DNA of 64,000 nucleotides from Deltaproteobacteria bacterium (GTDB lineage: Bacteria > Bdellovibrionota > JACOXK01). The notes beneath the pieces are model-generated. The model saw only the letters and a list, made by a program, of their open reading frames with translations. It made no database searches and was not told the DNA's origin. Shown one piece after another: positions 1 through 64,000 of the stretch; position 1 is the stretch's first letter, and every line of letters starts with the position of its first letter. The stretch lies in contig JACPKQ010000005.1 of the NCBI GenBank assembly GCA_016186995.1, forward strand, positions 1 through 64,000. Direction: 5' to 3'. A program made the position numbers and the translations under genes.

Positions 1-32
1 TCTCGATCTCTGGGTCTGATACGTAAAGGCAT
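1..32 (-). CDS. Start of a gene leaving the window
   Basis: An ATG at 32 on the minus strand opens a frame reading MPLRIRPRDR that runs off the left edge without a stop. An AAGGAG ribosome binding site lies at 39-44, six bases upstream, which is what makes the start believable. Ten codons are too few to name a product. Confidence 0.5.
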   Translation of the reverse strand, partial: MPLRIRPRDR

Positions 33-95
33 GGAATGCTCCTTGTTATGGGGGGTATGAAAGAATGTGGAAGATAAAAATTACCCCTCTACTAT

Positions 96-735
96 AAGGG
101 GCGGGGAGAGAAGGCCTTTTTGACAACCAGTTACAAAATATTTCTCTCCCCGATACTTGCTATAGGGTCACTTTTTTCTGTAACTTACTGAAATAAATTA
201 AGATTTCCATTTTCTCATGTAGAGTCAAGATTTCTCATACTTTATTCCTTCCTCGATACTTGCTATATGGCCAATTTTCTCCATAACTTCTTGAAACCAA
301 TGGAGATTGCCATTTTCTGAGGGCGATTACCTTCCTAAAATAAAATACCCCCTCAATACTTATGGGCCATAGAGAAGGCTTTTTTGTGCGTTCTTTTTTC
401 TTTCATTTTTTCCCCCTCACTACTTGCTATATGCGCACTTTTTTTTGTAACTTCTTGAAATGAATGAGTGTTTTCATTTTCTGACGGTAGATAGTCTCAA
501 GATAAAATACCCCCTCAATACTTATGGTCGCTAGAGAAGGCTTTTTTGGGGCACGCTTTTTAAAATAATTTCTTCCCCGATACTTGCTATTTGCGTTAAT
601 TTTTCTTCAATCTGTTGAAATAAATGAGTATTCTCATTTTCTGATGGTGGGGCACTCTAAGATAAAATATCTCCTCAATACTTATGGTCGCCAGAGAAAG
701 CTTTTTTGGGGCACGTTTTTTTATTTTTTGTATCA
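96..735. repeat. Degenerate tandem repeat, about 160-bp period
   Basis: This stretch has no convincing gene. Two short motifs recur in alternation. GATACTTGCTAT or a close variant occurs near 152, 255, 419 and 579. CCTCAATACTTATGG followed by AGAGAAGGCTTTTTTG occurs near 350, 512 and 672. The last units are spaced about 160 bases apart. The units are diverged, so this is an old duplication. Each carries an AAGGCTTTTTT run that could act as a weak terminator. The 66-residue frame inside is only what the repeat leaves open. From 735 to 894 nothing else is recognisable. Confidence 0.65.
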
Positions 736-894
736 GAGTCTTGGGAAGCAGACGGTAAGAGTCCTATCAGAAACGATTACTTAGGAATCAAAAAATAGAT
801 TGGTAGGCAGCTTTTCACAGTCTAATTTTTCGGTGGAAGTAGATGCGTTGATTCGGTTAATTTTTCAAAAAATCAAGAGTTGTTATGGATGGTT

Positions 895-1131
895 TTATGT
901 CCCATACTTTTTAGCATATCCCTTTAAAACTTCTCTCATCATTCGTTGATATTTTTGACCATGTTGGGATGCTGTATTTTTAAAAAACAGCACCGTGTTT
1001 TTATCTACTAAAATGGTTATTTTTTGTACTTCACTTTTTGGAAAAAGTTCTTCCGGTGAAGGTAAGAAATCTGGAACCACTCTTAACTTCCCAATAGGCT
1101 TATCTGGATCTCTTTTTATTTTCTTTTTCAT
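895..1131 (-). CDS. brnA: BrnA-like antitoxin (ribbon-helix-helix)
   Basis: A 78-residue protein whose second half (from VQKITILVDKNTVLFFK) has the short strand followed by two helices of CopG/BrnA ribbon-helix-helix repressors. BrnA antitoxins bind and neutralise the BrnT ribonuclease and repress their shared promoter. The gene lies directly downstream of the BrnT-like gene and overlaps its end by 32 bases, the normal toxin-first brnTA order. The basic, proline-containing N-terminal 35 residues probably contact the toxin. The family call is from pattern and context, not from a search. Confidence 0.75.
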   Translation of the reverse strand: MKKKIKRDPDKPIGKLRVVPDFLPSPEELFPKSEVQKITILVDKNTVLFFKNTASQHGQKYQRMMREVLKGYAKKYGT

Positions 1132-1405
1132 ATATTTTCCTTCCTTTTCTCCAATATCCTGCTCCTATGAGTCGGACATAGGGTTCTCTATAGGTGAATC
1201 TAATGGGGGCAACTCTACCATTTATAAGTCCCATAAGATAAAATCGTTGTTCTTCTTGACTGTGTCTTTCATTGATAGCAATGACTCTATCCGGGTCTCT
1301 GAAGGCTTCCGTTGCTTCTTTTAAGTTTAGCCCATGTACTTTCTTATTGAGCTCTGACTTTTCTTCATCCCATTCAAATCGTCCCCAGCGTATAGTTCTA
1401 CCCAT
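1100..1405 (-). CDS. brnT: BrnT-like ribonuclease toxin
   Basis: A 101-residue protein with the BrnT signature: FEWDEEKSELNKKVHG near the N-terminus (family form F-x-W-D-x-x-K-x-x-x-N-x-x-K-H-G), then an EATEAFRDPDR segment, a histidine-containing NERHSQEEQRFYLMG block and a basic C-terminus ending in a tyrosine motif (GRKIYEKE). BrnT toxins are RelE-fold ribonucleases that stop translation under stress. It is first in a two-gene operon with the BrnA-like gene. Such pairs often stabilise accessory regions, which fits the surrounding decayed zone. Confidence 0.8.
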   Translation of the reverse strand: MGRTIRWGRFEWDEEKSELNKKVHGLNLKEATEAFRDPDRVIAINERHSQEEQRFYLMGLINGRVAPIRFTYREPYVRLIGAGYWRKGRKIYEKENKKRSR

Positions 1406-1491
1406 GCATCCATAATATCAAAGAAAAGAATAAAAGCAATATAAAAATATGTATTATTATATGTATATATTGGGCTTAATTATTGATTTTT

Positions 1492-1860
1492 TCAATACTT
1501 GAATAGATTAAATCTCATTACTATGGCAGGGTAAAATAATAAAAAGCTGTAAAGGCTAAGCCCCCAATAAATAATTTCATAGTATAAATTTTTATACTTA
1601 TGCCAATACTTATTTCGATAAGGATCGGAGGAAGGAAGATGTATACTTACAAAAAGTAAAAAATCTAAAATGATGCAATAAATATAAAAAACAATTACAG
1701 CAAATATCAAAAAAAGTAAAACGGTTCGTTTATAATAAACCGCAGGTTCAACCCAACGCCCCGAAATTAGATGCAAAAGGGGTAAGATAAAAACAATCAT
1801 GGCTAGAATGAGGTAGCGATGCTGTTTATCGTAAAAACGCTTTTTAAATTCCTGTATCAT
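1492..1860 (-). CDS. Small integral membrane protein, unknown
   Basis: A 122-residue protein, not recognised. Three hydrophobic stretches are visible: about residues 17-33, 48-74 and 95-115. A basic N-terminus (KKRFYDKQHRY) and a polar loop rich in Tyr, Lys and His (residues 75-93) suggest a cytoplasmic N-terminus. It stands alone: the brnT start is 87 bases further left and a forward gene starts 183 bases to the right. No catalytic motif is visible. Confidence 0.55.
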   Translation of the reverse strand: MIQEFKKRFYDKQHRYLILAMIVFILPLLHLISGRWVEPAVYYKRTVLLFLIFAVIVFYIYCIILDFLLFVSIHLPSSDPYRNKYWHKYKNLYYEIIYWGLSLYSFLLFYPAIVMRFNLFKY

Positions 1861-2042
1861 GATTCATAAAAAGTAGAACATATTTTTGGCTTTAAGGCCA
1901 CGAAAAAGCTCTCATCTAATTTTAATTATTTTCTTCTTTATTTTTTTTTTTTTTTGAATAGACTAAAAATTAGTGAGACGTTTGTAGGTTTAAAAGTTCC
2001 AATTGTAAAATATAAAAAATAAGATGTGAAAGGGGTATTAAA

Positions 2043-2543
2043 ATGAAAAAGCAAGTTGTTTTATTTGTTCTGGTTCTAGGGTTATTGGGATTAGGAAATG
2101 CCTATGCTCAGTCTCAGTTTGGCAAAATGAGTGGAAATACAATTAAGAGTGGCGTTCAAATGCCAGCCGCTGGAAAAGCAACATACAATGACGCTGTTAG
2201 TTCTAGTGATATAGAACATTTTTCAGATCTTCAGATTATAAGTGCACAAATTGTGCTTTTTAAATGGAATGGCTATATTGATCTTACCCGTTATGGGGTA
2301 AAAGCAGGGGATAAAGTATACGAACTTGCACTTCGATCATCTAATGGCCCGGCAATTAGAATTTTGTTTAAATCTAAAGATCGAGCGATGGCTTTATTTT
2401 ATCAAGATGGCATTATGAATAAAGGTACGTCATTTTCTATTACTGGAGACTTTGCCGCTGTCCAAACTACAGATGGTAACAGTCCTTATTACGTATTTGA
2501 TGATGAAGGTACGAGCGATGTGTCCATTGGTTTTAGAAAATAA
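2043..2543 (+). CDS. Secreted protein, unknown
   Basis: A 166-residue protein with a clear signal peptide (MKKQ, hydrophobic core, cleavage after NAYA near residue 22). The mature part is rich in short polar and beta-prone segments and has no cysteine pair or catalytic motif I can name. The start is supported by GAAAGGGG seven bases upstream. A run of 15 or more T lies at about 1940-1955 upstream. The next gene, a broken lipoprotein, follows 31 bases later on the same strand and may share its transcript. Confidence 0.65.
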   Translation: MKKQVVLFVLVLGLLGLGNAYAQSQFGKMSGNTIKSGVQMPAAGKATYNDAVSSSDIEHFSDLQIISAQIVLFKWNGYIDLTRYGVKAGDKVYELALRSSNGPAIRILFKSKDRAMALFYQDGIMNKGTSFSITGDFAAVQTTDGNSPYYVFDDEGTSDVSIGFRK

Positions 2544-2574
2544 ATAATGCCTGTAATATGACACTAGGAGTGTG

Positions 2575-2816
2575 ATGAATATGAAATCTTTATCAAGATC
2601 AATGGTGTTGGTGGGTGTGCTTGGTGTCTTTTTAATGGGGTGTGGCCAGACAAGTACCCCAGGATTGGAACAAACAAATCAAGCAATTACTGAAACCGGG
2701 AATACGAGTGACCAAGAGCAACAAAGAACGACTACTTTGATGCACCAACAAGAAGAAAGCCTTTTACTATTGTATCAGTAACTGAAGCTGGCTTAGCTCA
2801 AATGGATCAGAATTAG
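2575..2816 (+). pseudogene. Frameshifted small lipoprotein
   Basis: The first frame encodes a lipoprotein signal with lipobox FLMGC and a Thr/Gln/Glu-rich mature part, but it degenerates after about residue 53 and stops at 2779-2781. The frame starting near 2724 carries a sensible continuation (YFDAPTRRKPFTIVSV then TEAGLAQMDQN) that ends at a TAG at 2814-2816. The simplest reading is a single indel between about 2715 and 2730 in a gene of roughly 80 codons. AGGAG at 2566-2570 serves the start; GTG 2572 and ATG 2581 are alternatives. A sequencing error would look the same. Confidence 0.55.
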
Positions 2817-2870
2817 ACAAATTTTCTTTTCTAGTGGCAGTAAAAATTATTATTAAATTATTTTTTGATT

Positions 2871-3404
2871 TTAGCTTTTTTTATTAATTTTATACTCTTT
2901 TGTACCATTGTGTAATTGGAATCCTATACCACCCCATGGTATTGATTTCCCATCAGCTCTGATTAAATATGTAAATTCCAGAAACCATGAAAGTCCATTA
3001 TTTGACCAAAACTGGAGCCCAACTCCTGGATTGAAATACCAAGTATTTACTTTATCATAAAAAGTTGTTCCAACATCTCCTGTGAACCCTTTTCTTCCTT
3101 CTTTGCCAGATAAATAACCAACAGAAAATGTACCATAGGGTGAAGTTGATTTTTTATAAAAGGCATGTCCCTTCAAAGAAGTATAAAGAGCATGTTTATA
3201 GAATGCAGTACCTGCCCCTGCTCCCAAGCTCATCCAATCAGTAAAATGATGATCTGCTCTAATTCCAAGTCCCACACCGGATCCTAGTAATGTTTGAACC
3301 TACCCCGCATGGGTTATAGACTTTCGGTTGATGGGTTCAGTATATCCATAAATCGTAAAAAATAACAGATTGCTTATCAATACAATAGCAATGATTCTGT
3401 ACAT
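2871..3404 (-). pseudogene. Outer-membrane barrel-like protein with in-frame amber
   Basis: The open frame from 3275 lacks a start signal, but reading upstream in the same frame gives GSGLLTQV backwards to a TAG codon at 3302-3300. Before that there is a complete signal peptide starting at ATG 3404 (MYRIIAIVLISNLLFF...). So one TAG, 34 codons in, interrupts an otherwise continuous gene of about 177 codons. The mature part alternates aromatic and glycine residues (LGAGAGTAFYKH, TFSVGYLSG, FNPGVGLQFW, WGGIGFQLH), as in small beta-barrel outer-membrane proteins. It is either a fresh nonsense pseudogene or a sequence error. Confidence 0.6.
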
Positions 3405-3523
3405 AAAAAAATTATGACATTGGTGACCTAAAAAATCTACAATATTTTATTTCATGGTCTCAATTTATATAACATCCCTATTTTGGACTTACTTTTTTAT
3501 AGGTGTTTTTCAAGTGGTAAGGT

Positions 3524-3720
3524 TTTTCAATCCCTCAATAACTACCCTCTGGCTGGTGGAAGTATGTACTGAAGTCCTTAGTGCAGTTCGGCCTAGACTT
3601 TGGAATGGGAACGACAGGCTTTGTACCATCTTATTAGTAATTGCCCCCAAGCCTTTTTCAAAAGAAGTTAGCCACTCAATAACGCACCGCCAGAGAATGG
3701 TATCGATGCAGAAGAAAAAT
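3524..3720. repeat. Degenerate dispersed repeat, copy 1
   Basis: The 480 bases from 3405 to 3885 hold no convincing gene. This part resembles 7922-8060. Both have GCCTAGACT, then a similar 15-base spacer, ACAG, CT and GTACCATC, and both carry a CTCAATAAC or TTCAATAAC block followed by a purine-rich GATGCxGAAxAAAAT stretch. A 97-residue frame crosses it but has no ribosome binding site or protein-like composition. The origin is unknown. Confidence 0.4.
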
Positions 3721-3885
3721 GCATCTCTACCTTCATGGAGGGGATAATAGAAACCGTCGTGTGGAGTTCAATCTATTTTAAAGCCCGATGCTCACTTAAA
3801 AGCGCAAAATGGAGAGTATCTGTGTGATTGAGACTAAGACACTTTTGAGTATTTATGGCCACAACGTTTTTGATAGATGGTAAAG

Positions 3886-4512
3886 CTAACTCGAATTTAA
3901 TGGGTATCTCATAAGAAGATATACTGTGTAAATCGTTATAACCAGAACAATGGAAAAGAAAAATGTAATAAAAAATATTAATTGGAGCTGATAATTCTCC
4001 AAATTTCCTTTAAATCCCAAACAAATAGCAGTGACTATTAGAAATAAGGAATTGATAATAATCGACCTCCAAACCCATTTTTGGTTTTCTTTTTGATTCC
4101 TTTCACATATTTTATAGTTTTCTCGATCTATATCTTCTTTTTCAAATGTTTGTTGAAGTGTCTTATTTTCTTTAAAAACCTGATTTTGAATTATTTTTTC
4201 TCTTATTTTGTTTAAAATTTTAGTTGTGATCGGTACGTTTAATAGAGCATCAATTTCTGGTAAAACGTATTTCTTTAGTATGTCATTCTTATTACAAATT
4301 TCCCGATAAAAAATTAATTCATGCCATTTTACAATACGCTTTGCTTCTTGGAGCCTTTGGCTGGCAAAGACATAGATGGCAGCAACCACAGCCATTATGG
4401 CGGCTGTTCCCTGGAGAGCCGCGCTGATAAAGTACAAATACGCTTGCTCATCCATATATGTCTTTTTAACCCCTCTATTCCTTTCTATATCACCTTGAAT
4501 TGTTTGATTCAA
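3886..4512 (-). CDS. Three-helix membrane protein, unknown
   Basis: A 208-residue protein, not recognised. One membrane helix lies at about residues 26-50 (YFISAALQGTAAIMAVVAAI). A long charged stretch from 51 to 145 is probably cytoplasmic and coiled-coil prone (NKIREKIIQNQVFKENKTL). A helical hairpin follows at about 148-168 and 176-200. This layout resembles small anchors or sensors in accessory regions, but no catalytic residues are visible. MDEQAYLYF at residue 21 is an alternative start that would remove a polar lead. Confidence 0.5.
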   Translation of the reverse strand: MNQTIQGDIERNRGVKKTYMDEQAYLYFISAALQGTAAIMAVVAAIYVFASQRLQEAKRIVKWHELIFYREICNKNDILKKYVLPEIDALLNVPITTKILNKIREKIIQNQVFKENKTLQQTFEKEDIDRENYKICERNQKENQKWVWRSIIINSLFLIVTAICLGFKGNLENYQLQLIFFITFFFSIVLVITIYTVYLLMRYPLNSS

Positions 4513-4746
4513 ATTGGGAAGACTATAAGAAGTATTTAGGACAAAAGCTATAATTGCAAAATTTTCAGTGTTTTGGACTTAGATGCTAATTTGGTGTCTG
4601 TAAAAAAGGCACCTTTAAGATGATGCGCACATTATCCTTTTGACTTCAAACTGAGTAGTTATTGAAAGTCCAAGCTTGTTTCCTGATGATCCGTTTATAA
4701 ACGTATCATCTTGACGCTAACATAGTGTATTGTTAAATACACACTA

Positions 4747-5454
4747 ATGCTCATTGGACGTTTTGAAGGTAGTTATCTAAGAATTGTGACCGCATGGATC
4801 TTGATATTTTTTTTACACTTTGGATCATCTACAGTCCTGGCAGGTACCTGGTCTCGTATATCAGAAACAGTTCTCAAATTTGAGGGGGAAGTAATCAAGG
4901 GTGACATTGAACGCTTTGTGGAAATTTATAAGCCAACTGATAGAGCGCTTATTGTTAACTCAAAGGGTGGCGATGCACAAATAGGTGTAAAACTTGGTAT
5001 TATTCTCCATGAAAAAAATATTGACGTCATCGTAGATGGTATTTGTGCATCCTCTTGTGCAAATTATATTTTCATTGCGGCACAAAATAAGAATATACGT
5101 TCAGGTATTGTTGGATATCATGGTAACATTACAGCTTTTTTAAAATTTGATTGGGAAAAGACGGCTAAAGAATTGAAAGAGGAACAAGGCATGAATGATG
5201 AGCAAGTTGAACTCTTTAGACAGCAGTTAGAACAATCTAGTAGACTTGAACAAGATTTTTTGGTCGATGTAGGCGTTTCACAAGACCTTTTTGACCGGAG
5301 TCAGCAATCAGACAAGGGCAAGGGAGATGGAGAAAACTATGCACTTTTTTTACCTTCTCCTGAAAGTTTCGAGAAATACGGGATTGCAAACGTGACTGGC
5401 AATCAAGATTTAGTATTTGCTCAACAGTTAAAAGTTAAAATGCTTTATGAGTGA
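4747..5454 (+). CDS. ClpP/crotonase-fold periplasmic protein (COG3904-like)
   Basis: A 235-residue protein with an N-terminal signal or anchor helix (about residues 12-32) and a serine-protease-like fold of the ClpP/SppA superfamily. Visible blocks are NSKGGDAQIGVKLG (residues 71-84, oxyanion-loop type GGD), DGICASSCANYIFIAA (98-112, nucleophile region with S102/S103 between two cysteines) and GYHGN (123-127, candidate catalytic His125). These match the predicted periplasmic proteins of COG3904. Whether it is a protease is unproven. The last codons overlap a strong palindrome that probably ends the transcript. Confidence 0.7.
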   Translation: MLIGRFEGSYLRIVTAWILIFFLHFGSSTVLAGTWSRISETVLKFEGEVIKGDIERFVEIYKPTDRALIVNSKGGDAQIGVKLGIILHEKNIDVIVDGICASSCANYIFIAAQNKNIRSGIVGYHGNITAFLKFDWEKTAKELKEEQGMNDEQVELFRQQLEQSSRLEQDFLVDVGVSQDLFDRSQQSDKGKGDGENYALFLPSPESFEKYGIANVTGNQDLVFAQQLKVKMLYE

Positions 5455-5486
5455 AGCTCCCCGACGCTTGCGTCGGGGAGCTTCAC
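5451..5486 (+). terminator. Perfect 17-bp palindrome over the stop codon
   Basis: GTGAAGCTCCCCGACGC and its exact reverse complement are separated by TT. The left arm contains the TGA stop of the preceding gene. The hairpin is very stable, but the following TTAAAAAATAG is not a strong T-tract, so it may be a palindromic repeat working as transcript end or stabiliser rather than a classic intrinsic terminator. Confidence 0.6.
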
Positions 5487-5501
5487 TTAAAAAATAGCTA
5501 A

Positions 5502-5530
5502 TTGACAATTAAAATTTATTTTTACATACT
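5502..5530 (+). promoter_or_regulatory. Sigma-70-like promoter
   Basis: A consensus TTGACA at 5502-5507 is followed, after 17 bases, by CATACT at 5525-5530 (4 of 6 to TATAAT). It lies just after the upstream hairpin and points into the next gene pair. It argues that translation starts at 5562 rather than at the TTG at 5502, which is the -35 box itself. Confidence 0.55.
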
Positions 5531-5561
5531 TTGCCCCTCAATGAGGGGCATAAGGCAGTTA

Positions 5562-6953
5562 ATGTTAGTTTTCTTCTTGAGTTTTCTTTCAACTCATTTA
5601 TTTTCCGCGCAATCCTTTTCCACGCAATCCTATGTTTCATTAAATACAGATTCAAATGCTTTACTCACATCCGTTAAAATCTTTGAAAGTTTAGCTTCTG
5701 CTAGAAAAATCGAAGTTCAAGTTTCAGATAAAAAAAGCTTAGCGGAGTTAAAGCTCTTAAGCTTTGAACCTTATGTGTTACCCTGGGAAGGCAATGTCGC
5801 TCTCATTTATAAAGGGCAAGCTCCTTCCAAAAATGCGCTTCAAATAAGCTCTGAAAGTGAGTTTTTAAGCTCATTGAAACAGGCATTCTCTTTTGATTCA
5901 GTTAAAGAACAAGGATTTGTTTATGAATTGGCTCAGGAAAATGGAACAAAAGACATCTTTGTTCTGTTAGTAGCCAAATCAAAAAATGAATTGACGATTT
6001 CTCTCTATAAGAATTCTCTAACATCCATCCTCGAAACGGCTCATTTTTCTAAAAAAGATTTTTCTGAGTTGAATTTTCAAGTGAAACTTGCTGACCTTCT
6101 TGTAAAGAATACATTTAGTAGAAATGATATTAACTGGGATAGAGTGAAGGGTGAGTTGAAAAATGTAAATAAAGCCTCTTTATATACATTCTCACAAATT
6201 GACTCTGAGAAAAAAATAAAACAGAGTGCGGTTTATGATTTTAAAGTCTTGACGGATGGCCCACTGTCAGTTTCAGGTTCTCCGACCTTAGATAGTTTTT
6301 TAACCCAAGCAAGTTTTGTTAAAAAAGGCGTAAAATTTGTGCTTTCATTAAGACGGATGGTTGTTTCAGGGCAGTCAGAACTTCTTGCTTATTTAAAAGA
6401 AAATTTTATTCGGGATTCCAATATCATTAATGATGATAAAGATTTACTCGCCAAAGTTTCTGATACATTTAACAGTGAAGCTAAAAGTGTAAAATTTAAA
6501 TTTTTAAAAGCTGATTTGGAAAAAGCCATTCTATTAGTAGACGATGTTTCAATCGGAAATGCGGTGGATTCCATCATCGCCTATTTCGAACCTTTTTCAT
6601 GGGAAATGATGCCGCTGAATTTGAGAGATCGAAGTGATTTAGTCGATGGATTAAAAGATGTGATTGTAAGTGCTATGCGTCTTGGCATTCAAGACGTTGA
6701 ACTTTTGTCCCTTGCAGATCAGTTCTTAAATCCGTCCAAATCTGCATCTCCCTTTAACCCTGAAGGATTTCAAGCACTGAATGCACCAAAAGATACAATC
6801 ATTAGCAGAAAAAGAGTAAACTTGAGTGAAATGATGCCAGCGTATTTATCTGCCTTACTCAGCGTGATCGATAAAACGATTTTTGTGGATCTGTATGTTG
6901 GGGCCATCAACGGCAAAGTCAAGCAGTGGATACAAATTGGGAGTGAGTCATGA
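5562..6953 (+). CDS. Large secreted protein, unknown
   Basis: Read from ATG 5562 this is a 463-residue protein with a signal peptide (MLVFFLSFLSTHLFSAQS, cleavage near residue 17). The longest frame starts at a TTG at 5502, but that codon belongs to the promoter; ATG 5541 is a second alternative. AGGGG and AAGGC upstream of 5562 favour it. The mature part is mixed alpha/beta with many Ser, Lys and Leu, without cysteines or a recognisable motif. It overlaps the next gene (a lipoprotein) by four bases (ATGA), so the two are translationally coupled and probably act together at the periplasmic face. No family recognised. Confidence 0.65.
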   Translation: MLVFFLSFLSTHLFSAQSFSTQSYVSLNTDSNALLTSVKIFESLASARKIEVQVSDKKSLAELKLLSFEPYVLPWEGNVALIYKGQAPSKNALQISSESEFLSSLKQAFSFDSVKEQGFVYELAQENGTKDIFVLLVAKSKNELTISLYKNSLTSILETAHFSKKDFSELNFQVKLADLLVKNTFSRNDINWDRVKGELKNVNKASLYTFSQIDSEKKIKQSAVYDFKVLTDGPLSVSGSPTLDSFLTQASFVKKGVKFVLSLRRMVVSGQSELLAYLKENFIRDSNIINDDKDLLAKVSDTFNSEAKSVKFKFLKADLEKAILLVDDVSIGNAVDSIIAYFEPFSWEMMPLNLRDRSDLVDGLKDVIVSAMRLGIQDVELLSLADQFLNPSKSASPFNPEGFQALNAPKDTIISRKRVNLSEMMPAYLSALLSVIDKTIFVDLYVGAINGKVKQWIQIGSES

Positions 6954-7903
6954 CAGCTTTCAAAAAAAAAATGGGCTTTTTGATGTTGCTCACATCATTT
7001 TGTTTCATCACAGCTTGTAGTAAATATTCCACGACCAATCATTTGTATCCAGAAATTCAAACTCCTGAATTAAAAATTTATGCGGCGATGCTTGTCATCC
7101 ACGAATTGCTTCAAGCCAATGGGGGAGCGCAATCTTTGTCTCTTACCGTGACTCAATCACAGGAATTGAGTCTTCATCATTATAACAGTGGTGCAAAACC
7201 TGCATTTAGTCAAACGTATCCGAGGGTTCACAGTTGGTTTCATGCCAATGTTGTGACGGTTGACGGAGCAGGTTTGTCTTCTCCTCTCTCCGTTGCAGGA
7301 CATGCTTGGAGGGAGCAGAGGGGGTATATAGATAAGCCCGGCAAATTGGGTGCCCCTGTACATAATCAATCGCAAGCTGGGCTTTTAAGTAGCAATCGAT
7401 TGTCGGATATTTCAGGCAGTTCTTATTCCAAGTTGGCGGCGGAGCCCGTTGAATATCTCGATTCTGTCAATTTAAAGAGACATTCGTTTTGGACTCACCA
7501 TTCGTTTTGGACTCAATATTATGGCCAAGTTCCTCAAAGTTTAGCGACGGTTACAAAAGGTGTTTTTTATTCACATACCATTGGATTTACAGAACCGACA
7601 GCGCCTGTGACCCTGGCTTATTATCCGAATGGCCCATTCCAGGGAACAATTCCTTCTTATACGGTGGATTCGCTAAAAACGCCGGTTACTCGCATTTTAG
7701 ACAGTAATGGCCAGCTCTACACAGACACCGCTGCACGCATGATCGTAGACGGGGCAGTGGATAGTGTGAATAATGAGGTGGTCGCGGTCATTGAGTTCGG
7801 CAGCTATCAGTACGGTCGTTTTTTCATTCGAAATTTGAACCAAGCGACTTCAATGCTTGAACTCAATTTACTCAGCACTCCTCAGAAGAAAACAACTCCG
7901 TAA
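6950..7903 (+). CDS. Lipoprotein, unknown
   Basis: A 317-residue protein with a lipoprotein signal: basic start, hydrophobic core, lipobox FITAC with Cys23. The mature part is His-, Ser- and Tyr-rich with beta-prone stretches. One oddity is an 18-bp direct tandem duplication giving HSFWTHHSFWTQ around residues 178-189, probably a recent slippage event that kept frame. It overlaps the upstream secreted protein by ATGA and forms a two-gene operon with it. No family recognised. Confidence 0.65.
   Translation: MTAFKKKMGFLMLLTSFCFITACSKYSTTNHLYPEIQTPELKIYAAMLVIHELLQANGGAQSLSLTVTQSQELSLHHYNSGAKPAFSQTYPRVHSWFHANVVTVDGAGLSSPLSVAGHAWREQRGYIDKPGKLGAPVHNQSQAGLLSSNRLSDISGSSYSKLAAEPVEYLDSVNLKRHSFWTHHSFWTQYYGQVPQSLATVTKGVFYSHTIGFTEPTAPVTLAYYPNGPFQGTIPSYTVDSLKTPVTRILDSNGQLYTDTAARMIVDGAVDSVNNEVVAVIEFGSYQYGRFFIRNLNQATSMLELNLLSTPQKKTTP
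7481..7516 (+). repeat. 18-bp in-frame tandem duplication
   Basis: CATTCGTTTTGGACTCAC at 7481-7498 is followed directly by the same 18 bases with one final change at 7499-7516. It duplicates six codons inside the lipoprotein gene. Confidence 0.9.
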
Positions 7904-7921
7904 GTCTCTTTCATTAAAATC

Positions 7922-8060
7922 AGAGTCTGGGAACGATCTGCCTAGACTATGAAACGAAGGTTACAGCCTGAGTACCATCCTGTTTTTAAGGGGACAAAAT
8001 TTTTCTACCCTTCAATAACTGCCTTTTCAGAGTCGAAGTAGATGCGGAAAATATTTCCTA
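7922..8060. repeat. Degenerate dispersed repeat, copy 2
   Basis: The 388 bases from 7904 to 8291 have no gene before the short peptide at 8292. This part shares GCCTAGACT...ACAG...GTACCATC and TCAATAACTGCC...GTAGATGCGGAAAAT with 3524-3720. It also shares GAAGTAGATGCG with 836-847. A short dyad, AGGAAT at 8199-8204 and ATTCCT at 8211-8216, lies further right and could be an operator. Confidence 0.4.
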
Positions 8061-8238
8061 AAAATCCAAGTCGTTAACTGATTGAGCATTTTGGGACAGC
8101 GACAGACTGCAATTCATCTTATTTTTTTGTCGGAAGAGATTTTTCAGTAGTGCTCCAGAGATAACAAATAACATTTCCTATCGACGCCACTTTCGATTAG
8201 GAATTTGACCATTCCTTAATTTTGTTTTTCCTCTTCAA

Positions 8239-8284
8239 CCTCTTTTTTGTTGTCCATCCTTGGGTGAGACAACAAAAAAGGAGG
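8239..8284 (+). promoter_or_regulatory. Hairpin hiding a ribosome binding site
   Basis: CCTCTTTTTTGTTGTC at 8239-8254 pairs with GACAACAAAAAAGGAGG at 8268-8284, with one extra G in the second arm. The second arm contains the AGGAGG that sits seven bases before the ATG at 8292. In RNA the site would be closed, so translation of the peptide would need refolding, an upstream ribosome or a trans-acting partner. Confidence 0.6.
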
Positions 8285-8291
8285 TTCTCAG

Positions 8292-8408
8292 ATGACAAAC
8301 AAAACAAATCAAAAGTATCAAATCCCTACTTATCTCAAGTGGATAGCGGTATCGGCAGCATGCTTGATCTTAAAGCTCATCATTGATGTCTGCTTTCTGC
8401 CGCTGTAA
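8292..8408 (+). CDS. 38-residue hydrophobic peptide
   Basis: A 38-codon frame behind the strongest Shine-Dalgarno in the region (AAGGAGG, spacing 7). The N-terminal 16 residues are polar and basic. Residues 17-38 form one membrane helix (WIAVSAACLILKLIIDVCFL). It resembles type I toxins or small membrane regulators in shape only; no family is recognised. The ribosome binding site is inside a hairpin. It could also be the surviving start of a longer gene cut off by the repeats that follow. Confidence 0.45.
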   Translation: MTNKTNQKYQIPTYLKWIAVSAACLILKLIIDVCFLPL

Positions 8409-8436
8409 TTCAAAGGCAGGCTTCGGGGGACTCAAA

Positions 8437-8555
8437 GCTCCTGGAGCCTGCTTTTTACTGCTCAAATTCTCAATACTAGGTATTATCAATCCATCCACGT
8501 AAGGGAATATATCCCTTGCCAGCACGTGTTCGCATACTATAGCCTGGGCTCCAAA
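8437..8555. repeat. Dispersed hairpin repeat, copy A
   Basis: Two blocks, GCTCCTGGAGCCTGCT at 8437-8452 and a 65-bp block at 8491-8555, recur at 10873-10957. The 65-bp block is identical in both places. It contains the hairpin AAGGGA-ATATA-TCCCTT and ends in GCCTGGGCTCC. The blocks are 38 bases apart here and only four apart in copy B. Both copies lie just beyond the 3' end of leftward genes. Confidence 0.85.
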
Positions 8556-8568
8556 CTTTTTTTGCCTT

Positions 8569-8594
8569 GTCATTCCCGCTTTCGCGGGAATCTA
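8569..8594. repeat. Palindromic element (CATTCCCGC type)
   Basis: CATTCCCGC and GCGGGAATC face each other across a short loop. It is one of many copies in the window and lies between the hairpin repeat and the 3' end of the HTH gene. Confidence 0.8.
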
Positions 8595-8647
8595 TACTGG
8601 AGACATAGGTTACACGTCTTACCACTCCCGCAAAAACGAAAAAGCCA

Positions 8648-9097
8648 TCAAGCGGCTAATTTTTTAGCATCAAATTTTAATGCATACTCTTTCTTAGATG
8701 ATTTTTCTTCTAGGCTCTCATAAAGATGTGCTATTTCTTTTGGTTTAGCATTTAATTGAAAAAGTACATATAAACGAATATCTTTTTCTGTTGCCCAGGC
8801 CACATCAGTAGATTTATTTTTTGTTTTTTCCCATTTAATAACGCCTGCATGGGTTACATAAAATCGATTAGCGAACTCTGTTAAAGTCATCTCAAAATAA
8901 TGACGGATAAATTTAATCTCATTTCCAGTTAATTTTGCGGGTTTCCAACAAAGTGCTTCCAAAACAATATCAGCTAGAAGATCATAGTTAATATTTGGTG
9001 TCCATTTTCCTCGCACTTTTATCATAGGTACATTTAAAAGTTGAATGGGGAATCCAAACCCATAATCAATGAATACTTTTTGAATTTTCTTGTCCAT
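8648..9097 (-). CDS. HTH antitoxin-like protein
   Basis: A 149-residue protein with a helix-turn-helix of XRE/MqsA type at about residues 57-92: LTGNEIKFIRHYFEMTLTEF, then ANRFYVTHAGVIKWE. The N-terminal part (FIDYGFGFPIQLLNVP) is that seen in antitoxin-like regulators beside DUF4258 proteins, and there are no zinc-ligand cysteine pairs. It follows the DUF4258-like gene with no gap, and its ribosome binding site (AGGAGG) overlaps that gene's stop. The likely role is neutralisation of the partner and autorepression. Confidence 0.7.
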   Translation of the reverse strand: MDKKIQKVFIDYGFGFPIQLLNVPMIKVRGKWTPNINYDLLADIVLEALCWKPAKLTGNEIKFIRHYFEMTLTEFANRFYVTHAGVIKWEKTKNKSTDVAWATEKDIRLYVLFQLNAKPKEIAHLYESLEEKSSKKEYALKFDAKKLAA

Positions 9098-9412
9098 TTA
9101 TCCTCCTAAATTTAAATCAATGGCTGTGATGATAAGTATGTTGTACTCGATGACAATAATAATTCTCAGCTCTCTTCCATCAAGCGTTTTCCCTCGAACT
9201 GCATAATCCCAACTGTTATAGGCTTTATCAAAGGTGTCTTTGCTTTTTTCATGATAGCCTCGTTTTAGTACCTGAACGATTTCCATACGACTAATCTGCC
9301 GTTCAAGTTGTCTCTCAAAAGCGTGTCTCGTATCCAAGTATCGGCCCTGCTGAAGATAACGATGAACTTCGTTCATCAAGTTAGAAATCTTTGGGGGCCG
9401 TTTCACTTTCAT
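9098..9412 (-). CDS. DUF4258-like toxin candidate
   Basis: A 104-residue basic protein. The pattern HAFERQLERQISRMEIVQVLKRG followed by YNSWDYAVRGKTLDGRELRIIIVI matches DUF4258, a BECR/RelE-like fold related to MqsR-type ribonucleases (H-x-x-x-R...I-x-x-x-E-I-x-x-x-L-x-x-G). First gene of a pair with an HTH regulator starting one base after its stop. A toxin role is inferred from family and layout. Confidence 0.7.
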   Translation of the reverse strand: MKVKRPPKISNLMNEVHRYLQQGRYLDTRHAFERQLERQISRMEIVQVLKRGYHEKSKDTFDKAYNSWDYAVRGKTLDGRELRIIIVIEYNILIITAIDLNLGG

Positions 9413-9604
9413 AATGTAACTCAGTTACAATTATGTGTCAAGGCGTTTCCTTATTTCAGGTTATACATTTTTCACGCCAACCCAAAACATCAAAAATAGT
9501 TAGGAAAAACAAACCTAAGATCAATAGGTTGCCATAATTATTCTTACTAACGTTCTCTTAAACTTCAGATGGTGATATAATACAGACAAAGGGGATGTCC
9601 TCCC

Positions 9605-9805
9605 ATGAAATTCTTAAAAATTAGTATTATTAGTATATTCATTCTATCCCTATTTTCTTGTAGTAGCAGAGATATTCCATCACCACGTGCTACACTTCCA
9701 CAACCTTTAACGGAAACGGAGATCCAAAAACTAATAGACCTTGAACAGCGTGCACGTGATTTGGAACAAAGATTCATTCAATTAGAAAATGAGGTGTCTC
9801 AATGA
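9605..9805 (+). CDS. Small coiled-coil lipoprotein
   Basis: A 66-residue protein: hydrophobic signal with lipobox LFSCS (Cys19), then a proline-rich linker and a short heptad-like helix (LIDLEQRARDLEQRFIQLEN). This is the shape of Lpp-like small lipoproteins. Its 3' end overlaps the next gene's first codons, so the two are coupled. Confidence 0.6.
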   Translation: MKFLKISIISIFILSLFSCSSRDIPSPRATLPQPLTETEIQKLIDLEQRARDLEQRFIQLENEVSQ

Positions 9806-10604
9806 TAGAAAAAAAACCAATATCTTTCATTCTAGCTGGTTAACAGTAATTATTGTTGCAATAATTATAATGTTTATTCCAAAATTTATTCTATCTCACT
9901 CAGGTCGAACAGATAGCAGCGGATGTCATACTAATAGAACAATAGGAGAATATCACTGTCATAATGCACCAAGTGTTACTCCGCCTCCAGCAGCAGAACG
10001 AGTTCCGCCAGCCCCAGAGACTGTTCCGGCTATAGAATCTTCTCCAGAATCTCCACCACCAGTAAAATTTTCTCCTGAACAAAGATTATTACGATTGGAA
10101 CAGCTCCTTGACAGATTAGAACAGAAATTACCTGAACTTGAAAAGTGTCTCTCTAAAACTTCAAAAATAATAATTGATAAATCGACAATAAATGCATTTC
10201 ATAATGATTATAGACGTGATCCAGGCCTAACTATTGACAATAATAGAGGCACTTTTTGGCATTCAGACAATATGACCGGTGGTGAAAGAAAATGGCTTGC
10301 CTATGAATTTCCTGAAACTATTACGATTTCTGCTATTGAATTAATTAATGATTATGTAAATTTCTATGCCATGGGTGAGTTAAAGATTATAATATCTCAA
10401 GATTCAACAAATGGAGAAGATGGGACTTGGACAATCATAAAACAAATCCCTGGCGACACAGACTTTCCCAATGGCGAAAGTAAGATCATTTTTGATTCAC
10501 TAGTTTCTGCGAAGTGGGTAAAACTTGAAATGACATTTCAAGGTCGTGGTGCTCATGGCAGTACGCCAGCATTTTATCTATCTGAAATTAATTTCTTTAA
10601 ATAA
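9789..10604 (+). CDS. Membrane-anchored protein with GCH..YHCH motif and F5/8C-like domain
   Basis: A 271-residue protein. A membrane helix or uncleaved signal lies at residues 18-36. Next comes HSGRTDSSGCHTNRTIGEYH, a short His/Cys motif (GCHxN...TGxYHCH) common in small secreted proteins and a possible metal site. A Pro/Glu-rich spacer and a Leu/Glu coiled coil (about 98-120) follow. The C-terminal 140 residues resemble a discoidin (F5/8C) carbohydrate-binding domain (GTFWHSDN...KWLAYEF...ISAIELIN). The start is uncertain: the frame begins 17 bases inside the lipoprotein gene, while ATG 9802 would give a clean ATGA overlap but leaves frame at a run of eight A. Confidence 0.6.
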   Translation: MRCLNDRKKTNIFHSSWLTVIIVAIIIMFIPKFILSHSGRTDSSGCHTNRTIGEYHCHNAPSVTPPPAAERVPPAPETVPAIESSPESPPPVKFSPEQRLLRLEQLLDRLEQKLPELEKCLSKTSKIIIDKSTINAFHNDYRRDPGLTIDNNRGTFWHSDNMTGGERKWLAYEFPETITISAIELINDYVNFYAMGELKIIISQDSTNGEDGTWTIIKQIPGDTDFPNGESKIIFDSLVSAKWVKLEMTFQGRGAHGSTPAFYLSEINFFK

Positions 10605-10620
10605 TCGGAGGGATTCGGCG

Positions 10621-10795
10621 TTACTTGCAATAACAGAAGTTGGCGTACGTTCAACACCTCATTGGATAGAAAAGTGCATTTGAAGTTGGCTTTGGGATAT
10701 TTAAGATTGACGTATCACTACGTTACTCATGTTTTGAAAATACCAACAGTGTAGTTGGTACAAATACTGGGGAGCAGTCATTCATCGATACCTAA
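10621..10795 (+). pseudogene. Remnant of a larger coding sequence
   Basis: Frame reading from 10676 gives FEVGFGIFKIDVSLRYSCFE and continues to a TAA at 10793-10795, a protein-like C-terminus with barrel-type alternation. There is no start. Upstream, another frame gives AITEVGVRSTPHWIEKC before a stop. The likely reading is two frames of one decayed gene. Confidence 0.4.
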
Positions 10796-10872
10796 TGAAC
10801 TGATGGTAAAAAAATGTTGGAGTTTTACAAGAAGTCTATTACCCATCCTTGGTATTAATCAATATCCTCAAG

Positions 10873-10957
10873 GCTCCTGGAGCCTGCTCGGGCCATCCAC
10901 GTAAGGGAATATATCCCTTGCCAGCACGTGTTCGCATACTATAGCCTGGGCTCCAAA
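10873..10957. repeat. Dispersed hairpin repeat, copy B
   Basis: Second copy of the repeat at 8437-8555: GCTCCTGGAGCCTGCT at 10873-10888 and the identical 65-bp block at 10893-10957. It ends seven bases before the truA stop and may terminate that transcript. Confidence 0.85.
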
Positions 10958-10963
10958 TATTTT

Positions 10964-11719
10964 TTAAAAGTAAAAAATTTTCTTCAAACTCAAGCCACAG
11001 GCTGGGGCTGTAGGGCCTCGAATCATATGAGCAGGATTTATCTGACCACTACCGACAAGATACATAGCACCCACAATGTTTCGAATCATATGTTTTAAAA
11101 ATCCTGTTCCTTGAATTTTAAAAACAAGAAAATCTTCTTCTTGTCTCCACGCAGCTTCTAGAATAGTTCGAAAAGTTGTTTTGGTACGACTGCCACTTGT
11201 TTGAAATAATCTAAAGTCATGTTCTCCTATTAAATATCCGCAAGCTTCATTCATGAGTAAAATATTTAATTTTTTAGGTCTCCACCAAGACATTGTTTTA
11301 TCTTTCTTAGTTGGATTTTTTCCATTAAAAATAGAGTACTCATAAAGTTTTGACACAGAGTCTTCCCGGGCGTGGAAACTATCTTGAACCTCTTCTGCCA
11401 TAACAATACGAATATCTTCTGGTAAATATGAATTTATTTTTTGAACACAACTATTCAAGGGACGGAACGCAGGGCTTCCTGGATTCCAGCTTGTGCCTAC
11501 GGCTGTAGGCTGGAATGACGGAGGTGGTGTAAAATGAGCAACTTGGCCTTCTGCATGAACACCCGCATCTGTTCGAGAAGCCCCATAAATAATCACCTTT
11601 TGATGAAATATTTTATAAAGTGCTTCTTCTATTTTTCTCTGTATTGTGGGGCGTGTTTTCTGCCTTTGCCAGCCTAAATATTTGGCTCCATTATATTTTA
11701 TAGTGAGTTTTATTTTCAT
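10964..11719 (-). CDS. truA: tRNA pseudouridine(38-40) synthase TruA
   Basis: A 251-residue protein that isomerises uridines 38-40 of tRNA anticodon arms. The family core is clear: KYNGAKYLGWQRQ, the catalytic SRTDAGVHAEGQV with Asp51, SKLYEYSIFNG, GEHDFRLFQTSG, GTGFLKHMIRNIVGAM and the end motif GPTAPACGLSL. The length is normal apart from about 15 residues after VAHFTPPP (SFQPTAVGTSWNPG) that are encoded by a palindromic repeat and have no counterpart in the family. The insertion is in frame and lies between the catalytic motif and the next conserved helix, so activity is probably kept. tRNA-Lys lies divergently upstream. Confidence 0.93.
   Translation of the reverse strand: MKIKLTIKYNGAKYLGWQRQKTRPTIQRKIEEALYKIFHQKVIIYGASRTDAGVHAEGQVAHFTPPPSFQPTAVGTSWNPGSPAFRPLNSCVQKINSYLPEDIRIVMAEEVQDSFHAREDSVSKLYEYSIFNGKNPTKKDKTMSWWRPKKLNILLMNEACGYLIGEHDFRLFQTSGSRTKTTFRTILEAAWRQEEDFLVFKIQGTGFLKHMIRNIVGAMYLVGSGQINPAHMIRGPTAPACGLSLKKIFYF
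11481..11519. repeat. In-frame palindromic element in truA
   Basis: GGATTCCAGC...GCTGGAATGAC forms an imperfect stem around an 18-base loop. It adds a Pro/Ser/Trp-containing peptide to TruA without breaking the frame. Confidence 0.8.
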
Positions 11720-11791
11720 ACAATCCTTGTTATTTTTCTCTTACTTATTTTAATTTTTTGCGATATACAAGAGAGACCTTTAGAAATATGT

Positions 11792-11867
<76 letters not shown>

Positions 11868-11897
11868 CTTATTTCTCCCCCAAATAGGCTTATTTCC

Positions 11898-13178
11898 ATG
11901 TTTTATGATGTTATCATTATCGGTGGTGGTGCAGCAGGCCTTATGTGCGCCATTCAGGCTGGGTACAGAAAAAGAAAAGTACTTTTGATCGACCATGCAA
12001 AAAAATTGGGAGGGAAAATCCTCATTTCAGGCGGAGGTCGGTGCAACTTTACAAATAAAGGCGCAACACCCAAAAATTATGTTTCGCACAATCCCCATTT
12101 TTTTAAATCAGCCCTTTCCAGATATACGCCTTATGATTTCATAGAACTTGTCAAAAAATATAATATTTCATTTTATGAAAAAAAATGGGGCCAACTTTTT
12201 TGTACACACTCAGCACGCCCACTTCTTAATATGCTTCTTTCGGAAGCTCACAAAGCCAATGTAGAAAATTTACTCGATTGTAAAATAAAAAAAATTTCAG
12301 TTATCCGTCATTGCGAGGAGTCGAAGACGACGCGGCAATCCCATCGTGATAGCGATGAGATCACCACGGGTTCTTTCAGAACCCTCGTGATGACAGCAAA
12401 GGATGACAATGAAAAATTTGAAATAGAAACAACCCAAAAAAAATTGAGTTGCTCTTCGCTTGTTATTGCTACAGGTGGTCTTTCTATACCTAAATTAGGA
12501 GCAAGTGGTTTTGGTTATAATCTTGCAAAACAATTTGGTTTAAGCATTGTTCAAACTTATCCAGCTTTAGATGGATTCATTTTAAACCCTCAAGAAATCA
12601 ATTTTTTTGGAAAGTTGGCCGGCATTTCTTTGGATTGCATGCTTACTTGTAATGGAGAAAAATTTAGAGAAAATATACTTTTTACACACAAAGGTTTAAG
12701 CGGCCCTGCTGCGCTTCAAGCCTCTCTTTATTGGAACGAAGGAGATTCCATTTTTATTAATCTTCTTCCAGAACTTAATGGTTATGAGTGGCTTTTACAA
12801 AGAAAAAATCAGGGTGAACGTTTTAAAATCAAAAATATTTTAAAAGAAAAACTTCCCCACCACTTTGTTGATCATTTTTGCTTGAAATATTTTCAAAGTG
12901 AAAAATCACTAAATGAAATCAAAAATCAAGATCTTAAAAATCTTTCAAAAATTATTCATGCCTGGGAAATAAAACCCTTGAGTACCGTTGGATACCATAA
13001 AGCTGAAGTAACCAGAGGGGGCGTTGATACCCATGAGCTTTCTTCAAAAACTCTTGAAAGCACAAAAGTAAAAGGGCTTTATTTTATTGGTGAAGTTGTC
13101 GATGTTACAGGGCAATTAGGTGGTTATAACTTCCAATGGGCCTGGGCTTCAGGCTGGGCTGCTGGACAAGTCGTTTAA
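11898..13178 (+). CDS. HI0933/YhiN-family flavoprotein
   Basis: A 426-residue FAD-binding protein of the HI0933 (BaiN/YhiN) family, NAD(P)-dependent oxidoreductases of unclear substrate. The dinucleotide site is IIIGGGAAGLMCAI at residues 6-19. ISGGGRCNFTN (43-53) is the family signature, VIATGGLSIPKLGASGFGY is the second motif, and LYFIGEVVDVTGQLGGYNFQWAWASG is the C-terminal FAD contact. About 30 residues in the middle (around 136-165, RHCEESKTTRQSHRDSDE...) come from a palindromic repeat inserted in frame. It starts just after tRNA-Lys on the same strand. Confidence 0.9.
   Translation: MFYDVIIIGGGAAGLMCAIQAGYRKRKVLLIDHAKKLGGKILISGGGRCNFTNKGATPKNYVSHNPHFFKSALSRYTPYDFIELVKKYNISFYEKKWGQLFCTHSARPLLNMLLSEAHKANVENLLDCKIKKISVIRHCEESKTTRQSHRDSDEITTGSFRTLVMTAKDDNEKFEIETTQKKLSCSSLVIATGGLSIPKLGASGFGYNLAKQFGLSIVQTYPALDGFILNPQEINFFGKLAGISLDCMLTCNGEKFRENILFTHKGLSGPAALQASLYWNEGDSIFINLLPELNGYEWLLQRKNQGERFKIKNILKEKLPHHFVDHFCLKYFQSEKSLNEIKNQDLKNLSKIIHAWEIKPLSTVGYHKAEVTRGGVDTHELSSKTLESTKVKGLYFIGEVVDVTGQLGGYNFQWAWASGWAAGQVV
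12306..12394. repeat. In-frame palindromic element in the flavoprotein gene
   Basis: Begins CGTCATTGCGAGGAG and ends CCCTCGTGATGACAG, with nested stems (CATCGTGATAGCGATG and ACGGGTTCTTTCAGAACCC). All are read through in frame. Confidence 0.8.
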
Positions 13179-13217
13179 GAAGAAAAAAAATCAGGCAAAA
13201 GTTCGAAGATCCAGTAT

Positions 13218-14501
13218 TTAGATTCCCGCTAATGGCTCAAGCCTGAGTGCGGGAATGACAAAGGGGGATGGGGCTTTATTAATAAGATTTTCTGAGGTTG
13301 TTACTTCTCTCCAAATATCTGGATTTTCCATACATAAATAAAGAGGTTGATCATTTCTTTTTTCTAAAATCCACGCCCATATTTTTTGATACATATGAAT
13401 TCTTATTTTTTTAGGATACCTAAACCTACCATCAAGACTTCGAACCATTTCTTGCCCTGCAAGCGGTGACTCACGCCATCTTAACTTCATGATTGTTTTA
13501 AGCTCTCTTGTAAGCCTTAAATTACCAAGGCTGATCCACTCAATTTTTTTAAAATCTATTTTTTGTGCCATATGTTCAATCATATTTCTATAACCTTCTT
13601 CCCAATTTTTGTAATAAACAATCGGGTCAAAATGAAACCCAATTTTATAACCCCTTTCTAAACACTTTTGAGCGGCCTCTAACCTTTCTGTTAAAGAAGA
13701 GGTTCCATGTTCATGGTTTTTTACAATCTCCTCTGGTGAAAGCGACCACGACACCACAGTTGACCCGCCTGGATTCATTTGAAGTAGGTTTTCAATATTA
13801 TTTGTTTTTGTTTTAAGTTCTAAAATAACCCCACCCCCGTCATTCCCGCGAAGGCGGGAATCTATATCTCTAAAAAAAGGAACGAGGAGTCGAGAAATTC
13901 CTGTTATATGATCTAAGGCAAGGCTATCAGCATACTCTCCCGTACCAATACGCACAGAAGGTAGCCTCGCTTTCTGAATTCCAGCTTGTGCCAAAGGCTT
14001 CGGGCTGGAATGACAGCGATTTTCTAAAACCTTTTTCACTTTTTGAAGTAATTCTTCTATATTTGCATACACAACCATAGCCTGTTTATTAAGGTAATAT
14101 TGTAAAAAGCAATATTCACAATCCATGTGACAATTTTGTGCAAAAGGAAAAATAAAATAATTACAACACATCATTCCAGGTTTACCTGCTGGGCAATGTT
14201 CAAAAACCTCCCCTTTATATTCTTGTATAAGAAGATGTTTTTTTCCTGTTTCTATCGAGCTTTTTAAACCTATTTCCTGAGGACGATCAATCAGTTCAAT
14301 TCTGTCATCCCGGAAAACAATGTCACCCTGAACGCTTTCCCTGTCACCCTGAGTGCAACGAAGGGTATCATCACGAAGTATATTCTTCGGCTTCGGACAT
14401 TGTTCAGATAACAAGGAAAAATAAGAAAGAATATTACGAGTCACTTCAGTATCTAAAACTTTTTTCTCAATAAAAATTTTTTCTGGAATAAAAGGTTTCA
14501 T
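13218..14501 (-). CDS. Spore-photoproduct-lyase-like radical SAM protein
   Basis: A 427-residue radical SAM protein of the spore photoproduct lyase (SPL/COG1533) type. The iron-sulfur site is C124-HMD-C128-EY-C131 within a PFAQNCHMDCEYCFLQYYLN block, followed by RIGTGEYADSLALD and an EWISLGNLRLT stretch typical of SPL-like proteins. The family repairs thymine photoproducts in spores, but many members in non-sporulating bacteria are uncharacterised. Four palindromic elements interrupt it: near residues 40-67, 165-175, 213-222 and at the very C-terminus, where the tail FVIPALRLEPLAGI is repeat-encoded. It overlaps the upstream gene by four bases. Confidence 0.8.
   Translation of the reverse strand: MKPFIPEKIFIEKKVLDTEVTRNILSYFSLLSEQCPKPKNILRDDTLRCTQGDRESVQGDIVFRDDRIELIDRPQEIGLKSSIETGKKHLLIQEYKGEVFEHCPAGKPGMMCCNYFIFPFAQNCHMDCEYCFLQYYLNKQAMVVYANIEELLQKVKKVLENRCHSSPKPLAQAGIQKARLPSVRIGTGEYADSLALDHITGISRLLVPFFRDIDSRLRGNDGGGVILELKTKTNNIENLLQMNPGGSTVVSWSLSPEEIVKNHEHGTSSLTERLEAAQKCLERGYKIGFHFDPIVYYKNWEEGYRNMIEHMAQKIDFKKIEWISLGNLRLTRELKTIMKLRWRESPLAGQEMVRSLDGRFRYPKKIRIHMYQKIWAWILEKRNDQPLYLCMENPDIWREVTTSENLINKAPSPFVIPALRLEPLAGI
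13221..13260. repeat. Palindromic element forming a C-terminus
   Basis: GATTCCCGCT...GCGGGAATGAC at the 3' end of the radical SAM gene. The last 14 codons and the stop of that gene lie in or beside it. Confidence 0.75.
13839..13863. repeat. In-frame palindromic element
   Basis: GTCATTCCCGCGAAGGCGGG followed by AATCT. Read as [12 protein letters not shown] in the radical SAM protein. Confidence 0.8.
13976..14014. repeat. In-frame palindromic element
   Basis: GAATTCCAGC...GGGCTGGAATGAC, same subtype as in truA. Read as CHSSPKPLAQAGIQKA. Confidence 0.75.
14303..14390. repeat. In-frame repeat cluster (GTCACCCTGA type)
   Basis: TGTCATCCCGG, TGTCACCCTGAACG and TGTCACCCTGAGTGCAACG follow each other and end in GAAGTATATTCTTCGG. 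They are read through in frame near the N-terminus of the radical SAM protein. Confidence 0.7.
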
Positions 14502-15214
14502 GCAAAATCTAAAAGTTTTTGAAAAGAATCCTGATCTTTTATTTTTTGAAGTGTTTCCAACTTTTTTTCAAAATCCTTTTTACCTTTTATTTTTATTTCA
14601 AACTCAAGATAAGCTTCTTCAAAACTCTGTGGATCTTTAAGTCGAATCCCTCCATCTAAAAAAATCTGTTTTTTTAAGGTTCTCCACCTTGCTTGTGTTT
14701 CTTTTAAATAAGGGTTTTCATATTCAAAAAGCCTTCTCTGAAAAGTATTTTTGGTAATAGACTCCGGATTGGCTGTGTGTCCCAATTCAGAACTTAAACT
14801 TGTTTCATGGAACAAAGATCGAATTATATCTTTGATTTCTTTTTTCTCCCGCAAAGAAATATCTTCTAAAGACTCAAAATTTTTTTTAAATTCATTTCCA
14901 TTTAAATTTAACTTTTCAGGCAAGCTCGCTAAAACATTTTGATTCTCTTCATTTAACCTTGAAAGCCTCACAGCTATCTTTAACGGTAAATCAAAACTCA
15001 CCACCCATTTTTGAAGATCTTCCGTCACATGAAGAAGCTCAAGGTGATAATCTAAAACTGTTTCATGCGCCTCACACTTGAGCTTTGGAAGATAATTTTC
15101 TATTGTTTCAAGACGCGAAAGCCCATGCTTTTCAAGCAACCACTTTAAAAGATGTGCTTTTTCAATCACATTGAAAGTGTTGGCAAAAAGCGCTGGATCA
15201 ATATGATGAGACAT
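14498..15214 (-). CDS. ParB-like helical protein, SPL-gene partner
   Basis: A 238-residue, helix-rich protein. The first 110 residues look like the central HTH region of ParB/KorB proteins (KAHLLKWLLEKHGLSRLETI, then a Tyr/Leu-rich helix, LPLKIAVRLSRLNEENQNVL), but the N-terminal ParB nucleotide-binding domain is absent. The C-terminal half is Lys/Glu-rich and coiled-coil prone. It overlaps the radical SAM gene by ATGA and starts 35 bases after purF, so it may be co-transcribed with both. A DNA-binding partner of the repair-like radical SAM protein is a reasonable guess. Confidence 0.55.
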   Translation of the reverse strand: MSHHIDPALFANTFNVIEKAHLLKWLLEKHGLSRLETIENYLPKLKCEAHETVLDYHLELLHVTEDLQKWVVSFDLPLKIAVRLSRLNEENQNVLASLPEKLNLNGNEFKKNFESLEDISLREKKEIKDIIRSLFHETSLSSELGHTANPESITKNTFQRRLFEYENPYLKETQARWRTLKKQIFLDGGIRLKDPQSFEEAYLEFEIKIKGKKDFEKKLETLQKIKDQDSFQKLLDFA

Positions 15215-15249
15215 AGTCTCTAAACTTAAACTAGAAGCTTATTTCTTAG

Positions 15250-16776
15250 TCAAGAAAGGTAAAATGAGGCCAGGCCAGTCGAAGGTATTTTTGACAACGT
15301 CAGGTTAAAAATACCGAGTCCCGTACGAGTGAAACGAGATACGGGATCCAGAATTTCTGGATTCCCGCCTTCGCGGGAATGACAAGGAGGTGCTCCTTCG
15401 CCTACTAGGTATGTCTTTTGACTGGCAGCTTCGATCATACCCTCTTTACTTAAGTAGGCGAGAGAATCTGCTGAAATATATTTTCTAATTTCTTCGATAG
15501 ATTGTGATGAGGCAATCAGTTCTTCTCTTGTTGGGGTATCAATACCATAAAAACAACTGTGTGTTGTTGGCGGAGAAGAAATACGCATATGAACTTCTTT
15601 TGCCCCGTTATCCCGAAGCATTTTTATAATTTTTCTAGAAGTGGTACCTCTCACCAAAGAATCATCAATAACAATCAATCTTTTTCCTTCAATCACTTTT
15701 CTAACAGCATTCAGTTTTACCTTGACACCAAAATGCCTGATCGATTGCTGTGGTTCAATAAAAGTTCTTCCAACATAATGGTTTCGAATAATTCCCATGT
15801 CATAGGGAATTCCACTCGTCTGTGCATAACCAATGGCAGCAGGCACCCCTGAATCAGGAACTGGTATAACCATATCCGCTTCGACAGGGCGTTCCCGTGC
15901 CAATCTTTGTCCCATGTTGCGCCTTATTTCATAAACATTTTGTCCATAAACTTCACTATCAGGTCGTGCAAAATAAACATATTCAAAAATACAACTTTTT
16001 TGTGGGGTTTCAGTAATAGCTTGAATACTATGAAGACCATCATCGCGTATATCTAAAAGCTCTCCTTTTTCAATTTCACGAATGGATTCTGCTCCGATCA
16101 AATCAAACGCACATGTTTCTGAAGCAATCACATAAGAATAGGTGACTTCGTTTTTGAGATCCCCGCTATTGCGCTTTGCGCTTCGGGCGGGGATGACATT
16201 TGGTAATCTTCCTAAAACAAGAGGCCGAAATCCGTAAGAATCTCTTGCAACAAGAAGCCCATGTTTTGTCAGTATGATAAGAGAAAAAGCACCCTCCACT
16301 TTTTGCAAAGCTTCAATCACTTTTTCTTTAAAATTTATTTTTTTTGATTTTGCTATGAGGTGAAGAAAAATTTCAGTATCAGAATGAGATTGAAAAATAG
16401 CTCCATCACTTTCTAACTCGTCTCTTAATTTTTTTGCATTGGTTAAATTACCATTATGTGCAAGCGCCAGAAAACTTCCTTGAAAACTTGCCATAAGAGG
16501 TTGTACATCCGCCACATCATGTGCCTGCGTGGTTGAGTAACGAACATGCCCAATAGAAGCAAGCCCCTTTAGCTTTCTTAAGGATTCTTCATCAAAATTA
16601 TCTGCAACAAGCCCCTTACCTTTTTTAAGCACCAGTTCATTATTATGGAGAGAAACAATGCCACACCCTTCTTGACCTCTGTGCTGAAGCGCATAAAGCC
16701 CAAGATAAGTCATATTGGAAGCTTCGGTATGATTCCAAATACCAAAAACGCCACATTCTTCTTTAAATTTATCCAT
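15250..16776 (-). CDS. purF: Amidophosphoribosyltransferase PurF
   Basis: Catalyses the first committed step of purine synthesis: PRPP plus glutamine gives phosphoribosylamine. From ATG 16776 it has a short propeptide MDKFKEE before the nucleophile Cys8 (ECGVFGIW), as in Bacillus-type enzymes. The longer frame from 16836 lies inside purL and is unlikely. [20 protein letters not shown] and the PRPP motif [15 protein letters not shown] are intact. Two repeat-derived parts are visible: [14 protein letters not shown] in the middle, and a C-terminus (from [13 protein letters not shown]) replacing the family CxxCFTGxYP end. Cysteines in ETCAFD and SCFYGID remain, but the last iron-sulfur ligand pair of Bacillus-type enzymes is not present. 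Confidence 0.92.
15319..15383. repeat. Two palindromic elements at the purF 3' end
   Basis: GTCCCGTACGAG...GATACGGGATCC at 15319-15350 and CTGGATTCCCGCCTTCGCGG plus GAATGAC at 15357-15383. Both are translated as the C-terminal tail of PurF. Confidence 0.8.
16158..16197. repeat. In-frame palindromic element in purF
   Basis: GATCCCCGC...GCGGGGATGAC. Adds about 13 residues between PurF strands without a frameshift. Confidence 0.75.
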
Positions 16777-18436
16777 GGATGAGTCCAACCATAACGATAA
16801 GGGGTGTTGGCAAAATACTTTTTCCATTGGTTTCATTATAAAAACTTACATTCCCACTCACAACCGGCACATTCATCTTGCGGCAGGCCTCACTCATTCC
16901 TAAAACAGTTTGCTCAAACTGCCACATAATTTCTGGATTTTCTGGACTTCCAAAATTAAGACAATCGGTGAGCGCTAGAGGAATAGCCCCCACACTGGCC
17001 AATTTTTCAACGGCTTTCAACACAATATATTTGCCTCCTTCAAATGGATTTAAATAAGTCAGGTATTCTGCTGAACCCATGGCCAGAGCTAAAATACTCC
17101 CGTTTTCCCTTACCCGGATTAAAGGTACGTCATGATAACAAACAAGTGTGTTTGTACCCACCATAGAATCATACTGCTCCATAATGGAGGCTTTTGTCAT
17201 CGCGAGGTTTTCGGTAGAAAACCGTGGCGATCTCATCACCTTCGGTGATGGGATTGCTTCGCTACCGCTCGCAATGACAGATGATGAAGGCGTATAGCTT
17301 TTTCGAGGGCGTTCATAAAGAGGAGCACCTGAAACAAGAGGCTCTACAGGAATTTCTCCAATCTCCTCACCTTTCCATTCAATTTTTACATAAGGAGAAT
17401 CAATAACCTCTCCTATAACAACAGCATCTAAATCCCATTTTGAAAAAAGTTTTTTTGTTTCTTCTTCAAATCCTTTTTTTACACAAAGAAGCATACGTTC
17501 TTGTGATTCACTCATCATCACTTCTACTGGCGTCATATTTTTTGCTCTTAAAGGAACCTTTGAAAGATTGATTTTAACGCCACTTTGAGCCCGATCTGCC
17601 ATCTCAAATGTTGAGCACGTAAGCCCTGCAGCACCCATGTCTTGAATACCAACAATGTAATCTGTTTGCATAGCTTCAAGACAAGCCTCTAATAGAAGTT
17701 TCTCCATAAAAGGATCACCCACTTGAACCGTAGGTTTTTTCTCATAAGCTTCGTCATCAAATTCAGCTGAGGCCATAATAGCCCCGCCAATACCATCGCG
17801 CCCTGTTTTAGCACCTACATACATAATAGAGTTTCCAATACCCGAAGCATTGCCTAAAAAGATTTTATCTTTTTTGACAATTCCAATATTAAAGGCATTC
17901 ACAAGTGGGTTATGTTCATAAGAAGGATCAAAAAATACATCGGTTCCAACTGTTGGAACACCCATGCAATTTCCATAATCGCCAATCCCCTTCACAACCC
18001 TTGAAATAAGATATTTTGTTTTTGCACTCTCTGGGTTTCCAAATCGAAGCATGTTAAGGGAAGCAACGGGTCTTGCACCCATTGTAAAAACATCTCTTAA
18101 GATACCCCCCACCCCTGTGGCAGCGCCTTGATAAGGCTCTAAATAAGAGGGGTGATTATGACTTTCCATTTTAAAACAAGCAGCCCACCCACCCCCAATA
18201 TCGACGATGCCTGCGTTTTCTCCGGGCCCTTGAATCACGTTTGGCCCCGTGGTTGGAAAATTTTTTAGAATATTTTTAGAGCTTTTATAAGAACAATGTT
18301 CGCTCCACATAGCAGAAAAAAGAGATGTTTCTAAATCTGTGGGGTCTCTTTTAAGGTAATCTTTAATAAGGTCATACTCATATTCAGTGAGGCCCAATTT
18401 TTTAGCTAAAGCTAGATTCCCGCCCAGATTTTTCAT
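16769..18436 (-). CDS. purL: Phosphoribosylformylglycinamidine synthase II PurL, lacking its last domain
   Basis: Converts FGAR to FGAM with ATP and PurQ-derived ammonia. The family motifs are clear: [23 protein letters not shown], the glycine-rich [18 protein letters not shown], and [15 protein letters not shown]. At 555 residues, including about 30 repeat-encoded ones, it ends at [13 protein letters not shown]. In homologues this point opens the final AIRS C-terminal domain, so roughly 150-180 residues are missing. The stop overlaps the purF start by eight bases, as if a deletion had joined the two genes. Activity without that domain would be surprising. The PurQ start overlap (ATGA) is normal. 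Confidence 0.88.
17196..17279. repeat. In-frame palindromic element in purL
   Basis: Starts TGTCATCGCGAGG and ends CTCGCAATGACA, with nested GGTTTTCGGTAGAAAACC and TCATCACCTTCGGTGATG. Read as [20 protein letters not shown] and onward. Confidence 0.85.
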
Positions 18437-19110
18437 AGTACTGACTCCAATAAAACCCTTCCATCCTCTGAACCTAAAATACTTTCACAAGCCCTTTCTG
18501 GATGGGGCATAAGCCCTAAAATATTTTTATTTTTATTATAAACACCTGCAATGTTTGAAACAGATCCATTAGGATTACTTGTTTCTAAAACTTCTCCTTT
18601 TTCATCACAATAACGAAAAGCTATTTGATCATTGTCTTCTAATTCTTTTAATTTTTCTTGAGTCACAAAATAATTCCCCTCTCCATGGGCAATGGGCATT
18701 TTTAAAACTTTATTTTTTTCTGTATTGTGTGACCACACACCTTGAGTTGTTTGTGATTTCACCCACACTTGTTTGCACATAAATTTCAATGTTTTATTTT
18801 TCATGAGCGTTCCTTCCAAAAGCCCGGCCTCAGTTAAAACTTGAAACCCGTTGCAAATACCCATAACGGGATGGCCTTTGTTTGCAAAAGAAATAACTTC
18901 TTCCATCACAGGAGAAAACCTGGCCATGGCACCACAACGCAAATAATCGCCATAAGAAAAACCACCTGGTAAAACAACCACATCAACATTTTTAAGATTT
19001 CGTTCTTTGTGCCATAAAAACTCGACTTCACACTTTAAAATATTTTTAAGCGCAAAGTAAGCATCGTAGTCACAATTCGAAGCTGGAAAAACAACAACGC
19101 CCCATTTCAT
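18433..19110 (-). CDS. purQ: Phosphoribosylformylglycinamidine synthase I PurQ
   Basis: A 225-residue glutaminase subunit that supplies ammonia to PurL. Nucleophile Cys86 sits in [10 protein letters not shown], the oxyanion region in [17 protein letters not shown] and the His-Glu pair in MPHPERACE near the C-terminus. The N-terminal [14 protein letters not shown] is the family start. It overlaps purS and purL by four bases each, so the three subunits are coupled. Confidence 0.95.
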
Positions 19111-19346
19111 ACGATCTCGATCCTGTAATCTTCAATCACAGTGTTTGCTAAAAGTTTCTGACACATTTCTTGAACCAAAGAAGTAGATGTTTCTCTATCT
19201 TGAGATTCAAGTTCAAGCTCGATCATCTTCCCTACTCGCGCATCTTTCACATTGTGATAACCTAAAGTCTTAAGTCCACCGACCACTGCGTTTCCTTGAG
19301 GATCTAAAACTTCTTCCTTAAGTGTAATAAAAACACGTGCTTTCAT
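19107..19346 (-). CDS. purS: PurS subunit of FGAM synthase
   Basis: A 79-residue small subunit that bridges PurQ and PurL. From ATG 19346 it reads MKARVFITLKEEVLDPQGNA, the normal PurS start, and ends just inside purQ. A longer frame extends 35 codons upstream, but that part is repeat sequence (LRMTEGPLRMTRKMFTM) and should not be counted. Confidence 0.92.
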   Translation of the reverse strand: MKARVFITLKEEVLDPQGNAVVGGLKTLGYHNVKDARVGKMIELELESQDRETSTSLVQEMCQKLLANTVIEDYRIEIV

Positions 19347-19358
19347 AATTAACCCCTT

Positions 19359-19468
19359 TGTCATTGTGAACATTTTCCTTGTCATTCTGAGTGGTCCCTC
19401 TGTCATCCTGAGGCGCAGCCGAAGGATATAGTTTATGATTATACCCTTCACTTCGTTCAGGGTGACAG
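19359..19468. repeat. Cluster of palindromic repeats before purS
   Basis: TGTCATTGTGAA, TGTCATTCTGAG, TGTCATCCTGAGGCGCAGCC and a closing ACCCTTCACTTCGTTCAGGG plus TGACAG. They fill most of the gap between purC and purS and create a false extension of the purS frame. Confidence 0.8.
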
Positions 19469-19481
19469 AAAAGACAAAAAT

Positions 19482-19835
19482 CTATAATACCGCCTCCATG
19501 CGATGAAATACTTCTTCATAAGATTCTGTGATTTTTCCTAAATCTCTCCTGAAACGGTCTTTATCTAATTTTTCACCTGTTTCACTATCCCAAAAACGAC
19601 AACTGTCTGGAGAAATTTCATCAGCTAAAATAATTCTTCCATCTTCTGTTCTTCCAAACTCTATTTTAAAATCTACTAAAATAATCTGACACTTTAAGAA
19701 AAACTCTTTTAAAATTTTATTAATCTTAAAAGCCATTTCTCTGAGCACTTCCATTTCTTCTGGGGCTGCTAGTTGCAATGCATAAACATGTTCTTCTGGC
19801 ATGAGAGGATCACCCAAAGCATCATTTTTATACAA
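19482..19835 (-). pseudogene. purC: PurC, C-terminal part
   Basis: 117 codons carrying the second half of SAICAR synthetase: YKNDALGDPLM, ILVDFKIEFGRTEDGRIILA, DEISPDSCRFWD and LDKDRFRRDLG. In an intact PurC this follows PII-EFY directly. The only start is a TTG overlapping the end of the first half by eight bases. The two halves together match a normal PurC of about 235 residues minus two or three residues at the break. Confidence 0.8.
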
Positions 19836-20178
19836 TAATAGGGGTTGCTAATATGCCACCTTCTGTAAGGCCGTATCTTTTTGCAAAGCTTCCTGCAATG
19901 CGATTTCTTACAATCACTTCCAAAGGAATGATTCGAACTTTTTTGGCCACCATTTCACGATCTGAAATTTTTTTTATAAAGTGACTAGGCACACCCTTTG
20001 TTTCTAAAAGTTGAAATAGTAGACTTGAAATTTTATTATTGAGAATACCCTTGTTTTCTAACACCGCTTTTTTCTGATTATTAAAGGCTGTCGCATCATC
20101 TTTAAAATAAATGATATATTCTTCTGGATTTTGAGTTTTGTAGACGATTTTAGCCTTACCTTCGTATATTTTCTGCAT
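19828..20178 (-). pseudogene. purC: PurC (SAICAR synthetase), N-terminal part
   Basis: 116 codons with the first half of phosphoribosylaminoimidazole-succinocarboxamide synthase: KIYEGKAKIVYKT, KDDATAFNNQKKA, NNKISSLLFQLLETKG and IPLEVIVRNRIAGS. It stops right after TPIIV. Family members continue EFYYKxDALGDPL; here the bases between ATTATTG and TATAAAAATGAT are too few, consistent with an 8-nt deletion. Either the gene is broken, the enzyme works as two chains, or the sequence is wrong here. Confidence 0.8.
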
Positions 20179-20202
20179 TTAAAACCTCCATTAAAATATC
20201 GT

Positions 20203-21498
20203 TCATGAGTTAAAAACCCTCTTAAAAGTTTGATCTACTTCCTGAACATAAAGTTTTGGGTTAAAAGAATCTTCAATCTCCTTAGTTTTTAAAATTTTAT
20301 GAATATCTTTGTCTTTCAGCACAAGTTCCTTGAAGTTTTTTCCATTTTCATAGGCTGAAAGTGCGTTTCTTTGGATAAGTGTATAAGCCTTTTCTCGAAC
20401 TGCACCTTTTTCAATAAGTTTTAATAAAAGTTTTTGAGAATAAATAAGCCCTTTTGTTTGATTTAAGTTTTCAAGCATTTTTTCTTCTTTCACAACAAGG
20501 TTTTTAACCACGGATGAAATACGGACAAGCATAAAGTCAACAAGTGTAGTTGCATCTTCCGCAATCACTCTTTCCACAGAAGAATGACTTATATCTCTTT
20601 CATGCCATAAAGCCATGTTTTCTAAAGAAGCAGAAGCATAACTTCTGACAAGCCTTGCAAGCCCTGTTAAGTTTTCAGAAAGAATGGGATTTTTTTTATG
20701 AGGCATACTTGAAGAACCCTTTTGCCCACGACTGAAATTTTCTTCTACCTCCCCTACTTCTGTTCTTTGAAGATGTCGTACTTCAACAGCAATTTTTTCA
20801 ATAGTTCCAGCTAGAATGGCAAGGGTTGAAAAATATTCTGCATGACGATCTCTTTGAATGACTTGTGTTGTAATAGGATCTTCAACCAATCCTAGTTTTT
20901 TGCACACATGCTTTTCAATACGAGAAGATAAATGTGCGTAGGTTCCAACAGCTCCAGAAATTTTTCCAACTGAAATATTGTGAATAGCTCTTTCAAGCCG
21001 TTTTTTATTTCTTTTCATTTCTTCATACCAAAGAGCACATTTTAAACCAAAAGTAGTCGGTTCAGCATGAATTCCATGAGAACGCCCAATCATAAGTGTG
21101 TTTTTGTATTGAAAGGCTTTGTCTTTAAGCACTTTAAGAAAATTTTCTACTTCTTTTAAAATATTTTTACCTGCATCACGTAATCTTAAAGATAAAGAAG
21201 TGTCTAAAACATCTGAAGAAGTCACACCGTAATGAAAAAATCTTCCTTCTTCTCCAAGTCTTTTTGAAACAACCGTTACAAAAGAAGCAACGTCATGTTT
21301 TGATTTTTTTTCTTCTTCTAGAATTTCGCCAACTGTAAAGTCTGCTTTTTTTTGGATAGAAGAAAGCTCTTTGTGGGTGATGATGCCTTCCTGAAACAAC
21401 GCTTCGCAGATGGCAAGTTCAACTTCAAGCCAAGATCGATATTTATTTTCTTCACTCCAGAAAAGAGACATCCCTTCTCTCTGGTAACGAGAAATCAT
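20203..21498 (-). CDS. purB: Adenylosuccinate lyase PurB
   Basis: A 431-residue member of the fumarase/aspartase superfamily that cleaves SAICAR and adenylosuccinate. It has the signature GSSSMPHKKNP with the flexible loop serine, TSSDVLDTSLSLRLRDAG, and RSHGIHAEPTTFG with the catalytic histidine region. Full length, first gene of the leftward pur operon, and without repeat insertions, in contrast to the genes that follow. Confidence 0.95.
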   Translation of the reverse strand: MISRYQREGMSLFWSEENKYRSWLEVELAICEALFQEGIITHKELSSIQKKADFTVGEILEEEKKSKHDVASFVTVVSKRLGEEGRFFHYGVTSSDVLDTSLSLRLRDAGKNILKEVENFLKVLKDKAFQYKNTLMIGRSHGIHAEPTTFGLKCALWYEEMKRNKKRLERAIHNISVGKISGAVGTYAHLSSRIEKHVCKKLGLVEDPITTQVIQRDRHAEYFSTLAILAGTIEKIAVEVRHLQRTEVGEVEENFSRGQKGSSSMPHKKNPILSENLTGLARLVRSYASASLENMALWHERDISHSSVERVIAEDATTLVDFMLVRISSVVKNLVVKEEKMLENLNQTKGLIYSQKLLLKLIEKGAVREKAYTLIQRNALSAYENGKNFKELVLKDKDIHKILKTKEIEDSFNPKLYVQEVDQTFKRVFNS

Positions 21499-21578
21499 AA
21501 TATTCCTTTTAATTTAAGGGGTTAACGATGGTTTTCTTATACTTTAAAAAACGCCTTCTGGCAATAAGCTGATTTTAT

Positions 21579-23267
21579 CTATAAATGTTCTTTCCGGCTT
21601 TGATAGGCAAGATGAATGTGTGAAAGCTTTTTAAGAAGGTTAAGATAAGTGAGCTCTATTTTCTTCTTACTTTCAAGTTCAATATCAAAAAGACATTGAA
21701 TATCTAACAACTTTAACTCTCCTTTCACAAGACCTCTGTAAAGACGATCCCCAATTCGATATCCTAAAATACGAGCCACTTCCCCAATCAGAAAATCTGT
21801 TTTCAAAATCTTAGTAGCTATTGTTGTATGCTGTCCCGTTTTTAAAAATTCTTCTCCACTGTGTACAAACTCGACTGCTGCTTTATACAGTTCTAACTTT
21901 TGTTCTTCTTTAAGATTCTGTGTTTTACCTTCACAATTCTGTATAAATTCTTTTAAATCAATGATTTTATCTGACTTTCTTTTTGGATTTACAATTTTTG
22001 ATCCTAAAAAACCAAGTGCATGAAGAAAAATATGCGCATAAAAATTATGCTCTCCAGAAAAAACAAACTCTTTACTATGTGATTTTTGAAAATAAATATA
22101 TTGTGTTACTTGCTCAACAGCATCATTAATACTTAAGTCAGATAAATAAATAATATTCTCGCGTGGAATAAATAAACTTCTTCCTCTTTGAAGTGTTTTT
22201 TCAATCCATTTTTTTTCTTTTTTGGAAAGCCCTGAAAGAGAATTTAAAAAATCAAGATCTTCAAGTGTATAAACAGAAAAATCATCTTTATCTTTTAAAT
22301 CAAAATCTAAAAACTGACTCACAATTTTAATATATTTAAAAATTTGGTCATTGTAATCAATGATATCTTTCTCAGTATCAAAATGTGCCCAAAAAGAACT
22401 CATTTGCGGCCTTAAAGCATCAGCCTTTTCTTGCCAATGAAGATAGGATTGAAGTTTCACCCAAGGGGTGGCATTAATAATGCAGTAAGCATCATCTTTA
22501 AGTCTAACAACATCAACATCATGTTCTAAACCTCTTTTAGCTAGCTTCCAATAAATAGTTTCACTATTTTGATAAATAATAAGTCTTTTTCTGTTAAGTT
22601 TAAGCGTTTTAAGTTTCTCTTCAACTCTTTTGGGTAAGTGTTTTGAGGCAAGATGTAAATCTCCAAAAATAACATAAATAAGATGTTCTGGGTATTTCTG
22701 TGTTAAATTTATAATAATTTTAGATGCAAACTCATCTCTTCTCTCAAGCACTGTACGATCATCTGCCTCTAAGGTTCCATGAATAGGTGTGCTGTTTAAA
22801 GCTATAATTTTTAGTGAATGTAATTTTGCAAAATCAAAAAGAGGTTTAAAATTATTCCAGTCAAAGCCCCAATTTTTTTTATAATCTGTTTTTTGAAGAA
22901 GCTCTTTTTCAGTTATTTTATTATTTAAATAATCATTAATATATTGTTGATGAGAACTTAAGAAAAACTCAACGCCCAAAATGATATTTTTTTTCTTCTG
23001 AATAATCTCACGAAGAATTCTTAAAACGATTCTTTGAGATTGATCAAATGTATGATAATCACCACTATAAATAATATGTGATTTTAAAATATTTTTGAGT
23101 AATTCTTTTTTGCCCGAAATAGCTTGGATCTGTTTAAACTCATTCTTATATTCATGATAATAAGATTTTAAAGATAAGGGAATAGTTTTAAGATGCGTTA
23201 AAGCTTCTTCCTTAAGCCCTTCTAATATTTTCTTCTGAATTTTAAGGAGTTTAATCCTTTGATTCAT
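21579..23267 (-). CDS. ChaN-like (Tiki/EreA superfamily) protein with long extension
   Basis: A 562-residue protein. Residues about 60-260 match the ChaN haem-binding-uptake/Tiki fold: GDYHTFDQSQRIVLRIL, NIILGVEFFLSSHQQYINDY, KKNWGFDWNNFKPLFDFAK, KIIALNSTP and YVIFGDLHLA (Asp/His pair). ChaN domains bind haem or act as metalloproteases in the Tiki branch. The other 300 residues are helical and unrecognised. There is no signal peptide, so it appears cytoplasmic. Divergent from the next small gene. Confidence 0.7.
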   Translation of the reverse strand: MNQRIKLLKIQKKILEGLKEEALTHLKTIPLSLKSYYHEYKNEFKQIQAISGKKELLKNILKSHIIYSGDYHTFDQSQRIVLRILREIIQKKKNIILGVEFFLSSHQQYINDYLNNKITEKELLQKTDYKKNWGFDWNNFKPLFDFAKLHSLKIIALNSTPIHGTLEADDRTVLERRDEFASKIIINLTQKYPEHLIYVIFGDLHLASKHLPKRVEEKLKTLKLNRKRLIIYQNSETIYWKLAKRGLEHDVDVVRLKDDAYCIINATPWVKLQSYLHWQEKADALRPQMSSFWAHFDTEKDIIDYNDQIFKYIKIVSQFLDFDLKDKDDFSVYTLEDLDFLNSLSGLSKKEKKWIEKTLQRGRSLFIPRENIIYLSDLSINDAVEQVTQYIYFQKSHSKEFVFSGEHNFYAHIFLHALGFLGSKIVNPKRKSDKIIDLKEFIQNCEGKTQNLKEEQKLELYKAAVEFVHSGEEFLKTGQHTTIATKILKTDFLIGEVARILGYRIGDRLYRGLVKGELKLLDIQCLFDIELESKKKIELTYLNLLKKLSHIHLAYQSRKEHL

Positions 23268-23347
23268 AAAACACCTTTTTCTGGCTTATCGACAGTTCAA
23301 GGATACAGCTTGAAGTTTTTCAAACTATTAGATACTTTGTTCTCGTC

Positions 23348-23566
23348 ATGGAAAAAGAAGGTCTCTCAGACAAAGCAAAAACACTGCTTGCTCATATCGT
23401 TTCAAGTGGCGAGAAATGGCTCATTGAAGAAGTGGAAAGAATGTTTAAAGAAGCCTCTGATGAAGAAGATATGCTTGAAGAACTTGATCTTTACTTAACT
23501 CGTCTTGATATGAAAATTAAGACTTTTAAGGAAGAGCTCGAAAAAACACACGAAGAACTTTCTTAA
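23348..23566 (+). CDS. Small acidic coiled-coil protein
   Basis: 72 residues, acidic and helical throughout (EKWLIEEVERMFKEASDEED, LDMKIKTFKEELEKTHEELS), with codon use like its neighbours. No family recognised and the ribosome binding site is weak. The overlapping 79-residue frame at 23259 is not protein-like. Confidence 0.55.
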   Translation: MEKEGLSDKAKTLLAHIVSSGEKWLIEEVERMFKEASDEEDMLEELDLYLTRLDMKIKTFKEELEKTHEELS

Positions 23567-23616
23567 AACTTTCTATTTTTTTTGGCCGGATTTTTTACCT
23601 TTATACGCTAAAAATA

Positions 23617-23667
23617 TTTGCACATTTCCCTCTTTCTGTTTTACTACTCCCCTTACAAATGTGCAAA
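23617..23667. promoter_or_regulatory. 11-bp inverted repeat in an intergenic stretch
   Basis: TTTGCACATTT at 23617-23627 and AAATGTGCAAA at 23657-23667. The gap 23567-23871 is otherwise empty apart from a TTGACA at 23695-23700 without a good -10 and a GGTGTTT/AAACACC hairpin near 23751-23768. Confidence 0.4.
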
Positions 23668-23871
23668 ATGAAAGCCAAAATCAGGATTTTAAAATTGACA
23701 AGTATTTTCAATAAGTTGGAAGTTTTTGTTGAAAAAACATGAGTTATTTTAGGTGTTTAGAAAACACCCAATCCAAGACCCAAAAATAAAATACTAAATA
23801 ATATTAATAGGTTAAGAATATGTCGAAAAAATAGTGATGTTTTGAAGGTTTTACAGTCCTGGGATCTCGTA

Positions 23872-24258
23872 TTAATAAGGCCAGTGTTCTGGGCCTTGTT
23901 TATCTTCAAAGGGTGAAGAGGAGGTTTCGCGCGTGTTTTCACGATAATCATCACACTTTTTTCTATTCACTTCATATTCTTCAAGAGCCTGTTGCTTACA
24001 AAATTGCTCATCTAGCCGAGTTTTACACTCTTCAATCTTACGATCTCGAATTGTTTGAAATGATTTAATACAAGATGGGTAGTCCTGAAAACCTCTGGCT
24101 GAGGTGTCTCGCTCATCTGAGGCAAGGGGTTCTAAAACAGCGCTTGTAACCTCTTCACCCGCGTCAATGAAAATATTTTTAGGTTCTTCTGCCAAAGATA
24201 GGGTCATACTTAAAAAGCCTAAAATAAGGCCTGATATTAAGATTTTAAGAGAACTCAC
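23872..24258 (-). CDS. Small secreted Cys-containing protein, unknown
   Basis: A 128-residue protein with a signal peptide (MSSLKILISGLILGFLSMTL, cleavage after SLAEE or just before). The mature part is acidic and contains four cysteines in a helical C-x-many-C pattern (YPSCIKSF, IEECKTRL, QFCKQQAL, KKCDDY), consistent with two disulfides in a helical hairpin. No family recognised. Confidence 0.6.
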   Translation of the reverse strand: MSSLKILISGLILGFLSMTLSLAEEPKNIFIDAGEEVTSAVLEPLASDERDTSARGFQDYPSCIKSFQTIRDRKIEECKTRLDEQFCKQQALEEYEVNRKKCDDYRENTRETSSSPFEDKQGPEHWPY

Positions 24259-24333
24259 ATATCCCCCCTTGGATCCTTCAGTGTTCAGAATGATAAATAT
24301 GAATTTAAGGATGAATACCTGACTCTTATTATA

Positions 24334-25464
24334 TCAATTTGAGGTCGTGAGCTCAAGTACTTCTTCTGTATGCTCCCCAAGCCCTGGTACATCAAAGGCG
24401 TTTTCCGAAAGATGGTGAGAGAAAACAGTCTTTAAATAGTAGAATTTGGCCTTTTTATCATAAATAAAGGCTTCAGTTTGATAGTTTTTAAAGGCCTCTC
24501 CCTTATGATAAATGGGAGTTAAGCACACATCAGATTTTTTAAAATAACTTTCCCACTCTTCCCATGTTCTTTCTTTAAAAAGTGTACTCAAAATTTTTTC
24601 ATACTTTTCCCAATCTTCTTGTAAAGTGTGATCCAGTCCAAGATATTCTGGAAAAGAATCTTTGAGTTGAGAGAGCCCTACCTCTTCTAAAAAATGATTC
24701 ATAAACTTTTTTTCAACAGGGCAAAAACCAATAAATCTTCCATCTTTTGTTTGATAAATCTTATAATTAGGTACGCCACCCCTTACATTTTGATCTTCTT
24801 TTAAAAAAGAGGTTTGTGATGCCTGAAGATTGGCAAAAGGAAGCATCATTAAAGAAAGAGCCCCATGAAAAATTGAAATATCTAAAAAACTTCCCTCCCC
24901 ACTTTGATTTTTTTTAAGAAGTGCACTTAAAATTGAAAGCGCTGCCATGAGACTTCCCCCACAGATATCTCCTAATTGAACAAGAGGAATTTGAGGAACC
25001 GCATCTTCCACTGGATGAATGAAACCAGAAAGACAAAGATAATTTAAATCATGAGAGGCTAAATTTTTATTTTGACTTTTCTGTCCATAACCTGAAAGGG
25101 AACAATAAATAAGATCTTTTTTTATTTTCTTTAAACTTTCATAATCAAGCCCATATTTTTTAAGCACACCTGGTCTAAAGCTTTCAATAAAAACATCACT
25201 TATTTCAATAAGCTTTAATAGTTTTTTTCGCTCAATTTCATTTTTAATATTAAGAGTTACACTTTTTTTACCACGGTTAACCATAGCAAAAGGAGCACTC
25301 ACTCCGCTTTCTAGAAAAGGAGGCATGTTGCGCATGTAATCCCCCCTCACAGGATCTTCTATCTTAATAATCTCTGCACCCAAATCTTTTAAAAGCAATG
25401 AGCAATAGGCCCCTGGTAAAAGGCGTGAGGTATCAAGAACTCTAATATTTTCAAGGGTTTTCAT
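24334..25464 (-). CDS. CaiB/BaiF CoA transferase, AMACR-like
   Basis: A 376-residue class III CoA transferase-fold protein. The N-terminus (VLDTSRLLPGAYCSLLLKDL, GAEIIKIEDP) and RGKKSVTLN are typical. SHDLNYLCLSG (His138-Asp139) and LGDICGG (Asp166) match the His and Asp acid-base residues of alpha-methylacyl-CoA racemase, so a racemase acting on 2-methylacyl-CoA is favoured over a CoA transferase. Single gene, divergent from lon. Confidence 0.85.
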   Translation of the reverse strand: MKTLENIRVLDTSRLLPGAYCSLLLKDLGAEIIKIEDPVRGDYMRNMPPFLESGVSAPFAMVNRGKKSVTLNIKNEIERKKLLKLIEISDVFIESFRPGVLKKYGLDYESLKKIKKDLIYCSLSGYGQKSQNKNLASHDLNYLCLSGFIHPVEDAVPQIPLVQLGDICGGSLMAALSILSALLKKNQSGEGSFLDISIFHGALSLMMLPFANLQASQTSFLKEDQNVRGGVPNYKIYQTKDGRFIGFCPVEKKFMNHFLEEVGLSQLKDSFPEYLGLDHTLQEDWEKYEKILSTLFKERTWEEWESYFKKSDVCLTPIYHKGEAFKNYQTEAFIYDKKAKFYYLKTVFSHHLSENAFDVPGLGEHTEEVLELTTSN

Positions 25465-25549
25465 AGAAGCCTCAAAATATCAAAAGAACCTGTTCTGTAA
25501 AGTAAAAGATTTTAAAGAAGTGTCCGATAAGAAGTGTGAGGGATAAGTT

Positions 25550-27913
25550 ATGCCACAAAGTAAGAAGCTTCCAGTTCTTCCAGTGATGAGTACAGTTGTT
25601 TTTCCCTATGCTATTATTCAACTTCTCATTCGACTTGATAAAAACAAGAAAATTTTCAAAGACTGTCAGGAAGGTGATCTTCTCTGCGTTGTAGCACCTC
25701 AAGATACCAATAAAGAAGATTTACAAGTCGAAGATCTGCACTCGTTTGGAGTCAAGGCTAAAATTTTAGATATTGTAGAGGCCGGGCATGATTCTTTACA
25801 AGTTGTCATTCAAGGAATGGAACGTGTTCGTATTAAAAAATTTGTGCAGGAAACTCCCTACTTTATTGCTGAAGTTGAAGCGCTTGAATTACCTCAATTT
25901 GAATTTGATACTGAAACTCAATCATTACAAAATGAACTTCTTACTACTTTTAATCGTTTTCTTTTTGCCAATCCAAAATACAGTGCTGAAATGGGTCGCA
26001 TTGTTGAAACAAAAATAGATGAAGGCCCAGGTGTCATCTGTGATCTTATCAGTTCTTATATTAATTTTAATCTTCAGGATAAACAAATAGTTCTTGAAAG
26101 TTTAGATATCAAAAAAAGAATCAAAAAAGTTATTGATCTTCTTAACAAAGAGCTCGAGTTCTCTAAACTTGAAGAAAATATCCAAGATAAAGCCCGCGAA
26201 GACATTGCTAAATCTCAAAAAGAATACTTTTTAAGAAAACAAATGGACCAAATTAAAAAAGAGCTTGGGGAAGTGGAATCAGGAAGCCCAGATATTATGG
26301 AGCTTAAAGAAAAAGCGAGAAAAAAGAACTTCCCTCAAGAAATAAAACAAGTAGTTGATAAAGAAATAGAACGACTCCAAGACATTCACCCTTCAGCAGC
26401 TGATTATAATATTATTCGTAACTATCTTGATTGGTTCATCACCCTTCCTTGGAGTGAAAGAACATCTGATAACCTTAACATTAAAGAAGTTAAAAAAATT
26501 CTTGATGAAGATCACTATGGTCTTGAAGAAGTTAAGGAAAGAATTTTAGAATATCTTGCAGTGCTTAAACTTAAAAAAGATCTTAAAGGCCCTATCCTCT
26601 GTTTAGCAGGCCCTCCAGGGGTAGGAAAAACATCTTTAGGAAAATCGATTGCACGCGCCATGGGAAGAAGTTTTGTGAGAATTTCTTTAGGGGGTGTTCG
26701 AGATGAAGCAGAAATCAGAGGACATAGAAGAACCTATGTAGGAGCGCTGCCTGGAAGAATTATACATGGAATGAAAAAAGCAGCAACTATCAATCCTCTT
26801 TTTATGATCGATGAAATCGATAAAATCAGCTCTGAACGAGGGGACCCGGCTTCAGCACTTTTAGAGGTTCTTGATCCAGAACAAAATAACACATTCCGAG
26901 ATAATTTTCTTGAAGTGCCTTATAATCTTCAACAAGTGATGTTCGTCTGTACTGCAAATTATCTTGAAAACGTACCAGCACCCCTTCGAGATAGAATGGA
27001 AATTATTCACCTTCCTGGCTACACCCAAGAAGAAAAGTTGTTTATTGCTAAAGACCACCTCATTCCAAATCAAATTGAAGCCCATGGACTTAAAAATATT
27101 CACATTCAATTTCAAAAATCAGGAATACAAGAAGTGATCATGCACTACACAAGAGAAGCAGGAGTTCGAAATCTCAACCGAGAAATTGCCAATATTTGTA
27201 GAAAAGTTGCTAAAAAAATTGCGCAAGCAACGAAAGAAACTCATAAATATAATGTCACAAAAACTAAGGTTTCAAAATACCTTGGCCCTAAAAAATACAT
27301 ACCTGAAGAACCTCTTATTAGAAAAGATGAGTGCGGAGTTGCTATTGGTCTTGCCTGGACTCCAGTGGGGGGAGAGCTTCTGACTATTGAAGCAACTCAT
27401 GTTTATTACCCAAGAAAAGAAGCCTTTAAAATTACAGGTCTTCTAGGAGATGTCATGCAAGAGTCTGTTCAAGCAGCCATTACATTTGTAAGATCAAAAG
27501 CAGCTGAACTGGGTATTGATCGAAGTGTCTTTGTAGATAGTCTTATTCATATTCACTTTCCAGCAGGCGCTATTCCTAAAGATGGTCCTTCAGCAGGGAT
27601 TACCGTTGCAACAGCTGTTGCCTCACTTTTAAGTAATCGCCCTGTCAAGGAAAGCATTGCCATGACAGGTGAAATCTCTTTAAGAGGACATATCTTGCCT
27701 GTAGGTGGTATTAAAGAAAAAGTTCTTGCTGCTTACAGAGCAGGTATTAAAACTGTGTACCTTCCTAAGAAAAACGAAGTGGATCTTAAAGGACTTCCTA
27801 AAGAAGTAAGAAAAAATATGGAGTTCCACTGTGTTGATAATGCCATGGATGTTTTAAAAGAAATACTTACAGAACCCCTACCTCACAGACAAAAACAAAC
27901 TGCTTTAGCTTAA
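25550..27913 (+). CDS. lon: ATP-dependent protease Lon
   Basis: A 787-residue soluble AAA+ serine protease that degrades misfolded and regulatory proteins. The N-terminal substrate-binding domain covers 1-200. Walker A is GPPGVGKTS with Lys360 and Walker B is LFMIDEIDK. The proteolytic dyad is Ser681 in KDGPSAGIT and Lys724 in GGIKEKV, the standard 43 apart. Length is as in E. coli. The start is supported by GAGGGATAAGTT upstream. No repeat insertions. Confidence 0.98.
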
Positions 27914-27926
27914 TACCAAGAAAATC

Positions 27927-28199
27927 TTAATCGTTAAATTCGTAAATGATTTCATCATCTCGAACAAGCCCCAAAACTTCTCGTGCTTTTTTCTCAACAT
28001 AAAAAGAACCATTTTCAACAAAATCAATTTCTTTTTGTAATTCTAAATTTTTATGCTTTGTACTTTCAATATCTAAAAGAACCTCTTGATACTCTTTTAC
28101 CAATTTTAAAGAAGTGAGAAGCCCTTTACTTCCAAATAAGGAAAAGTAAAGAACAAGAATTAAAAAACATCCAACTATAAAAAGAAGTTTTCTGTTCAT
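27927..28199 (-). CDS. FtsB/DivIC-like septum protein
   Basis: 90 residues: one N-terminal membrane helix (LLFIVGCFLILVLYFSLFG), a short coiled coil (about 40-62) and the C-terminal FVEKKAREVLGLVRDDEIIY-type motif (here YVEKKAREVLGLV) of the FtsB/DivIC family, which links early and late divisome proteins. Third in the exbB-exbD run; converges with lon. Confidence 0.85.
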   Translation of the reverse strand: MNRKLLFIVGCFLILVLYFSLFGSKGLLTSLKLVKEYQEVLLDIESTKHKNLELQKEIDFVENGSFYVEKKAREVLGLVRDDEIIYEFND

Positions 28200-28202
28200 T
28201 CA

Positions 28203-28607
28203 TTATTTAGGTTTTGTAGCAATAGCAAGTTGTGTCAGCCCCGAAGCCCTTGCTGCATCCATCACCTCAACAACCCTGCCGTGTGAAACAGTTGTATCTG
28301 CTTTAATGATCACAAGCGTATCTTTGTGCGTTACAGCCGTTTGATTTAATTTTTGCTTTAATTCTAAAAAACTCACCTTCACTTGATTAAAAATAATGTC
28401 ATTATTTGTTTTTAAAACAATGGTCACATCTTCTTTTTTGCGAACAATATCTTGAGCAGTTGCTTCAGGCAAATCAACCTTAATACCAGGAGCTGATACA
28501 AAGGTTGTTGAAACCATAAAAAAGATAAGAAGAAGAAAAACAACATCAATCAAAGGGGTGATTTCAATAAGAACAGGTTCTTTAACTCTGCCTTTTTTAA
28601 AATTCAT
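28203..28607 (-). CDS. exbD: ExbD/TolR-family protein
   Basis: 134 residues with one N-terminal membrane helix containing the proton-relay aspartate (PLIDVVFLLLIFFMVSTTF) and a periplasmic domain. With ExbB/TolQ it forms a proton-driven motor energising TonB- or Tol-type transport. Shares one base with the exbB stop. The TolR and ExbD branches cannot be separated here. Confidence 0.9.
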   Translation of the reverse strand: MNFKKGRVKEPVLIEITPLIDVVFLLLIFFMVSTTFVSAPGIKVDLPEATAQDIVRKKEDVTIVLKTNNDIIFNQVKVSFLELKQKLNQTAVTHKDTLVIIKADTTVSHGRVVEVMDAARASGLTQLAIATKPK

Positions 28608-29209
28608 TACTTCTCCCCTAAAAGATCAGTGATTTCACGACTCCGCTCCTCCATCACATGTACCAACCCTTCTATTCTTCCTAAGAAATATCGATAAGCA
28701 ACAAGAGTTGGAATAGCCACAGAAAGCCCTGCTGCAGTTGTAATCAGAGCTTCAGAAATACCTCCTGCTAATGAGTTTGCATTACCTACGCCTTGAAAAG
28801 CAATGTCATTAAAAACTTTAATCATTCCAAAAACAGTTCCTAATAAACCTAAAAGTGGGGATACGCTTGCAACGGTTCCTAAAAGTCCACATCCTTTTTC
28901 AAGTTGAGCGATCTCTCTTTTGCCTACCTCTTCAATTTTTTCTTTAATAAGATCTCTTCCCTGCCCAAAGCTTTGAATGGCCTTTAAAAGAATGCTCGAC
29001 ATAGGCGAATTATTATTTTTACAAAGCACCTCAGCTTCAGAAATCTTTCGTTTTTGGACTAAATCTTGAACTTCATCAAGAAAATCTTGCGGCATAATCT
29101 TAGAAGAGCGAATTTTAATAAACCGTTCTATGATAATGGCTAAAGCTATAACAGAACACAAAAGAATGGGGCCCATAAGAACTCCACCTTTCATAATAAA
29201 AGTAATCAT
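28607..29209 (-). CDS. exbB: ExbB/TolQ/MotA proton channel protein
   Basis: 200 residues with the MotA/TolQ/ExbB fold: an N-terminal helix (about 8-26), the conserved LGLLGTVFGMIKVFND around 115-130, and ISEALITTAAGLSVAIPTLVAYRYF. Upstream partner of exbD. No tonB or tolB is in the window. Confidence 0.9.
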   Translation of the reverse strand: MITFIMKGGVLMGPILLCSVIALAIIIERFIKIRSSKIMPQDFLDEVQDLVQKRKISEAEVLCKNNNSPMSSILLKAIQSFGQGRDLIKEKIEEVGKREIAQLEKGCGLLGTVASVSPLLGLLGTVFGMIKVFNDIAFQGVGNANSLAGGISEALITTAAGLSVAIPTLVAYRYFLGRIEGLVHVMEERSREITDLLGEK

Positions 29210-29225
29210 TGAAACCTCCCATCAT

Positions 29226-29253
29226 TGTCATTCCTCAAGAAAGCAGGAATCTA
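29226..29253. repeat. Palindromic element
   Basis: GTCATTCCTCAAGAAAGCAG and GAATCT, a diverged copy between exbB and the large secreted gene. Confidence 0.55.
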
Positions 29254-29348
29254 GACCACAACGTCTACCTAGAATAACTCTAACATAGGGTAAGAAAGTG
29301 TGGCAAGGTACAGAAATTCAGAACACAAGGTTGTTAGAAGTCTCTTTA

Positions 29349-31097
29349 TTAGCGAGATACCTGGGGAGGCAAAAAACGTCCTAACGATCTTGGCTTTAAT
29401 CCCCTTCTTGTTTCTTCTTTTTCAACCATTTTATTTAATTCTTGAATTTTATCTTGTAACCAAGGGGCAACATCAAAAGGTTTTCCGGGGTGTCTCAGTT
29501 CAAAATCAACTGGCCGCTGATAGGCTTCTTGAGTCATCATTTTTTTTGCGGCTCTTTCAAGTTGTCTTCTCAGTCTTTCTGCAGAAGCCCTCTGAGAAGC
29601 ATGGGTAGAACGCACATCAAAACCTAAATAGGTTTTAGCTTCGACTAAAACATCGCGACCTTCTTCATAAAAATTTCTCACAAGAAAATCTGCATACCCT
29701 CCCAAAACCTCGGGCTCTGCCATTACTTTTTTTCCTGGAAATTTTGTGACAAGATCTCTTGCCACAAAAGTGTTATAAATATATCCTCGTGCTATAGAGG
29801 CTCGGGGTGGATCAGTGGGGCTAATAGGTGCTTTGAAGCGATCTGAAAAAGCATCGGCCATTTTTCTAAATAAATCATCATCTGCATTTTTGACTTCAGA
29901 AAATGCTTGAAAAACATCTTGACGACTCCACAATCCTCCTCCAATTCTCCAGTTTTCTTCCGACTCACTTAAAAACTTAGCTAATTGTATTCTGTGTGGA
30001 TCTTCCATTAAAGATCGGAGCCCCCCCACTTCAGAATGTGACACAACTCCTTTTCGAGTTTGTCTATATTGACTGACTACTTCTTCTTGAATTTCTTTAA
30101 GCCTTTTTTGAAAGGAGAGCCACACTTCAGATTGGACAGCCTGTCTTCTGCCCCCTAAAAAAGGAAGAAGTTCGTCATAAAAATCTAAAACTTCTTTAAA
30201 GTTTTCTCTATAAAGTTGGGGCCCTGTATTATTCTGTATTTTTCCCCATAAAACTCTTTTTTGAGGTTGGTTACTTGCTACAAAATCTAAAACCTTCTGG
30301 GCATAATACTCTTGCAGCATGTGATGCTCTGGAGTGTCTACAATACCTTTACTTAAATTTCCTAATTCACGTTGAAGTTCTTGAGGGTTGCGAGCTTCAC
30401 CAAAAGCGATTTTTGCTTTTCTAAAAAGATCTCTATTACTTGTTAAACCCAACTCATAGGTAGCACTTTGAAAAGAAGGAAGATCATCCATCCACTGAAA
30501 AAGTGTGAGCCGATCAGAAGGTGACATATCACGAGGATGATGATGCGCAAGATACCCCAAAATTCTATTTCTCTGAGTACCAAAACGCTCAAGTCGTGAA
30601 GGAGTGCCACGAGCTGAAAATTCATGAAGTCGATCCCCAAGATCTAGCAAAAAATTGCCACAAAGATCCTCCCCTAAATGATCACACCAATCGGCACCAA
30701 TCAGGGCAGCACAATCTGTTATGGGTAGAGTTGAATCTTCAAACGAAGGACGACTTAAAAGTAAAACAAAAAAGCTTATCTTTAACATTCTTTTTATTGA
30801 TAACAGACTTTTGGATGGAAGATCGTCTAAAAAACGAGAAAAGTTTTGCAAATCTTGTGGAGATTCTGCTTCGGTGAGTAGCCTTCGAAAAGCCCTTGGG
30901 TTTTTACCCCTTATTTTTCCTAAAAATTTTTGGGTGAACTCTGGGCCGTAAGTTTGTGAAGTTTTACGAAGTTGTGCCACACCCTGTGATGATAGTCCTA
31001 AAGGTTTTGAGTAAAAACAAGGCATATTTACAGCAAAAACTCTCGCACTCGCACATAAAATAATCAAAAGAGAAAGAGTGATAATAAAGCTTTTCAT
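29349..31097 (-). CDS. Large secreted protein with PD-(D/E)xK-like C-terminus
   Basis: 582 residues with a signal peptide (MKSFIITLSLLIILCASARV, cleavage after FA). The middle is helical and unrecognised, with a second hydrophobic stretch near residue 105. Near residues 470-500, YADFLVRNFYEEGRDVLVEA then KTY gives an Asp on one strand and E-A-K on the next, the PD-(D/E)xK nuclease arrangement. A following basic helical stretch (RASAERLRRQLERAAKKMM) could bind nucleic acid. A secreted nuclease or toxin is possible but unproven. Divergent from another giant secreted gene. Confidence 0.6.
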   Translation of the reverse strand: MKSFIITLSLLIILCASARVFAVNMPCFYSKPLGLSSQGVAQLRKTSQTYGPEFTQKFLGKIRGKNPRAFRRLLTEAESPQDLQNFSRFLDDLPSKSLLSIKRMLKISFFVLLLSRPSFEDSTLPITDCAALIGADWCDHLGEDLCGNFLLDLGDRLHEFSARGTPSRLERFGTQRNRILGYLAHHHPRDMSPSDRLTLFQWMDDLPSFQSATYELGLTSNRDLFRKAKIAFGEARNPQELQRELGNLSKGIVDTPEHHMLQEYYAQKVLDFVASNQPQKRVLWGKIQNNTGPQLYRENFKEVLDFYDELLPFLGGRRQAVQSEVWLSFQKRLKEIQEEVVSQYRQTRKGVVSHSEVGGLRSLMEDPHRIQLAKFLSESEENWRIGGGLWSRQDVFQAFSEVKNADDDLFRKMADAFSDRFKAPISPTDPPRASIARGYIYNTFVARDLVTKFPGKKVMAEPEVLGGYADFLVRNFYEEGRDVLVEAKTYLGFDVRSTHASQRASAERLRRQLERAAKKMMTQEAYQRPVDFELRHPGKPFDVAPWLQDKIQELNKMVEKEETRRGLKPRSLGRFLPPQVSR

Positions 31098-31104
31098 GTA
31101 CGTT

Positions 31105-31151
31105 TTATCGGTCTTTTCTTGATTTAACTAAATTCAAGGCCTGGCCGATAA
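31105..31151. promoter_or_regulatory. Dyad in a divergent promoter region
   Basis: TTATCGG at 31105-31111 mirrors CCGATAA at 31145-31151 in the 61-bp gap between two divergent large secreted genes. A shared regulator is possible. Confidence 0.35.
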
Positions 31152-31158
31152 GAAAGAT

Positions 31159-33837
31159 GTGAAGAAACCTATACTTATACTACTTTCTCTATCACTTGCT
31201 GTTCTTTTTTCTATACAAGAAGGAAGGCCAGCCCCAAAAATAACTAACACTCAAACTATTCCTTTTGAAACAAATCCATTTGATCTTATGGAAGAAGATC
31301 TGATTCTTTTAGGACTTCCACTTGAAAGCGTGTCTCAAGAAGAAAAAGCTCACATCATTCAAAACATTGAAGAAACAGTTGCTCATTATTCTGGAGAAAA
31401 TAGAACACAACTTAAAATGGCTGCTGCTGATGCACTAGCAAGTGTGATCACCAATGATGATTCAATAGCAGGTGTTGGGCTTGTTTCAAGAGCAACTGGT
31501 GCCGCCTACAACTTAAATACACACACCCCCACACTTCAAAAAGCTCTGTGGAAAGTTCACTTTTTAGAAAACAATAGAATTGATGAACAAGTTATGCATC
31601 ATGGACAAGAAATAGAGGATATGGCTGGCCTACGTTTTCCTGCCGGAAAAAAACCTCGCCCCTGGCATCAAGCTCTTCTTTCTCATCAAAACTCAGCACG
31701 AGCTCTTTTAATTGGGCTTCAAAACCCAGATGTTCATCGTGCTTTTGATAGTGTAGCTTTGCTGTCTCCTCGTACCCAAGAACCTACAGAAGAAGAAACA
31801 GAAATATTAAATAGCCTTGTCATGAATCAAAATCTTCCTCCCACAGTACGAACAGATGCAATTGAAACAGCTCTCCGTTACCGTCATCAATTCAAAAAAA
31901 ATTTAAAAACAGAAAATGATCATATAAGACTCTCATTTGTTGATGACACATTAGCACAAGGGTTTGATCAAAACATTCGCTACCACGATGAATCTCAAGT
32001 TTTTGGGCATGGGGTTTCCGCACTTTCAGAAATTGAAGATTATAATACATTAGGAGAGGCTCTTAACTTTAGAATGCAGAAAAGAAATTGGGAAGAAGAT
32101 GTGAGAGTTCCGGAAGAAGAGTTTGAAGTTTATAAATCATCTCTTAAATATTTTCTAGATGGAACACACAATGAATCTACAAAAGAAGATGTTTTAAATC
32201 ATCTTCCCCATCTCATAAATACCATTCTTCACAAAGACCCTGTTGCGCTTACTGCACGAGCTCGTCTTTCTCAATTATTAGACAACATAAAAAAAACAAT
32301 GCAAAGTTTATCTCCAGAAGAACGACTTTATGTAGCCGATCAAACCAAACTTCCAGAAGCCGCAAGTGAGTGGTTAAAAGAAAAATACAAAATATTTCTC
32401 GACGACCTAGACCTTCAAAAAATAGGCGTCTGTAATGAAAAAGCAGATGGAAAAATTGTTTTAAAAAAACAAAAATCTCTTAAGGAAGATGTTGAAAAAA
32501 TTGACCAGCTTTCAGAAAAAATTCAAGAAAAAAAAGCCCTCACAGATCCACATATATGTCTTGTTTCTACATATAAACTCAATGATACAGATCAACTTGT
32601 ATTAGATCGTCTTTTAAAGCTTAGAGCTCAACGCATGAAAAGCCTTGCCATTGCCTATCATGCTTTAAAATCTCAAGGATCAGAAGTTGAAGTACCTCCT
32701 CTTTGTAAATCAGAATTTCATCCCTTTTTTGATGACGAAAAAAATGAAAATACACAAAGTGCATGGCTTACAACAAGGGGAAAAGAAAAAGGAATCTCAC
32801 AAGAAGATATGGATACTGTTAATGAAGCCAGGAACAATGCAAAAAAAACAAACAAAATGTCGGAGGAAGAATGGCACAAAACTCTCAATAAAGCTATTCA
32901 AGATTCCTATGCACTCGCAGATATTCAAGATGATATTCGATATTTTTCTGAAGGCGGTTTGCATTGGCGTTATGGTACAGAACAAGGTCTTTTAATATCA
33001 GAAGAAAGAAGAAGCCAACCACATTGGGTGGGTTATGCACGCCCAGGTGTGGGAGAATTTCCAACTTCAGCTCTTTTTAAAGATCAAGCACGAGATTCTT
33101 ATTATGCTCCCCATCTCAACCAAGGAAGAAATCTCTATGAAGAACTTCATGAAAAAATAAAACAAAACCGTGCTCAGTATGACGCTCTCCTTGTTCAAAC
33201 CGGGGGACTTGCAGCAGGGCTTGTTCAAGAGGGAGTTCCTTTTCATGATTTTGTTTACAAAGAAGTTCATTTGGAAGATGCCCTTTTAGAAACAACTAAC
33301 CATTCAGATGATTATTTAAAACAATTTGAAAATCTTGAAGACTTCCCACAAAGTTTGTGGAAACCCTTTTGGAAAAATATTTTTGGAGATTTAAAAATAC
33401 CCATTTCTTCTGCTACCACTTATTCCTCTCCTGGCAATAAAGAAAACAGGGGTTGGAATCATCATCAGGAACGAACCATTGTTGATTACCCAAAATTGAT
33501 AGGTCATTTACAACACGAAATTGAAAATATGAATCTAAGAGTACAAGACCCTCATGAATGGACTCAAGATGGACTCAAAGATCGTGAGCTTGCTACAAAA
33601 TATGATCGCTATAAAAAAGCTTTAGAATTAATTCAAAAAAGATATGAAGAAAAAATGGATACTTTTAAAAAAGAAAAAGGGTTAGAGCTTCTTAAACAAG
33701 CACGAAACTACAATGATAAAAAATTAAACTCCTATTTGGAAGAATTATGCCTCGATGGCCACTATGGAACCGATAGCGAAAAAATTGAAAAACTTCGTTA
33801 CCTTGCGCTTGATGAAAAATTGAGAAAAGAGAATTGA
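31159..33837 (+). CDS. Giant secreted protein, N-terminal part
   Basis: 892 residues from a GTG start, with a signal peptide (MKKPILILLSLSLAVLFSIQ). The rest is helical, Glu/Lys-rich and rich in His and Asp, with no family recognised. It ends with LALDEKLRKEN and a TGA, but the +1 frame continues smoothly from about 33824, so the real product is likely near 1,215 residues. ELCLDGHYGTDSEK near the end and several cysteines (ICLVSTY, PPLCKSE) may matter structurally. Confidence 0.65.
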   Translation: MKKPILILLSLSLAVLFSIQEGRPAPKITNTQTIPFETNPFDLMEEDLILLGLPLESVSQEEKAHIIQNIEETVAHYSGENRTQLKMAAADALASVITNDDSIAGVGLVSRATGAAYNLNTHTPTLQKALWKVHFLENNRIDEQVMHHGQEIEDMAGLRFPAGKKPRPWHQALLSHQNSARALLIGLQNPDVHRAFDSVALLSPRTQEPTEEETEILNSLVMNQNLPPTVRTDAIETALRYRHQFKKNLKTENDHIRLSFVDDTLAQGFDQNIRYHDESQVFGHGVSALSEIEDYNTLGEALNFRMQKRNWEEDVRVPEEEFEVYKSSLKYFLDGTHNESTKEDVLNHLPHLINTILHKDPVALTARARLSQLLDNIKKTMQSLSPEERLYVADQTKLPEAASEWLKEKYKIFLDDLDLQKIGVCNEKADGKIVLKKQKSLKEDVEKIDQLSEKIQEKKALTDPHICLVSTYKLNDTDQLVLDRLLKLRAQRMKSLAIAYHALKSQGSEVEVPPLCKSEFHPFFDDEKNENTQSAWLTTRGKEKGISQEDMDTVNEARNNAKKTNKMSEEEWHKTLNKAIQDSYALADIQDDIRYFSEGGLHWRYGTEQGLLISEERRSQPHWVGYARPGVGEFPTSALFKDQARDSYYAPHLNQGRNLYEELHEKIKQNRAQYDALLVQTGGLAAGLVQEGVPFHDFVYKEVHLEDALLETTNHSDDYLKQFENLEDFPQSLWKPFWKNIFGDLKIPISSATTYSSPGNKENRGWNHHQERTIVDYPKLIGHLQHEIENMNLRVQDPHEWTQDGLKDRELATKYDRYKKALELIQKRYEEKMDTFKKEKGLELLKQARNYNDKKLNSYLEELCLDGHYGTDSEKIEKLRYLALDEKLRKEN

Positions 33838-34810
33838 TGCTTACTATTATGGGAAGAAAAAAACGTTAGCAGATAAATTAACAACAGCCTATCAAGCTTC
33901 AGGTGGAAAGTTTGGAACAAGTCAAACCCTTGTTGAATATGAACACGCAGCACAAGACGCTTTGAATGATTTTTGGTTCTCTGTTGCTTCCGCACCCGTT
34001 GGAATACTCTTTCATGCTAAAGGCATTGCAATTTTAGGAAGAGCCGCAAGAGCTTTGAAAGGTGCAAGACGTTTTAACGACGCACGCCATGTTCTTCACG
34101 CCAAAGGACTTCTCTCTCAATCTAAAAAATTGTGGAAATTAAATCCAAAAAAAGCACAAAGCTTATTGGAAGAAGCAAAAATCATTTTAGGAAAAATAGG
34201 AGCTCAAGATCCAGATGTACAACTCGCTCAATCCCTCTTAGGAGAAGTAGAAGAAGTAGGTATTCGCATGACTCGTGGCAGGCAACTTGAAAAAGCCTAC
34301 AAACCTTTAAGAAAGTTTGCCCATGACCACTTAGTGGATGAAGGAGTTCAACTCTCTCGCCTTTCTGGAGGAGAACTGAAAGCTGCGCGCCTTCAAGCTA
34401 TCGGAAGAATGACCCGTCTTATGAAAGCAGCAGGAGTTGCTGTAGATAACCCACAAAGCCTTGAAAATTTTGGACAAGTTTTAAAACAAAATCCTCAATT
34501 TAGAACTCATGCTACAAAAATATTTAAGGCCTATGGTAACGACGACACACTTTTAAAAGAGACCATTTCTGAAGTTGGCGGCTTTTCAGAATGGGCACCT
34601 ATGGCCGCAAATTTAGCCGAACACTTTGAGGACCCTAATGATATCAAAAAATTTTTTGATCAAGTGATAGGAGCCCTTAAACCCCAAGTCTCAAAAATAG
34701 GAACCCCAATAGGATTTTCACCTGAACAATATGACGATTTTTTAAGACAGTTAAAAGATCCTCACAGTCCACTCTTTCAAAACTTTAAATCTACAATAAG
34801 TTGCAGTTAA
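33824..34810 (+). pseudogene. Giant secreted protein, C-terminal part after frameshift
   Basis: Frame 2 is open from just after a TGA at 33821 and reads DAYYYGKKKTLADKLTTAYQ onward for about 328 codons to a TAA at 34810. There is no start at its head; the first Met (33962) is 46 codons in. A hydrophobic stretch (FWFSVASAPVGILFHAKGIA) is followed by helical, Lys/Ala-rich sequence. A single-base change in the A-rich 33824-33837 stretch would join it to the preceding frame. Confidence 0.6.
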
Positions 34811-34902
34811 AGATTCCTGCCTTCGCAGGGATGACAGAGAGTTCGTTGAGACAACTACAGCGAGCCATGAAGCGGAAGACGCTGCCATTTCAAGAACCTA
34901 AG
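34810..34902. mobile_element. Palindromic element plus truncated inverted-repeat element
   Basis: AGATTCCTGCCTTCGCAGGG at 34811-34830 is a palindromic repeat. From 34852 to 34902, CAACTACAGCGAGCCATGAA, GCGGAAGAC and CAAGAACCTAAG match, in reverse, the left end of the 158-bp elements at 44160, 45350 and 55734. Only that end is present. Confidence 0.6.
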
Positions 34903-34991
34903 CCGTATAAACATGTGGATAACATCACATGTGCTCATCGCAACTTCCTTAGTTAGATTCCCGTTTGACTTTAAAGACATGCTTTTCTATT

Positions 34992-35219
34992 ATGGCTTTT
35001 ATGGCTGAAAACAAAGAGAATTGGAAATCTAGTTCGTTTCTTATACAAGCATTTTTAGCCTTCATTATTCTTACAGGATTTCCTTACTACACTTTTAAAA
35101 ATAATTCTTTGGATATTCTTCTTTCTCATTGGTGGATGTTTATTTTTTTAGGGCTGTGGGCGATTGGCTGGTTTTTCTTTTTAAGATGGGTTACCATAAC
35201 CGTTAAGAACTCTAAATAA
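34992..35219 (+). CDS. Small two-helix membrane protein
   Basis: 75 residues from ATG 34992 (35001 also possible; the longer frame starts at a weak TTG). Two membrane helices are visible: FLIQAFLAFIILTGFPYY and WWMFIFLGLWAIGWFFFL. Not recognised. The next gene starts 17 bases later, so they are probably co-transcribed. Confidence 0.55.
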   Translation: MAFMAENKENWKSSSFLIQAFLAFIILTGFPYYTFKNNSLDILLSHWWMFIFLGLWAIGWFFFLRWVTITVKNSK

Positions 35220-35236
35220 AGAGTCTAGAACCCCGA

Positions 35237-35626
35237 ATGAAAATCAAATTTCTTATTATTTTGATTCTCTTAAGCCTTTTTACAGCCGTCACCTATTATT
35301 TTTACTCACTTAAAAAAGATAAACTTCATATTGTTCTCACCCCTCATGCTATTCAGATTTCTCTTGAGCTTGTTTCAACCAAACTTCCGATTGAAGATGA
35401 TGTTGAAATTCATACAAGCCTTTTTGATTTGGAAGATAATGAAATTCTTTTTTTAAGAAGTAGAATTTTAGAAAAAACAAGAACGAAGTTTAACTGGCAC
35501 GAAACAGACCTCAACTTAGAACCAGGGCACTATAAAACTTTGACACAAATTATTTCTTTTCCAAAGCTTTATCCAGAAAAAATTCTTTTTGAAAAAACTT
35601 CGAAATTAAAAATTAAAGAAAAATAA
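35237..35626 (+). CDS. Membrane-anchored protein, unknown
   Basis: 129 residues with an N-terminal helix (FLIILILLSLFTAVTYYFY) and a beta-prone, probably periplasmic domain with no cysteines. Second of a two-gene run. No family recognised. Confidence 0.6.
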   Translation: MKIKFLIILILLSLFTAVTYYFYSLKKDKLHIVLTPHAIQISLELVSTKLPIEDDVEIHTSLFDLEDNEILFLRSRILEKTRTKFNWHETDLNLEPGHYKTLTQIISFPKLYPEKILFEKTSKLKIKEK

Positions 35627-35638
35627 TTTTTCAATAAT

Positions 35639-35778
35639 ACTAGATCCCGGATATTGCTAACGCAATTCCGGGATGACATTTTTTCTGTCATTCTGAGCAA
35701 CGCGAAGAATATACTCTCGTATGCAAATTATACCCTTCACTGCGTTCAGGGTGACAGGAGTGCGTTCAGGGTGACATT
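35639..35778. repeat. Palindromic repeat cluster
   Basis: Starts with GATCCCGGATATTGCTAACG and ATTCCGGGATGAC, then TGTCATTCTGAGCAACGCGA, then two copies of CTGCGTTCAGGGTGACA or GTGCGTTCAGGGTGACA. It fills the gap between convergent genes. Confidence 0.85.
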
Positions 35779-35784
35779 TCGAGG

Positions 35785-38700
35785 TCATTTATAAGGTTTA
35801 GCCCGTTCAAGCACCTCTTCAATCAACTCAAATGTCTCTTGAAATTGAGAGTGTCTTTGAAAAAGCCTTGGCAAAACTTCTTCAAGTACAATTTCTTTAG
35901 CTGTGCGTATTGTTACTTGAATGCTTTCCTCCCCCATTAAACTGAGTAACTTTTGAAGTTTAGATTCATTTACTTTCTTGACCCACAGATGAGGGGCAAA
36001 CTCAATGTGTGGACCAAAAACAAGGGGCAGGGTTTTTACTTTAAAATGAGGTCCATGGAAAAATTTTATTTTGCAAAGATGTGAAAGGGAAAGCCCTTCT
36101 TTTTTTAAAAAAAGAGGAAACTCACTCATCTGTGTTTGAGTTATTTCTAAAATGTGAGTTGCATCACCTACACCTTTTAGTTTTTCATTGAGTCTTGTAT
36201 GGAAAAGTTTATTTAAAAGACCTTGAAGTAGAGATAATCCTTCTGTGGGGTTTTGTTTTAAAAAACTAACAAATTCTTGAGGAGACAGTGCACTCTTACC
36301 CCTCTCTCCTACTTTTCTCGTATAAGAAAAACTTTCTGTTTGAGGTAATTTCTCTGCTAATTTTTCTAATTTTTGAATCAGGTCTTCAGGCATACCAGCA
36401 TGGGGTATTTCTAAAAGTGCTTTTCTTAAATAAGAAAGTCCCTCTCCTGTTTGTAAAACTCTTTGAAGCTCTGGACTGTGTTCAATGGTTCGCATAAGCC
36501 TGCTTAACTGACCTAAAGACTCTCTTAAAAGATATTTTGAAAGCTTGATCGGCCTTGATAAAGCTAAACCATCTAAAACAAGTGAAAATTTCAACCAATT
36601 GATAGAGCCATAAGAGGCAAGGTGTTCTAGAAAACCTTCAGGATCATTGAATCCGTAAAGCTCCCTACGCAACCCATTAAAATCTTCGTAACTTCCAAAA
36701 CGCGCTTCTGATTCTGGAAGATTAGACATGAGATTATGATACTTATTTTGAAGCTCTTGATAATCTCTTACATAAACATAATAGTATTCAGAACCATCAA
36801 GATAAGCGATGCTTGAAAGAAAAAATAAAGTTCCTACACTACCCGTTAAAAAGAAACTTCCTAAAAGAAAAACAGGCACACTTGCATAGCGAAAGATTAT
36901 TTCTTTTGTCTGAGCACTTGCAAGATAGTTCTTATGTTCTTCCTTCATCATTTGAAATATTGGTTCAAGTAAAATTTTATCCTCACCTTCTAAAACTTTT
37001 TCTTCAACAACAGGGTTTATAAGAAGAAATAGTTTTTCTTCATAAGAGTTTCTTCTTGAAACCTCTCTCAAACCTTCATGAACACCTTTTAAACTTATTT
37101 TAAGAGATTGATCGAGGATCTCCATTAAAGGATGTTTTGGAAGATCTCGAACTGAAACTTTCGCAAAATCTTCTTGGACAATACCCTGCTCTACTAAAAC
37201 TTCATAAAAATACTTTGGATTTTTAAAAAACTCTTCCATCGATTGCTCACTTACATGAGACATAAGATAAGGGGCTCCACTCATAATGCCTACCCACTTC
37301 GCATTTAAAACAAAAAGTTCTATTAAATCATTTTTAATCTCTTCTGTAAGTGCTTCTATTTCTTGGGGATCTAAAGTTTGGTCTTTCAAAGCTTTAAGCT
37401 TTTCTTTTTGAGCTTCAATTTTACTTTCTTCTTCTTTGAGTTTTTGATCTAAAGATGAAAGCTCATAACTCAACTCTAAAGCTTGCATCATCCACTCTTT
37501 TCTTTTATTCCAAAAATCATAGAGGGGGTTTTCTTGAACAATTAAATTTTTAAAGGTTTTGAGCTTTTCATTATATGTATAATTAGGAATTTCAGCCTCT
37601 TCACTTAAAATATAACTACACTTAAAAAACAATTCATTTTCTATTTCTCCTAGTTTTAAAACCATTAAAGAAGAAGGATCAGAAAATCTTTTAAAAAACT
37701 CTTCTACAAGATGATCAATATGAATACTTCGTGGATAGTTATCTCTTCCTAAAATACCTGTAATCTCTATATAGAAAGGATCAACCAACTGCTCAAGATA
37801 TATCTCTATTTTCTCTTTATAACGTTTTAACGCTTTTTCTTTTTTCTGAAGGATCTGTTGATAAAGATGTTCCATAAAATCTTTATGAAAGAGAAGTTGT
37901 GAGTTTTCTACCCTTTCATCTTTCCCTAAAAAAAGGGGGAGTTTAGGTAAAAGAAGTTTTTTCTCTCTAAACTCAAAATCAAGTGAGTCTGGAACTTTAA
38001 GATAAGGTTTTATGTTTTCTGGATGCTCATAAAAATCAGAAAGTGAAGTTGCTGCCACAACATTGTTATGGAGCAAAAACTCATAGGTCACAACACGAGC
38101 TCTTTCTAAAATATTTTCTTTAAGGAAGTTTTCATAAGGATTTATCTTTTTTTGTAAAGTCTGATAATTCTCCAAAGCCTCAAAATAACCTTCTGGGTAA
38201 ATGGGTTGCTCTGTATTGTATTGTATTTGTTTTGTGAGCTCTGCAAACTTTTCTTTGGCTTCGTCTCGTTTAGTTTTAAGATTGTTATAAGTTTCAAGAT
38301 CAAAAGATTCAACACTCCCCCGCGCCTCTTTTTCAACAATAAACATAATAGGTGCTGAAACTTTTACTCTCACCTCATCTCCAAAACTTTGAGTTTCAAA
38401 TTGAGGGTGTGCTTCAAGAGCTATATCAAGTCCCGTTGTAAAAACATCTTTTGAAATGTGAAGTTCATCTAAAAATTCACCCTGGAATTTTAAAGCATTA
38501 TGTGACTTCCATGGATGATAAGAAATATATTTTTCATAAATATTTTTGATGAGATCTAAATAATCTTTAAGGATAAAAAACTTTTCAACAACACTAAACC
38601 CTGTTTGAGAAACATACCCTGCTTGAGCTTTAATTTCTGAATCATAATGGTAAGCTCTGAACGAAGGCTTTAAAGTATTAAAAAACTCGTCAAAATTTTC

Positions 38701-39783
38701 TGTATTTTCATGACTTTCAGAATAGAGTGTAAATAATCTTGAAAACTCTTCTTTAAAAGGTAGCTTCCCCTTTGACAGGTAATAGAATTTAAGTTTCTGG
38801 GCCTCTTCTTTATCAATTCCGAGCACATCAATAAGACGAAAATACTCAGTTCTTGGAATGGAATTTCGCCAATCAGGAAAATCTAAAATAAATTGAACTA
38901 TTCTCTTGTAATCTTCTAGTGCAAAAAAAAGTTTGGCTATTTTTTCTGAGGAAAAAAAATAATCTTTTTTCCATTCATCCTTATTTTTGACCCACTTCCA
39001 CCCCGCAGTCCAAGTAAAGCCCCCTACAAAACGTTCATCTTTCAACCACACAACCCACTCAAACCAATCCTGTTCTGTGACGGAGTCAAAAATACCTTTT
39101 GCTTTTTGTTTTGCCTCTTGTAATTCAAACCAATTTTGAATTTTGTCGATTTGATTAAGCTTTGCAATGCTTGTTTGATAATCTTCTTCATCCCCTATTT
39201 TTCCATTAAAATTAGAATCAAAAGAAAAGGCTTCAAAATAGTGTTCTATGGCTATTTGAGATCTTTCTGCTTCTATTTCAGAAATAATGGCTTGATGAAA
39301 GAGTCTCAGTGTTTCTAAATAAATAAACAAAATGCGTGCTTGAGTTTGATTTAAAGAAGATGATTTAAGAATTTGATTCAGAATTTCATCTTTATTAAAA
39401 TCCCTTTTTAAATATTGATTATGCCTCACTTGCCAACTAGCCATCTCAACCCAAAAGTTCTTAAAAGGTAAAAATTCTAAAACTTTTTTTGTGTGAAGCA
39501 AAATAGAAAGAGCTTGGTAAGAAGCATGTCGTTCAACCCATACATTGTTTTCTAAAAAATAAAAAAAAACTTGAACAGCCTCTAACCAACGTTCAGAGGA
39601 AAGAATAAGGAGTTTAGGTTTAATAACTCGAACTTGCGGATCCAATTGAGGAAATTGAATAACAACATACTCTTGAAAAACCTCTTGTTCCCATTGGAAC
39701 CCCTCTGCAAAAACAGAAGTATAAAACAATAAAAACCCTACAAGGAATGGAACCGCTTTTAATTTCTTTTGGAAAAGAGCCAC
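35785..39783 (-). CDS. Giant secreted protein with EF-hand loop
   Basis: 1,332 residues with a signal peptide (cleavage after SVFAEG near residue 27). A canonical EF-hand-type calcium loop occurs at residues 189-200, DSNFNGKIGDEE, with ligands at positions 1, 3, 5, 9 and 12. A coiled coil lies near 785-840 and a long hydrophobic stretch near 960-985 (VPVFLLGSFFLTGSVGTLFF). The rest is helical and unrecognised. It has a hydrophobic stretch in its later part, like the 31159-34810 gene, suggesting related export or membrane insertion. Confidence 0.65.
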   Translation of the reverse strand: MALFQKKLKAVPFLVGFLLFYTSVFAEGFQWEQEVFQEYVVIQFPQLDPQVRVIKPKLLILSSERWLEAVQVFFYFLENNVWVERHASYQALSILLHTKKVLEFLPFKNFWVEMASWQVRHNQYLKRDFNKDEILNQILKSSSLNQTQARILFIYLETLRLFHQAIISEIEAERSQIAIEHYFEAFSFDSNFNGKIGDEEDYQTSIAKLNQIDKIQNWFELQEAKQKAKGIFDSVTEQDWFEWVVWLKDERFVGGFTWTAGWKWVKNKDEWKKDYFFSSEKIAKLFFALEDYKRIVQFILDFPDWRNSIPRTEYFRLIDVLGIDKEEAQKLKFYYLSKGKLPFKEEFSRLFTLYSESHENTENFDEFFNTLKPSFRAYHYDSEIKAQAGYVSQTGFSVVEKFFILKDYLDLIKNIYEKYISYHPWKSHNALKFQGEFLDELHISKDVFTTGLDIALEAHPQFETQSFGDEVRVKVSAPIMFIVEKEARGSVESFDLETYNNLKTKRDEAKEKFAELTKQIQYNTEQPIYPEGYFEALENYQTLQKKINPYENFLKENILERARVVTYEFLLHNNVVAATSLSDFYEHPENIKPYLKVPDSLDFEFREKKLLLPKLPLFLGKDERVENSQLLFHKDFMEHLYQQILQKKEKALKRYKEKIEIYLEQLVDPFYIEITGILGRDNYPRSIHIDHLVEEFFKRFSDPSSLMVLKLGEIENELFFKCSYILSEEAEIPNYTYNEKLKTFKNLIVQENPLYDFWNKRKEWMMQALELSYELSSLDQKLKEEESKIEAQKEKLKALKDQTLDPQEIEALTEEIKNDLIELFVLNAKWVGIMSGAPYLMSHVSEQSMEEFFKNPKYFYEVLVEQGIVQEDFAKVSVRDLPKHPLMEILDQSLKISLKGVHEGLREVSRRNSYEEKLFLLINPVVEEKVLEGEDKILLEPIFQMMKEEHKNYLASAQTKEIIFRYASVPVFLLGSFFLTGSVGTLFFLSSIAYLDGSEYYYVYVRDYQELQNKYHNLMSNLPESEARFGSYEDFNGLRRELYGFNDPEGFLEHLASYGSINWLKFSLVLDGLALSRPIKLSKYLLRESLGQLSRLMRTIEHSPELQRVLQTGEGLSYLRKALLEIPHAGMPEDLIQKLEKLAEKLPQTESFSYTRKVGERGKSALSPQEFVSFLKQNPTEGLSLLQGLLNKLFHTRLNEKLKGVGDATHILEITQTQMSEFPLFLKKEGLSLSHLCKIKFFHGPHFKVKTLPLVFGPHIEFAPHLWVKKVNESKLQKLLSLMGEESIQVTIRTAKEIVLEEVLPRLFQRHSQFQETFELIEEVLERAKPYK

Positions 39784-39825
39784 CAGGTTTTGTCTATACC
39801 AAACTTAAAGATAGAAATCCAATGT

Positions 39826-40299
39826 TTAGAGGTGGCAACCTCCGCCGTGCTTTTCATGGTATTTTTGGTGGTATTCTTCCGCTTTGTAAAAGGTTCCGGC
39901 TTTAAGAATCTGAGTCACAATAGGCTTTTTGAAGCGTTTTTCTTTTTCCAAATGTTCCTTATAAGAAAGAGCCTTTTCTTTTTGGTCTTCATTTATATAA
40001 AAAATAAGAGATCTATATTGAGAACCTACATCCACCCCTTGTCTATGAGGGGTTGTGGGGTCATGAATTTTAAAAAAAGTTTCTAAAAGTTTTTCAAAGC
40101 TTATTTTTTGAGAATCATAAACAACTTCAACAACTTCAGCATGCCCAGTTTGATCTGTACATACATCTTCATAAGTAGGATTGTGAGTATGACCCCCTTG
40201 GTAACCCACTGTTGTTTGAATGACACCTGAAAGTTCATCAAAAAGGGATTGAACTCCCCAAAAACATCCTGCACCAAAATAGACTTTTTCTTGTGACAT
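39826..40299 (-). CDS. msrA: Peptide methionine sulfoxide reductase MsrA
   Basis: 157 residues from ATG 40299 (MSQEKVYFGAGCFWG, catalytic Cys12). GYQGGHTHNPTYEDVCTDQT and HAEVVEVVYD are typical of MsrA; the enzyme reduces the S epimer of methionine sulfoxide. The longer frame from 40374 reads into nfi and is rejected. Last of the leftward hutU-selA-nfi-msrA run. Confidence 0.95.
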   Translation of the reverse strand: MSQEKVYFGAGCFWGVQSLFDELSGVIQTTVGYQGGHTHNPTYEDVCTDQTGHAEVVEVVYDSQKISFEKLLETFFKIHDPTTPHRQGVDVGSQYRSLIFYINEDQKEKALSYKEHLEKEKRFKKPIVTQILKAGTFYKAEEYHQKYHEKHGGGCHL

Positions 40300-40307
40300 A
40301 TTTTCTC

Positions 40308-40952
40308 TCAAGCACCACTTACAAGCTGATGGGCGAATCTTAGGGGTTCTGGAATCCTGTATCTTTGAGAACACTTTAAAATAATATGGGTGGCACTCAC
40401 CAAAGATACCTTGTGTCCTACAGAAACAAAAACAGGTTTTACTTTATCGCGTGTGCAAACGACACGTCCCACTACTTTTTTCTTATAATAGAGAGGAACA
40501 AAATTTCCTCTTTCTAGTTTTAAAAAATCATATTCACCCACAAGTCTTTTTTTAGCACACCCTATCGTTGGAAGATCTAGAACAACCCCCAAGTGACTGG
40601 CTAAACCAAATTCTCTAAAATGAGCTATACCCTGCCCATCAACTAAAAGAAGATCCGGCTTCTTTTTTAAAAGTTTATAACATTCTTTAAGAGGAGGAAT
40701 TTCTCTAAAAGACAAAAAACCAGGCACATAAGGAAAATCAGTTTCTGTTACCACTGTTTCACTTTCAAGCAATCTTAAATGAGGGTAGGTTAAAAGAACA
40801 ATACCAGCCTTGACCCACGTTTTATCTTTTTGCTTTCGATAACTTACATCACAACCACCTATGATTTTAATTTTTGAAAACTGATCTTTAAGAATAATTT
40901 TTTTTCTTAAAATTTCTTGTTGTTTTTTTAATTTTTCAAATTGGATTGCCAC
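40308..40952 (-). CDS. nfi: Endonuclease V (Nfi)
   Basis: 214 residues. Endonuclease V cuts near deoxyinosine in DNA. Conserved blocks are GGCDVSYRK (metal Asp), VPGFLSFREIPPL, LLVDGQGIAHFREFGLASHL and IGCAKKRLVGEY. The start is a GTG at 40952 placed inside a palindromic repeat; the protein length from there fits the family well. Confidence 0.92.
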   Translation of the reverse strand: MAIQFEKLKKQQEILRKKIILKDQFSKIKIIGGCDVSYRKQKDKTWVKAGIVLLTYPHLRLLESETVVTETDFPYVPGFLSFREIPPLKECYKLLKKKPDLLLVDGQGIAHFREFGLASHLGVVLDLPTIGCAKKRLVGEYDFLKLERGNFVPLYYKKKVVGRVVCTRDKVKPVFVSVGHKVSLVSATHIILKCSQRYRIPEPLRFAHQLVSGA

Positions 40953-40980
40953 GACTCACTCCGTTCGCCTCGCAATGACA
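40944..40980. repeat. Palindromic element carrying the nfi start
   Basis: GATTGCCACGACTCACTCCG...CGCAATGACA between selA and nfi. The GTG start of nfi lies in its first arm. Confidence 0.7.
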
Positions 40981-40985
40981 GCAGT

Positions 40986-42434
40986 TTATAATTTTGAAAA
41001 AACATTTTTAATAACCTCAAAATCTTTTTCTTGAATCGTTTTAAAATCAAGAACAAAATGATTTTGAATGATTCTTCCTAAAATAGAGGGGGTTTTATTT
41101 CTAAAAAACTTAGCTAAATCTAAAGCCTTAAGTTTCGGATGAAAAAACATGAGACCAAAACTCTCAATATTTTCATCTGGTAAGCTTCCACCCCCACCTT
41201 GAGCTTTTGTTTCAATGATTTTGAAATCACAAGACTGGATCCCGGATAATGCGGAGCCTGCCCCCGACTCTGATCGGGGGCATTTCCGGGATGACAAATG
41301 GGATCTAGGAATGACAGGGGGTGAGCTTATCATTTTTAAAAATCTCTCTATCTTTTCTTTTGTTTGAAACCCTGTTTCACAAAGCATTTTTAACGTAGGA
41401 ATTTTTTCTTGAAAATCATCCTCGCAATACAGTTTTAAAAACTCTCCTAAAATAAAAAGCCCTATCTTGTCCATTCGAAGGGCTCGAACAAGTGGGTTTT
41501 TCTTCATTTGAGAAATGACTTTTATGGATCCTAAAAGAATACCCGCCTGAGGCCCACCTAAAAGCTTATCCCCACTTAAACTTATGATATCTACCCCTGT
41601 TTGAAGGCATTGTTCAACTGTAGGTTCCTCTCTATAAGAAACAACCTGTCCAGAGCCTAAATTAAACATAACAGGTATGTTTTTTGATTTTCCTAAGGCC
41701 ACTAATGATTCTAAAGAAACAGAATGTGTAAACCCACTCTGTTTAAAATTGCTTTGATGAACTTTGAGTAAAAGTGCCGTATTACTATGAATAGCCTTTT
41801 CATAATCTGAAATTTTTGTTTTGTTTGTGGTACCTACCTCTTTAAGCAAAACACCACTTGCTTTCATAACATCAGGTATTCGAAAGCTTCCACCTATTTC
41901 AACAAGCTCTCCTCGAGAAACAATAACTTCTTTTTCTTGAGCCAAAGTGTTTAAAGCCACAAGAACAGAGGCTGCATTATTATTGACAACCAAAGCATCT
42001 TCACAGTGAAAGAGTGCACATAAAATTTCTTCAACATAGCGATGTCTCTCTCCACGCTTTCCAGTTTCGATATCAAGTTCTAAATCACAGTAAGATTCAA
42101 AAAAAGGTTTTGCTTTTTCCCATAAAGGCCCCGGCAAAAGTGCACGCCCTAAGTTGGTATGCAACAAAACACCCGTTCCATTCACAACAGGTGAATAATT
42201 AAAATCTTTCCATTTTTGAGAAAACCACTGCATCTTTTTACAAAGCACATCTTTGATGCATTGAGGTGTGTCCCCAATGCATAGAATTTGTTCCCGTACT
42301 AATTCAAGTATCTTTCTTGCGCTGTGTTTTTGAAGTTTGAGAGGTAAATGTGAAAAAGTATTTTTAAATTCTTCACTGTTTATAAACTCATTGATACTTG
42401 GAAGTTCTTTTAAGTTTTTTTGTTTTTCTTTCAT
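40986..42434 (-). CDS. selA: L-seryl-tRNA(Sec) selenium transferase SelA
   Basis: 482 residues. This PLP enzyme converts Ser-tRNA(Sec) to Sec-tRNA(Sec) using selenophosphate. [30 protein letters not shown] and the PLP lysine Lys290 in [14 protein letters not shown] are intact. About 30 residues near 375-405 ([20 protein letters not shown]...) are repeat-encoded. Its start overlaps the hutU stop by ATGA. It implies selenocysteine use, but no selB, selD, selC or UGA-containing selenoprotein was found here. Confidence 0.92.
41235..41317. repeat. In-frame palindromic element in selA
   Basis: GGATCCCGGATAATGCGG...CATTTCCGGGATGAC with inner CCCCCGACTCTGATCGGGGG. It is translated in frame near the SelA C-terminus. 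Confidence 0.85.
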
Positions 42435-44185
42435 GATAGAAAGGGAATGTTAATGTTTTTTTCTTTCGCTACTTTTTTAGCTTCTTCATATCCTGCATCG
42501 GCATGACGTATGACCCCCATACCTGGATCACTTGTCAGAACTCTTTCTAAACGTTTTTCTGCCTCTTTTGTTCCATCCGCCACAATCACCATACCTGCAT
42601 GAAGAGAATACCCCATCCCAACCCCCCCACCATGGTGGAAGGAAACCCAGCTTGCTCCATTCACGGCATTGATGAGCGCATTTAAAATGGGCCAATCAGC
42701 AATAACATCAGAACCATCCTTCATACTTTCTGTTTCACGATAGGGGGAAGCAACACTTCCGCAATCAAGATGGTCTCGGCCAATCACGAGTGGGGCTTTT
42801 ACTTTTTGAGTGCGAACTAATTCATTAAATGTGAGTCCGGCTTTGGCTCGATCACCATATCCTAACCAACAAATACGACTTGGAAGTCCTTGAAACTGAA
42901 CCTTTTCTCTTGCAAGATGAAGCCATCTTAAAAGTGATTTATTTTCTGGAAATAATTTTTTAAGCGCTTCATCTGTTGCATAAATATCTTCGGGGTCTCC
43001 AGAAAGTGCCACCCATCTAAAAGGACCCTGTCCTTCACAAAATAAAGGACGAATATAAGCAGGAACAAAACCTGGAAAATCAAATGCATTTTTTAAACCC
43101 TTCTTATACGCTTGCGCGCGAATGTTATTACCGTAATCAAAAACAAAGCTTCCTAGCTTTTGAAAATCAAGCATGGCTTGCACATGGTGCACCATTGATT
43201 CATAACTCATTGCAATATATTTTTCTGGATCAGATGTGCGAAGTTTTAAAGCCTCTTTATAAGAAATACCGCGTGGTACATAGCCATTGAGTTCATCATG
43301 TGCTCCCGTTTGATCTGTCACTAGATCTGGTATTACTTTTCTTTTTGCAAGTTCTGGAAAAACATCCGCTGCATTTCCTAAAAGACCCATGGATACAGCT
43401 TTTTTTTCTTTTTTATATAATTCTATTTTTCGAAGTGCTTCATCTAAGCTTTCTGTCATAAAATCAAGATAACGCGTTTGAAGCCTTCGCTTGATTTTAT
43501 CCACATCAACATCAACCCCTAAGAAACAAGCGCCATTCATTGTTGCCGCAAGGGGCTGAGCTCCACCCATTCCTCCTAAACCAGCTGACAAAATAAATTT
43601 ACCTTTTAAATCTCCACCAAAATGTTTTTTCCCTGCACTTGCAAATGTTTCATAAGTTCCTTGCAGAATACCTTGAGTCCCTATGTAGATCCAACTTCCT
43701 GCCGTCATTTGGCCGTACATAATAAGACCTTTTTTTTCTAACTCTCGAAAACATTCCCATGTCGCCCAATGAGGTACTAAATTCGAATTGGCGATAAGAA
43801 CACGAGGTGCATCTTTATGTGATTTTAAAACACCTACAGGTTTTCCTGACTGAACAAGAAGGGTTTCATCATCCTGAAGCGTTTTAAGAGTTTCAATAAT
43901 TTTATCAAAACATTCCCAATTACGAGCTGCTTTTCCAGTACCCCCATAAACGATGAGTTCTTGAGGTTTTTCAGCAACGCCTTCGCTTACATTGTGCATA
44001 AGCATTCTCATGGCCGCTTCTTGCACCCAACCTTTACATGTTAATTGGCTTCCTTTCGGCGGAATGATTTTTCTCACAAAACTATTAGTAGAGGAAAGAA
44101 CTTCTTTTTTCAAGAAACTTAGCGCTCTGTCCCTGTTGCTACATACAACCTTGGTTCTTAAAATGGTTGCTATCTTTCGCTTCAT
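42431..44185 (-). CDS. hutU: Urocanate hydratase HutU
   Basis: 584 residues as read. Converts urocanate to imidazolonepropionate in histidine breakdown. [20 protein letters not shown], the NAD-binding [56 protein letters not shown] and [13 protein letters not shown] are all present. The ATG at 44185 and about 10 codons lie inside a 158-bp repeat element, and homologues begin about 25 residues later, so the true start may be TTG 44113 or another downstream codon. No other hut gene is in the window. Confidence 0.93.
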
Positions 44186-44317
44186 GGCTCACTACACTCG
44201 TCCTACCGGATTCTTCATTAATCCCGTAAGTGCTAAAGCACTGTCCGGGATAAGAGAGTTCTGAATATTTGCAAAGATGGGCTGCGCTTTATTTCCGCTT
44301 CAGATAGCAACCATTTT
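44160..44317. mobile_element. 158-bp inverted-repeat element, copy 1
   Basis: Ends AAAATGGTTGCTATCT at 44160-44175 and AGATAGCAACCATTTT at 44302-44317 are perfect 16-bp inverted repeats. Inside is a hairpin AGTGCTAAAGCACT within ATCCCG...CGGGAT. It has no gene of its own. Copies lie at 45350-45507 and 55734-55892. Confidence 0.85.
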
Positions 44318-44348
44318 TTCACATAGCTTCGAAATAAACCTATAGGGC

Positions 44349-44502
44349 AAAAGATAGGGATAGTGCTTATAGAGGGTCGTGTCGGAAGGTAATCTGGCTT
44401 GGTCCGCATAGTATATGCGGCAGATTACCTGAGACGCGAGGCGCACTTTTTCGCAGGAAAAAAGTGACGCCGTACCCGAGGGAAGTACTATCCCTATCTT
44501 TT
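44349..44502. other. Long-stem branched structure 1
   Basis: AAAAGATAGGGATAGT at 44349-44364 pairs perfectly with 44487-44502. Inside, AGGTAATCTG/CAGATTACCT (44387-44396 with 44421-44430) encloses CCGCATA/TATGCGG, and a second arm CACTTTTTC/GAAAAAAGTG lies at 44444-44466. The layout is a closed multi-branch structure that would fold in RNA or as a cruciform. No known RNA family recognised. CAAGAACTTAAGTA follows at 44513. Confidence 0.7.
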
Positions 44503-44649
44503 GTGACCACTTCAAGAACTTAAGTACTTCATCGTAATAAGAAAAAGACGCGTTGAGTCATGAAAAGACTTTAACCTATTGAAATAATTCACTATAAAAA
44601 GATTGTGCTTGAGGTTTTTGTGACATAGAATGTAAAGTTCATAGGCAAT

Positions 44650-45297
44650 ATGAAAGCAAAACTTGCTAAATTTGAGTCTTTTAGTTCACGAAATGCAACC
44701 CACCTTTTAAGAAGGTTGTGGCATTTAGGGTGTTCTCTCTTACTTGCCTATGCTTATTGGGAGTTTTTCACAAAGGAGCAAGCCCTTCTTGTCATGACAA
44801 CACTGGGTACTATTTTTCTTTTAGGTGATAGCTTTCGTTTAAAGTACAAATCACTTAATAAAGCCATTTTTAAAATCATGGGTGGATTTATGCGTAAATC
44901 AGAAATGCAATCCCAATCTGCCATGATGCCTTTTATTCTTTCTCTTTTTATTGTCATAGTTCTCTTTCCAAAACCTGTTGTTATACTTTCTATTCTTTAT
45001 CTAGGGGTTGGAGACCCTGTTGCTTCTATTGTGGGCATTCACTATGGAAACACAAAAATTTTTGGAACGCGTAAAAGTTTAGAGGGTTTAGTTGCCAATT
45101 TCTTTACAACTACCATTATTACTTACTTTGTTTTGTCTGCTTTTGGCCTTGGTGGAAGTTATATTGTTCTTATTTCTCTTATTGGCGGAATAGGTTCTGC
45201 TGTTTCTGAAAGTCTGCCACTGACAACTGACGATAATCTTCATGTACCTATTATTTCAGGCTCTGTCCTCTGGCTTGTGCTCACTCTCCTTCAGTAA
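44650..45297 (+). CDS. CTP-dependent lipid kinase (dolichol/phytol kinase family)
   Basis: 215 residues with about five membrane helices. The family nucleotide motif is clear: GVGDPVASIVGIHYG around 118-132 followed by GTRKSLEGLVANF. Members phosphorylate dolichol, phytol or diacylglycerol with CTP. The substrate cannot be chosen from sequence. It lies alone between two repeat blocks. The ribosome binding site is weak (ATAGGCAAT). Confidence 0.85.
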   Translation: MKAKLAKFESFSSRNATHLLRRLWHLGCSLLLAYAYWEFFTKEQALLVMTTLGTIFLLGDSFRLKYKSLNKAIFKIMGGFMRKSEMQSQSAMMPFILSLFIVIVLFPKPVVILSILYLGVGDPVASIVGIHYGNTKIFGTRKSLEGLVANFFTTTIITYFVLSAFGLGGSYIVLISLIGGIGSAVSESLPLTTDDNLHVPIISGSVLWLVLTLLQ

Positions 45298-45349
45298 TTC
45301 CTAGCAATGCTCAAAAAGCCCAATTCACATCTTTGCAGCTTAGGTTCTT

Positions 45350-45507
45350 AAAATGGTTACTATCTTCCGCTTCATGGCTCGCTACACTTGTCATACCGGA
45401 TTCTTCATTATCCCGTAAGTGCTAAAGCACTGTCCGGGATGAGAGAATTTGGAATTATTATAAACCGTATGCTGCGCTTGACTTCCGCTCCAGATAACAA
45501 CCATTTT
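45350..45507. mobile_element. 158-bp inverted-repeat element, copy 2
   Basis: AAAATGGTTACTATCT at 45350-45365 and AGATAACAACCATTTT at 45492-45507, with the same internal hairpin and near-identical body as copy 1, in the same orientation. Confidence 0.85.
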
Positions 45508-45567
45508 TTCACATAGTTATGAATTATGTCGTGTTTATGAAAGAATCTTAACTCGTGTTCATGTGAA

Positions 45568-45640
45568 GATGGGCTGGAGGTTTTGAAGGGGAGGATCCAC
45601 ACTGGCCGGTGCGAGGCCCCTGAGGAACCTCCAGCCCATC
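45568..45640. other. Long-stem structure 2
   Basis: GATGGGCTGGAGGTT at 45568-45582 pairs perfectly with 45626-45640. Inner arms AGGGG/CCCCT and CAC/GTG continue the stem. It is unrelated in sequence to structure 1 but sits in the same place after an element copy, and is followed directly by the same CAAGAACTTAAGTA at 45640. Confidence 0.7.
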
Positions 45641-45705
45641 AAGAACTTAAGTATCGAAAAAATACCACCCCCAATTCAGAACCAAGGTTGTAAAAAGAGA
45701 AATAC

Positions 45706-45744
45706 TGGATCCCGGATAGCACTTTCGTGCTTCCGGGATGACAG
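45706..45744. repeat. Palindromic element
   Basis: GGATCCCGGATAGCACTTTC then GTGCTTCCGGGATGACAG, a near-perfect hairpin upstream of the 7TM-GAF gene. Confidence 0.85.
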
Positions 45745-45786
45745 AGTGGTTTTGGAACATTGCGATCTGTGTGTTAAAGTAAAAAC

Positions 45787-47307
45787 ATGCATATACTTCT
45801 GCAGACTTCGCTTATTGCAGGTGTTATCTCGCTTATTTTTGGTTTCATCACTTTTTTTAAAACACAAAAATCTAAAACTGCATTCTCTTTTGTTCTTTTG
45901 TGTCTTGTTGTGGGCGTGTGGGAGATTAGTTTTTTTCTTGAAAAAAACACCTCTGGTTTCTTTTGGAACAAAATCTATCTTTTTGCAACTATTCTTCTCG
46001 GACCCGCTTTTCTCTATTTTAATTTACTTTATTTAAGATTTTTTGATGAGGAAGTGAAAAGAAATTCTACTATTTATTTTGCTATAGGTGTTTTTCTCAT
46101 CATGGGTTGCTTTGTGCCTGCAGAGCAACTTAAATTTTTTACAAATGTGGCACTTTTTTATTTTGGGATTGCTCTTTTTTCAGTGCTTTATCTTCTTTTT
46201 CAAAATCTTAAAAAATCAAAAACAAAATCTGAATACACACGTATTAAATATCTTTTTATTGGAAGTGCTATTGTTGTGGGTACCATTATAGGAGACTTTC
46301 TTTCCAAATTTGGAATCCCCTTTCCAACCTTAGGAAACATTGTACTTCTCCTTTATCTTTACTTTCTCTTTCAGTCTTTAACTCAAGAAAGGCCCTTAAA
46401 CATTGAAGAGTATCTTTCAAAAGGTGTTCTTTTCATTATTTTATCTCTTATTTTAACTATTATTTATCTTGTTCTTGTTTCTTACGTCAAAGAATCAAAG
46501 GGTGTTTTTATCTTTAATACTTTTTGCGCTTCTTTTATCATCCTGATTCTTTATGAACCTTCTAAAAAAATAGCAGAAAAACTTACAAAAAAAATTATCT
46601 ACAAAGAACTTTATCAGATGGAAAATAATATTTATAAACTGAAGGAAAATCTTTTAGGAGTGATTGAATTTAAAAACCTTGAGGATTTTTTAATCCATTT
46701 CTTAAGAATTTCTCTTAAAGCAACTCACTTTCATATTTATCTCCTTGATAAAGAAAAACACCTCTATGAAAAAAAAGCTAGTTCTCACGAAGAAAACTAT
46801 CTTCCTCATCTTTTAGAAAGCCACCCCCTTCTTGATTTTATTTTAAAACAGAAAGGAGCACCACTAACTCTTACAGAGTTTCAAGAAAAAAAGAATAAAA
46901 ATAATTTAAAAATACAAACGCTTGAAAAAATAAACACAACGATTGAAGTTTTTAATAAACTCAACACTGAAGTGCTCATTCCATTTTACTATCAAGGACA
47001 TATCTTAGGGTTTGCTTTTGCAGGGAATCAAAACTCCACAGAATCTTATTCTCCTTCCATGCTTTCACTTTTAAGTTCCATTACAAATGATTTAGGATTA
47101 GTAGCTTTACACCTTTCTAGAAATACAACAGGCTTTGTCCCTATCGAGATGAAACAACAAAAATTACCTCACGACACCCTTAAAGTGATTTTAGAAACTA
47201 TACAAAAAATGGAAATTGAAACTGTTCTTTCTAATGATCAAAAAACCCTCCTAGCTACCCTTAAAACCCAATTTCAAAAGTTAAAGCTGAATGGTTGGGC
47301 TGATTAA
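45787..47307 (+). CDS. 7TM-GAF sensor-like protein without kinase domain
   Basis: 506 residues. About eight membrane helices occupy 1-260, in the style of the N-terminal 7TM sensor of bacterial histidine kinases. A coiled linker (about 265-300) leads to a GAF-like domain at 300-450. The protein then ends with a short helical tail; no HisKA or HATPase domain follows. It may signal by contact or be a kinase that lost its output part. It stands alone in its strand run. Confidence 0.65.
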   Translation: MHILLQTSLIAGVISLIFGFITFFKTQKSKTAFSFVLLCLVVGVWEISFFLEKNTSGFFWNKIYLFATILLGPAFLYFNLLYLRFFDEEVKRNSTIYFAIGVFLIMGCFVPAEQLKFFTNVALFYFGIALFSVLYLLFQNLKKSKTKSEYTRIKYLFIGSAIVVGTIIGDFLSKFGIPFPTLGNIVLLLYLYFLFQSLTQERPLNIEEYLSKGVLFIILSLILTIIYLVLVSYVKESKGVFIFNTFCASFIILILYEPSKKIAEKLTKKIIYKELYQMENNIYKLKENLLGVIEFKNLEDFLIHFLRISLKATHFHIYLLDKEKHLYEKKASSHEENYLPHLLESHPLLDFILKQKGAPLTLTEFQEKKNKNNLKIQTLEKINTTIEVFNKLNTEVLIPFYYQGHILGFAFAGNQNSTESYSPSMLSLLSSITNDLGLVALHLSRNTTGFVPIEMKQQKLPHDTLKVILETIQKMEIETVLSNDQKTLLATLKTQFQKLKLNGWAD

Positions 47308-47423
47308 AAAATAAGCTAACTTATTAAAATAACTAAAGTTTTACTGGTGACAGAAGACTTAAGTTAATATAAAAACTCACCGATAAACTTTAAGAATCTT
47401 TAATTTAAAAAAGGTGGCATTTC

Positions 47424-48710
47424 ATGGGGCCAGTTGGACACGATCTTACAAAATCTGAATGGGAAGGCTCAGATCTTTTTAGAAATACCTCAAAACTTTT
47501 TGTACATGCTACCCAACAAATGCATCTTGATCCTAACATTATTGAAAGATTGAAATGGCCTAAACGAGCTTTCGTTGTTTCAGTTCCTATACGCCTAGAT
47601 GATAACTCCATTCGAACTTTTATTGGTTACAGAGTTCAACATAATATGACATTAGGTCCTGCAAAGGGTGGAGTTCGTTATCATCCTGATGTTAATCTTT
47701 CTGAAACAACTGCTCTTGCCATGCTTATGACTTTTAAATGCGCTGTTGTTGGTTTACCTTTAGGTGGAGCCAAAGGCGGCATTCGTTGCGATCCTACAAA
47801 AATGAGTCGCAATGAATTACAACGTCTGACTCGACGCTATACCTCAGAAATTGCACATCTCATTGGCCCTACTAAAGACATTCCTGCTCCCGATATTGGC
47901 ACAGATCAACAAACAATGGCTTGGATGATGGATACCTTCAGCCAAGAAATTGGATTTACTGTTCCTGATGTTGTCACTGGTAAACCTATTGAGATAGGCG
48001 GTTCTCTGGGAAGAACCGATGCAACAGGAAGAGGTGTTGTTTACTGTATTATGGAAGCCGCTAAGTATTTAGATATGCCTCTTGATGAAACCACCACAGT
48101 TGTCGTTCAAGGTTTTGGTAAAGTTGGCGCTTCTGCAGCACGTAAAATGGCAAAGATTGGGTGTAAAGTTATTGCTATTAGTGATGTTGCTGGTGGTATT
48201 TGTAACAGCAAAGGTCTTGATTTAGATGCACTCTGTGATTACATCGAGAAAAATAAAACAAGCGAAGGTTTTACAGAAGGTGATCGTGTCACTAATGAAG
48301 AACTTTTAGAGCTTCAGTGCGACATTCTTATTCCAGCTGCGGTGAGCAACCAAATTACAAAGCACAATGCTGATAAGATCAAATGTAAAATAATTGCTGA
48401 AGGTGCTAACGGTCCTACCAATATTGACGCTGATCTCATCATTAATGACAAAAATATTTTTGTCATTCCAGATATTGTAGCCAATGCTGGAGGGGTTACC
48501 GTCTCATACTTTGAATGGGTTCAAGGAATTCAAAAACTTTTTTGGAGTGAAAAAGAAGTCAATAACCGTCTTTGGAATATTATGAGTGATACTTTTAGAA
48601 GAGTTGTTCACACTGCTGAAGAACATAAAATAGATATGAGAACAGCTGCTTATATTTCTGGGATCAGCAAGCTTTCAAGAGCCATGCTATTGAGAGGTTT
48701 TTGGCCATGA
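47424..48710 (+). CDS. gdhA: Glutamate dehydrogenase
   Basis: 428 residues of the Glu/Leu/Phe/Val dehydrogenase family. GPAKGGVRYHPDV and PLGGAKGGIRCDP with the catalytic lysine, PAPDIGTD, the NAD(P)-binding VVQGFGKVGASAA and GANGPTNIDAD are clear. Hexameric class I/II type length; cofactor preference is not certain. Start supported by AAGGTGG. The next gene overlaps by ATGA. Confidence 0.94.
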   Translation: MGPVGHDLTKSEWEGSDLFRNTSKLFVHATQQMHLDPNIIERLKWPKRAFVVSVPIRLDDNSIRTFIGYRVQHNMTLGPAKGGVRYHPDVNLSETTALAMLMTFKCAVVGLPLGGAKGGIRCDPTKMSRNELQRLTRRYTSEIAHLIGPTKDIPAPDIGTDQQTMAWMMDTFSQEIGFTVPDVVTGKPIEIGGSLGRTDATGRGVVYCIMEAAKYLDMPLDETTTVVVQGFGKVGASAARKMAKIGCKVIAISDVAGGICNSKGLDLDALCDYIEKNKTSEGFTEGDRVTNEELLELQCDILIPAAVSNQITKHNADKIKCKIIAEGANGPTNIDADLIINDKNIFVIPDIVANAGGVTVSYFEWVQGIQKLFWSEKEVNNRLWNIMSDTFRRVVHTAEEHKIDMRTAAYISGISKLSRAMLLRGFWP

Positions 48711-49387
48711 GAAATATCAAAAAAGCAGGACAAGTCGTTTTTTTAACAATGGCTCTTATATTGATAGGTGTTTCTTTTGTATTATGTGTAAGACCTGCCT
48801 TTTCAAGTTCTCAACCTAAAAAGGCTTTTGACTTTAATGACGACAATGCCCTTGAAGAATGGAACGAACACATTCTGAAAAACAAAGTAAAATACTACAT
48901 TAAAAAAGATCAAGGTGAAACTTTTGTTCAAGCTGAAAGCAAAGATGCCGCTTCGGGGCTTTATTATAAGCTTCGTTTTAAAGCTAAAACCTATCCTTAT
49001 GTCAGTTGGAAGTGGAAAATAAATCAATTTCCAAAAAAACGAAAAAATGTCGAGGATTATGCAGCGCGAGTTTATGTTATCTTTCCCCACATCGTCTTTT
49101 TTAAATCAAAATGTATTGAATATCTTTGGGATGATGAACTTCCAAAAGATACAAGAAAACCAAGTTCTATGCATAAAAATATTCGTCAATGGGTTGTGAG
49201 AGATGGAAAAACACCTGCAGGTAAGTGGATCTTAGAAGAAAGAAATATTTATAAAGATTACAAACAACTTTTTGGAACTTATCCGGACAAACAAGTGGGC
49301 GCCATTGCTTTTATGAGTGACACTGATGATGATAAGGGAATAGCTGTAGCAAGTTACGATGAAATACGTGTTGGTTATAAAAAATAG
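48707..49387 (+). CDS. DUF3047 protein, exported
   Basis: 226 residues from ATG 48707, overlapping gdhA by ATGA; TTG 48701 is less likely. A signal anchor (VVFLTMALILIGVSFVLCV) precedes the DUF3047 body: AFDFNDDNALEEWNEH, YVSWKWKINQFPKK and DYAARVYVIFP. The function of this family is unknown. It is coupled to gdhA and the HAMP gene follows nine bases later. Confidence 0.8.
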   Translation: MRNIKKAGQVVFLTMALILIGVSFVLCVRPAFSSSQPKKAFDFNDDNALEEWNEHILKNKVKYYIKKDQGETFVQAESKDAASGLYYKLRFKAKTYPYVSWKWKINQFPKKRKNVEDYAARVYVIFPHIVFFKSKCIEYLWDDELPKDTRKPSSMHKNIRQWVVRDGKTPAGKWILEERNIYKDYKQLFGTYPDKQVGAIAFMSDTDDDKGIAVASYDEIRVGYKK

Positions 49388-49396
49388 GAGAATAGC

Positions 49397-49825
49397 ATGA
49401 ATAACTTTCAAAGAAGAAGGCAATATCTTTTAAAAAGCCCCATTCAAAGGCGCTTTTTATTTCACTCAACTATTATGATTCTTCTCCCTACTGCTTTTGT
49501 TGGAAGTTTACTTTTTTTCCTTATTTTTTATCTTCTCTCAGATCAAATCATGATTCCTGAACATGTTGTTGCAACCCTAGGACCTGTGATCACAAAACTA
49601 AAGTATATCTTAATACTAGGGGGAATCCCTCTTGTAGCAGTGCTTCTAGGTTGGGCTATTATTATTTCCCACCGTTTGGCAGGACCTATTTACAGACTTG
49701 AACAAGATCTTGAGAAGATTGCAGAAGGCAATCATAGCGTTAGGGTCAAGTTTCGAAAAAATGACCGACTTGACCCCTTAGCCGAAAAAATAAATAGAGT
49801 GCTTGAAAAACTTCCTAAGACCTGA
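49397..49825 (+). CDS. Two-helix HAMP-domain protein
   Basis: 142 residues: two membrane helices (about 24-50 and 70-92) and a HAMP linker (HRLAGPIYRLEQDLEKIAEG, NHSVRVKF), then a short end. It looks like the front half of a chemoreceptor or sensor without an output domain, as seen in stand-alone HAMP proteins. RBS GGAG precedes it. Confidence 0.75.
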   Translation: MNNFQRRRQYLLKSPIQRRFLFHSTIMILLPTAFVGSLLFFLIFYLLSDQIMIPEHVVATLGPVITKLKYILILGGIPLVAVLLGWAIIISHRLAGPIYRLEQDLEKIAEGNHSVRVKFRKNDRLDPLAEKINRVLEKLPKT

Positions 49826-49834
49826 AAACCGGAC

Positions 49835-50374
49835 TTAGTCAAAGTAATAGCGAGCACCTAAAGCCCAATCAAAATCAAAACCAGCATTGTTGTTCAATCG
49901 ATAACCTGGCACAAGCTCGAGATAAGTTCCCACTCGATAATCTTTTAAAAAGTAATTGATACCGAGAGGTACACGAAGATAAACTATTGACTTATTAAAG
50001 GTAAATCTTCCCCCTACACCTGTATAAAAAAACAAGGCTCCTTCGGGAACCTTTACTGTAAGCATATCTCTAAAGTGATAGAGTCCATCAAAGGCCGCAC
50101 CCAAGGAAGAGTCCCCCCAATCATAACCAATAGTTGCTACCAACCCAACATACTTACTTAAAAAATACTTTGCAGTTCCCCCAGTAAGCCCCCCTAATTG
50201 GACCCCGGCACCAAAATCGCCTTGATCTGGGCTGACCATAGCTCCCTTAGATGTAGAAGTCGTTTTAGATACTTTAGTTGTTGTCTTTTTCTTTACCATC
50301 TTCTTCTTAGCATCAACTTCAGTTAAAAAAAGAAATGGAATCAGCAATACCAACAAAAATAACTTACTTTTCAT
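49835..50374 (-). CDS. Outer-membrane barrel-like protein
   Basis: 179 residues with signal peptide (MKSKLFLLVLLIPFLFLTEV, cleavage near DAK), a Lys/Thr-rich linker (KKKMVKKKTTTKVSKT) and alternating aromatic/glycine strands (GVQLGGLTGGTAKYF, YVGLVATIGYDWGD, GVGGRFTFN, WALGARYYFD) ending in aromatic residues, as expected for an outer-membrane beta-barrel. Convergent with the HAMP gene, ten bases away. Confidence 0.7.
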   Translation of the reverse strand: MKSKLFLLVLLIPFLFLTEVDAKKKMVKKKTTTKVSKTTSTSKGAMVSPDQGDFGAGVQLGGLTGGTAKYFLSKYVGLVATIGYDWGDSSLGAAFDGLYHFRDMLTVKVPEGALFFYTGVGGRFTFNKSIVYLRVPLGINYFLKDYRVGTYLELVPGYRLNNNAGFDFDWALGARYYFD

Positions 50375-50422
50375 TTTTACCCTCCAAGGTTCAAAAAATT
50401 TACTTGAATTGTAACGAAGCTC

Positions 50423-51454
50423 TTAATAAGAAGCAATGATTTTTGGGCACAAGTGTTCTTGATACTTTCTCAAAGCATAGAGATCTGTCATGCCTGCAAT
50501 ATAATCACAAACCAATTGATGCTTATCATCTTTTTCATTACTAAAATTTTTTGCCTCTTTGAGAAGAATATCCTCATTCTTGAGATAAAATTCATGAAGC
50601 TCTCTCAGCATCTTACAGGCTTTAACAAATTCACCCCGATTGATAGGATTTTCATACACATTATCGAACATAAAAGCCCTCAACTGATCAATAGCATCTA
50701 AAATATCTCCGCTTACAGAAAGTGTTTTTTCTTCATGTTGTGATGTTTGCACAACTACATCTGTAATCATCTTTGTAATTCTTTGTGAAGCCGTATCACC
50801 TATAAACTTCATGATTTCACGAGGTAATTGATCTTTTCTTAAAACTCCCACTCGAAGTGCATCGTCAATATCATGATTAAGATAGGCAATAATGTCTGCA
50901 ATCCTAACCACCTGGCCTTCAAGAGTAGAGGCCTTATATTGTGGGTCATGTGATAAAAGTGGACCTTTCCCTTTGGAATGCTTCATAATACCTTCTTTAA
51001 CTTCCCACGTTAAATTGAGCATTTCAGTTGTCTCGGCAATTCTGACTCCATGCCTTTCATGACGAAAACCTTGTGGATGCAGCTCACCTAAAGTATCCTC
51101 TCCAGCATGTCCGAAGGGGGTGTGCCCAATATCATGTCCAATGGCAATGGCTTCTGTAAGCATTTCATTAAGGTGCAGAGCTCTTGCAATGGTTCTTGCT
51201 ATTTGCATAACTTCTAACGTGTGTGTCATCCGGGTTCGATAATGATCCCCTTCTGGAGCAAGAAATACTTGAGTTTTTCCTTTAAGCCTTCTAAAAGCTT
51301 TAGAGTAAAGAATTTTATCACGATCTTTTTGAAAGCTTGTTCTTAAAGAGCAAGATTCTTCTTCCTCTTTACGACCTTTTGTATCTGTACTGAAACAAGC
51401 CCTTTTAGAAAAAATCTTTCTCTCATTTTCTTCTAAAATTTTTCGAATTGTCAT
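50423..51454 (-). CDS. dgt: dGTPase-like HD phosphohydrolase
   Basis: 343 residues of the dGTP triphosphohydrolase family. The HD metal site comprises HTLEVMQIA, AIGHDIGHTPFGHAGE and a distal ADIIAYLNHDIDDA. KAFRRLKGKTQVF at the front is typical. It hydrolyses dNTPs and controls pool balance. The start overlaps the stop of the small FlgM-like gene (AAAATGA). Confidence 0.9.
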   Translation of the reverse strand: MTIRKILEENERKIFSKRACFSTDTKGRKEEEESCSLRTSFQKDRDKILYSKAFRRLKGKTQVFLAPEGDHYRTRMTHTLEVMQIARTIARALHLNEMLTEAIAIGHDIGHTPFGHAGEDTLGELHPQGFRHERHGVRIAETTEMLNLTWEVKEGIMKHSKGKGPLLSHDPQYKASTLEGQVVRIADIIAYLNHDIDDALRVGVLRKDQLPREIMKFIGDTASQRITKMITDVVVQTSQHEEKTLSVSGDILDAIDQLRAFMFDNVYENPINRGEFVKACKMLRELHEFYLKNEDILLKEAKNFSNEKDDKHQLVCDYIAGMTDLYALRKYQEHLCPKIIASY

Positions 51455-51606
51455 TTTAGATCCTTAATATTCGTTTTAATAATAGCTTCACTTATTTTTG
51501 TACTATCAATTTTGTAAATGCCTTTTTTTATCTGCTTTTTAATTTTTTGGATTTTTTTCTTTCTTAATTTATCTTTTTGAGAGGGGGTTCCCGAGTGACT
51601 TCCCAT
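51451..51606 (-). CDS. Short FlgM-like protein
   Basis: A 51-residue frame easily missed by length cut-offs. The second half (KIQKIKKQIKKGIYKIDSTK then ISEAIIKTNI) matches the C-terminal sigma-28-binding part of FlgM anti-sigma factors (I-x-x-I-K-x-x-I-x-x-G-x-Y-x-ID-x-x-KIA-x-x-I). Its ATG lies one base after the LABN gene's stop, and its TGA overlaps the dgt start, so all three are coupled. No flagellar gene is in the window. The N-terminal half is basic and short compared with FlgM proper (about 95 residues). Confidence 0.65.
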   Translation of the reverse strand: MGSHSGTPSQKDKLRKKKIQKIKKQIKKGIYKIDSTKISEAIIKTNIKDLK

Positions 51607-51607
51607 A

Positions 51608-51919
51608 TTAGCAAACCGAACTTGTTGTTCGTTCCCCCGATTTCAAAAGACGATCCTTCTTCCAAATGAGATAGATATTTCGTAAATAAATAAAAAGCCC
51701 TAAACCTTGCCCCACAATAAAAACAGGATCTTTTCTGTGAAGAGCATAAATAAATAAAAGAAGCCCTCCCGAAAAACTAAAATGCCAAAAAACAGTAGGA
51801 ATAACACTTTCACCCTTTTTTTCAGAAACAACCCATTGAACGAGAAAACGCATAAAAAAAAGGGATTGTGCTACAAAACCCAATATCAGCCAAAAATCTA
51901 AATGAAAGTGAGCAAACAT
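51608..51919 (-). CDS. Lipid-A biosynthesis N-terminal domain (LABN) protein
   Basis: 103 residues, three membrane helices. The LABN (PF07578-like) pattern is clear: FVAQSLFFMRFLVQWVVSEK, SVIPTVFWHFSFSGGLLL, YALHRKDPVFIVGQGLGLFI and YLRNIYLIW. Such proteins often stand beside glycolipid or lipid-carrier genes. First of the three-gene run with FlgM-like and dgt. Confidence 0.85.
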   Translation of the reverse strand: MFAHFHLDFWLILGFVAQSLFFMRFLVQWVVSEKKGESVIPTVFWHFSFSGGLLLFIYALHRKDPVFIVGQGLGLFIYLRNIYLIWKKDRLLKSGERTTSSVC

Positions 51920-51985
51920 TGTTCAAACAGTATTCTCTCCTCTCTATTATTGTCAATGTTCAGAGACGTGTTACTCTTTAAAGAT

Positions 51986-54592
51986 ATGCATCTAACTCTT
52001 TCTCAGGGTCTTAAAGTTACGGTTGAAGAATCCCATCGTTCTCCTGTTGTTTCAGCTCAAATTTGGCTTGATGTGGGTAGTTTTCACGAAGGAAAGGGCG
52101 AAGAAGGTGTAGCTCATTTTTTTGAACACATGCTTTTTAAAGGAACTCAACGGAGAAAACTAGGCGAAATAGCACAAGAAGTTGAATCTCATGGTGGAGA
52201 AATGAATGCCTATACGAGTTTTGATCAGACGGTATATTATATCACCATTCCCTCTCGTCACTGGGCATTAGCCCTAGATATATTATCCGATGCAGTCCTT
52301 CATCCACTTTTTGATCCACAAGAAATAGAAAATGAAAAACTTGTCGTCTTTGAAGAAATGGCAAGATCCCACGACTCTCCTCATGATATGGCAAGTGAAC
52401 TGTTACTCAAAAACATTTTTCAAAACCACCCTTATGGTAAACCTATCTTGGGGAAAAAAGAAACAATCCAAAATTTAAATCAGAAAAAACTCATTCAGTT
52501 TCATAGAAAATGGTACACACCCAATCGAATGACACTTGTTGTAGCAGGCGATGTGAACTCAAAAAATATATTGGCACAAGCCAAAAAACTTTTTTCACAT
52601 AAAAAAAAATCTCCAATCAAAAAAGACTGGATTCCCCGATCAAGTCGGGGGATGACATTTTATTTCCGGGATGACTATTTTAAAAAAAAACTTACCTTTT
52701 GTCTTAAACCAGCACATATCCAACTCTCTCACTCTCACTTAGCTTTTCTAACTCCACCTGTTGTACACTCAGATATCCCAAAACTTGATCTTTTATCTTC
52801 TATTTTGGGACATGGAGAAAGCAGTCGCCTCTACGTCGCCACAAAAACGAAGAAAAAATTAACAAGTTCCATTCACTGTGGAATCTATACATTAAAAAAA
52901 GCAAGCGTATTTTATATTTCTTCTGTTCACATCCCAGAAAATCTTATTCCCCTCACAAGAGAAATTGTTACACAAATCAATAATATCAAATTAGCTCATA
53001 TCACCCCACAAGAGATAGACATTGCTAAGAAAAACATCTTAAGTGAAAAAATCTATGAAAAAGAAACAACAGATGGTCTTGCACGTAAGGTAGGCTTTTA
53101 TGCTACTTATTTTAATAATCCAGGAGAAGAACAGAAATATTATGAAAGTATCAAAGATACAACCACTTCAGAACTTAAAGACATAGCTCATAAATATTTA
53201 AATCTTTCTCAGTCGACTTTTGTTAATTTATATCCTGAAAAATACTCCCCAAAAATAAAAGAATTTAAAAACATGATGAGATCGCCACGGTTTCTTTTGA
53301 GAACCCTCGCGATGACAAGAGAAAAAACAACTCATAAAATAAAACAAAAAAGTATTAAAAAATATGTTTTGAATGGCTTGACCGTCCTTTTTGTTGAAGA
53401 TCACTCGCTACCTATCATTTCTATGAGAGCAACTTTTTTTGGAGGTTCTCTCTATGAAACAAAGCAAAAAATAGGTCTTACACAGGTACTCACCCGTGCC
53501 ATGACAAAAGAAACTTTGGAAACTTCGCAAATAGAGCTCGCTCAAAAAGTAGAAGAAATAGCAGGAAGTTTAGAGGGTTTTAGTGGTAGAAACAGTTCTG
53601 GACTCAGCTTAGAATTTTTAAGTGAATATGAAAACCTAGCACTAGACCTTTTCTTTGAAATCTTACTGCACCCAAAATTCTCTCCTAAAATACTCTCTTA
53701 TCTCAAAAAACAAACTCTTGAAGAAATAAAGTATGAAGAAGATAATCTTGCAAGCAAAGCTTATAATAATTTCCTTAGAAAACTATATCCCCATCATCCT
53801 TATGGATATCCACTTAATGGTACTCCACAAACAATAACCTCACTAAAAACTAAAAATCTCTTCAAAGCTCATAAAAGCATTTTCATTCAAAATCCTGGAA
53901 TATTAACTATCGTGGGAAGCTTTTCGGAAGACTTTAGAGAAAAAATTATTGAAGCTGCTAAAAAATGGGAGAAAAGAACTAAGCCCCATAAAAAATTTCC
54001 TAAAATTCTACCTTTAAAATCAAATCAGGAGCTTTATGAGCACAAAACTAAAAAACAAGTCAATATTATACTTGGTTTTTTAGGAGCAAAAATTTCGGAT
54101 CAAGACCGTTACGCTCTACACATACTTTCTACAATCCTTTCTGGACAAAGTGGAAGACTTTTTATGAATTTAAGAGATAAAGAAAGTTTAGCTTATTCAC
54201 TTCATGCAAGTAATATAGAGGGACTTCTACCAGGACATTTTTATTTTTACCTAGGTACCTCCCCAGAGAAATTAGGAAAAGCTTTAAATCTACTTAAAAA
54301 AGAAATTGAAACCCTTAGAAAGGAAAAAATTTCAAGAACAGAAATAACAAGAGCCAAAAAATATATTATAGGAAAGCATGAAATGAGTTTGCAAAAACTG
54401 AGCACCCAAAATGCCTATTATTCTTTTGATGAACTTTACGGATTAGGATACGCAGAAACTTTAAATTACCATAAAAAAATTTCTCAGATAACTCAAAAAG
54501 ATTTAGAAAAAGTGATTCACAAATATCTAAACTTAAATTCTTCTATTTTATCTGTTGTAGGCCCTGTAAAGAATAAAACAACTGATAAATAA
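51986..54592 (+). CDS. Two-domain M16 zinc protease
   Basis: About 868 residues from ATG 51986 (MHLTLSQGLKVTVEES; 51956 and 51902 are possible, but 51902 overlaps the divergent gene). The inverted zinc motif HFFEH (His and Glu metal and catalytic residues) is followed by ESHGGEMNAYTSFDQTVYY and the downstream glutamate (EEMARSHDSP). The second, inactive-type domain begins after a linker. Two palindromic elements are translated in frame: DWIPRSSRGMTFYFRDD and MMRSPRFLLRTLAMTRE. The 3' end overlaps the convergent permease gene by 45 bases. Confidence 0.9.
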   Translation: MHLTLSQGLKVTVEESHRSPVVSAQIWLDVGSFHEGKGEEGVAHFFEHMLFKGTQRRKLGEIAQEVESHGGEMNAYTSFDQTVYYITIPSRHWALALDILSDAVLHPLFDPQEIENEKLVVFEEMARSHDSPHDMASELLLKNIFQNHPYGKPILGKKETIQNLNQKKLIQFHRKWYTPNRMTLVVAGDVNSKNILAQAKKLFSHKKKSPIKKDWIPRSSRGMTFYFRDDYFKKKLTFCLKPAHIQLSHSHLAFLTPPVVHSDIPKLDLLSSILGHGESSRLYVATKTKKKLTSSIHCGIYTLKKASVFYISSVHIPENLIPLTREIVTQINNIKLAHITPQEIDIAKKNILSEKIYEKETTDGLARKVGFYATYFNNPGEEQKYYESIKDTTTSELKDIAHKYLNLSQSTFVNLYPEKYSPKIKEFKNMMRSPRFLLRTLAMTREKTTHKIKQKSIKKYVLNGLTVLFVEDHSLPIISMRATFFGGSLYETKQKIGLTQVLTRAMTKETLETSQIELAQKVEEIAGSLEGFSGRNSSGLSLEFLSEYENLALDLFFEILLHPKFSPKILSYLKKQTLEEIKYEEDNLASKAYNNFLRKLYPHHPYGYPLNGTPQTITSLKTKNLFKAHKSIFIQNPGILTIVGSFSEDFREKIIEAAKKWEKRTKPHKKFPKILPLKSNQELYEHKTKKQVNIILGFLGAKISDQDRYALHILSTILSGQSGRLFMNLRDKESLAYSLHASNIEGLLPGHFYFYLGTSPEKLGKALNLLKKEIETLRKEKISRTEITRAKKYIIGKHEMSLQKLSTQNAYYSFDELYGLGYAETLNYHKKISQITQKDLEKVIHKYLNLNSSILSVVGPVKNKTTDK
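52628..52675. repeat. In-frame palindromic element in the M16 gene
   Basis: GGATTCCCCGATCAAGTCGG then GGGATGAC, followed by a second short CCGGGATGAC. Read without frameshift between two strands of the first protease domain. Confidence 0.8.
53276..53317. repeat. In-frame palindromic element in the M16 linker
   Basis: GAGATCGCCACGGTTTCTTT...CCCTCGCGATGAC, in the linker between the two protease domains. Confidence 0.8.
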
Positions 54593-55627
54593 CACTATAA
54601 CGTTAGGTATTGCCATAAGATAGGGAATATAACCCATTTTTAAACTTCCTAAGATACTCATTAAATACTTAAAATACCCAAAATAAACAAAAACAAATCC
54701 TAAAGTAAGCAACAACGCAAGTCCCTTATTAAATTGATAACTCAAAAAAGTCAGAGCTAGCGCTAGAAATCCAAAAAGGGCTGAAGCTAAAGATAAATTG
54801 AGTTTTTCGTCAAAAACATATCGATGCATAGAGTCCTTATTTCTATTTGAAAAAAGTACATCCAACATTTGTTTTTTTTCATAAAAACCCTCTCTAATAG
54901 GAAATTTTGTATTTAATCTTAACGCTGCATTGTGAAATTCTACTTTTTGAACACCCTCTTTCATAGGAAAATTATAAACCCCGTTTTTTAAATAGAACAT
55001 TATTGAAAAAGGAGTTGCTTGTACATTGAGAAAACCACTTTGTGCAAAAATAATACCTTCTGGGTGAAAACTGTTATCAGATTGATTTTTATTAAAAAGA
55101 ATAATATTTTTAAGTTCATTACTTTGTTTGTCTATTTTCTCAATATAAATAATATAATGGAAAAAATCCTCATTAAAAATACCTTCTTGAAGAAAAGTCA
55201 TACTTTTTTTTTGAATAACATCAAAAAGTTTTAACTTTAATTTTTGATAGCAGATAGGTGCTGCAAATCCAGATAATAGTAAACTCGAAAAAAAGAAAAA
55301 TAGTGAAATAAAAAGAATCGGTTTAATAAATATATATTTAGTGACCCCACATGAATTTAAAGCAATGATTTCATGCTGAGTTGTGAGTTTCGCAAAAACC
55401 AGAAGCAATGAATAAAGTAACGACATGGGAATAATAAGATGGCTGTATTCCACTAAAATATAAAAACACATAATGAGACTATCTATAAAACCCAAAGATC
55501 CAGATGTTTTATTTTGAATTTCAAAAAGTTGAGCGGTAGAAAGAATAAAAGAAAGTATAAAAAGGGCAATAAAAAATGAAGAAATGAATTCCTTAATAAG
55601 ATATTTCTGTAAAATAGAAAGCTTCAT
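54548..55627 (-). CDS. LptF/LptG-family LPS export permease
   Basis: About 359 residues from ATG 55627 (MKLSILQKYLIKEFISSFFI); longer starts add MLYARLMV. Six membrane helices, three N-terminal and three C-terminal, flank a periplasmic beta-jellyroll part (about 145-265), the YjgP/YjgQ fold. LptF or LptG work with LptB to extract lipopolysaccharide. Only one such gene is here. It overlaps the M16 protease by 45 bases on opposite strands. Confidence 0.87.
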   Translation of the reverse strand: MKLSILQKYLIKEFISSFFIALFILSFILSTAQLFEIQNKTSGSLGFIDSLIMCFYILVEYSHLIIPMSLLYSLLLVFAKLTTQHEIIALNSCGVTKYIFIKPILFISLFFFFSSLLLSGFAAPICYQKLKLKLFDVIQKKSMTFLQEGIFNEDFFHYIIYIEKIDKQSNELKNIILFNKNQSDNSFHPEGIIFAQSGFLNVQATPFSIMFYLKNGVYNFPMKEGVQKVEFHNAALRLNTKFPIREGFYEKKQMLDVLFSNRNKDSMHRYVFDEKLNLSLASALFGFLALALTFLSYQFNKGLALLLTLGFVFVYFGYFKYLMSILGSLKMGYIPYLMAIPNVIVLFISCFILYRAYNR

Positions 55628-55677
55628 CACCATGAGTCTAGCATAAAGCATTGAAAATTGTGTTCAAAAAGCATTTG

Positions 55678-55703
55678 GTCATTCCCGGCAAGAGCGGGAA
55701 TCT
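55678..55703. repeat. Palindromic element
   Basis: GTCATTCCCGGCAAGAGCGG then GAATCT, upstream of the permease. Confidence 0.75.
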
Positions 55704-55733
55704 AGTATTCTTCTTTTTCAAATTAAGTTCTTA

Positions 55734-55892
55734 AAAATGGCTACTATCTTCCGCTTCATGGCTCGCTGTAGTTGTCCCACATGAATTCTTCGTTATCCCG
55801 TAAGTGCTAAAGCACTGTCCGGGATGAGAGTATTCTGAATTATTATAAACCGTATGCTGCGCTTGACTTCCGCTCCAGACAGTAACCATTTT
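55734..55892. mobile_element. 158-bp inverted-repeat element, copy 3
   Basis: AAAATGGCTACTATCT at 55734-55749 and AGACAGTAACCATTTT at 55877-55892 (two mismatches). The body closely matches copies 1 and 2. It is 159 bp. No long-stem structure and no CAAGAACTTAAG follow here. Confidence 0.85.
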
Positions 55893-55912
55893 TTGACATA
55901 GACTCGAATTTT

Positions 55913-55976
55913 TTGTCATCTTGAGCATAGCGAAAGATATAATTCGCGCTATACCCTTCGTTACACTCAGGGTAAC
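55913..55976. repeat. Palindromic element (GTCATCTTGAG type)
   Basis: TTGTCATCTTGAGCATAGCG...CTCAGGGTAACAA. The rest of 55977-56034 shows nothing recognisable. Confidence 0.6.
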
Positions 55977-56034
55977 AAAAATATGTAAACCATGTCCCCT
56001 GGCAAATATGTTCACTATGTCCCTGTTGCCACAC

Positions 56035-56063
56035 TGGTTTCGTAACACAACGCATGGTATAAT
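56035..56063 (+). promoter_or_regulatory. Possible promoter
   Basis: A perfect TATAAT at 56058-56063 lies 125 bases before the next forward start. The -35 (TGGTTT at 56035-56040, spacer 17) is poor. Confidence 0.35.
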
Positions 56064-56187
56064 AGGGAAAGGCGAGTGAGAAGGTATCGTTTTTTCCAGT
56101 ATTACTCCATAACATCTTGTAATTGCTACGTTTTTTAAATTTAACTTTGTGCCTAGGTCTGCCGAAAAGAAGACGAGAGGGGCATTC

Positions 56188-56847
56188 ATGTCGGGTTTTT
56201 TTAGATCTTTCTTTTTTTCTACATTCATACTGGCACTAGGGCTTCAAGGCTCTATTTTTAGCCTTAATACCAAAGAAAAGCTTTCAGAAATCGGCACACG
56301 TCATAATACACTCATTGTTAAAGTAAAACTCATCAAAGCAGAATCTAAGTGGGAAGGCTCCCAGGTTATCACCTATTGGAAAGCACAATCTCTTGAAGAT
56401 TCTATCAATAAAGCCCCCTCTTCACTTATAGGAAGCAATAAAGAATTTGAGTTTACCTCACAAGGTGGCATTCCAAACGAAGCCCCTACCGATCCAAAAC
56501 TTTCAGGTTGTGGAAAAGAACCTCATAATCTTTGCGGACAAGTCGCTTATGGATCAGGAACAGAAGAACTTTTCAAAATGCTTACTATTAATCAAGAAGC
56601 CTATATTGTTCTTGAACATAAATCAGGAAAAAGAACTCCTTTTCATCTTGTTGGCAGTGTGCGAATCGCTCCTATTTCAAGAGACAGCACTACAGGGGAA
56701 GAAGTTATCAAATCAGACTTAGAACTCAATGGCCAGATACAGCAGTTTTCATCTTCTGCTCCTCTATCAATACAGACTCATGATGATTCAGCACGATATA
56801 AATTAGGAGACTTTAAGGAAGCTTCAAAAAAAGCGTTTGGTAAATGA
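56188..56847 (+). CDS. Secreted protein, protease partner, unknown
   Basis: 219 residues from ATG 56188, which has GAGGGG upstream; the frame from 56149 adds a basic lead before the signal peptide and is less likely. The signal peptide is MSGFFRSFFFSTFILALGLQ. The mature part is soluble, beta-prone and has two cysteines (SGCGKEPHNLCGQ). It overlaps the metalloprotease by ATGA, so it may be a chaperone, inhibitor or substrate of it. No family recognised. Confidence 0.65.
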   Translation: MSGFFRSFFFSTFILALGLQGSIFSLNTKEKLSEIGTRHNTLIVKVKLIKAESKWEGSQVITYWKAQSLEDSINKAPSSLIGSNKEFEFTSQGGIPNEAPTDPKLSGCGKEPHNLCGQVAYGSGTEELFKMLTINQEAYIVLEHKSGKRTPFHLVGSVRIAPISRDSTTGEEVIKSDLELNGQIQQFSSSAPLSIQTHDDSARYKLGDFKEASKKAFGK

Positions 56848-59105
56848 TTAAAAAAACTTTGATTCAATTATTATTCTTTTTACTTCCAGCCTTCTCCTTT
56901 GCCTTTCTTCAAGAAAGTTATTGGGCAAATAATAATCGGGCCATGCTTTCCTGGGGAGGTGGTTCACAACAAATAACACTTGCCCTGAATATTGCTGGGA
57001 ACCCCCAAACGGTAGACTCACGGGAGTTTTCAGCCTTCATTCAAGCTATGAATGCGTGGAATACCCATTTTGGAACCTTTACTAATTTTGCTTTTAAAGC
57101 AGTCACCACATCACAAAAAACGCTCGATGGACTTGATGGGGTCAATAATGTTTTTTTTGAAAATATGGGTGCTGTTTCAACAGTTGCTGAAACACGTTCT
57201 ACCTTTTTTGTTTCAAATGGAAGAGTTATTGATACAGACATACGTTTCAATACTTTTTATATCTATGTATATGGTGATGCCGCAACCGGTTTTTCTCAGA
57301 TTAATTTAGCTGACGTTGCTACGCACGAATTTGGTCATGCAGCGGGGCTGGGTCACAGCTCTTTTAAAAACGCAACCATGTATTTCATGGCTCAAGATAA
57401 ACAACGCTTTCCTACTCATGACGATCTTGCAGGAATACACACCATTTATCCTGTAGGAAACACCACCACCCTTTCTGGGAAAATACAGAAAGGAAGTGAA
57501 AATATTCATGGTGCAGAAATCATAGCTATCCGCACAGATGAAGGCCCTTGGCAAGGAAAACCTTGGGTTAACGACCTTTCTGACAGAAGTGGAAACTTTA
57601 GTATTCGTGGGTTAGACGTACAAGGACAATACATGCTTTTAGCGGTTCCTCTTCATAACCACTCACCCCATGGAAACTATTTTAGTGGATCTCATAATGA
57701 AAGTGATTTTGTTGAAAATATTTTAGGAACAACTGTTCAAGGCCACCTCATCCCTACCCTTTTTTCAAGCTCTCAGTCAGGACTCAACATTCAAGTTTCT
57801 CAAACCGTTTTTCAAGATGATTATGAAAATAATGACACTGTAAACACTGCTTTTGACCTCTCTACCCTTTCTTCGAACGCTCTGATTGCAACAGCAGATA
57901 AAGTTTCAGACGCTCAAGATTTTTATAAAATAAGCTTGAATCAAGGAGATAGAATTGATGTAAGCACAACAGCCTTTCAAATACGATCAGGACTTGATCT
58001 TGAAATAGAAGTTGGAAAAAAAGTGGGTAGTACCTTTAGCAAGATAGAAAGTAACGATGATCATCCCTATGACACAAGAGACAACAAAGACCCTTTTATC
58101 TTTCAATTCGAAGCCGCACAAACACAAGATTATTACATTCGAGTGAAAGCCAAAAATAATCTTGTAGCTTCTGATTTTCCAGGAAGCAGCTCTGATGGAA
58201 AACTTGCATCAAGAATGTATGTTTTTATTTGGAATCAAAGACAAGCACAAAACGCAAGTGCTGTGGAAGCTCCACTAGGACTTACTTTAGATGAGTTTGA
58301 TGAAAATACAGGAGCTACTACCATTTCAGTAGGAAGTAGTGGTTTTTCAGTACTTGAAGCAACACTCAATAAGCTCCTTATTGAAAGTGTAAGCTTGAGT
58401 GGAAGTAATATGCTGATCCAACTTCAACCAGGAATGAATGGTAAAACAAACTTCTTTATTAAAAATGGAACCCTCAATAATACAACCTATAGACAGGTGA
58501 AGCTGACTATTAATCCAGTGAACTACACACCTTTTATTTTTACATCTCAATCACAAACAAGCTTTGATGTTACAAGTGGAGGAAAACTTAATCTTTCTCT
58601 TGCAGGCATTGTAGGTGGTGATGATATTGATAATTTGGGCGTTAATATTAATGGGGTTATTATAGGAAGAGTCGCAGGCGTTCTTCCTTCACATACGCTT
58701 ACAGCAACTGCAAGCAATGCTAACGTTAATGTCAATCTTTCGATCGATGATGGAAGTTATATGCTTCAAGTCAGTGGCCCTGTAGGAGAATCAGCTACCA
58801 TTGATTTTGAAATTAAAGACAGCCAGGGTAATACCATTGTAACCTCAAATGCAAACTCAAGCGCTGCCTCATCCCCTGGGGTGACTGTCTCTTCCCCTTC
58901 CCAAGGAAGTGGTATCATCGTTAATATCGTAGATGCTGCAAGGTCTGTTGCAGGTGCGACCGGAGGTGGTTGTGGAACTGTTTTTAATGAGCCTTATCAA
59001 GGTAACTTCAACCAGTATTTTAACCTCTTTATATTATTACTTCCCCTGCTCTTTCTCTCAATCTTAAGAAAACTTAAATTGAAGCCGATAAGAACAAAGA
59101 AATAA
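56844..59105 (+). CDS. Matrixin-type secreted metalloprotease with C-terminal sorting tag
   Basis: 753 residues: signal peptide, then a matrixin zinc site THEFGHAAGLGHS (His161, Glu162, His165, His171) with Met-turn ATMYFMAQD. A beta-rich domain follows, then a pre-peptidase C-like region (about 325-460: DDYENNDTVNTAFDLS). The C-terminus has GGGCGTV, a membrane helix (FILLLPLLFLSILRK) and a basic end, the three-part layout of MYXO-CTERM or GlyGly-CTERM sorting tags. Cell-surface protease processed by a sortase-like system is the likely role. Confidence 0.85.
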   Translation: MIKKTLIQLLFFLLPAFSFAFLQESYWANNNRAMLSWGGGSQQITLALNIAGNPQTVDSREFSAFIQAMNAWNTHFGTFTNFAFKAVTTSQKTLDGLDGVNNVFFENMGAVSTVAETRSTFFVSNGRVIDTDIRFNTFYIYVYGDAATGFSQINLADVATHEFGHAAGLGHSSFKNATMYFMAQDKQRFPTHDDLAGIHTIYPVGNTTTLSGKIQKGSENIHGAEIIAIRTDEGPWQGKPWVNDLSDRSGNFSIRGLDVQGQYMLLAVPLHNHSPHGNYFSGSHNESDFVENILGTTVQGHLIPTLFSSSQSGLNIQVSQTVFQDDYENNDTVNTAFDLSTLSSNALIATADKVSDAQDFYKISLNQGDRIDVSTTAFQIRSGLDLEIEVGKKVGSTFSKIESNDDHPYDTRDNKDPFIFQFEAAQTQDYYIRVKAKNNLVASDFPGSSSDGKLASRMYVFIWNQRQAQNASAVEAPLGLTLDEFDENTGATTISVGSSGFSVLEATLNKLLIESVSLSGSNMLIQLQPGMNGKTNFFIKNGTLNNTTYRQVKLTINPVNYTPFIFTSQSQTSFDVTSGGKLNLSLAGIVGGDDIDNLGVNINGVIIGRVAGVLPSHTLTATASNANVNVNLSIDDGSYMLQVSGPVGESATIDFEIKDSQGNTIVTSNANSSAASSPGVTVSSPSQGSGIIVNIVDAARSVAGATGGGCGTVFNEPYQGNFNQYFNLFILLLPLLFLSILRKLKLKPIRTKK

Positions 59106-59118
59106 GTGGAGAACTTTT

Positions 59119-60150
59119 ATGTCTACAGAAAAAAAACTTTTATGTGCTTTAGATACCCTGTCTCTCATTAATTCAACTTTAGATCTTGATGATCTTTTAC
59201 AAATTGTATTGCGCTCTATTAAACAAGTCATGGAAGTAGATGCCTCTTCTATGATACTCATGGATTTTGAAACAGGAGAACTTTATTTTTCAAAAACTGA
59301 AGGTGGATCCCAAAAAGTACAAGAAATAAGACTTAAAATGGGTGAAGGTGTGGCAGGACGTGTTGCTCTCACAGGTGAACCTATGATTGTGAACGATGTT
59401 TCTAAAAACCCCTACTTTGCTAAACACATCGATGAAGCTACCAAATTTAAAACAAAATCTATTTTAGCTGTACCTCTTAAAATAAAAGGAAAAGTCACAG
59501 GAGTTCTTGAAGCCCTCAATAAAGTAGATGGAACTCCATTTACAGGTGAAGATCTTCTTATTTTTACAAGCTATGCAAATCAAATTGCGGTTGCACTTGA
59601 AAATGCCCGTCTTTACAAAATGGCGGTTTATGATGGACTTACAGGTATTTTTGAAAAACAATATTTTCAAATTTGGGCAGAAAGCGAATTTGCAAGAGTC
59701 AAAAGATATAAAACAGACCTCTCACTTGTGATGTTTGATCTCGATTATTTTAAAGATATTAATGATACCTATGGCCACCGTAGTGGTGATTATGTCTTAA
59801 GTGAAGTTGCTAAAACAGTCAAAGAGGCTATCCGCCGAGCTGATGTCTTTGCACGTTATGGTGGAGAGGAATTTATTATTGCTCTCCCTGAAACAAACAT
59901 CAATCAAGCTAAAATAATGGCTGAAAAAATTAGAAAAATTATTGAAACAAAAAAATTTAAGTTTGAAGGAAAAACAATCACACTTACTATAAGCCTGGGT
60001 GTTGTAAGCTATGACCACACTCACGAAAATTCTTTTGAAAGACTTCTTCAAGATGTAGACCAAGCGCTTTATACTTCAAAAGAAAGTGGTCGAAATAAAA
60101 CAACGGTTTATAGAAAGAAAACCCATCTTAAGCTTAGAAAATCAGCTTAA
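59119..60150 (+). CDS. GAF-GGDEF diguanylate cyclase
   Basis: 343 residues. A GAF domain spans about 1-165 (GEGVAGRVALTGEP) and a GGDEF domain follows. The active site is GGEEF (248-252), with FDLDYFKDINDTYGH for Mg-GTP. The allosteric I-site RxxD is Arg239-Arg-Ala-Asp242, so product inhibition is possible. Cytoplasmic, with no membrane helix. Convergent with the adenylate cyclase gene, with adjoining stops. Confidence 0.95.
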   Translation: MSTEKKLLCALDTLSLINSTLDLDDLLQIVLRSIKQVMEVDASSMILMDFETGELYFSKTEGGSQKVQEIRLKMGEGVAGRVALTGEPMIVNDVSKNPYFAKHIDEATKFKTKSILAVPLKIKGKVTGVLEALNKVDGTPFTGEDLLIFTSYANQIAVALENARLYKMAVYDGLTGIFEKQYFQIWAESEFARVKRYKTDLSLVMFDLDYFKDINDTYGHRSGDYVLSEVAKTVKEAIRRADVFARYGGEEFIIALPETNINQAKIMAEKIRKIIETKKFKFEGKTITLTISLGVVSYDHTHENSFERLLQDVDQALYTSKESGRNKTTVYRKKTHLKLRKSA

Positions 60151-62265
60151 TCAATCTACCTTGTGAATGGGAAGCCAATCGGGGCCGGGCAAGGAAAGCA
60201 ATAAATTCTCACAGCGATGCACAAAAATAACTGTGGGGTGATCTTCAGGCTTAAGTTCCTCAGCATTTTTAAAATGTATAAGAGCTTGTTCAAACTGTTT
60301 ATTTTCATAAAATTGAAGCGCTTTTTCATATTCGTAAATAAAATCTTTTTCCAATTCAAATTCAAGAAGACCGGAAGGAATCACTTCATAAATACTCACA
60401 CCCTGAGTACGTCCCCTTACCTGAACGGTATCTACTTTTCGAGTAAGTCTTTGGTGTTGAAATTGTTTTTTTGTATCCTGACTTATAAGAAAAGGAATCT
60501 TATAAAACTTAGTTGCTTGTTCAATTCGCGAGGCCAAATTAACAGAATCTCCAATAACTGTGTAATCAAAAACTTTAGAACTTCCCATATTACCTACAAG
60601 CATCTCTCCTGTATGGACACCAATACCGATTTGAATCTCTTTCCAACGCTTTGCTTTCCAATGCTCATTTAAATCTTTAAGCCTTTCAAGCATAGCTAAA
60701 CCTGTTTTAGCAGCCTGATCAGCATGTGCAGCATTGACAATAGGGGCCCCATAAATGACCATGATGGCATCTCCCATATATTTATCAATCAAACCACCCT
60801 GTTCAAAAATGACATCACTCATGGCAGACATGTATTCATTGAGCATTTTAGTAAGTAGCCCTGCAGGGAGCTTTTCTGAAATTTTTGTAAAATCCCTGAT
60901 ATCTGCAAAAAGAACGGTGAGAACTTTTCTTTCTCCTTTAAGTTTTAATTGTGAAGGATCTCGGATCAGCTCTTCAACAAGTTGAGGTGCAAGATAGTGT
61001 TCAAAAGCCTCACGAATGTGGCGGGCTCTTTTTTCTTCAACAAAATACTTAAATAAAATAGTATTCACAAAAACAACTAAAATATGAAGATAAATAAAAA
61101 CAGTGTTCGCCACAAAACCTTTTTGAAAAAGAATGAATTGATCACAATAGTAAATTAAAAAAAGCACTGTGAGAGTAAAAAGAGCACCCCATAAAGCTCT
61201 TAATTTACTTAGGAAAAATCCTAAAATAAATGCCATGAAAAGAATAAATAAAACTTCAAGAGCAAGAGAGGCTTCGGAACGTTTTAAAAAATTTTGATTA
61301 AGAATATTATCAATAATATGAGCATGCACCTCAACACCCGCCATTTCAGTTGAAAAAGGAGTGTTTCTTAAATCTTGAACTGCTTTGGCAGAAACACCTA
61401 TTAAAACAATTTTATTTTTTGTCTCTTTTTGAGAAATTTTATCTCTTAAAAGATCTTGGAAGCTTAAGGTAGTATAGGTTTTCCGGCCTCCACGATAATT
61501 AATCAAAAAACGTGCTTGTTCATCAACGGGTAGCATAACATCATCCAAAAAAATACTTTGAATACCCTCTTTGCTAAGCTTCACACCAATATTTTTTTGA
61601 AGATAAACAGATGCTGTTTTTAAAGCAAGGGAGGGATAAAGTGCTCCACCATATTCTGTCACAAGAAAACCCTTCCGTATCCCTCCATCATAATCAGATG
61701 TAAAATCAAAAAAACCATAATGTGATGTTGCACTTGCAATAGGGCTTATATTCATCTCAACAGATTGTGCTTTTGATACGTGAGGAAACTGTCCTTCTTG
61801 AGAGGAAATAAGAAGATTAATTTTTGAGGGCAATTCTTTCTGATTTTCTAGTTTTTTATCAAAATAAAAAAAGTATCCTAAAACAACACGAGAAGTTTGT
61901 TTTATTTGAGATGCGAAAGAGAGATCTTCTGCTTCTTCACTTTTTTCAGAGAAAAGCATATCCAGTGAAATAGTATGAGCCCCTAAAGCACGAAGTTTCT
62001 GAATGGCTTTGGCTAAAACACTTCTTTTCCAAGGCCAGCGCCCTATCTCACGAATACTTTCATCATCGATAGAAACAATGACAATTCTATCATCTGGTTT
62101 TTCCTCACCTCTTACCTGAAACTTAGTGTCTAAAAGTTTAAGCTCTAAATAAGTGAGAAAGGGAAGTTTTTGAGGGGCAACATAATTAATAAACATAAGA
62201 AAAAGAACAAACACTGTAAAAAAACAAGTAATTTTAGGAACAGACAAAGAAAAAAGTTTTTTCAT
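60151..62265 (-). CDS. CHASE2 class III adenylate cyclase
   Basis: 704 residues: N-terminal helix (12-30), periplasmic CHASE2 sensor (about 35-325), three helices (335-410) and a cyclase domain from 445. Metal Asp455 (LFADIRDFT) and Asp499 (DKYMGDA) are present. Lys495 and the FDYTVIGD Asp are the adenine-specifying residues, and NLASRIE gives the transition-state Asn and Arg. A TPR-like tail follows (ENKQFEQALIHFKNAEELKP). It overlaps the phosphodiesterase gene by ATGA. Confidence 0.93.
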   Translation of the reverse strand: MKKLFSLSVPKITCFFTVFVLFLMFINYVAPQKLPFLTYLELKLLDTKFQVRGEEKPDDRIVIVSIDDESIREIGRWPWKRSVLAKAIQKLRALGAHTISLDMLFSEKSEEAEDLSFASQIKQTSRVVLGYFFYFDKKLENQKELPSKINLLISSQEGQFPHVSKAQSVEMNISPIASATSHYGFFDFTSDYDGGIRKGFLVTEYGGALYPSLALKTASVYLQKNIGVKLSKEGIQSIFLDDVMLPVDEQARFLINYRGGRKTYTTLSFQDLLRDKISQKETKNKIVLIGVSAKAVQDLRNTPFSTEMAGVEVHAHIIDNILNQNFLKRSEASLALEVLFILFMAFILGFFLSKLRALWGALFTLTVLFLIYYCDQFILFQKGFVANTVFIYLHILVVFVNTILFKYFVEEKRARHIREAFEHYLAPQLVEELIRDPSQLKLKGERKVLTVLFADIRDFTKISEKLPAGLLTKMLNEYMSAMSDVIFEQGGLIDKYMGDAIMVIYGAPIVNAAHADQAAKTGLAMLERLKDLNEHWKAKRWKEIQIGIGVHTGEMLVGNMGSSKVFDYTVIGDSVNLASRIEQATKFYKIPFLISQDTKKQFQHQRLTRKVDTVQVRGRTQGVSIYEVIPSGLLEFELEKDFIYEYEKALQFYENKQFEQALIHFKNAEELKPEDHPTVIFVHRCENLLLSLPGPDWLPIHKVD

Positions 62266-63017
62266 ATTAATTTAATAACCTGTCCTTTTGTGACTATCTC
62301 AATGTGATACCCTTTTAGTTCTTTTTCTATTTCTTTATAAAAATGCGGTTTTAGATGATAGGCATATACTTTTACATTCTTGGGTATTTTTTTAATTTCC
62401 TTTAAAAAAGTCTCAGTACAATGATGCCTTGCCAAAGATACAAGATCTTTTTTCCTGTTAGAATAAGATAAATCGAGAAACACTGCTTTTAAGTTTTTAT
62501 AAGTTTGAGCTACTTTCCACATGGCTTCTGTTTCATAAGTATCGCCACTAAAAACACAGGCGTTACTACCATCATCTACTATGAAACCAAGAGCTTCTGT
62601 AGCATGATTAACAGAAACCGCCTGTACTTTTAATTTTTCAATGTGAAACGGTTTACTTTCAATAGGATGTAAATAAAGGAGTGGATTTTTTTGCGGTATT
62701 TTTGTGTAATCAGGCCAAATAATATTATTAAAAACTCCTTTGTGAATAGCCTCTAAAACTTTTTTGTGACTATAAACATGAATTTCTTTATCTTCACTCT
62801 CTCCCACAAGACGATTATCCACTAAAAAATGAAGCTCGTGAAAATGATCTAAATGAGCATGAGTTAAAAGAATGTGTTTTATTTTAAGTTGTTCTTCTTG
62901 AGAAAGAACTGAAGTCATAGTACCTGCATCCAGACAAACGCTTTGGTTGATACGAAAACAGACCGGGGAATAACCCGGCAACGATCCGCCATCGCATCCA
63001 AGTACCTGAATTTCCAC
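62262..63017 (-). CDS. Class II cAMP phosphodiesterase, MBL fold
   Basis: 251 residues with the metallo-beta-lactamase motif THAHLDHFHELHFLVDNR and FSGDT. The LGCDGG start and HLDHFHEL are the class II cyclic-nucleotide phosphodiesterase form rather than generic MBL. It lies upstream of the adenylate cyclase in the same operon, so one transcript makes the enzymes that break and make cAMP. Confidence 0.85.
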   Translation of the reverse strand: MEIQVLGCDGGSLPGYSPVCFRINQSVCLDAGTMTSVLSQEEQLKIKHILLTHAHLDHFHELHFLVDNRLVGESEDKEIHVYSHKKVLEAIHKGVFNNIIWPDYTKIPQKNPLLYLHPIESKPFHIEKLKVQAVSVNHATEALGFIVDDGSNACVFSGDTYETEAMWKVAQTYKNLKAVFLDLSYSNRKKDLVSLARHHCTETFLKEIKKIPKNVKVYAYHLKPHFYKEIEKELKGYHIEIVTKGQVIKLI

Positions 63018-63047
63018 ATAAAAAGTGTATCACCTTATGAACTTAAA

Positions 63048-64000
63048 CTACAGCCATTTTTTACGTTTGAAGTAGTAAAGAAGAATAGAAGCGACAAAAG
63101 CCATAAAAAACATAACTGATGGAAAACCCCAATCTGAATGAAGAAGAGGCATTTTTTTAAAGTTCATACCATAAATACCCACAATCACTGTTAAAGGTAA
63201 AAGTACAGCCGCAAATAAAGTAAGTGTGTTCATAATTTCAGTTAATTTCTTTGTCGCAATGGAAAGGGAAACATCTAAAATACCCGTTGTCATATCACGA
63301 TAAAACTCTGTTTGATCCAAAACTCGATCCATATGATCGTACACATTTTTAAAATAAAGAGAACAGCCTGCACAGATGCGATCATATTTTTCCTGATACA
63401 TTTTATGAATAACTTCTTTTTGATAAAAGAAGATGCGGCGAAGACGCATCAACCTTTTTTTAAGTGAAAAAATATCATCCATAATATTTTCTTCACCATG
63501 AGTAAAAATTTTATTTTCAATACGATCCAATCTTTTATCAATTTTATCTAACACGGGTATATACTGATCTACTACTTCATCTAAAATATGATGAAAAAGA
63601 TATTCTGTATCAACTGCCATAGGAGCCACAACTTCTAAAATTTTTTCTTGAAGTTCCCGAATACTCAAGAGAGGATTCTCATGATAAGTCACAAGCATGT
63701 TTTCACAAATAAAAGATGAAAGACTTACTGTTCGAATAGAATCTTCTTCAAGAACACCCCTGTCTTCCATCTTCAAACCATGCACGCGCACATAAAGATA
63801 ATCTTTATAATCTGTAATCTTTGGAAAAAACCTTTCACTAAAACAATCTTCAAGTGCGGTAGGGTGAAATTTAAACTTGTTGATGAGTAAATTTTTTTCT
63901 TCTTGGGAGGGCTTTAAAAAATCAATCCAAACAAGGTAGTTTTTATCATTTAAATAAGCTCCACATTGCTCTAAGTTACTTTTTAAAACCTTAGCCTCTT
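63048..64000 (-). CDS. corA: CorA-family Mg2+/Co2+ transporter, 5' end beyond window
   Basis: The frame is open to the right edge. The GTG at 63791 is not the start: the same frame upstream reads HPTALEDCFSERFFPKITDY and KDYLYVRVHG, the usual CorA N-terminal domain. The C-terminus has two membrane helices with the pore motif YGMNFKKMP and a basic end. At least 317 codons are present here. Confidence 0.92.
   Translation of the reverse strand, partial: EAKVLKSNLEQCGAYLNDKNYLVWIDFLKPSQEEKNLLINKFKFHPTALEDCFSERFFPKITDYKDYLYVRVHGLKMEDRGVLEEDSIRTVSLSSFICENMLVTYHENPLLSIRELQEKILEVVAPMAVDTEYLFHHILDEVVDQYIPVLDKIDKRLDRIENKIFTHGEENIMDDIFSLKKRLMRLRRIFFYQKEVIHKMYQEKYDRICAGCSLYFKNVYDHMDRVLDQTEFYRDMTTGILDVSLSIATKKLTEIMNTLTLFAAVLLPLTVIVGIYGMNFKKMPLLHSDWGFPSVMFFMAFVASILLYYFKRKKWL

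What the first reader, a model, noticed from the sequence alone, without database searches (positions are those of the whole stretch)
44144..45692. Composite unit: paired 158-bp elements, different long-stem structures, one lipid-kinase gene
Two near-identical 158-bp elements with 16-bp inverted ends are each followed by a different, unusually long-stem structure (outer stems of 16 and 15 perfect base pairs), and each structure is followed by the same CAAGAACTTAAGTA. The whole segment is bounded by a perfect 15-bp inverted repeat. Conserved frame with variable structured cargo is what one sees in modular or cassette-like systems, or in structured RNA mobile units. No transposase is present, so mobilisation would be in trans.
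Basis: partly seen in the sequence, partly recalled or inferred. Interest (0 to 1): 0.68.

Follow-up and report, generated by a model that had tools for sequence, protein, structure and literature searches.

The report
Conserved caps on interchangeable DNA hairpins
The two long hairpins beside this gene are ordinary copies of a genome-wide family of small palindromic DNA parasites whose tips are conserved but whose long stems differ in nearly every copy yet still pair, and which in related bacteria sit in frame inside housekeeping genes; this bears on how such 'coding palindromes' arise and persist.

Summary
The reported sequences are real, but the segment is not one cassette. It holds two separate insertions flanking an unrelated gene. 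The 158-bp element (A), the first structure (B), the second (C) and the linker CAAGAACTTAAG are all genome-wide repeats: about 60 A, 24-27 B, 16-20 C copies, and 24 exact linkers against 0 for a reversed control. The bounding 15-bp inverted repeat is one linker in two orientations.

B belongs to a three-way-junction family (window hit 48.5 bits, E 1e-18) found in all eight genomes of this taxonomic class (6-26 each) and almost none of 31 others searched in the phylum. A and C caps recur in related genera. Caps are conserved; the 20-34 bp stems differ from copy to copy, yet each copy's arms match each other (own partner best in 24 of 25). In relatives the elements lie in frame inside LpxB-LpxK, PurL, PabB, SelB, CtaA, a penicillin-binding protein and a kinase. 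At one orthologous site the arms changed together between species and the head flipped.

Best reading: selfish palindromes of the Rickettsia-palindromic-element kind, their arms copied from each other by replication template switching. What moves them is unknown.

The parts
44146..44159 (+). left linker CAACCTTGGTTCTT, borders element A; same linker family as CAAGAACTTAAG read on the other strand
   Evidence: 20 of 22 A copies with a 5' end carry it
44160..44317 (+). element A, copy 1: hairpin with conserved cap TTCGCTTCATGGCTCGC...GCTGCGCTTTAYTTCCGCT and an inner hairpin ATCCCG...CGGGAT
   Evidence: R3 hit 177 bits
44348..44503 (+). element B: three-way-junction palindrome; outer stem 44348-44368/44483-44503
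   Evidence: head 44370-44493 found by model R2 at 48.5 bits, E 1.2e-18
44513..44526 (+). right linker CAAGAACTTAAGTA of the A-B unit
44650..45297 (+). chromosomal ORF, 215 aa, between the two insertions; not part of the element; no family match
45343..45349 (+). left linker GGTTCTT of the second insertion
45350..45507 (+). element A, copy 2
   Evidence: R3 hit 173 bits
45568..45640 (+). element C: hairpin with conserved cap GGGAGGATCCACAC[C/T]GGGCGGAGGGGCC (this copy has a 2-nt insertion and changes in the cap)
   Evidence: cap exact in 4 of the other 7 genomes of the class
45640..45653 (+). right linker CAAGAACTTAAGTA of element C
   Evidence: 12 of 13 C copies
45659..45692 (+). 3' half of a D-type hairpin ending in CAGAACCAAGGTTGTA; gives the right arm of the reported 15-bp bounding repeat
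   Evidence: 85% to the D query, E 2.5e-4
45705..45742 (+). short palindrome GGATCCCGG...CCGGGATGAC of the wider GTCAT...ATGAC kind

Best explanation
The segment contains two independent insertions (A-B and A-C-half D) of a family of non-autonomous palindromic elements. Each element is a conserved cap (A cap, three-way-junction head of B, C cap) on a long stem. SHOWN: caps are conserved across the genomes of one taxonomic class; stems differ from copy to copy but the two arms of a copy match each other; elements are multi-copy, intergenic in this genome and in several cases in frame inside genes of relatives; at orthologous sites (LpxB-LpxK, PurL) they are present, partly deleted or absent; at LpxB-LpxK the arms differ between three species of one genus while matching within each, and the head is inverted in two of them. 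INFERRED: they are selfish DNA; the arms are created, lengthened and kept complementary when the replication fork switches template at the hairpin and copies one arm or the flanking host sequence onto the other side, while whole units (cap plus inner stem plus linker) are spread by an unknown enzyme or recombination route. In this genome the A-B unit with its linkers was amplified as a block.
For: Multi-copy. Conserved heads with paired changes: B 12 two-sided pairs, C 8, A 5, above shuffles and slides; 22 heads from seven genomes, 13 of 24 pairs with both sides changed. Class-wide distribution: exact pattern in G000 and G002-G007, 0 in the other 361 genomes, 0 reversed controls; model R2 finds 6-26 per genome in all eight class genomes. 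Copy-specific arms: mean self score 39.5 against 11.9 between copies, own partner best in 24 of 25; C and A caps on unrelated perfect stems in G002, G004, G005, G006. In-frame coding copies: PurL, LpxB-LpxK, PBP-PASTA, kinase-PEGA, PabB-type enzyme, CtaA, SelB. Site states: G004 LpxB-LpxK fusion without element, G002 with a 24-nt footprint; PurL full in G002 and G007, partial in G005 and G006. LpxB-LpxK arms within species 18/20, 19/20 and 25/25 identical, between species about 14 of 20. In G002 PurL one arm encodes E-D-I-V, which aligns with Thermus PurL; the other arm lies in residues 378-434, a stretch with no aligned counterpart. Template switching is known to give multi-base compensatory changes, stem extension and inverted loops (PMC8794818); patterns of all three kinds are seen here.
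Against: No mobilising enzyme was identified. Y1 transposase is absent from G000, G003, G005 and G007 although they carry elements; other transposase families were not tested. Non-consensus G-U pairs exceed A-C mismatches on one strand (13:4 in B, 21:9 in A; cells not independent), which could mean that a folded single strand, perhaps RNA, is under selection. Arm formation from host sequence rests on two sites. No target-site duplication or clean empty site at base resolution was obtained.
Confidence: 0.7

Rival explanations
1. The hairpins are functional structured RNAs or cis-regulatory RNA elements; paired changes reflect selection on RNA folding.
For: Strong covariation and z-scores; G-U over A-C asymmetry on one strand; conserved loops such as TCGCAGG.
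Against: Found in frame inside unrelated genes and in both orientations relative to one gene; in this genome placed in divergent (20), same-direction (27) and convergent (7) intergenic regions, not as terminators or leaders; no Rfam match; nested, truncated and footprint copies.
Confidence: 0.12
2. Classical MITEs: the stems are terminal inverted repeats recognised by a transposase supplied in trans.
For: A-B units in G000 share inverted linker ends CTTAAGTTCTTGAAATGG / CCATTTCAAGAACTTAAG and are up to 98% identical, as expected for recent transposition.
Against: In relatives each copy has different arms, so the arms cannot be a fixed transposase site; no target-site duplication seen; no Y1 transposase in half of the genomes.
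Confidence: 0.15
3. Insertion of the cap itself makes the palindrome: the transposition event copies 20-30 bp of flanking target DNA in inverted orientation, giving a cap on an inverted target duplication. (A special form of the best explanation, so its probability overlaps with it.)
For: Arms end sharply at about 20-34 bp and are copy-specific; one arm is native coding sequence in PurL of G002 and probably in LpxB-LpxK of G007.
Against: Only two sites; orthologous comparison shows that arms also change together later, so age and origin are hard to separate.
Confidence: 0.3
4. One reading: a unit bounded by the 15-bp inverted repeat, carrying the gene with two exchangeable structures.
For: The 15-bp inverted repeat is real.
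Against: It is the common linker in two orientations; A-B and C units occur throughout the genome without the gene.
Confidence: 0.03

Closest known systems
Rickettsia palindromic elements (RPE) and Wolbachia palindromic elements
   Same: About 100-150 bp palindromes, multi-copy, in intergenic regions and in frame inside unrelated genes, insertion positions shared or changed among orthologs (PMC3767692, PMC10969869). That the mobiliser is unknown is my own knowledge.
   Different: Three-way-junction head and other caps conserved across genera while stems are copy-specific; the sequences were not compared with RPE families directly.
Template-switch hairpins (Monttinen and Loytynoja, PMC8794818) and quasi-palindrome correction (PMC3820800)
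   Same: Perfect stems, multi-base compensatory changes, stem extension and inverted loops.
   Different: There a mutational process without mobile conserved caps; here conserved caps are dispersed through the genome.
REP/BIME elements with RAYT
   Same: Dispersed hairpins in composite arrays, thought to be moved in trans.
   Different: REPs are 20-40 bp, most with a GTAG or CGTC tag (PMC3733652); here larger, no such common tag, no Y1 transposase in half of the genomes.
BOX elements of pneumococcus and double-hairpin elements of mitochondria
   Same: Modular joined hairpins (own knowledge; double-hairpin elements occur in the papers).
   Different: Not compared by sequence.

Membership tests
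Rickettsia palindromic elements | palindromic repeat of about 100-150 bp in many copies | tested here: met
   elements about 75-200 bp
Rickettsia palindromic elements | in-frame insertion into unrelated protein-coding genes | tested here: met
   in relatives; the A, B and C copies read in this genome are intergenic
Rickettsia palindromic elements | sequence belongs to one of the described RPE families | not tested
   no RPE sequences on hand
Rickettsia palindromic elements | occurs in Rickettsiales | tested here: inconclusive
   genome unnamed; elements nearly confined to one class of eight genomes among the phylum's held genomes
REP/BIME with RAYT | Y1 (RAYT) transposase in the genome | tested here: not met
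   none in G000, G003, G005, G007 (genomes 61-93% complete)
REP/BIME with RAYT | 20-40 bp unit with GTAG or CGTC tag | tested here: not met
   units are about 75-200 bp; no common tag seen in the arrays
MITE | fixed terminal inverted repeats shared by all copies | tested here: inconclusive
   true for A-B in G000, false in relatives
MITE | target-site duplication | not tested
   no base-resolution empty site was obtained
Known Rfam RNA | match to a covariance model at its gathering score | tested here: not met
   window; eight loci, loose threshold, only chance-level hits

The most novel reading that the evidence does not exclude
A class of mobile DNA in which only a folded cap is the heritable unit, and each insertion builds its own stem by copying 20-30 bp of flanking host DNA in inverted orientation, so that every copy is a near-perfect hairpin made partly of its host gene and can sit in frame between protein domains.
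Probability: 0.3. Interest if true: 0.9.

Novelty: new variant of a known kind. Interest (0 to 1): 0.72.

Why it matters
How palindromic elements enter coding genes without breaking them, and what moves them, is still open for Rickettsia palindromic elements. Here caps and arms evolve separately, and there are orthologous sites in full, partial, flipped and empty states. That makes it possible to test whether such palindromes are kept perfect by selection or by template switching during replication. It also warns that compensatory changes alone do not prove a functional RNA.

Tried and rejected
BLAST of B in 59 relatives found nothing outside the own genome; the covariance model found the relatives. 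RAYT was rejected as a general requirement. Transcription terminators were rejected on gene orientation. Rfam at a loose threshold gave only chance-level hits. A GNA-triloop DNA-hairpin signature was considered and dropped, because copies found by the model have other loops such as CCGCTGG. The estimate of one PurL arm used mistyped letters; the identities reported are those.

Full report
WHAT IS THERE. I call the 158-bp element A, the first structure B and the second structure C. A (44160-44317 and 45350-45507) is a hairpin of about 158 bp. B (44348-44503) folds as a 20-bp outer stem closing a three-way junction (MFE -88.3 kcal/mol, z -8.9). C (45568-45640) is one long hairpin (z -4.9). The linker CAAGAACTTAAGTA follows both B and C. 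Between the two insertions lies a 215-aa ORF that has no family match in Pfam or NCBIfam.

NOT ONE UNIT. In the genome that holds the window (1.68 Mb, 30 contigs) A+B gives 51 BLAST matches, C with its tail 45, and AAGAACTTAAGT occurs 24 times exactly with none for the reversed pattern. A covariance model of A finds about 60 copies, counting one strand per place. I read 65 arrays. They are built from several hairpin families, which I call A, B, C, D, E, F, G and K, joined by a few linkers; K replaces the tip of some B and E copies. A carries the linker on its left in 20 of 22 cases, C on its right in 12 of 13, B in 10 of 24; B follows A in 14 of 27. So A-linker, A-B and C-linker are real recurring units, but the 15-bp bounding inverted repeat is only the linker in two orientations: the left one belongs to A, the right one to the remnant of a D hairpin. 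A 98%-identical A-B unit lies on another contig without the gene. In 54 arrays with a gene found on each side, neighbours were divergent in 20, convergent in 7 and same-direction in 27, so the elements are not simply terminators.

STRUCTURE IS KEPT BY PAIRED CHANGES. Among copies in this genome B has 12 base pairs with changes on both sides, C has 8 and A has 5, above shuffles and slid partners. Families E, F and G share one architecture with B: a long outer stem, then a junction with two arms. In E, F and G the first arm carries GCGGGCATGG-hairpin-GAGCGAG and the second is capped by TCGCAGG; B keeps the second cap and has a different first arm.

RELATIVES. A DNA pattern of these motifs was searched in 368 genomes of the phylum. 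It is present in the window's genome (13) and in all six genomes of the sister family f2 (2 to 7 each), in none of the other 361, and the reversed control is 0 everywhere. An alignment of 22 heads from seven genomes shows 13 of 24 pairs with both sides changed. The model built from it (R2) finds 26 heads in the window's genome and 6 to 15 in each of the other seven genomes of the class, including G001, the only other genome of the same family. Outside the class two genomes of family f3 have one each (E 1e-9 and 1e-6), long-stem junctions by eye; other hits are weak. B of the window, which was not used to build R2, is found at 44370-44493 with 48.5 bits, E 1.2e-18; the next window hit has 10.5 bits. 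There is no Rfam match. The C cap GGAGGATCCACAC[CT]GGGCGGAG is exact in four f2 genomes and the A cap is found by its model in G002 and G004.

CAPS CONSERVED, STEMS FREE. In the relatives the caps sit on stems of about 20-34 bp that have nothing in common from copy to copy but pair within each copy; one C copy in G005 has lost its stem. For 25 three-way-junction copies I compared every left arm with every right arm: self score 39.5 on average, others 11.9, own partner ranked first in 24 of 25. Three A copies of G002 share the inner part of the stem and differ, still paired, in the outer part, as if stems had been lengthened into the flanks.

INSIDE GENES. In several relatives the element lies in an open frame between domains: PurL, LpxB-[element]-LpxK, PBP transpeptidase-[element]-PASTA, kinase-[element]-PEGA, the two domains of a PabB/TrpE-type enzyme, CtaA in G001, and, for the A cap, SelB in G002. 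Ten of 24 three-way-junction loci of relatives tested fall in an ORF of at least 250 codons by a mechanical test; one of these (L132) may be spurious. In the window's genome the A, B and C copies read are intergenic, but its PurL carries another kind of palindrome (GTCATTGCGAG...ATGAC, 17196-17278) in frame in the same linker.

SAME SITE, DIFFERENT STATES. LpxB-LpxK: element in G003, G005, G006 and G007; fusion without element in G004; fusion with a 24-nt footprint of the head in G002; separate genes in the window's genome. Within genus g6 the arms differ between species (about 14 of 20 identical) but match within each (18/20, 19/20, 25/25), and the head is in sense orientation in G006 and inverted in G005 and G007. 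PurL: full element in G002 and G007, partial in G005 and G006, none in G004. In G002 PurL the arm next to the second domain encodes E-D-I-V, which aligns with Thermus PurL (3viu); the opposite arm lies in residues 378-434, a stretch with no aligned counterpart there. So one arm is host coding sequence and the other looks like its inverted copy.

MECHANISM. Paired changes alone would suggest RNA function. But the elements lie inside unrelated genes, in both orientations at one gene, the arms follow the local sequence, stems extend into flanks and heads flip. These are the signs that Monttinen and Loytynoja list for template switching in replication: multi-base compensatory changes, stem extension, inverted loops (PMC8794818). 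My reading is therefore selfish palindromes whose arms are made and repaired by template switching. Shown: distribution, conserved caps, copy-specific paired arms, in-frame sites, orthologous states. Inferred: selfish nature, template switching, and movement by an unknown agent. A Y1 transposase is not a general partner: absent from G000, G003, G005 and G007, present in G001, G002, G004 and G006.

COMPARISON. The closest known kind is the Rickettsia palindromic element: 100-150 bp, in frame in genes, insertion positions shared or changed among orthologs (PMC3767692, PMC10969869). I did not have RPE sequences, so sequence membership is untested. It works like an RPE; I do not file it as one. 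The decoupling of conserved caps from free stems across a whole class is what I have not seen described; my literature search covered open-licence papers only.

LIMITS. Most relatives are incomplete draft genomes. Class-wide statements rest on eight genomes. The arm-copy argument rests on two genes. Counts of copies are at the thresholds of each search.

Noticed in passing
window 17196-17278: PurL on the minus strand contains an in-frame palindrome GTCATTGCGAGC...CGCGATGAC in the same interdomain linker where relatives carry the three-way-junction element.
   Followed up: partly
window 41240-41320: The SelA ORF (40986-42434, minus strand) contains an apparent in-frame palindrome of the GTCATCCCGG...CCGGGATCC kind.
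   Followed up: partly
window 8569, 12307, 13250, 13839, 14304, 15374, 19381, 34826, 35668-35687, 40969, 41286, 45733, 52666, 55678, 55915: Many GTCAT...ATGAC sites (GTCATTGCGAG, GTCATCCCGG, GTCATTCTGAG, GTCATTCCCG). Rickettsia RPE-4, -6 and -7 are reported to share the motif ATGAC (PMC3767692), so a link is worth testing.
   Followed up: no
window 55734-55892: A third full copy of element A (180.8 bits with model R3), in the window but outside the finding.
   Followed up: no
G000 contigs C1, C3, C4, C12, C20, C24, C25, C27: Several contigs begin or end inside these repeats, so the true copy number is probably higher than counted.
   Followed up: no
L102, L103, L108, L118, L160, L161: LpxB and LpxK are fused into one ORF in the family f2 genomes but are separate genes in the window's genome.
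   Followed up: partly
L134 (G023), L135 (G008): Single three-way-junction palindromes with long copy-specific stems in another family of the same phylum, with a diverged head.
   Followed up: partly
G000:C10:51370-51459, C24:14466-14554, C20:16721-16808: A further hairpin (TTTTATGAATCATTTTT...) replaces the tip of B and E copies, i.e. tips are exchanged between families.
   Followed up: no
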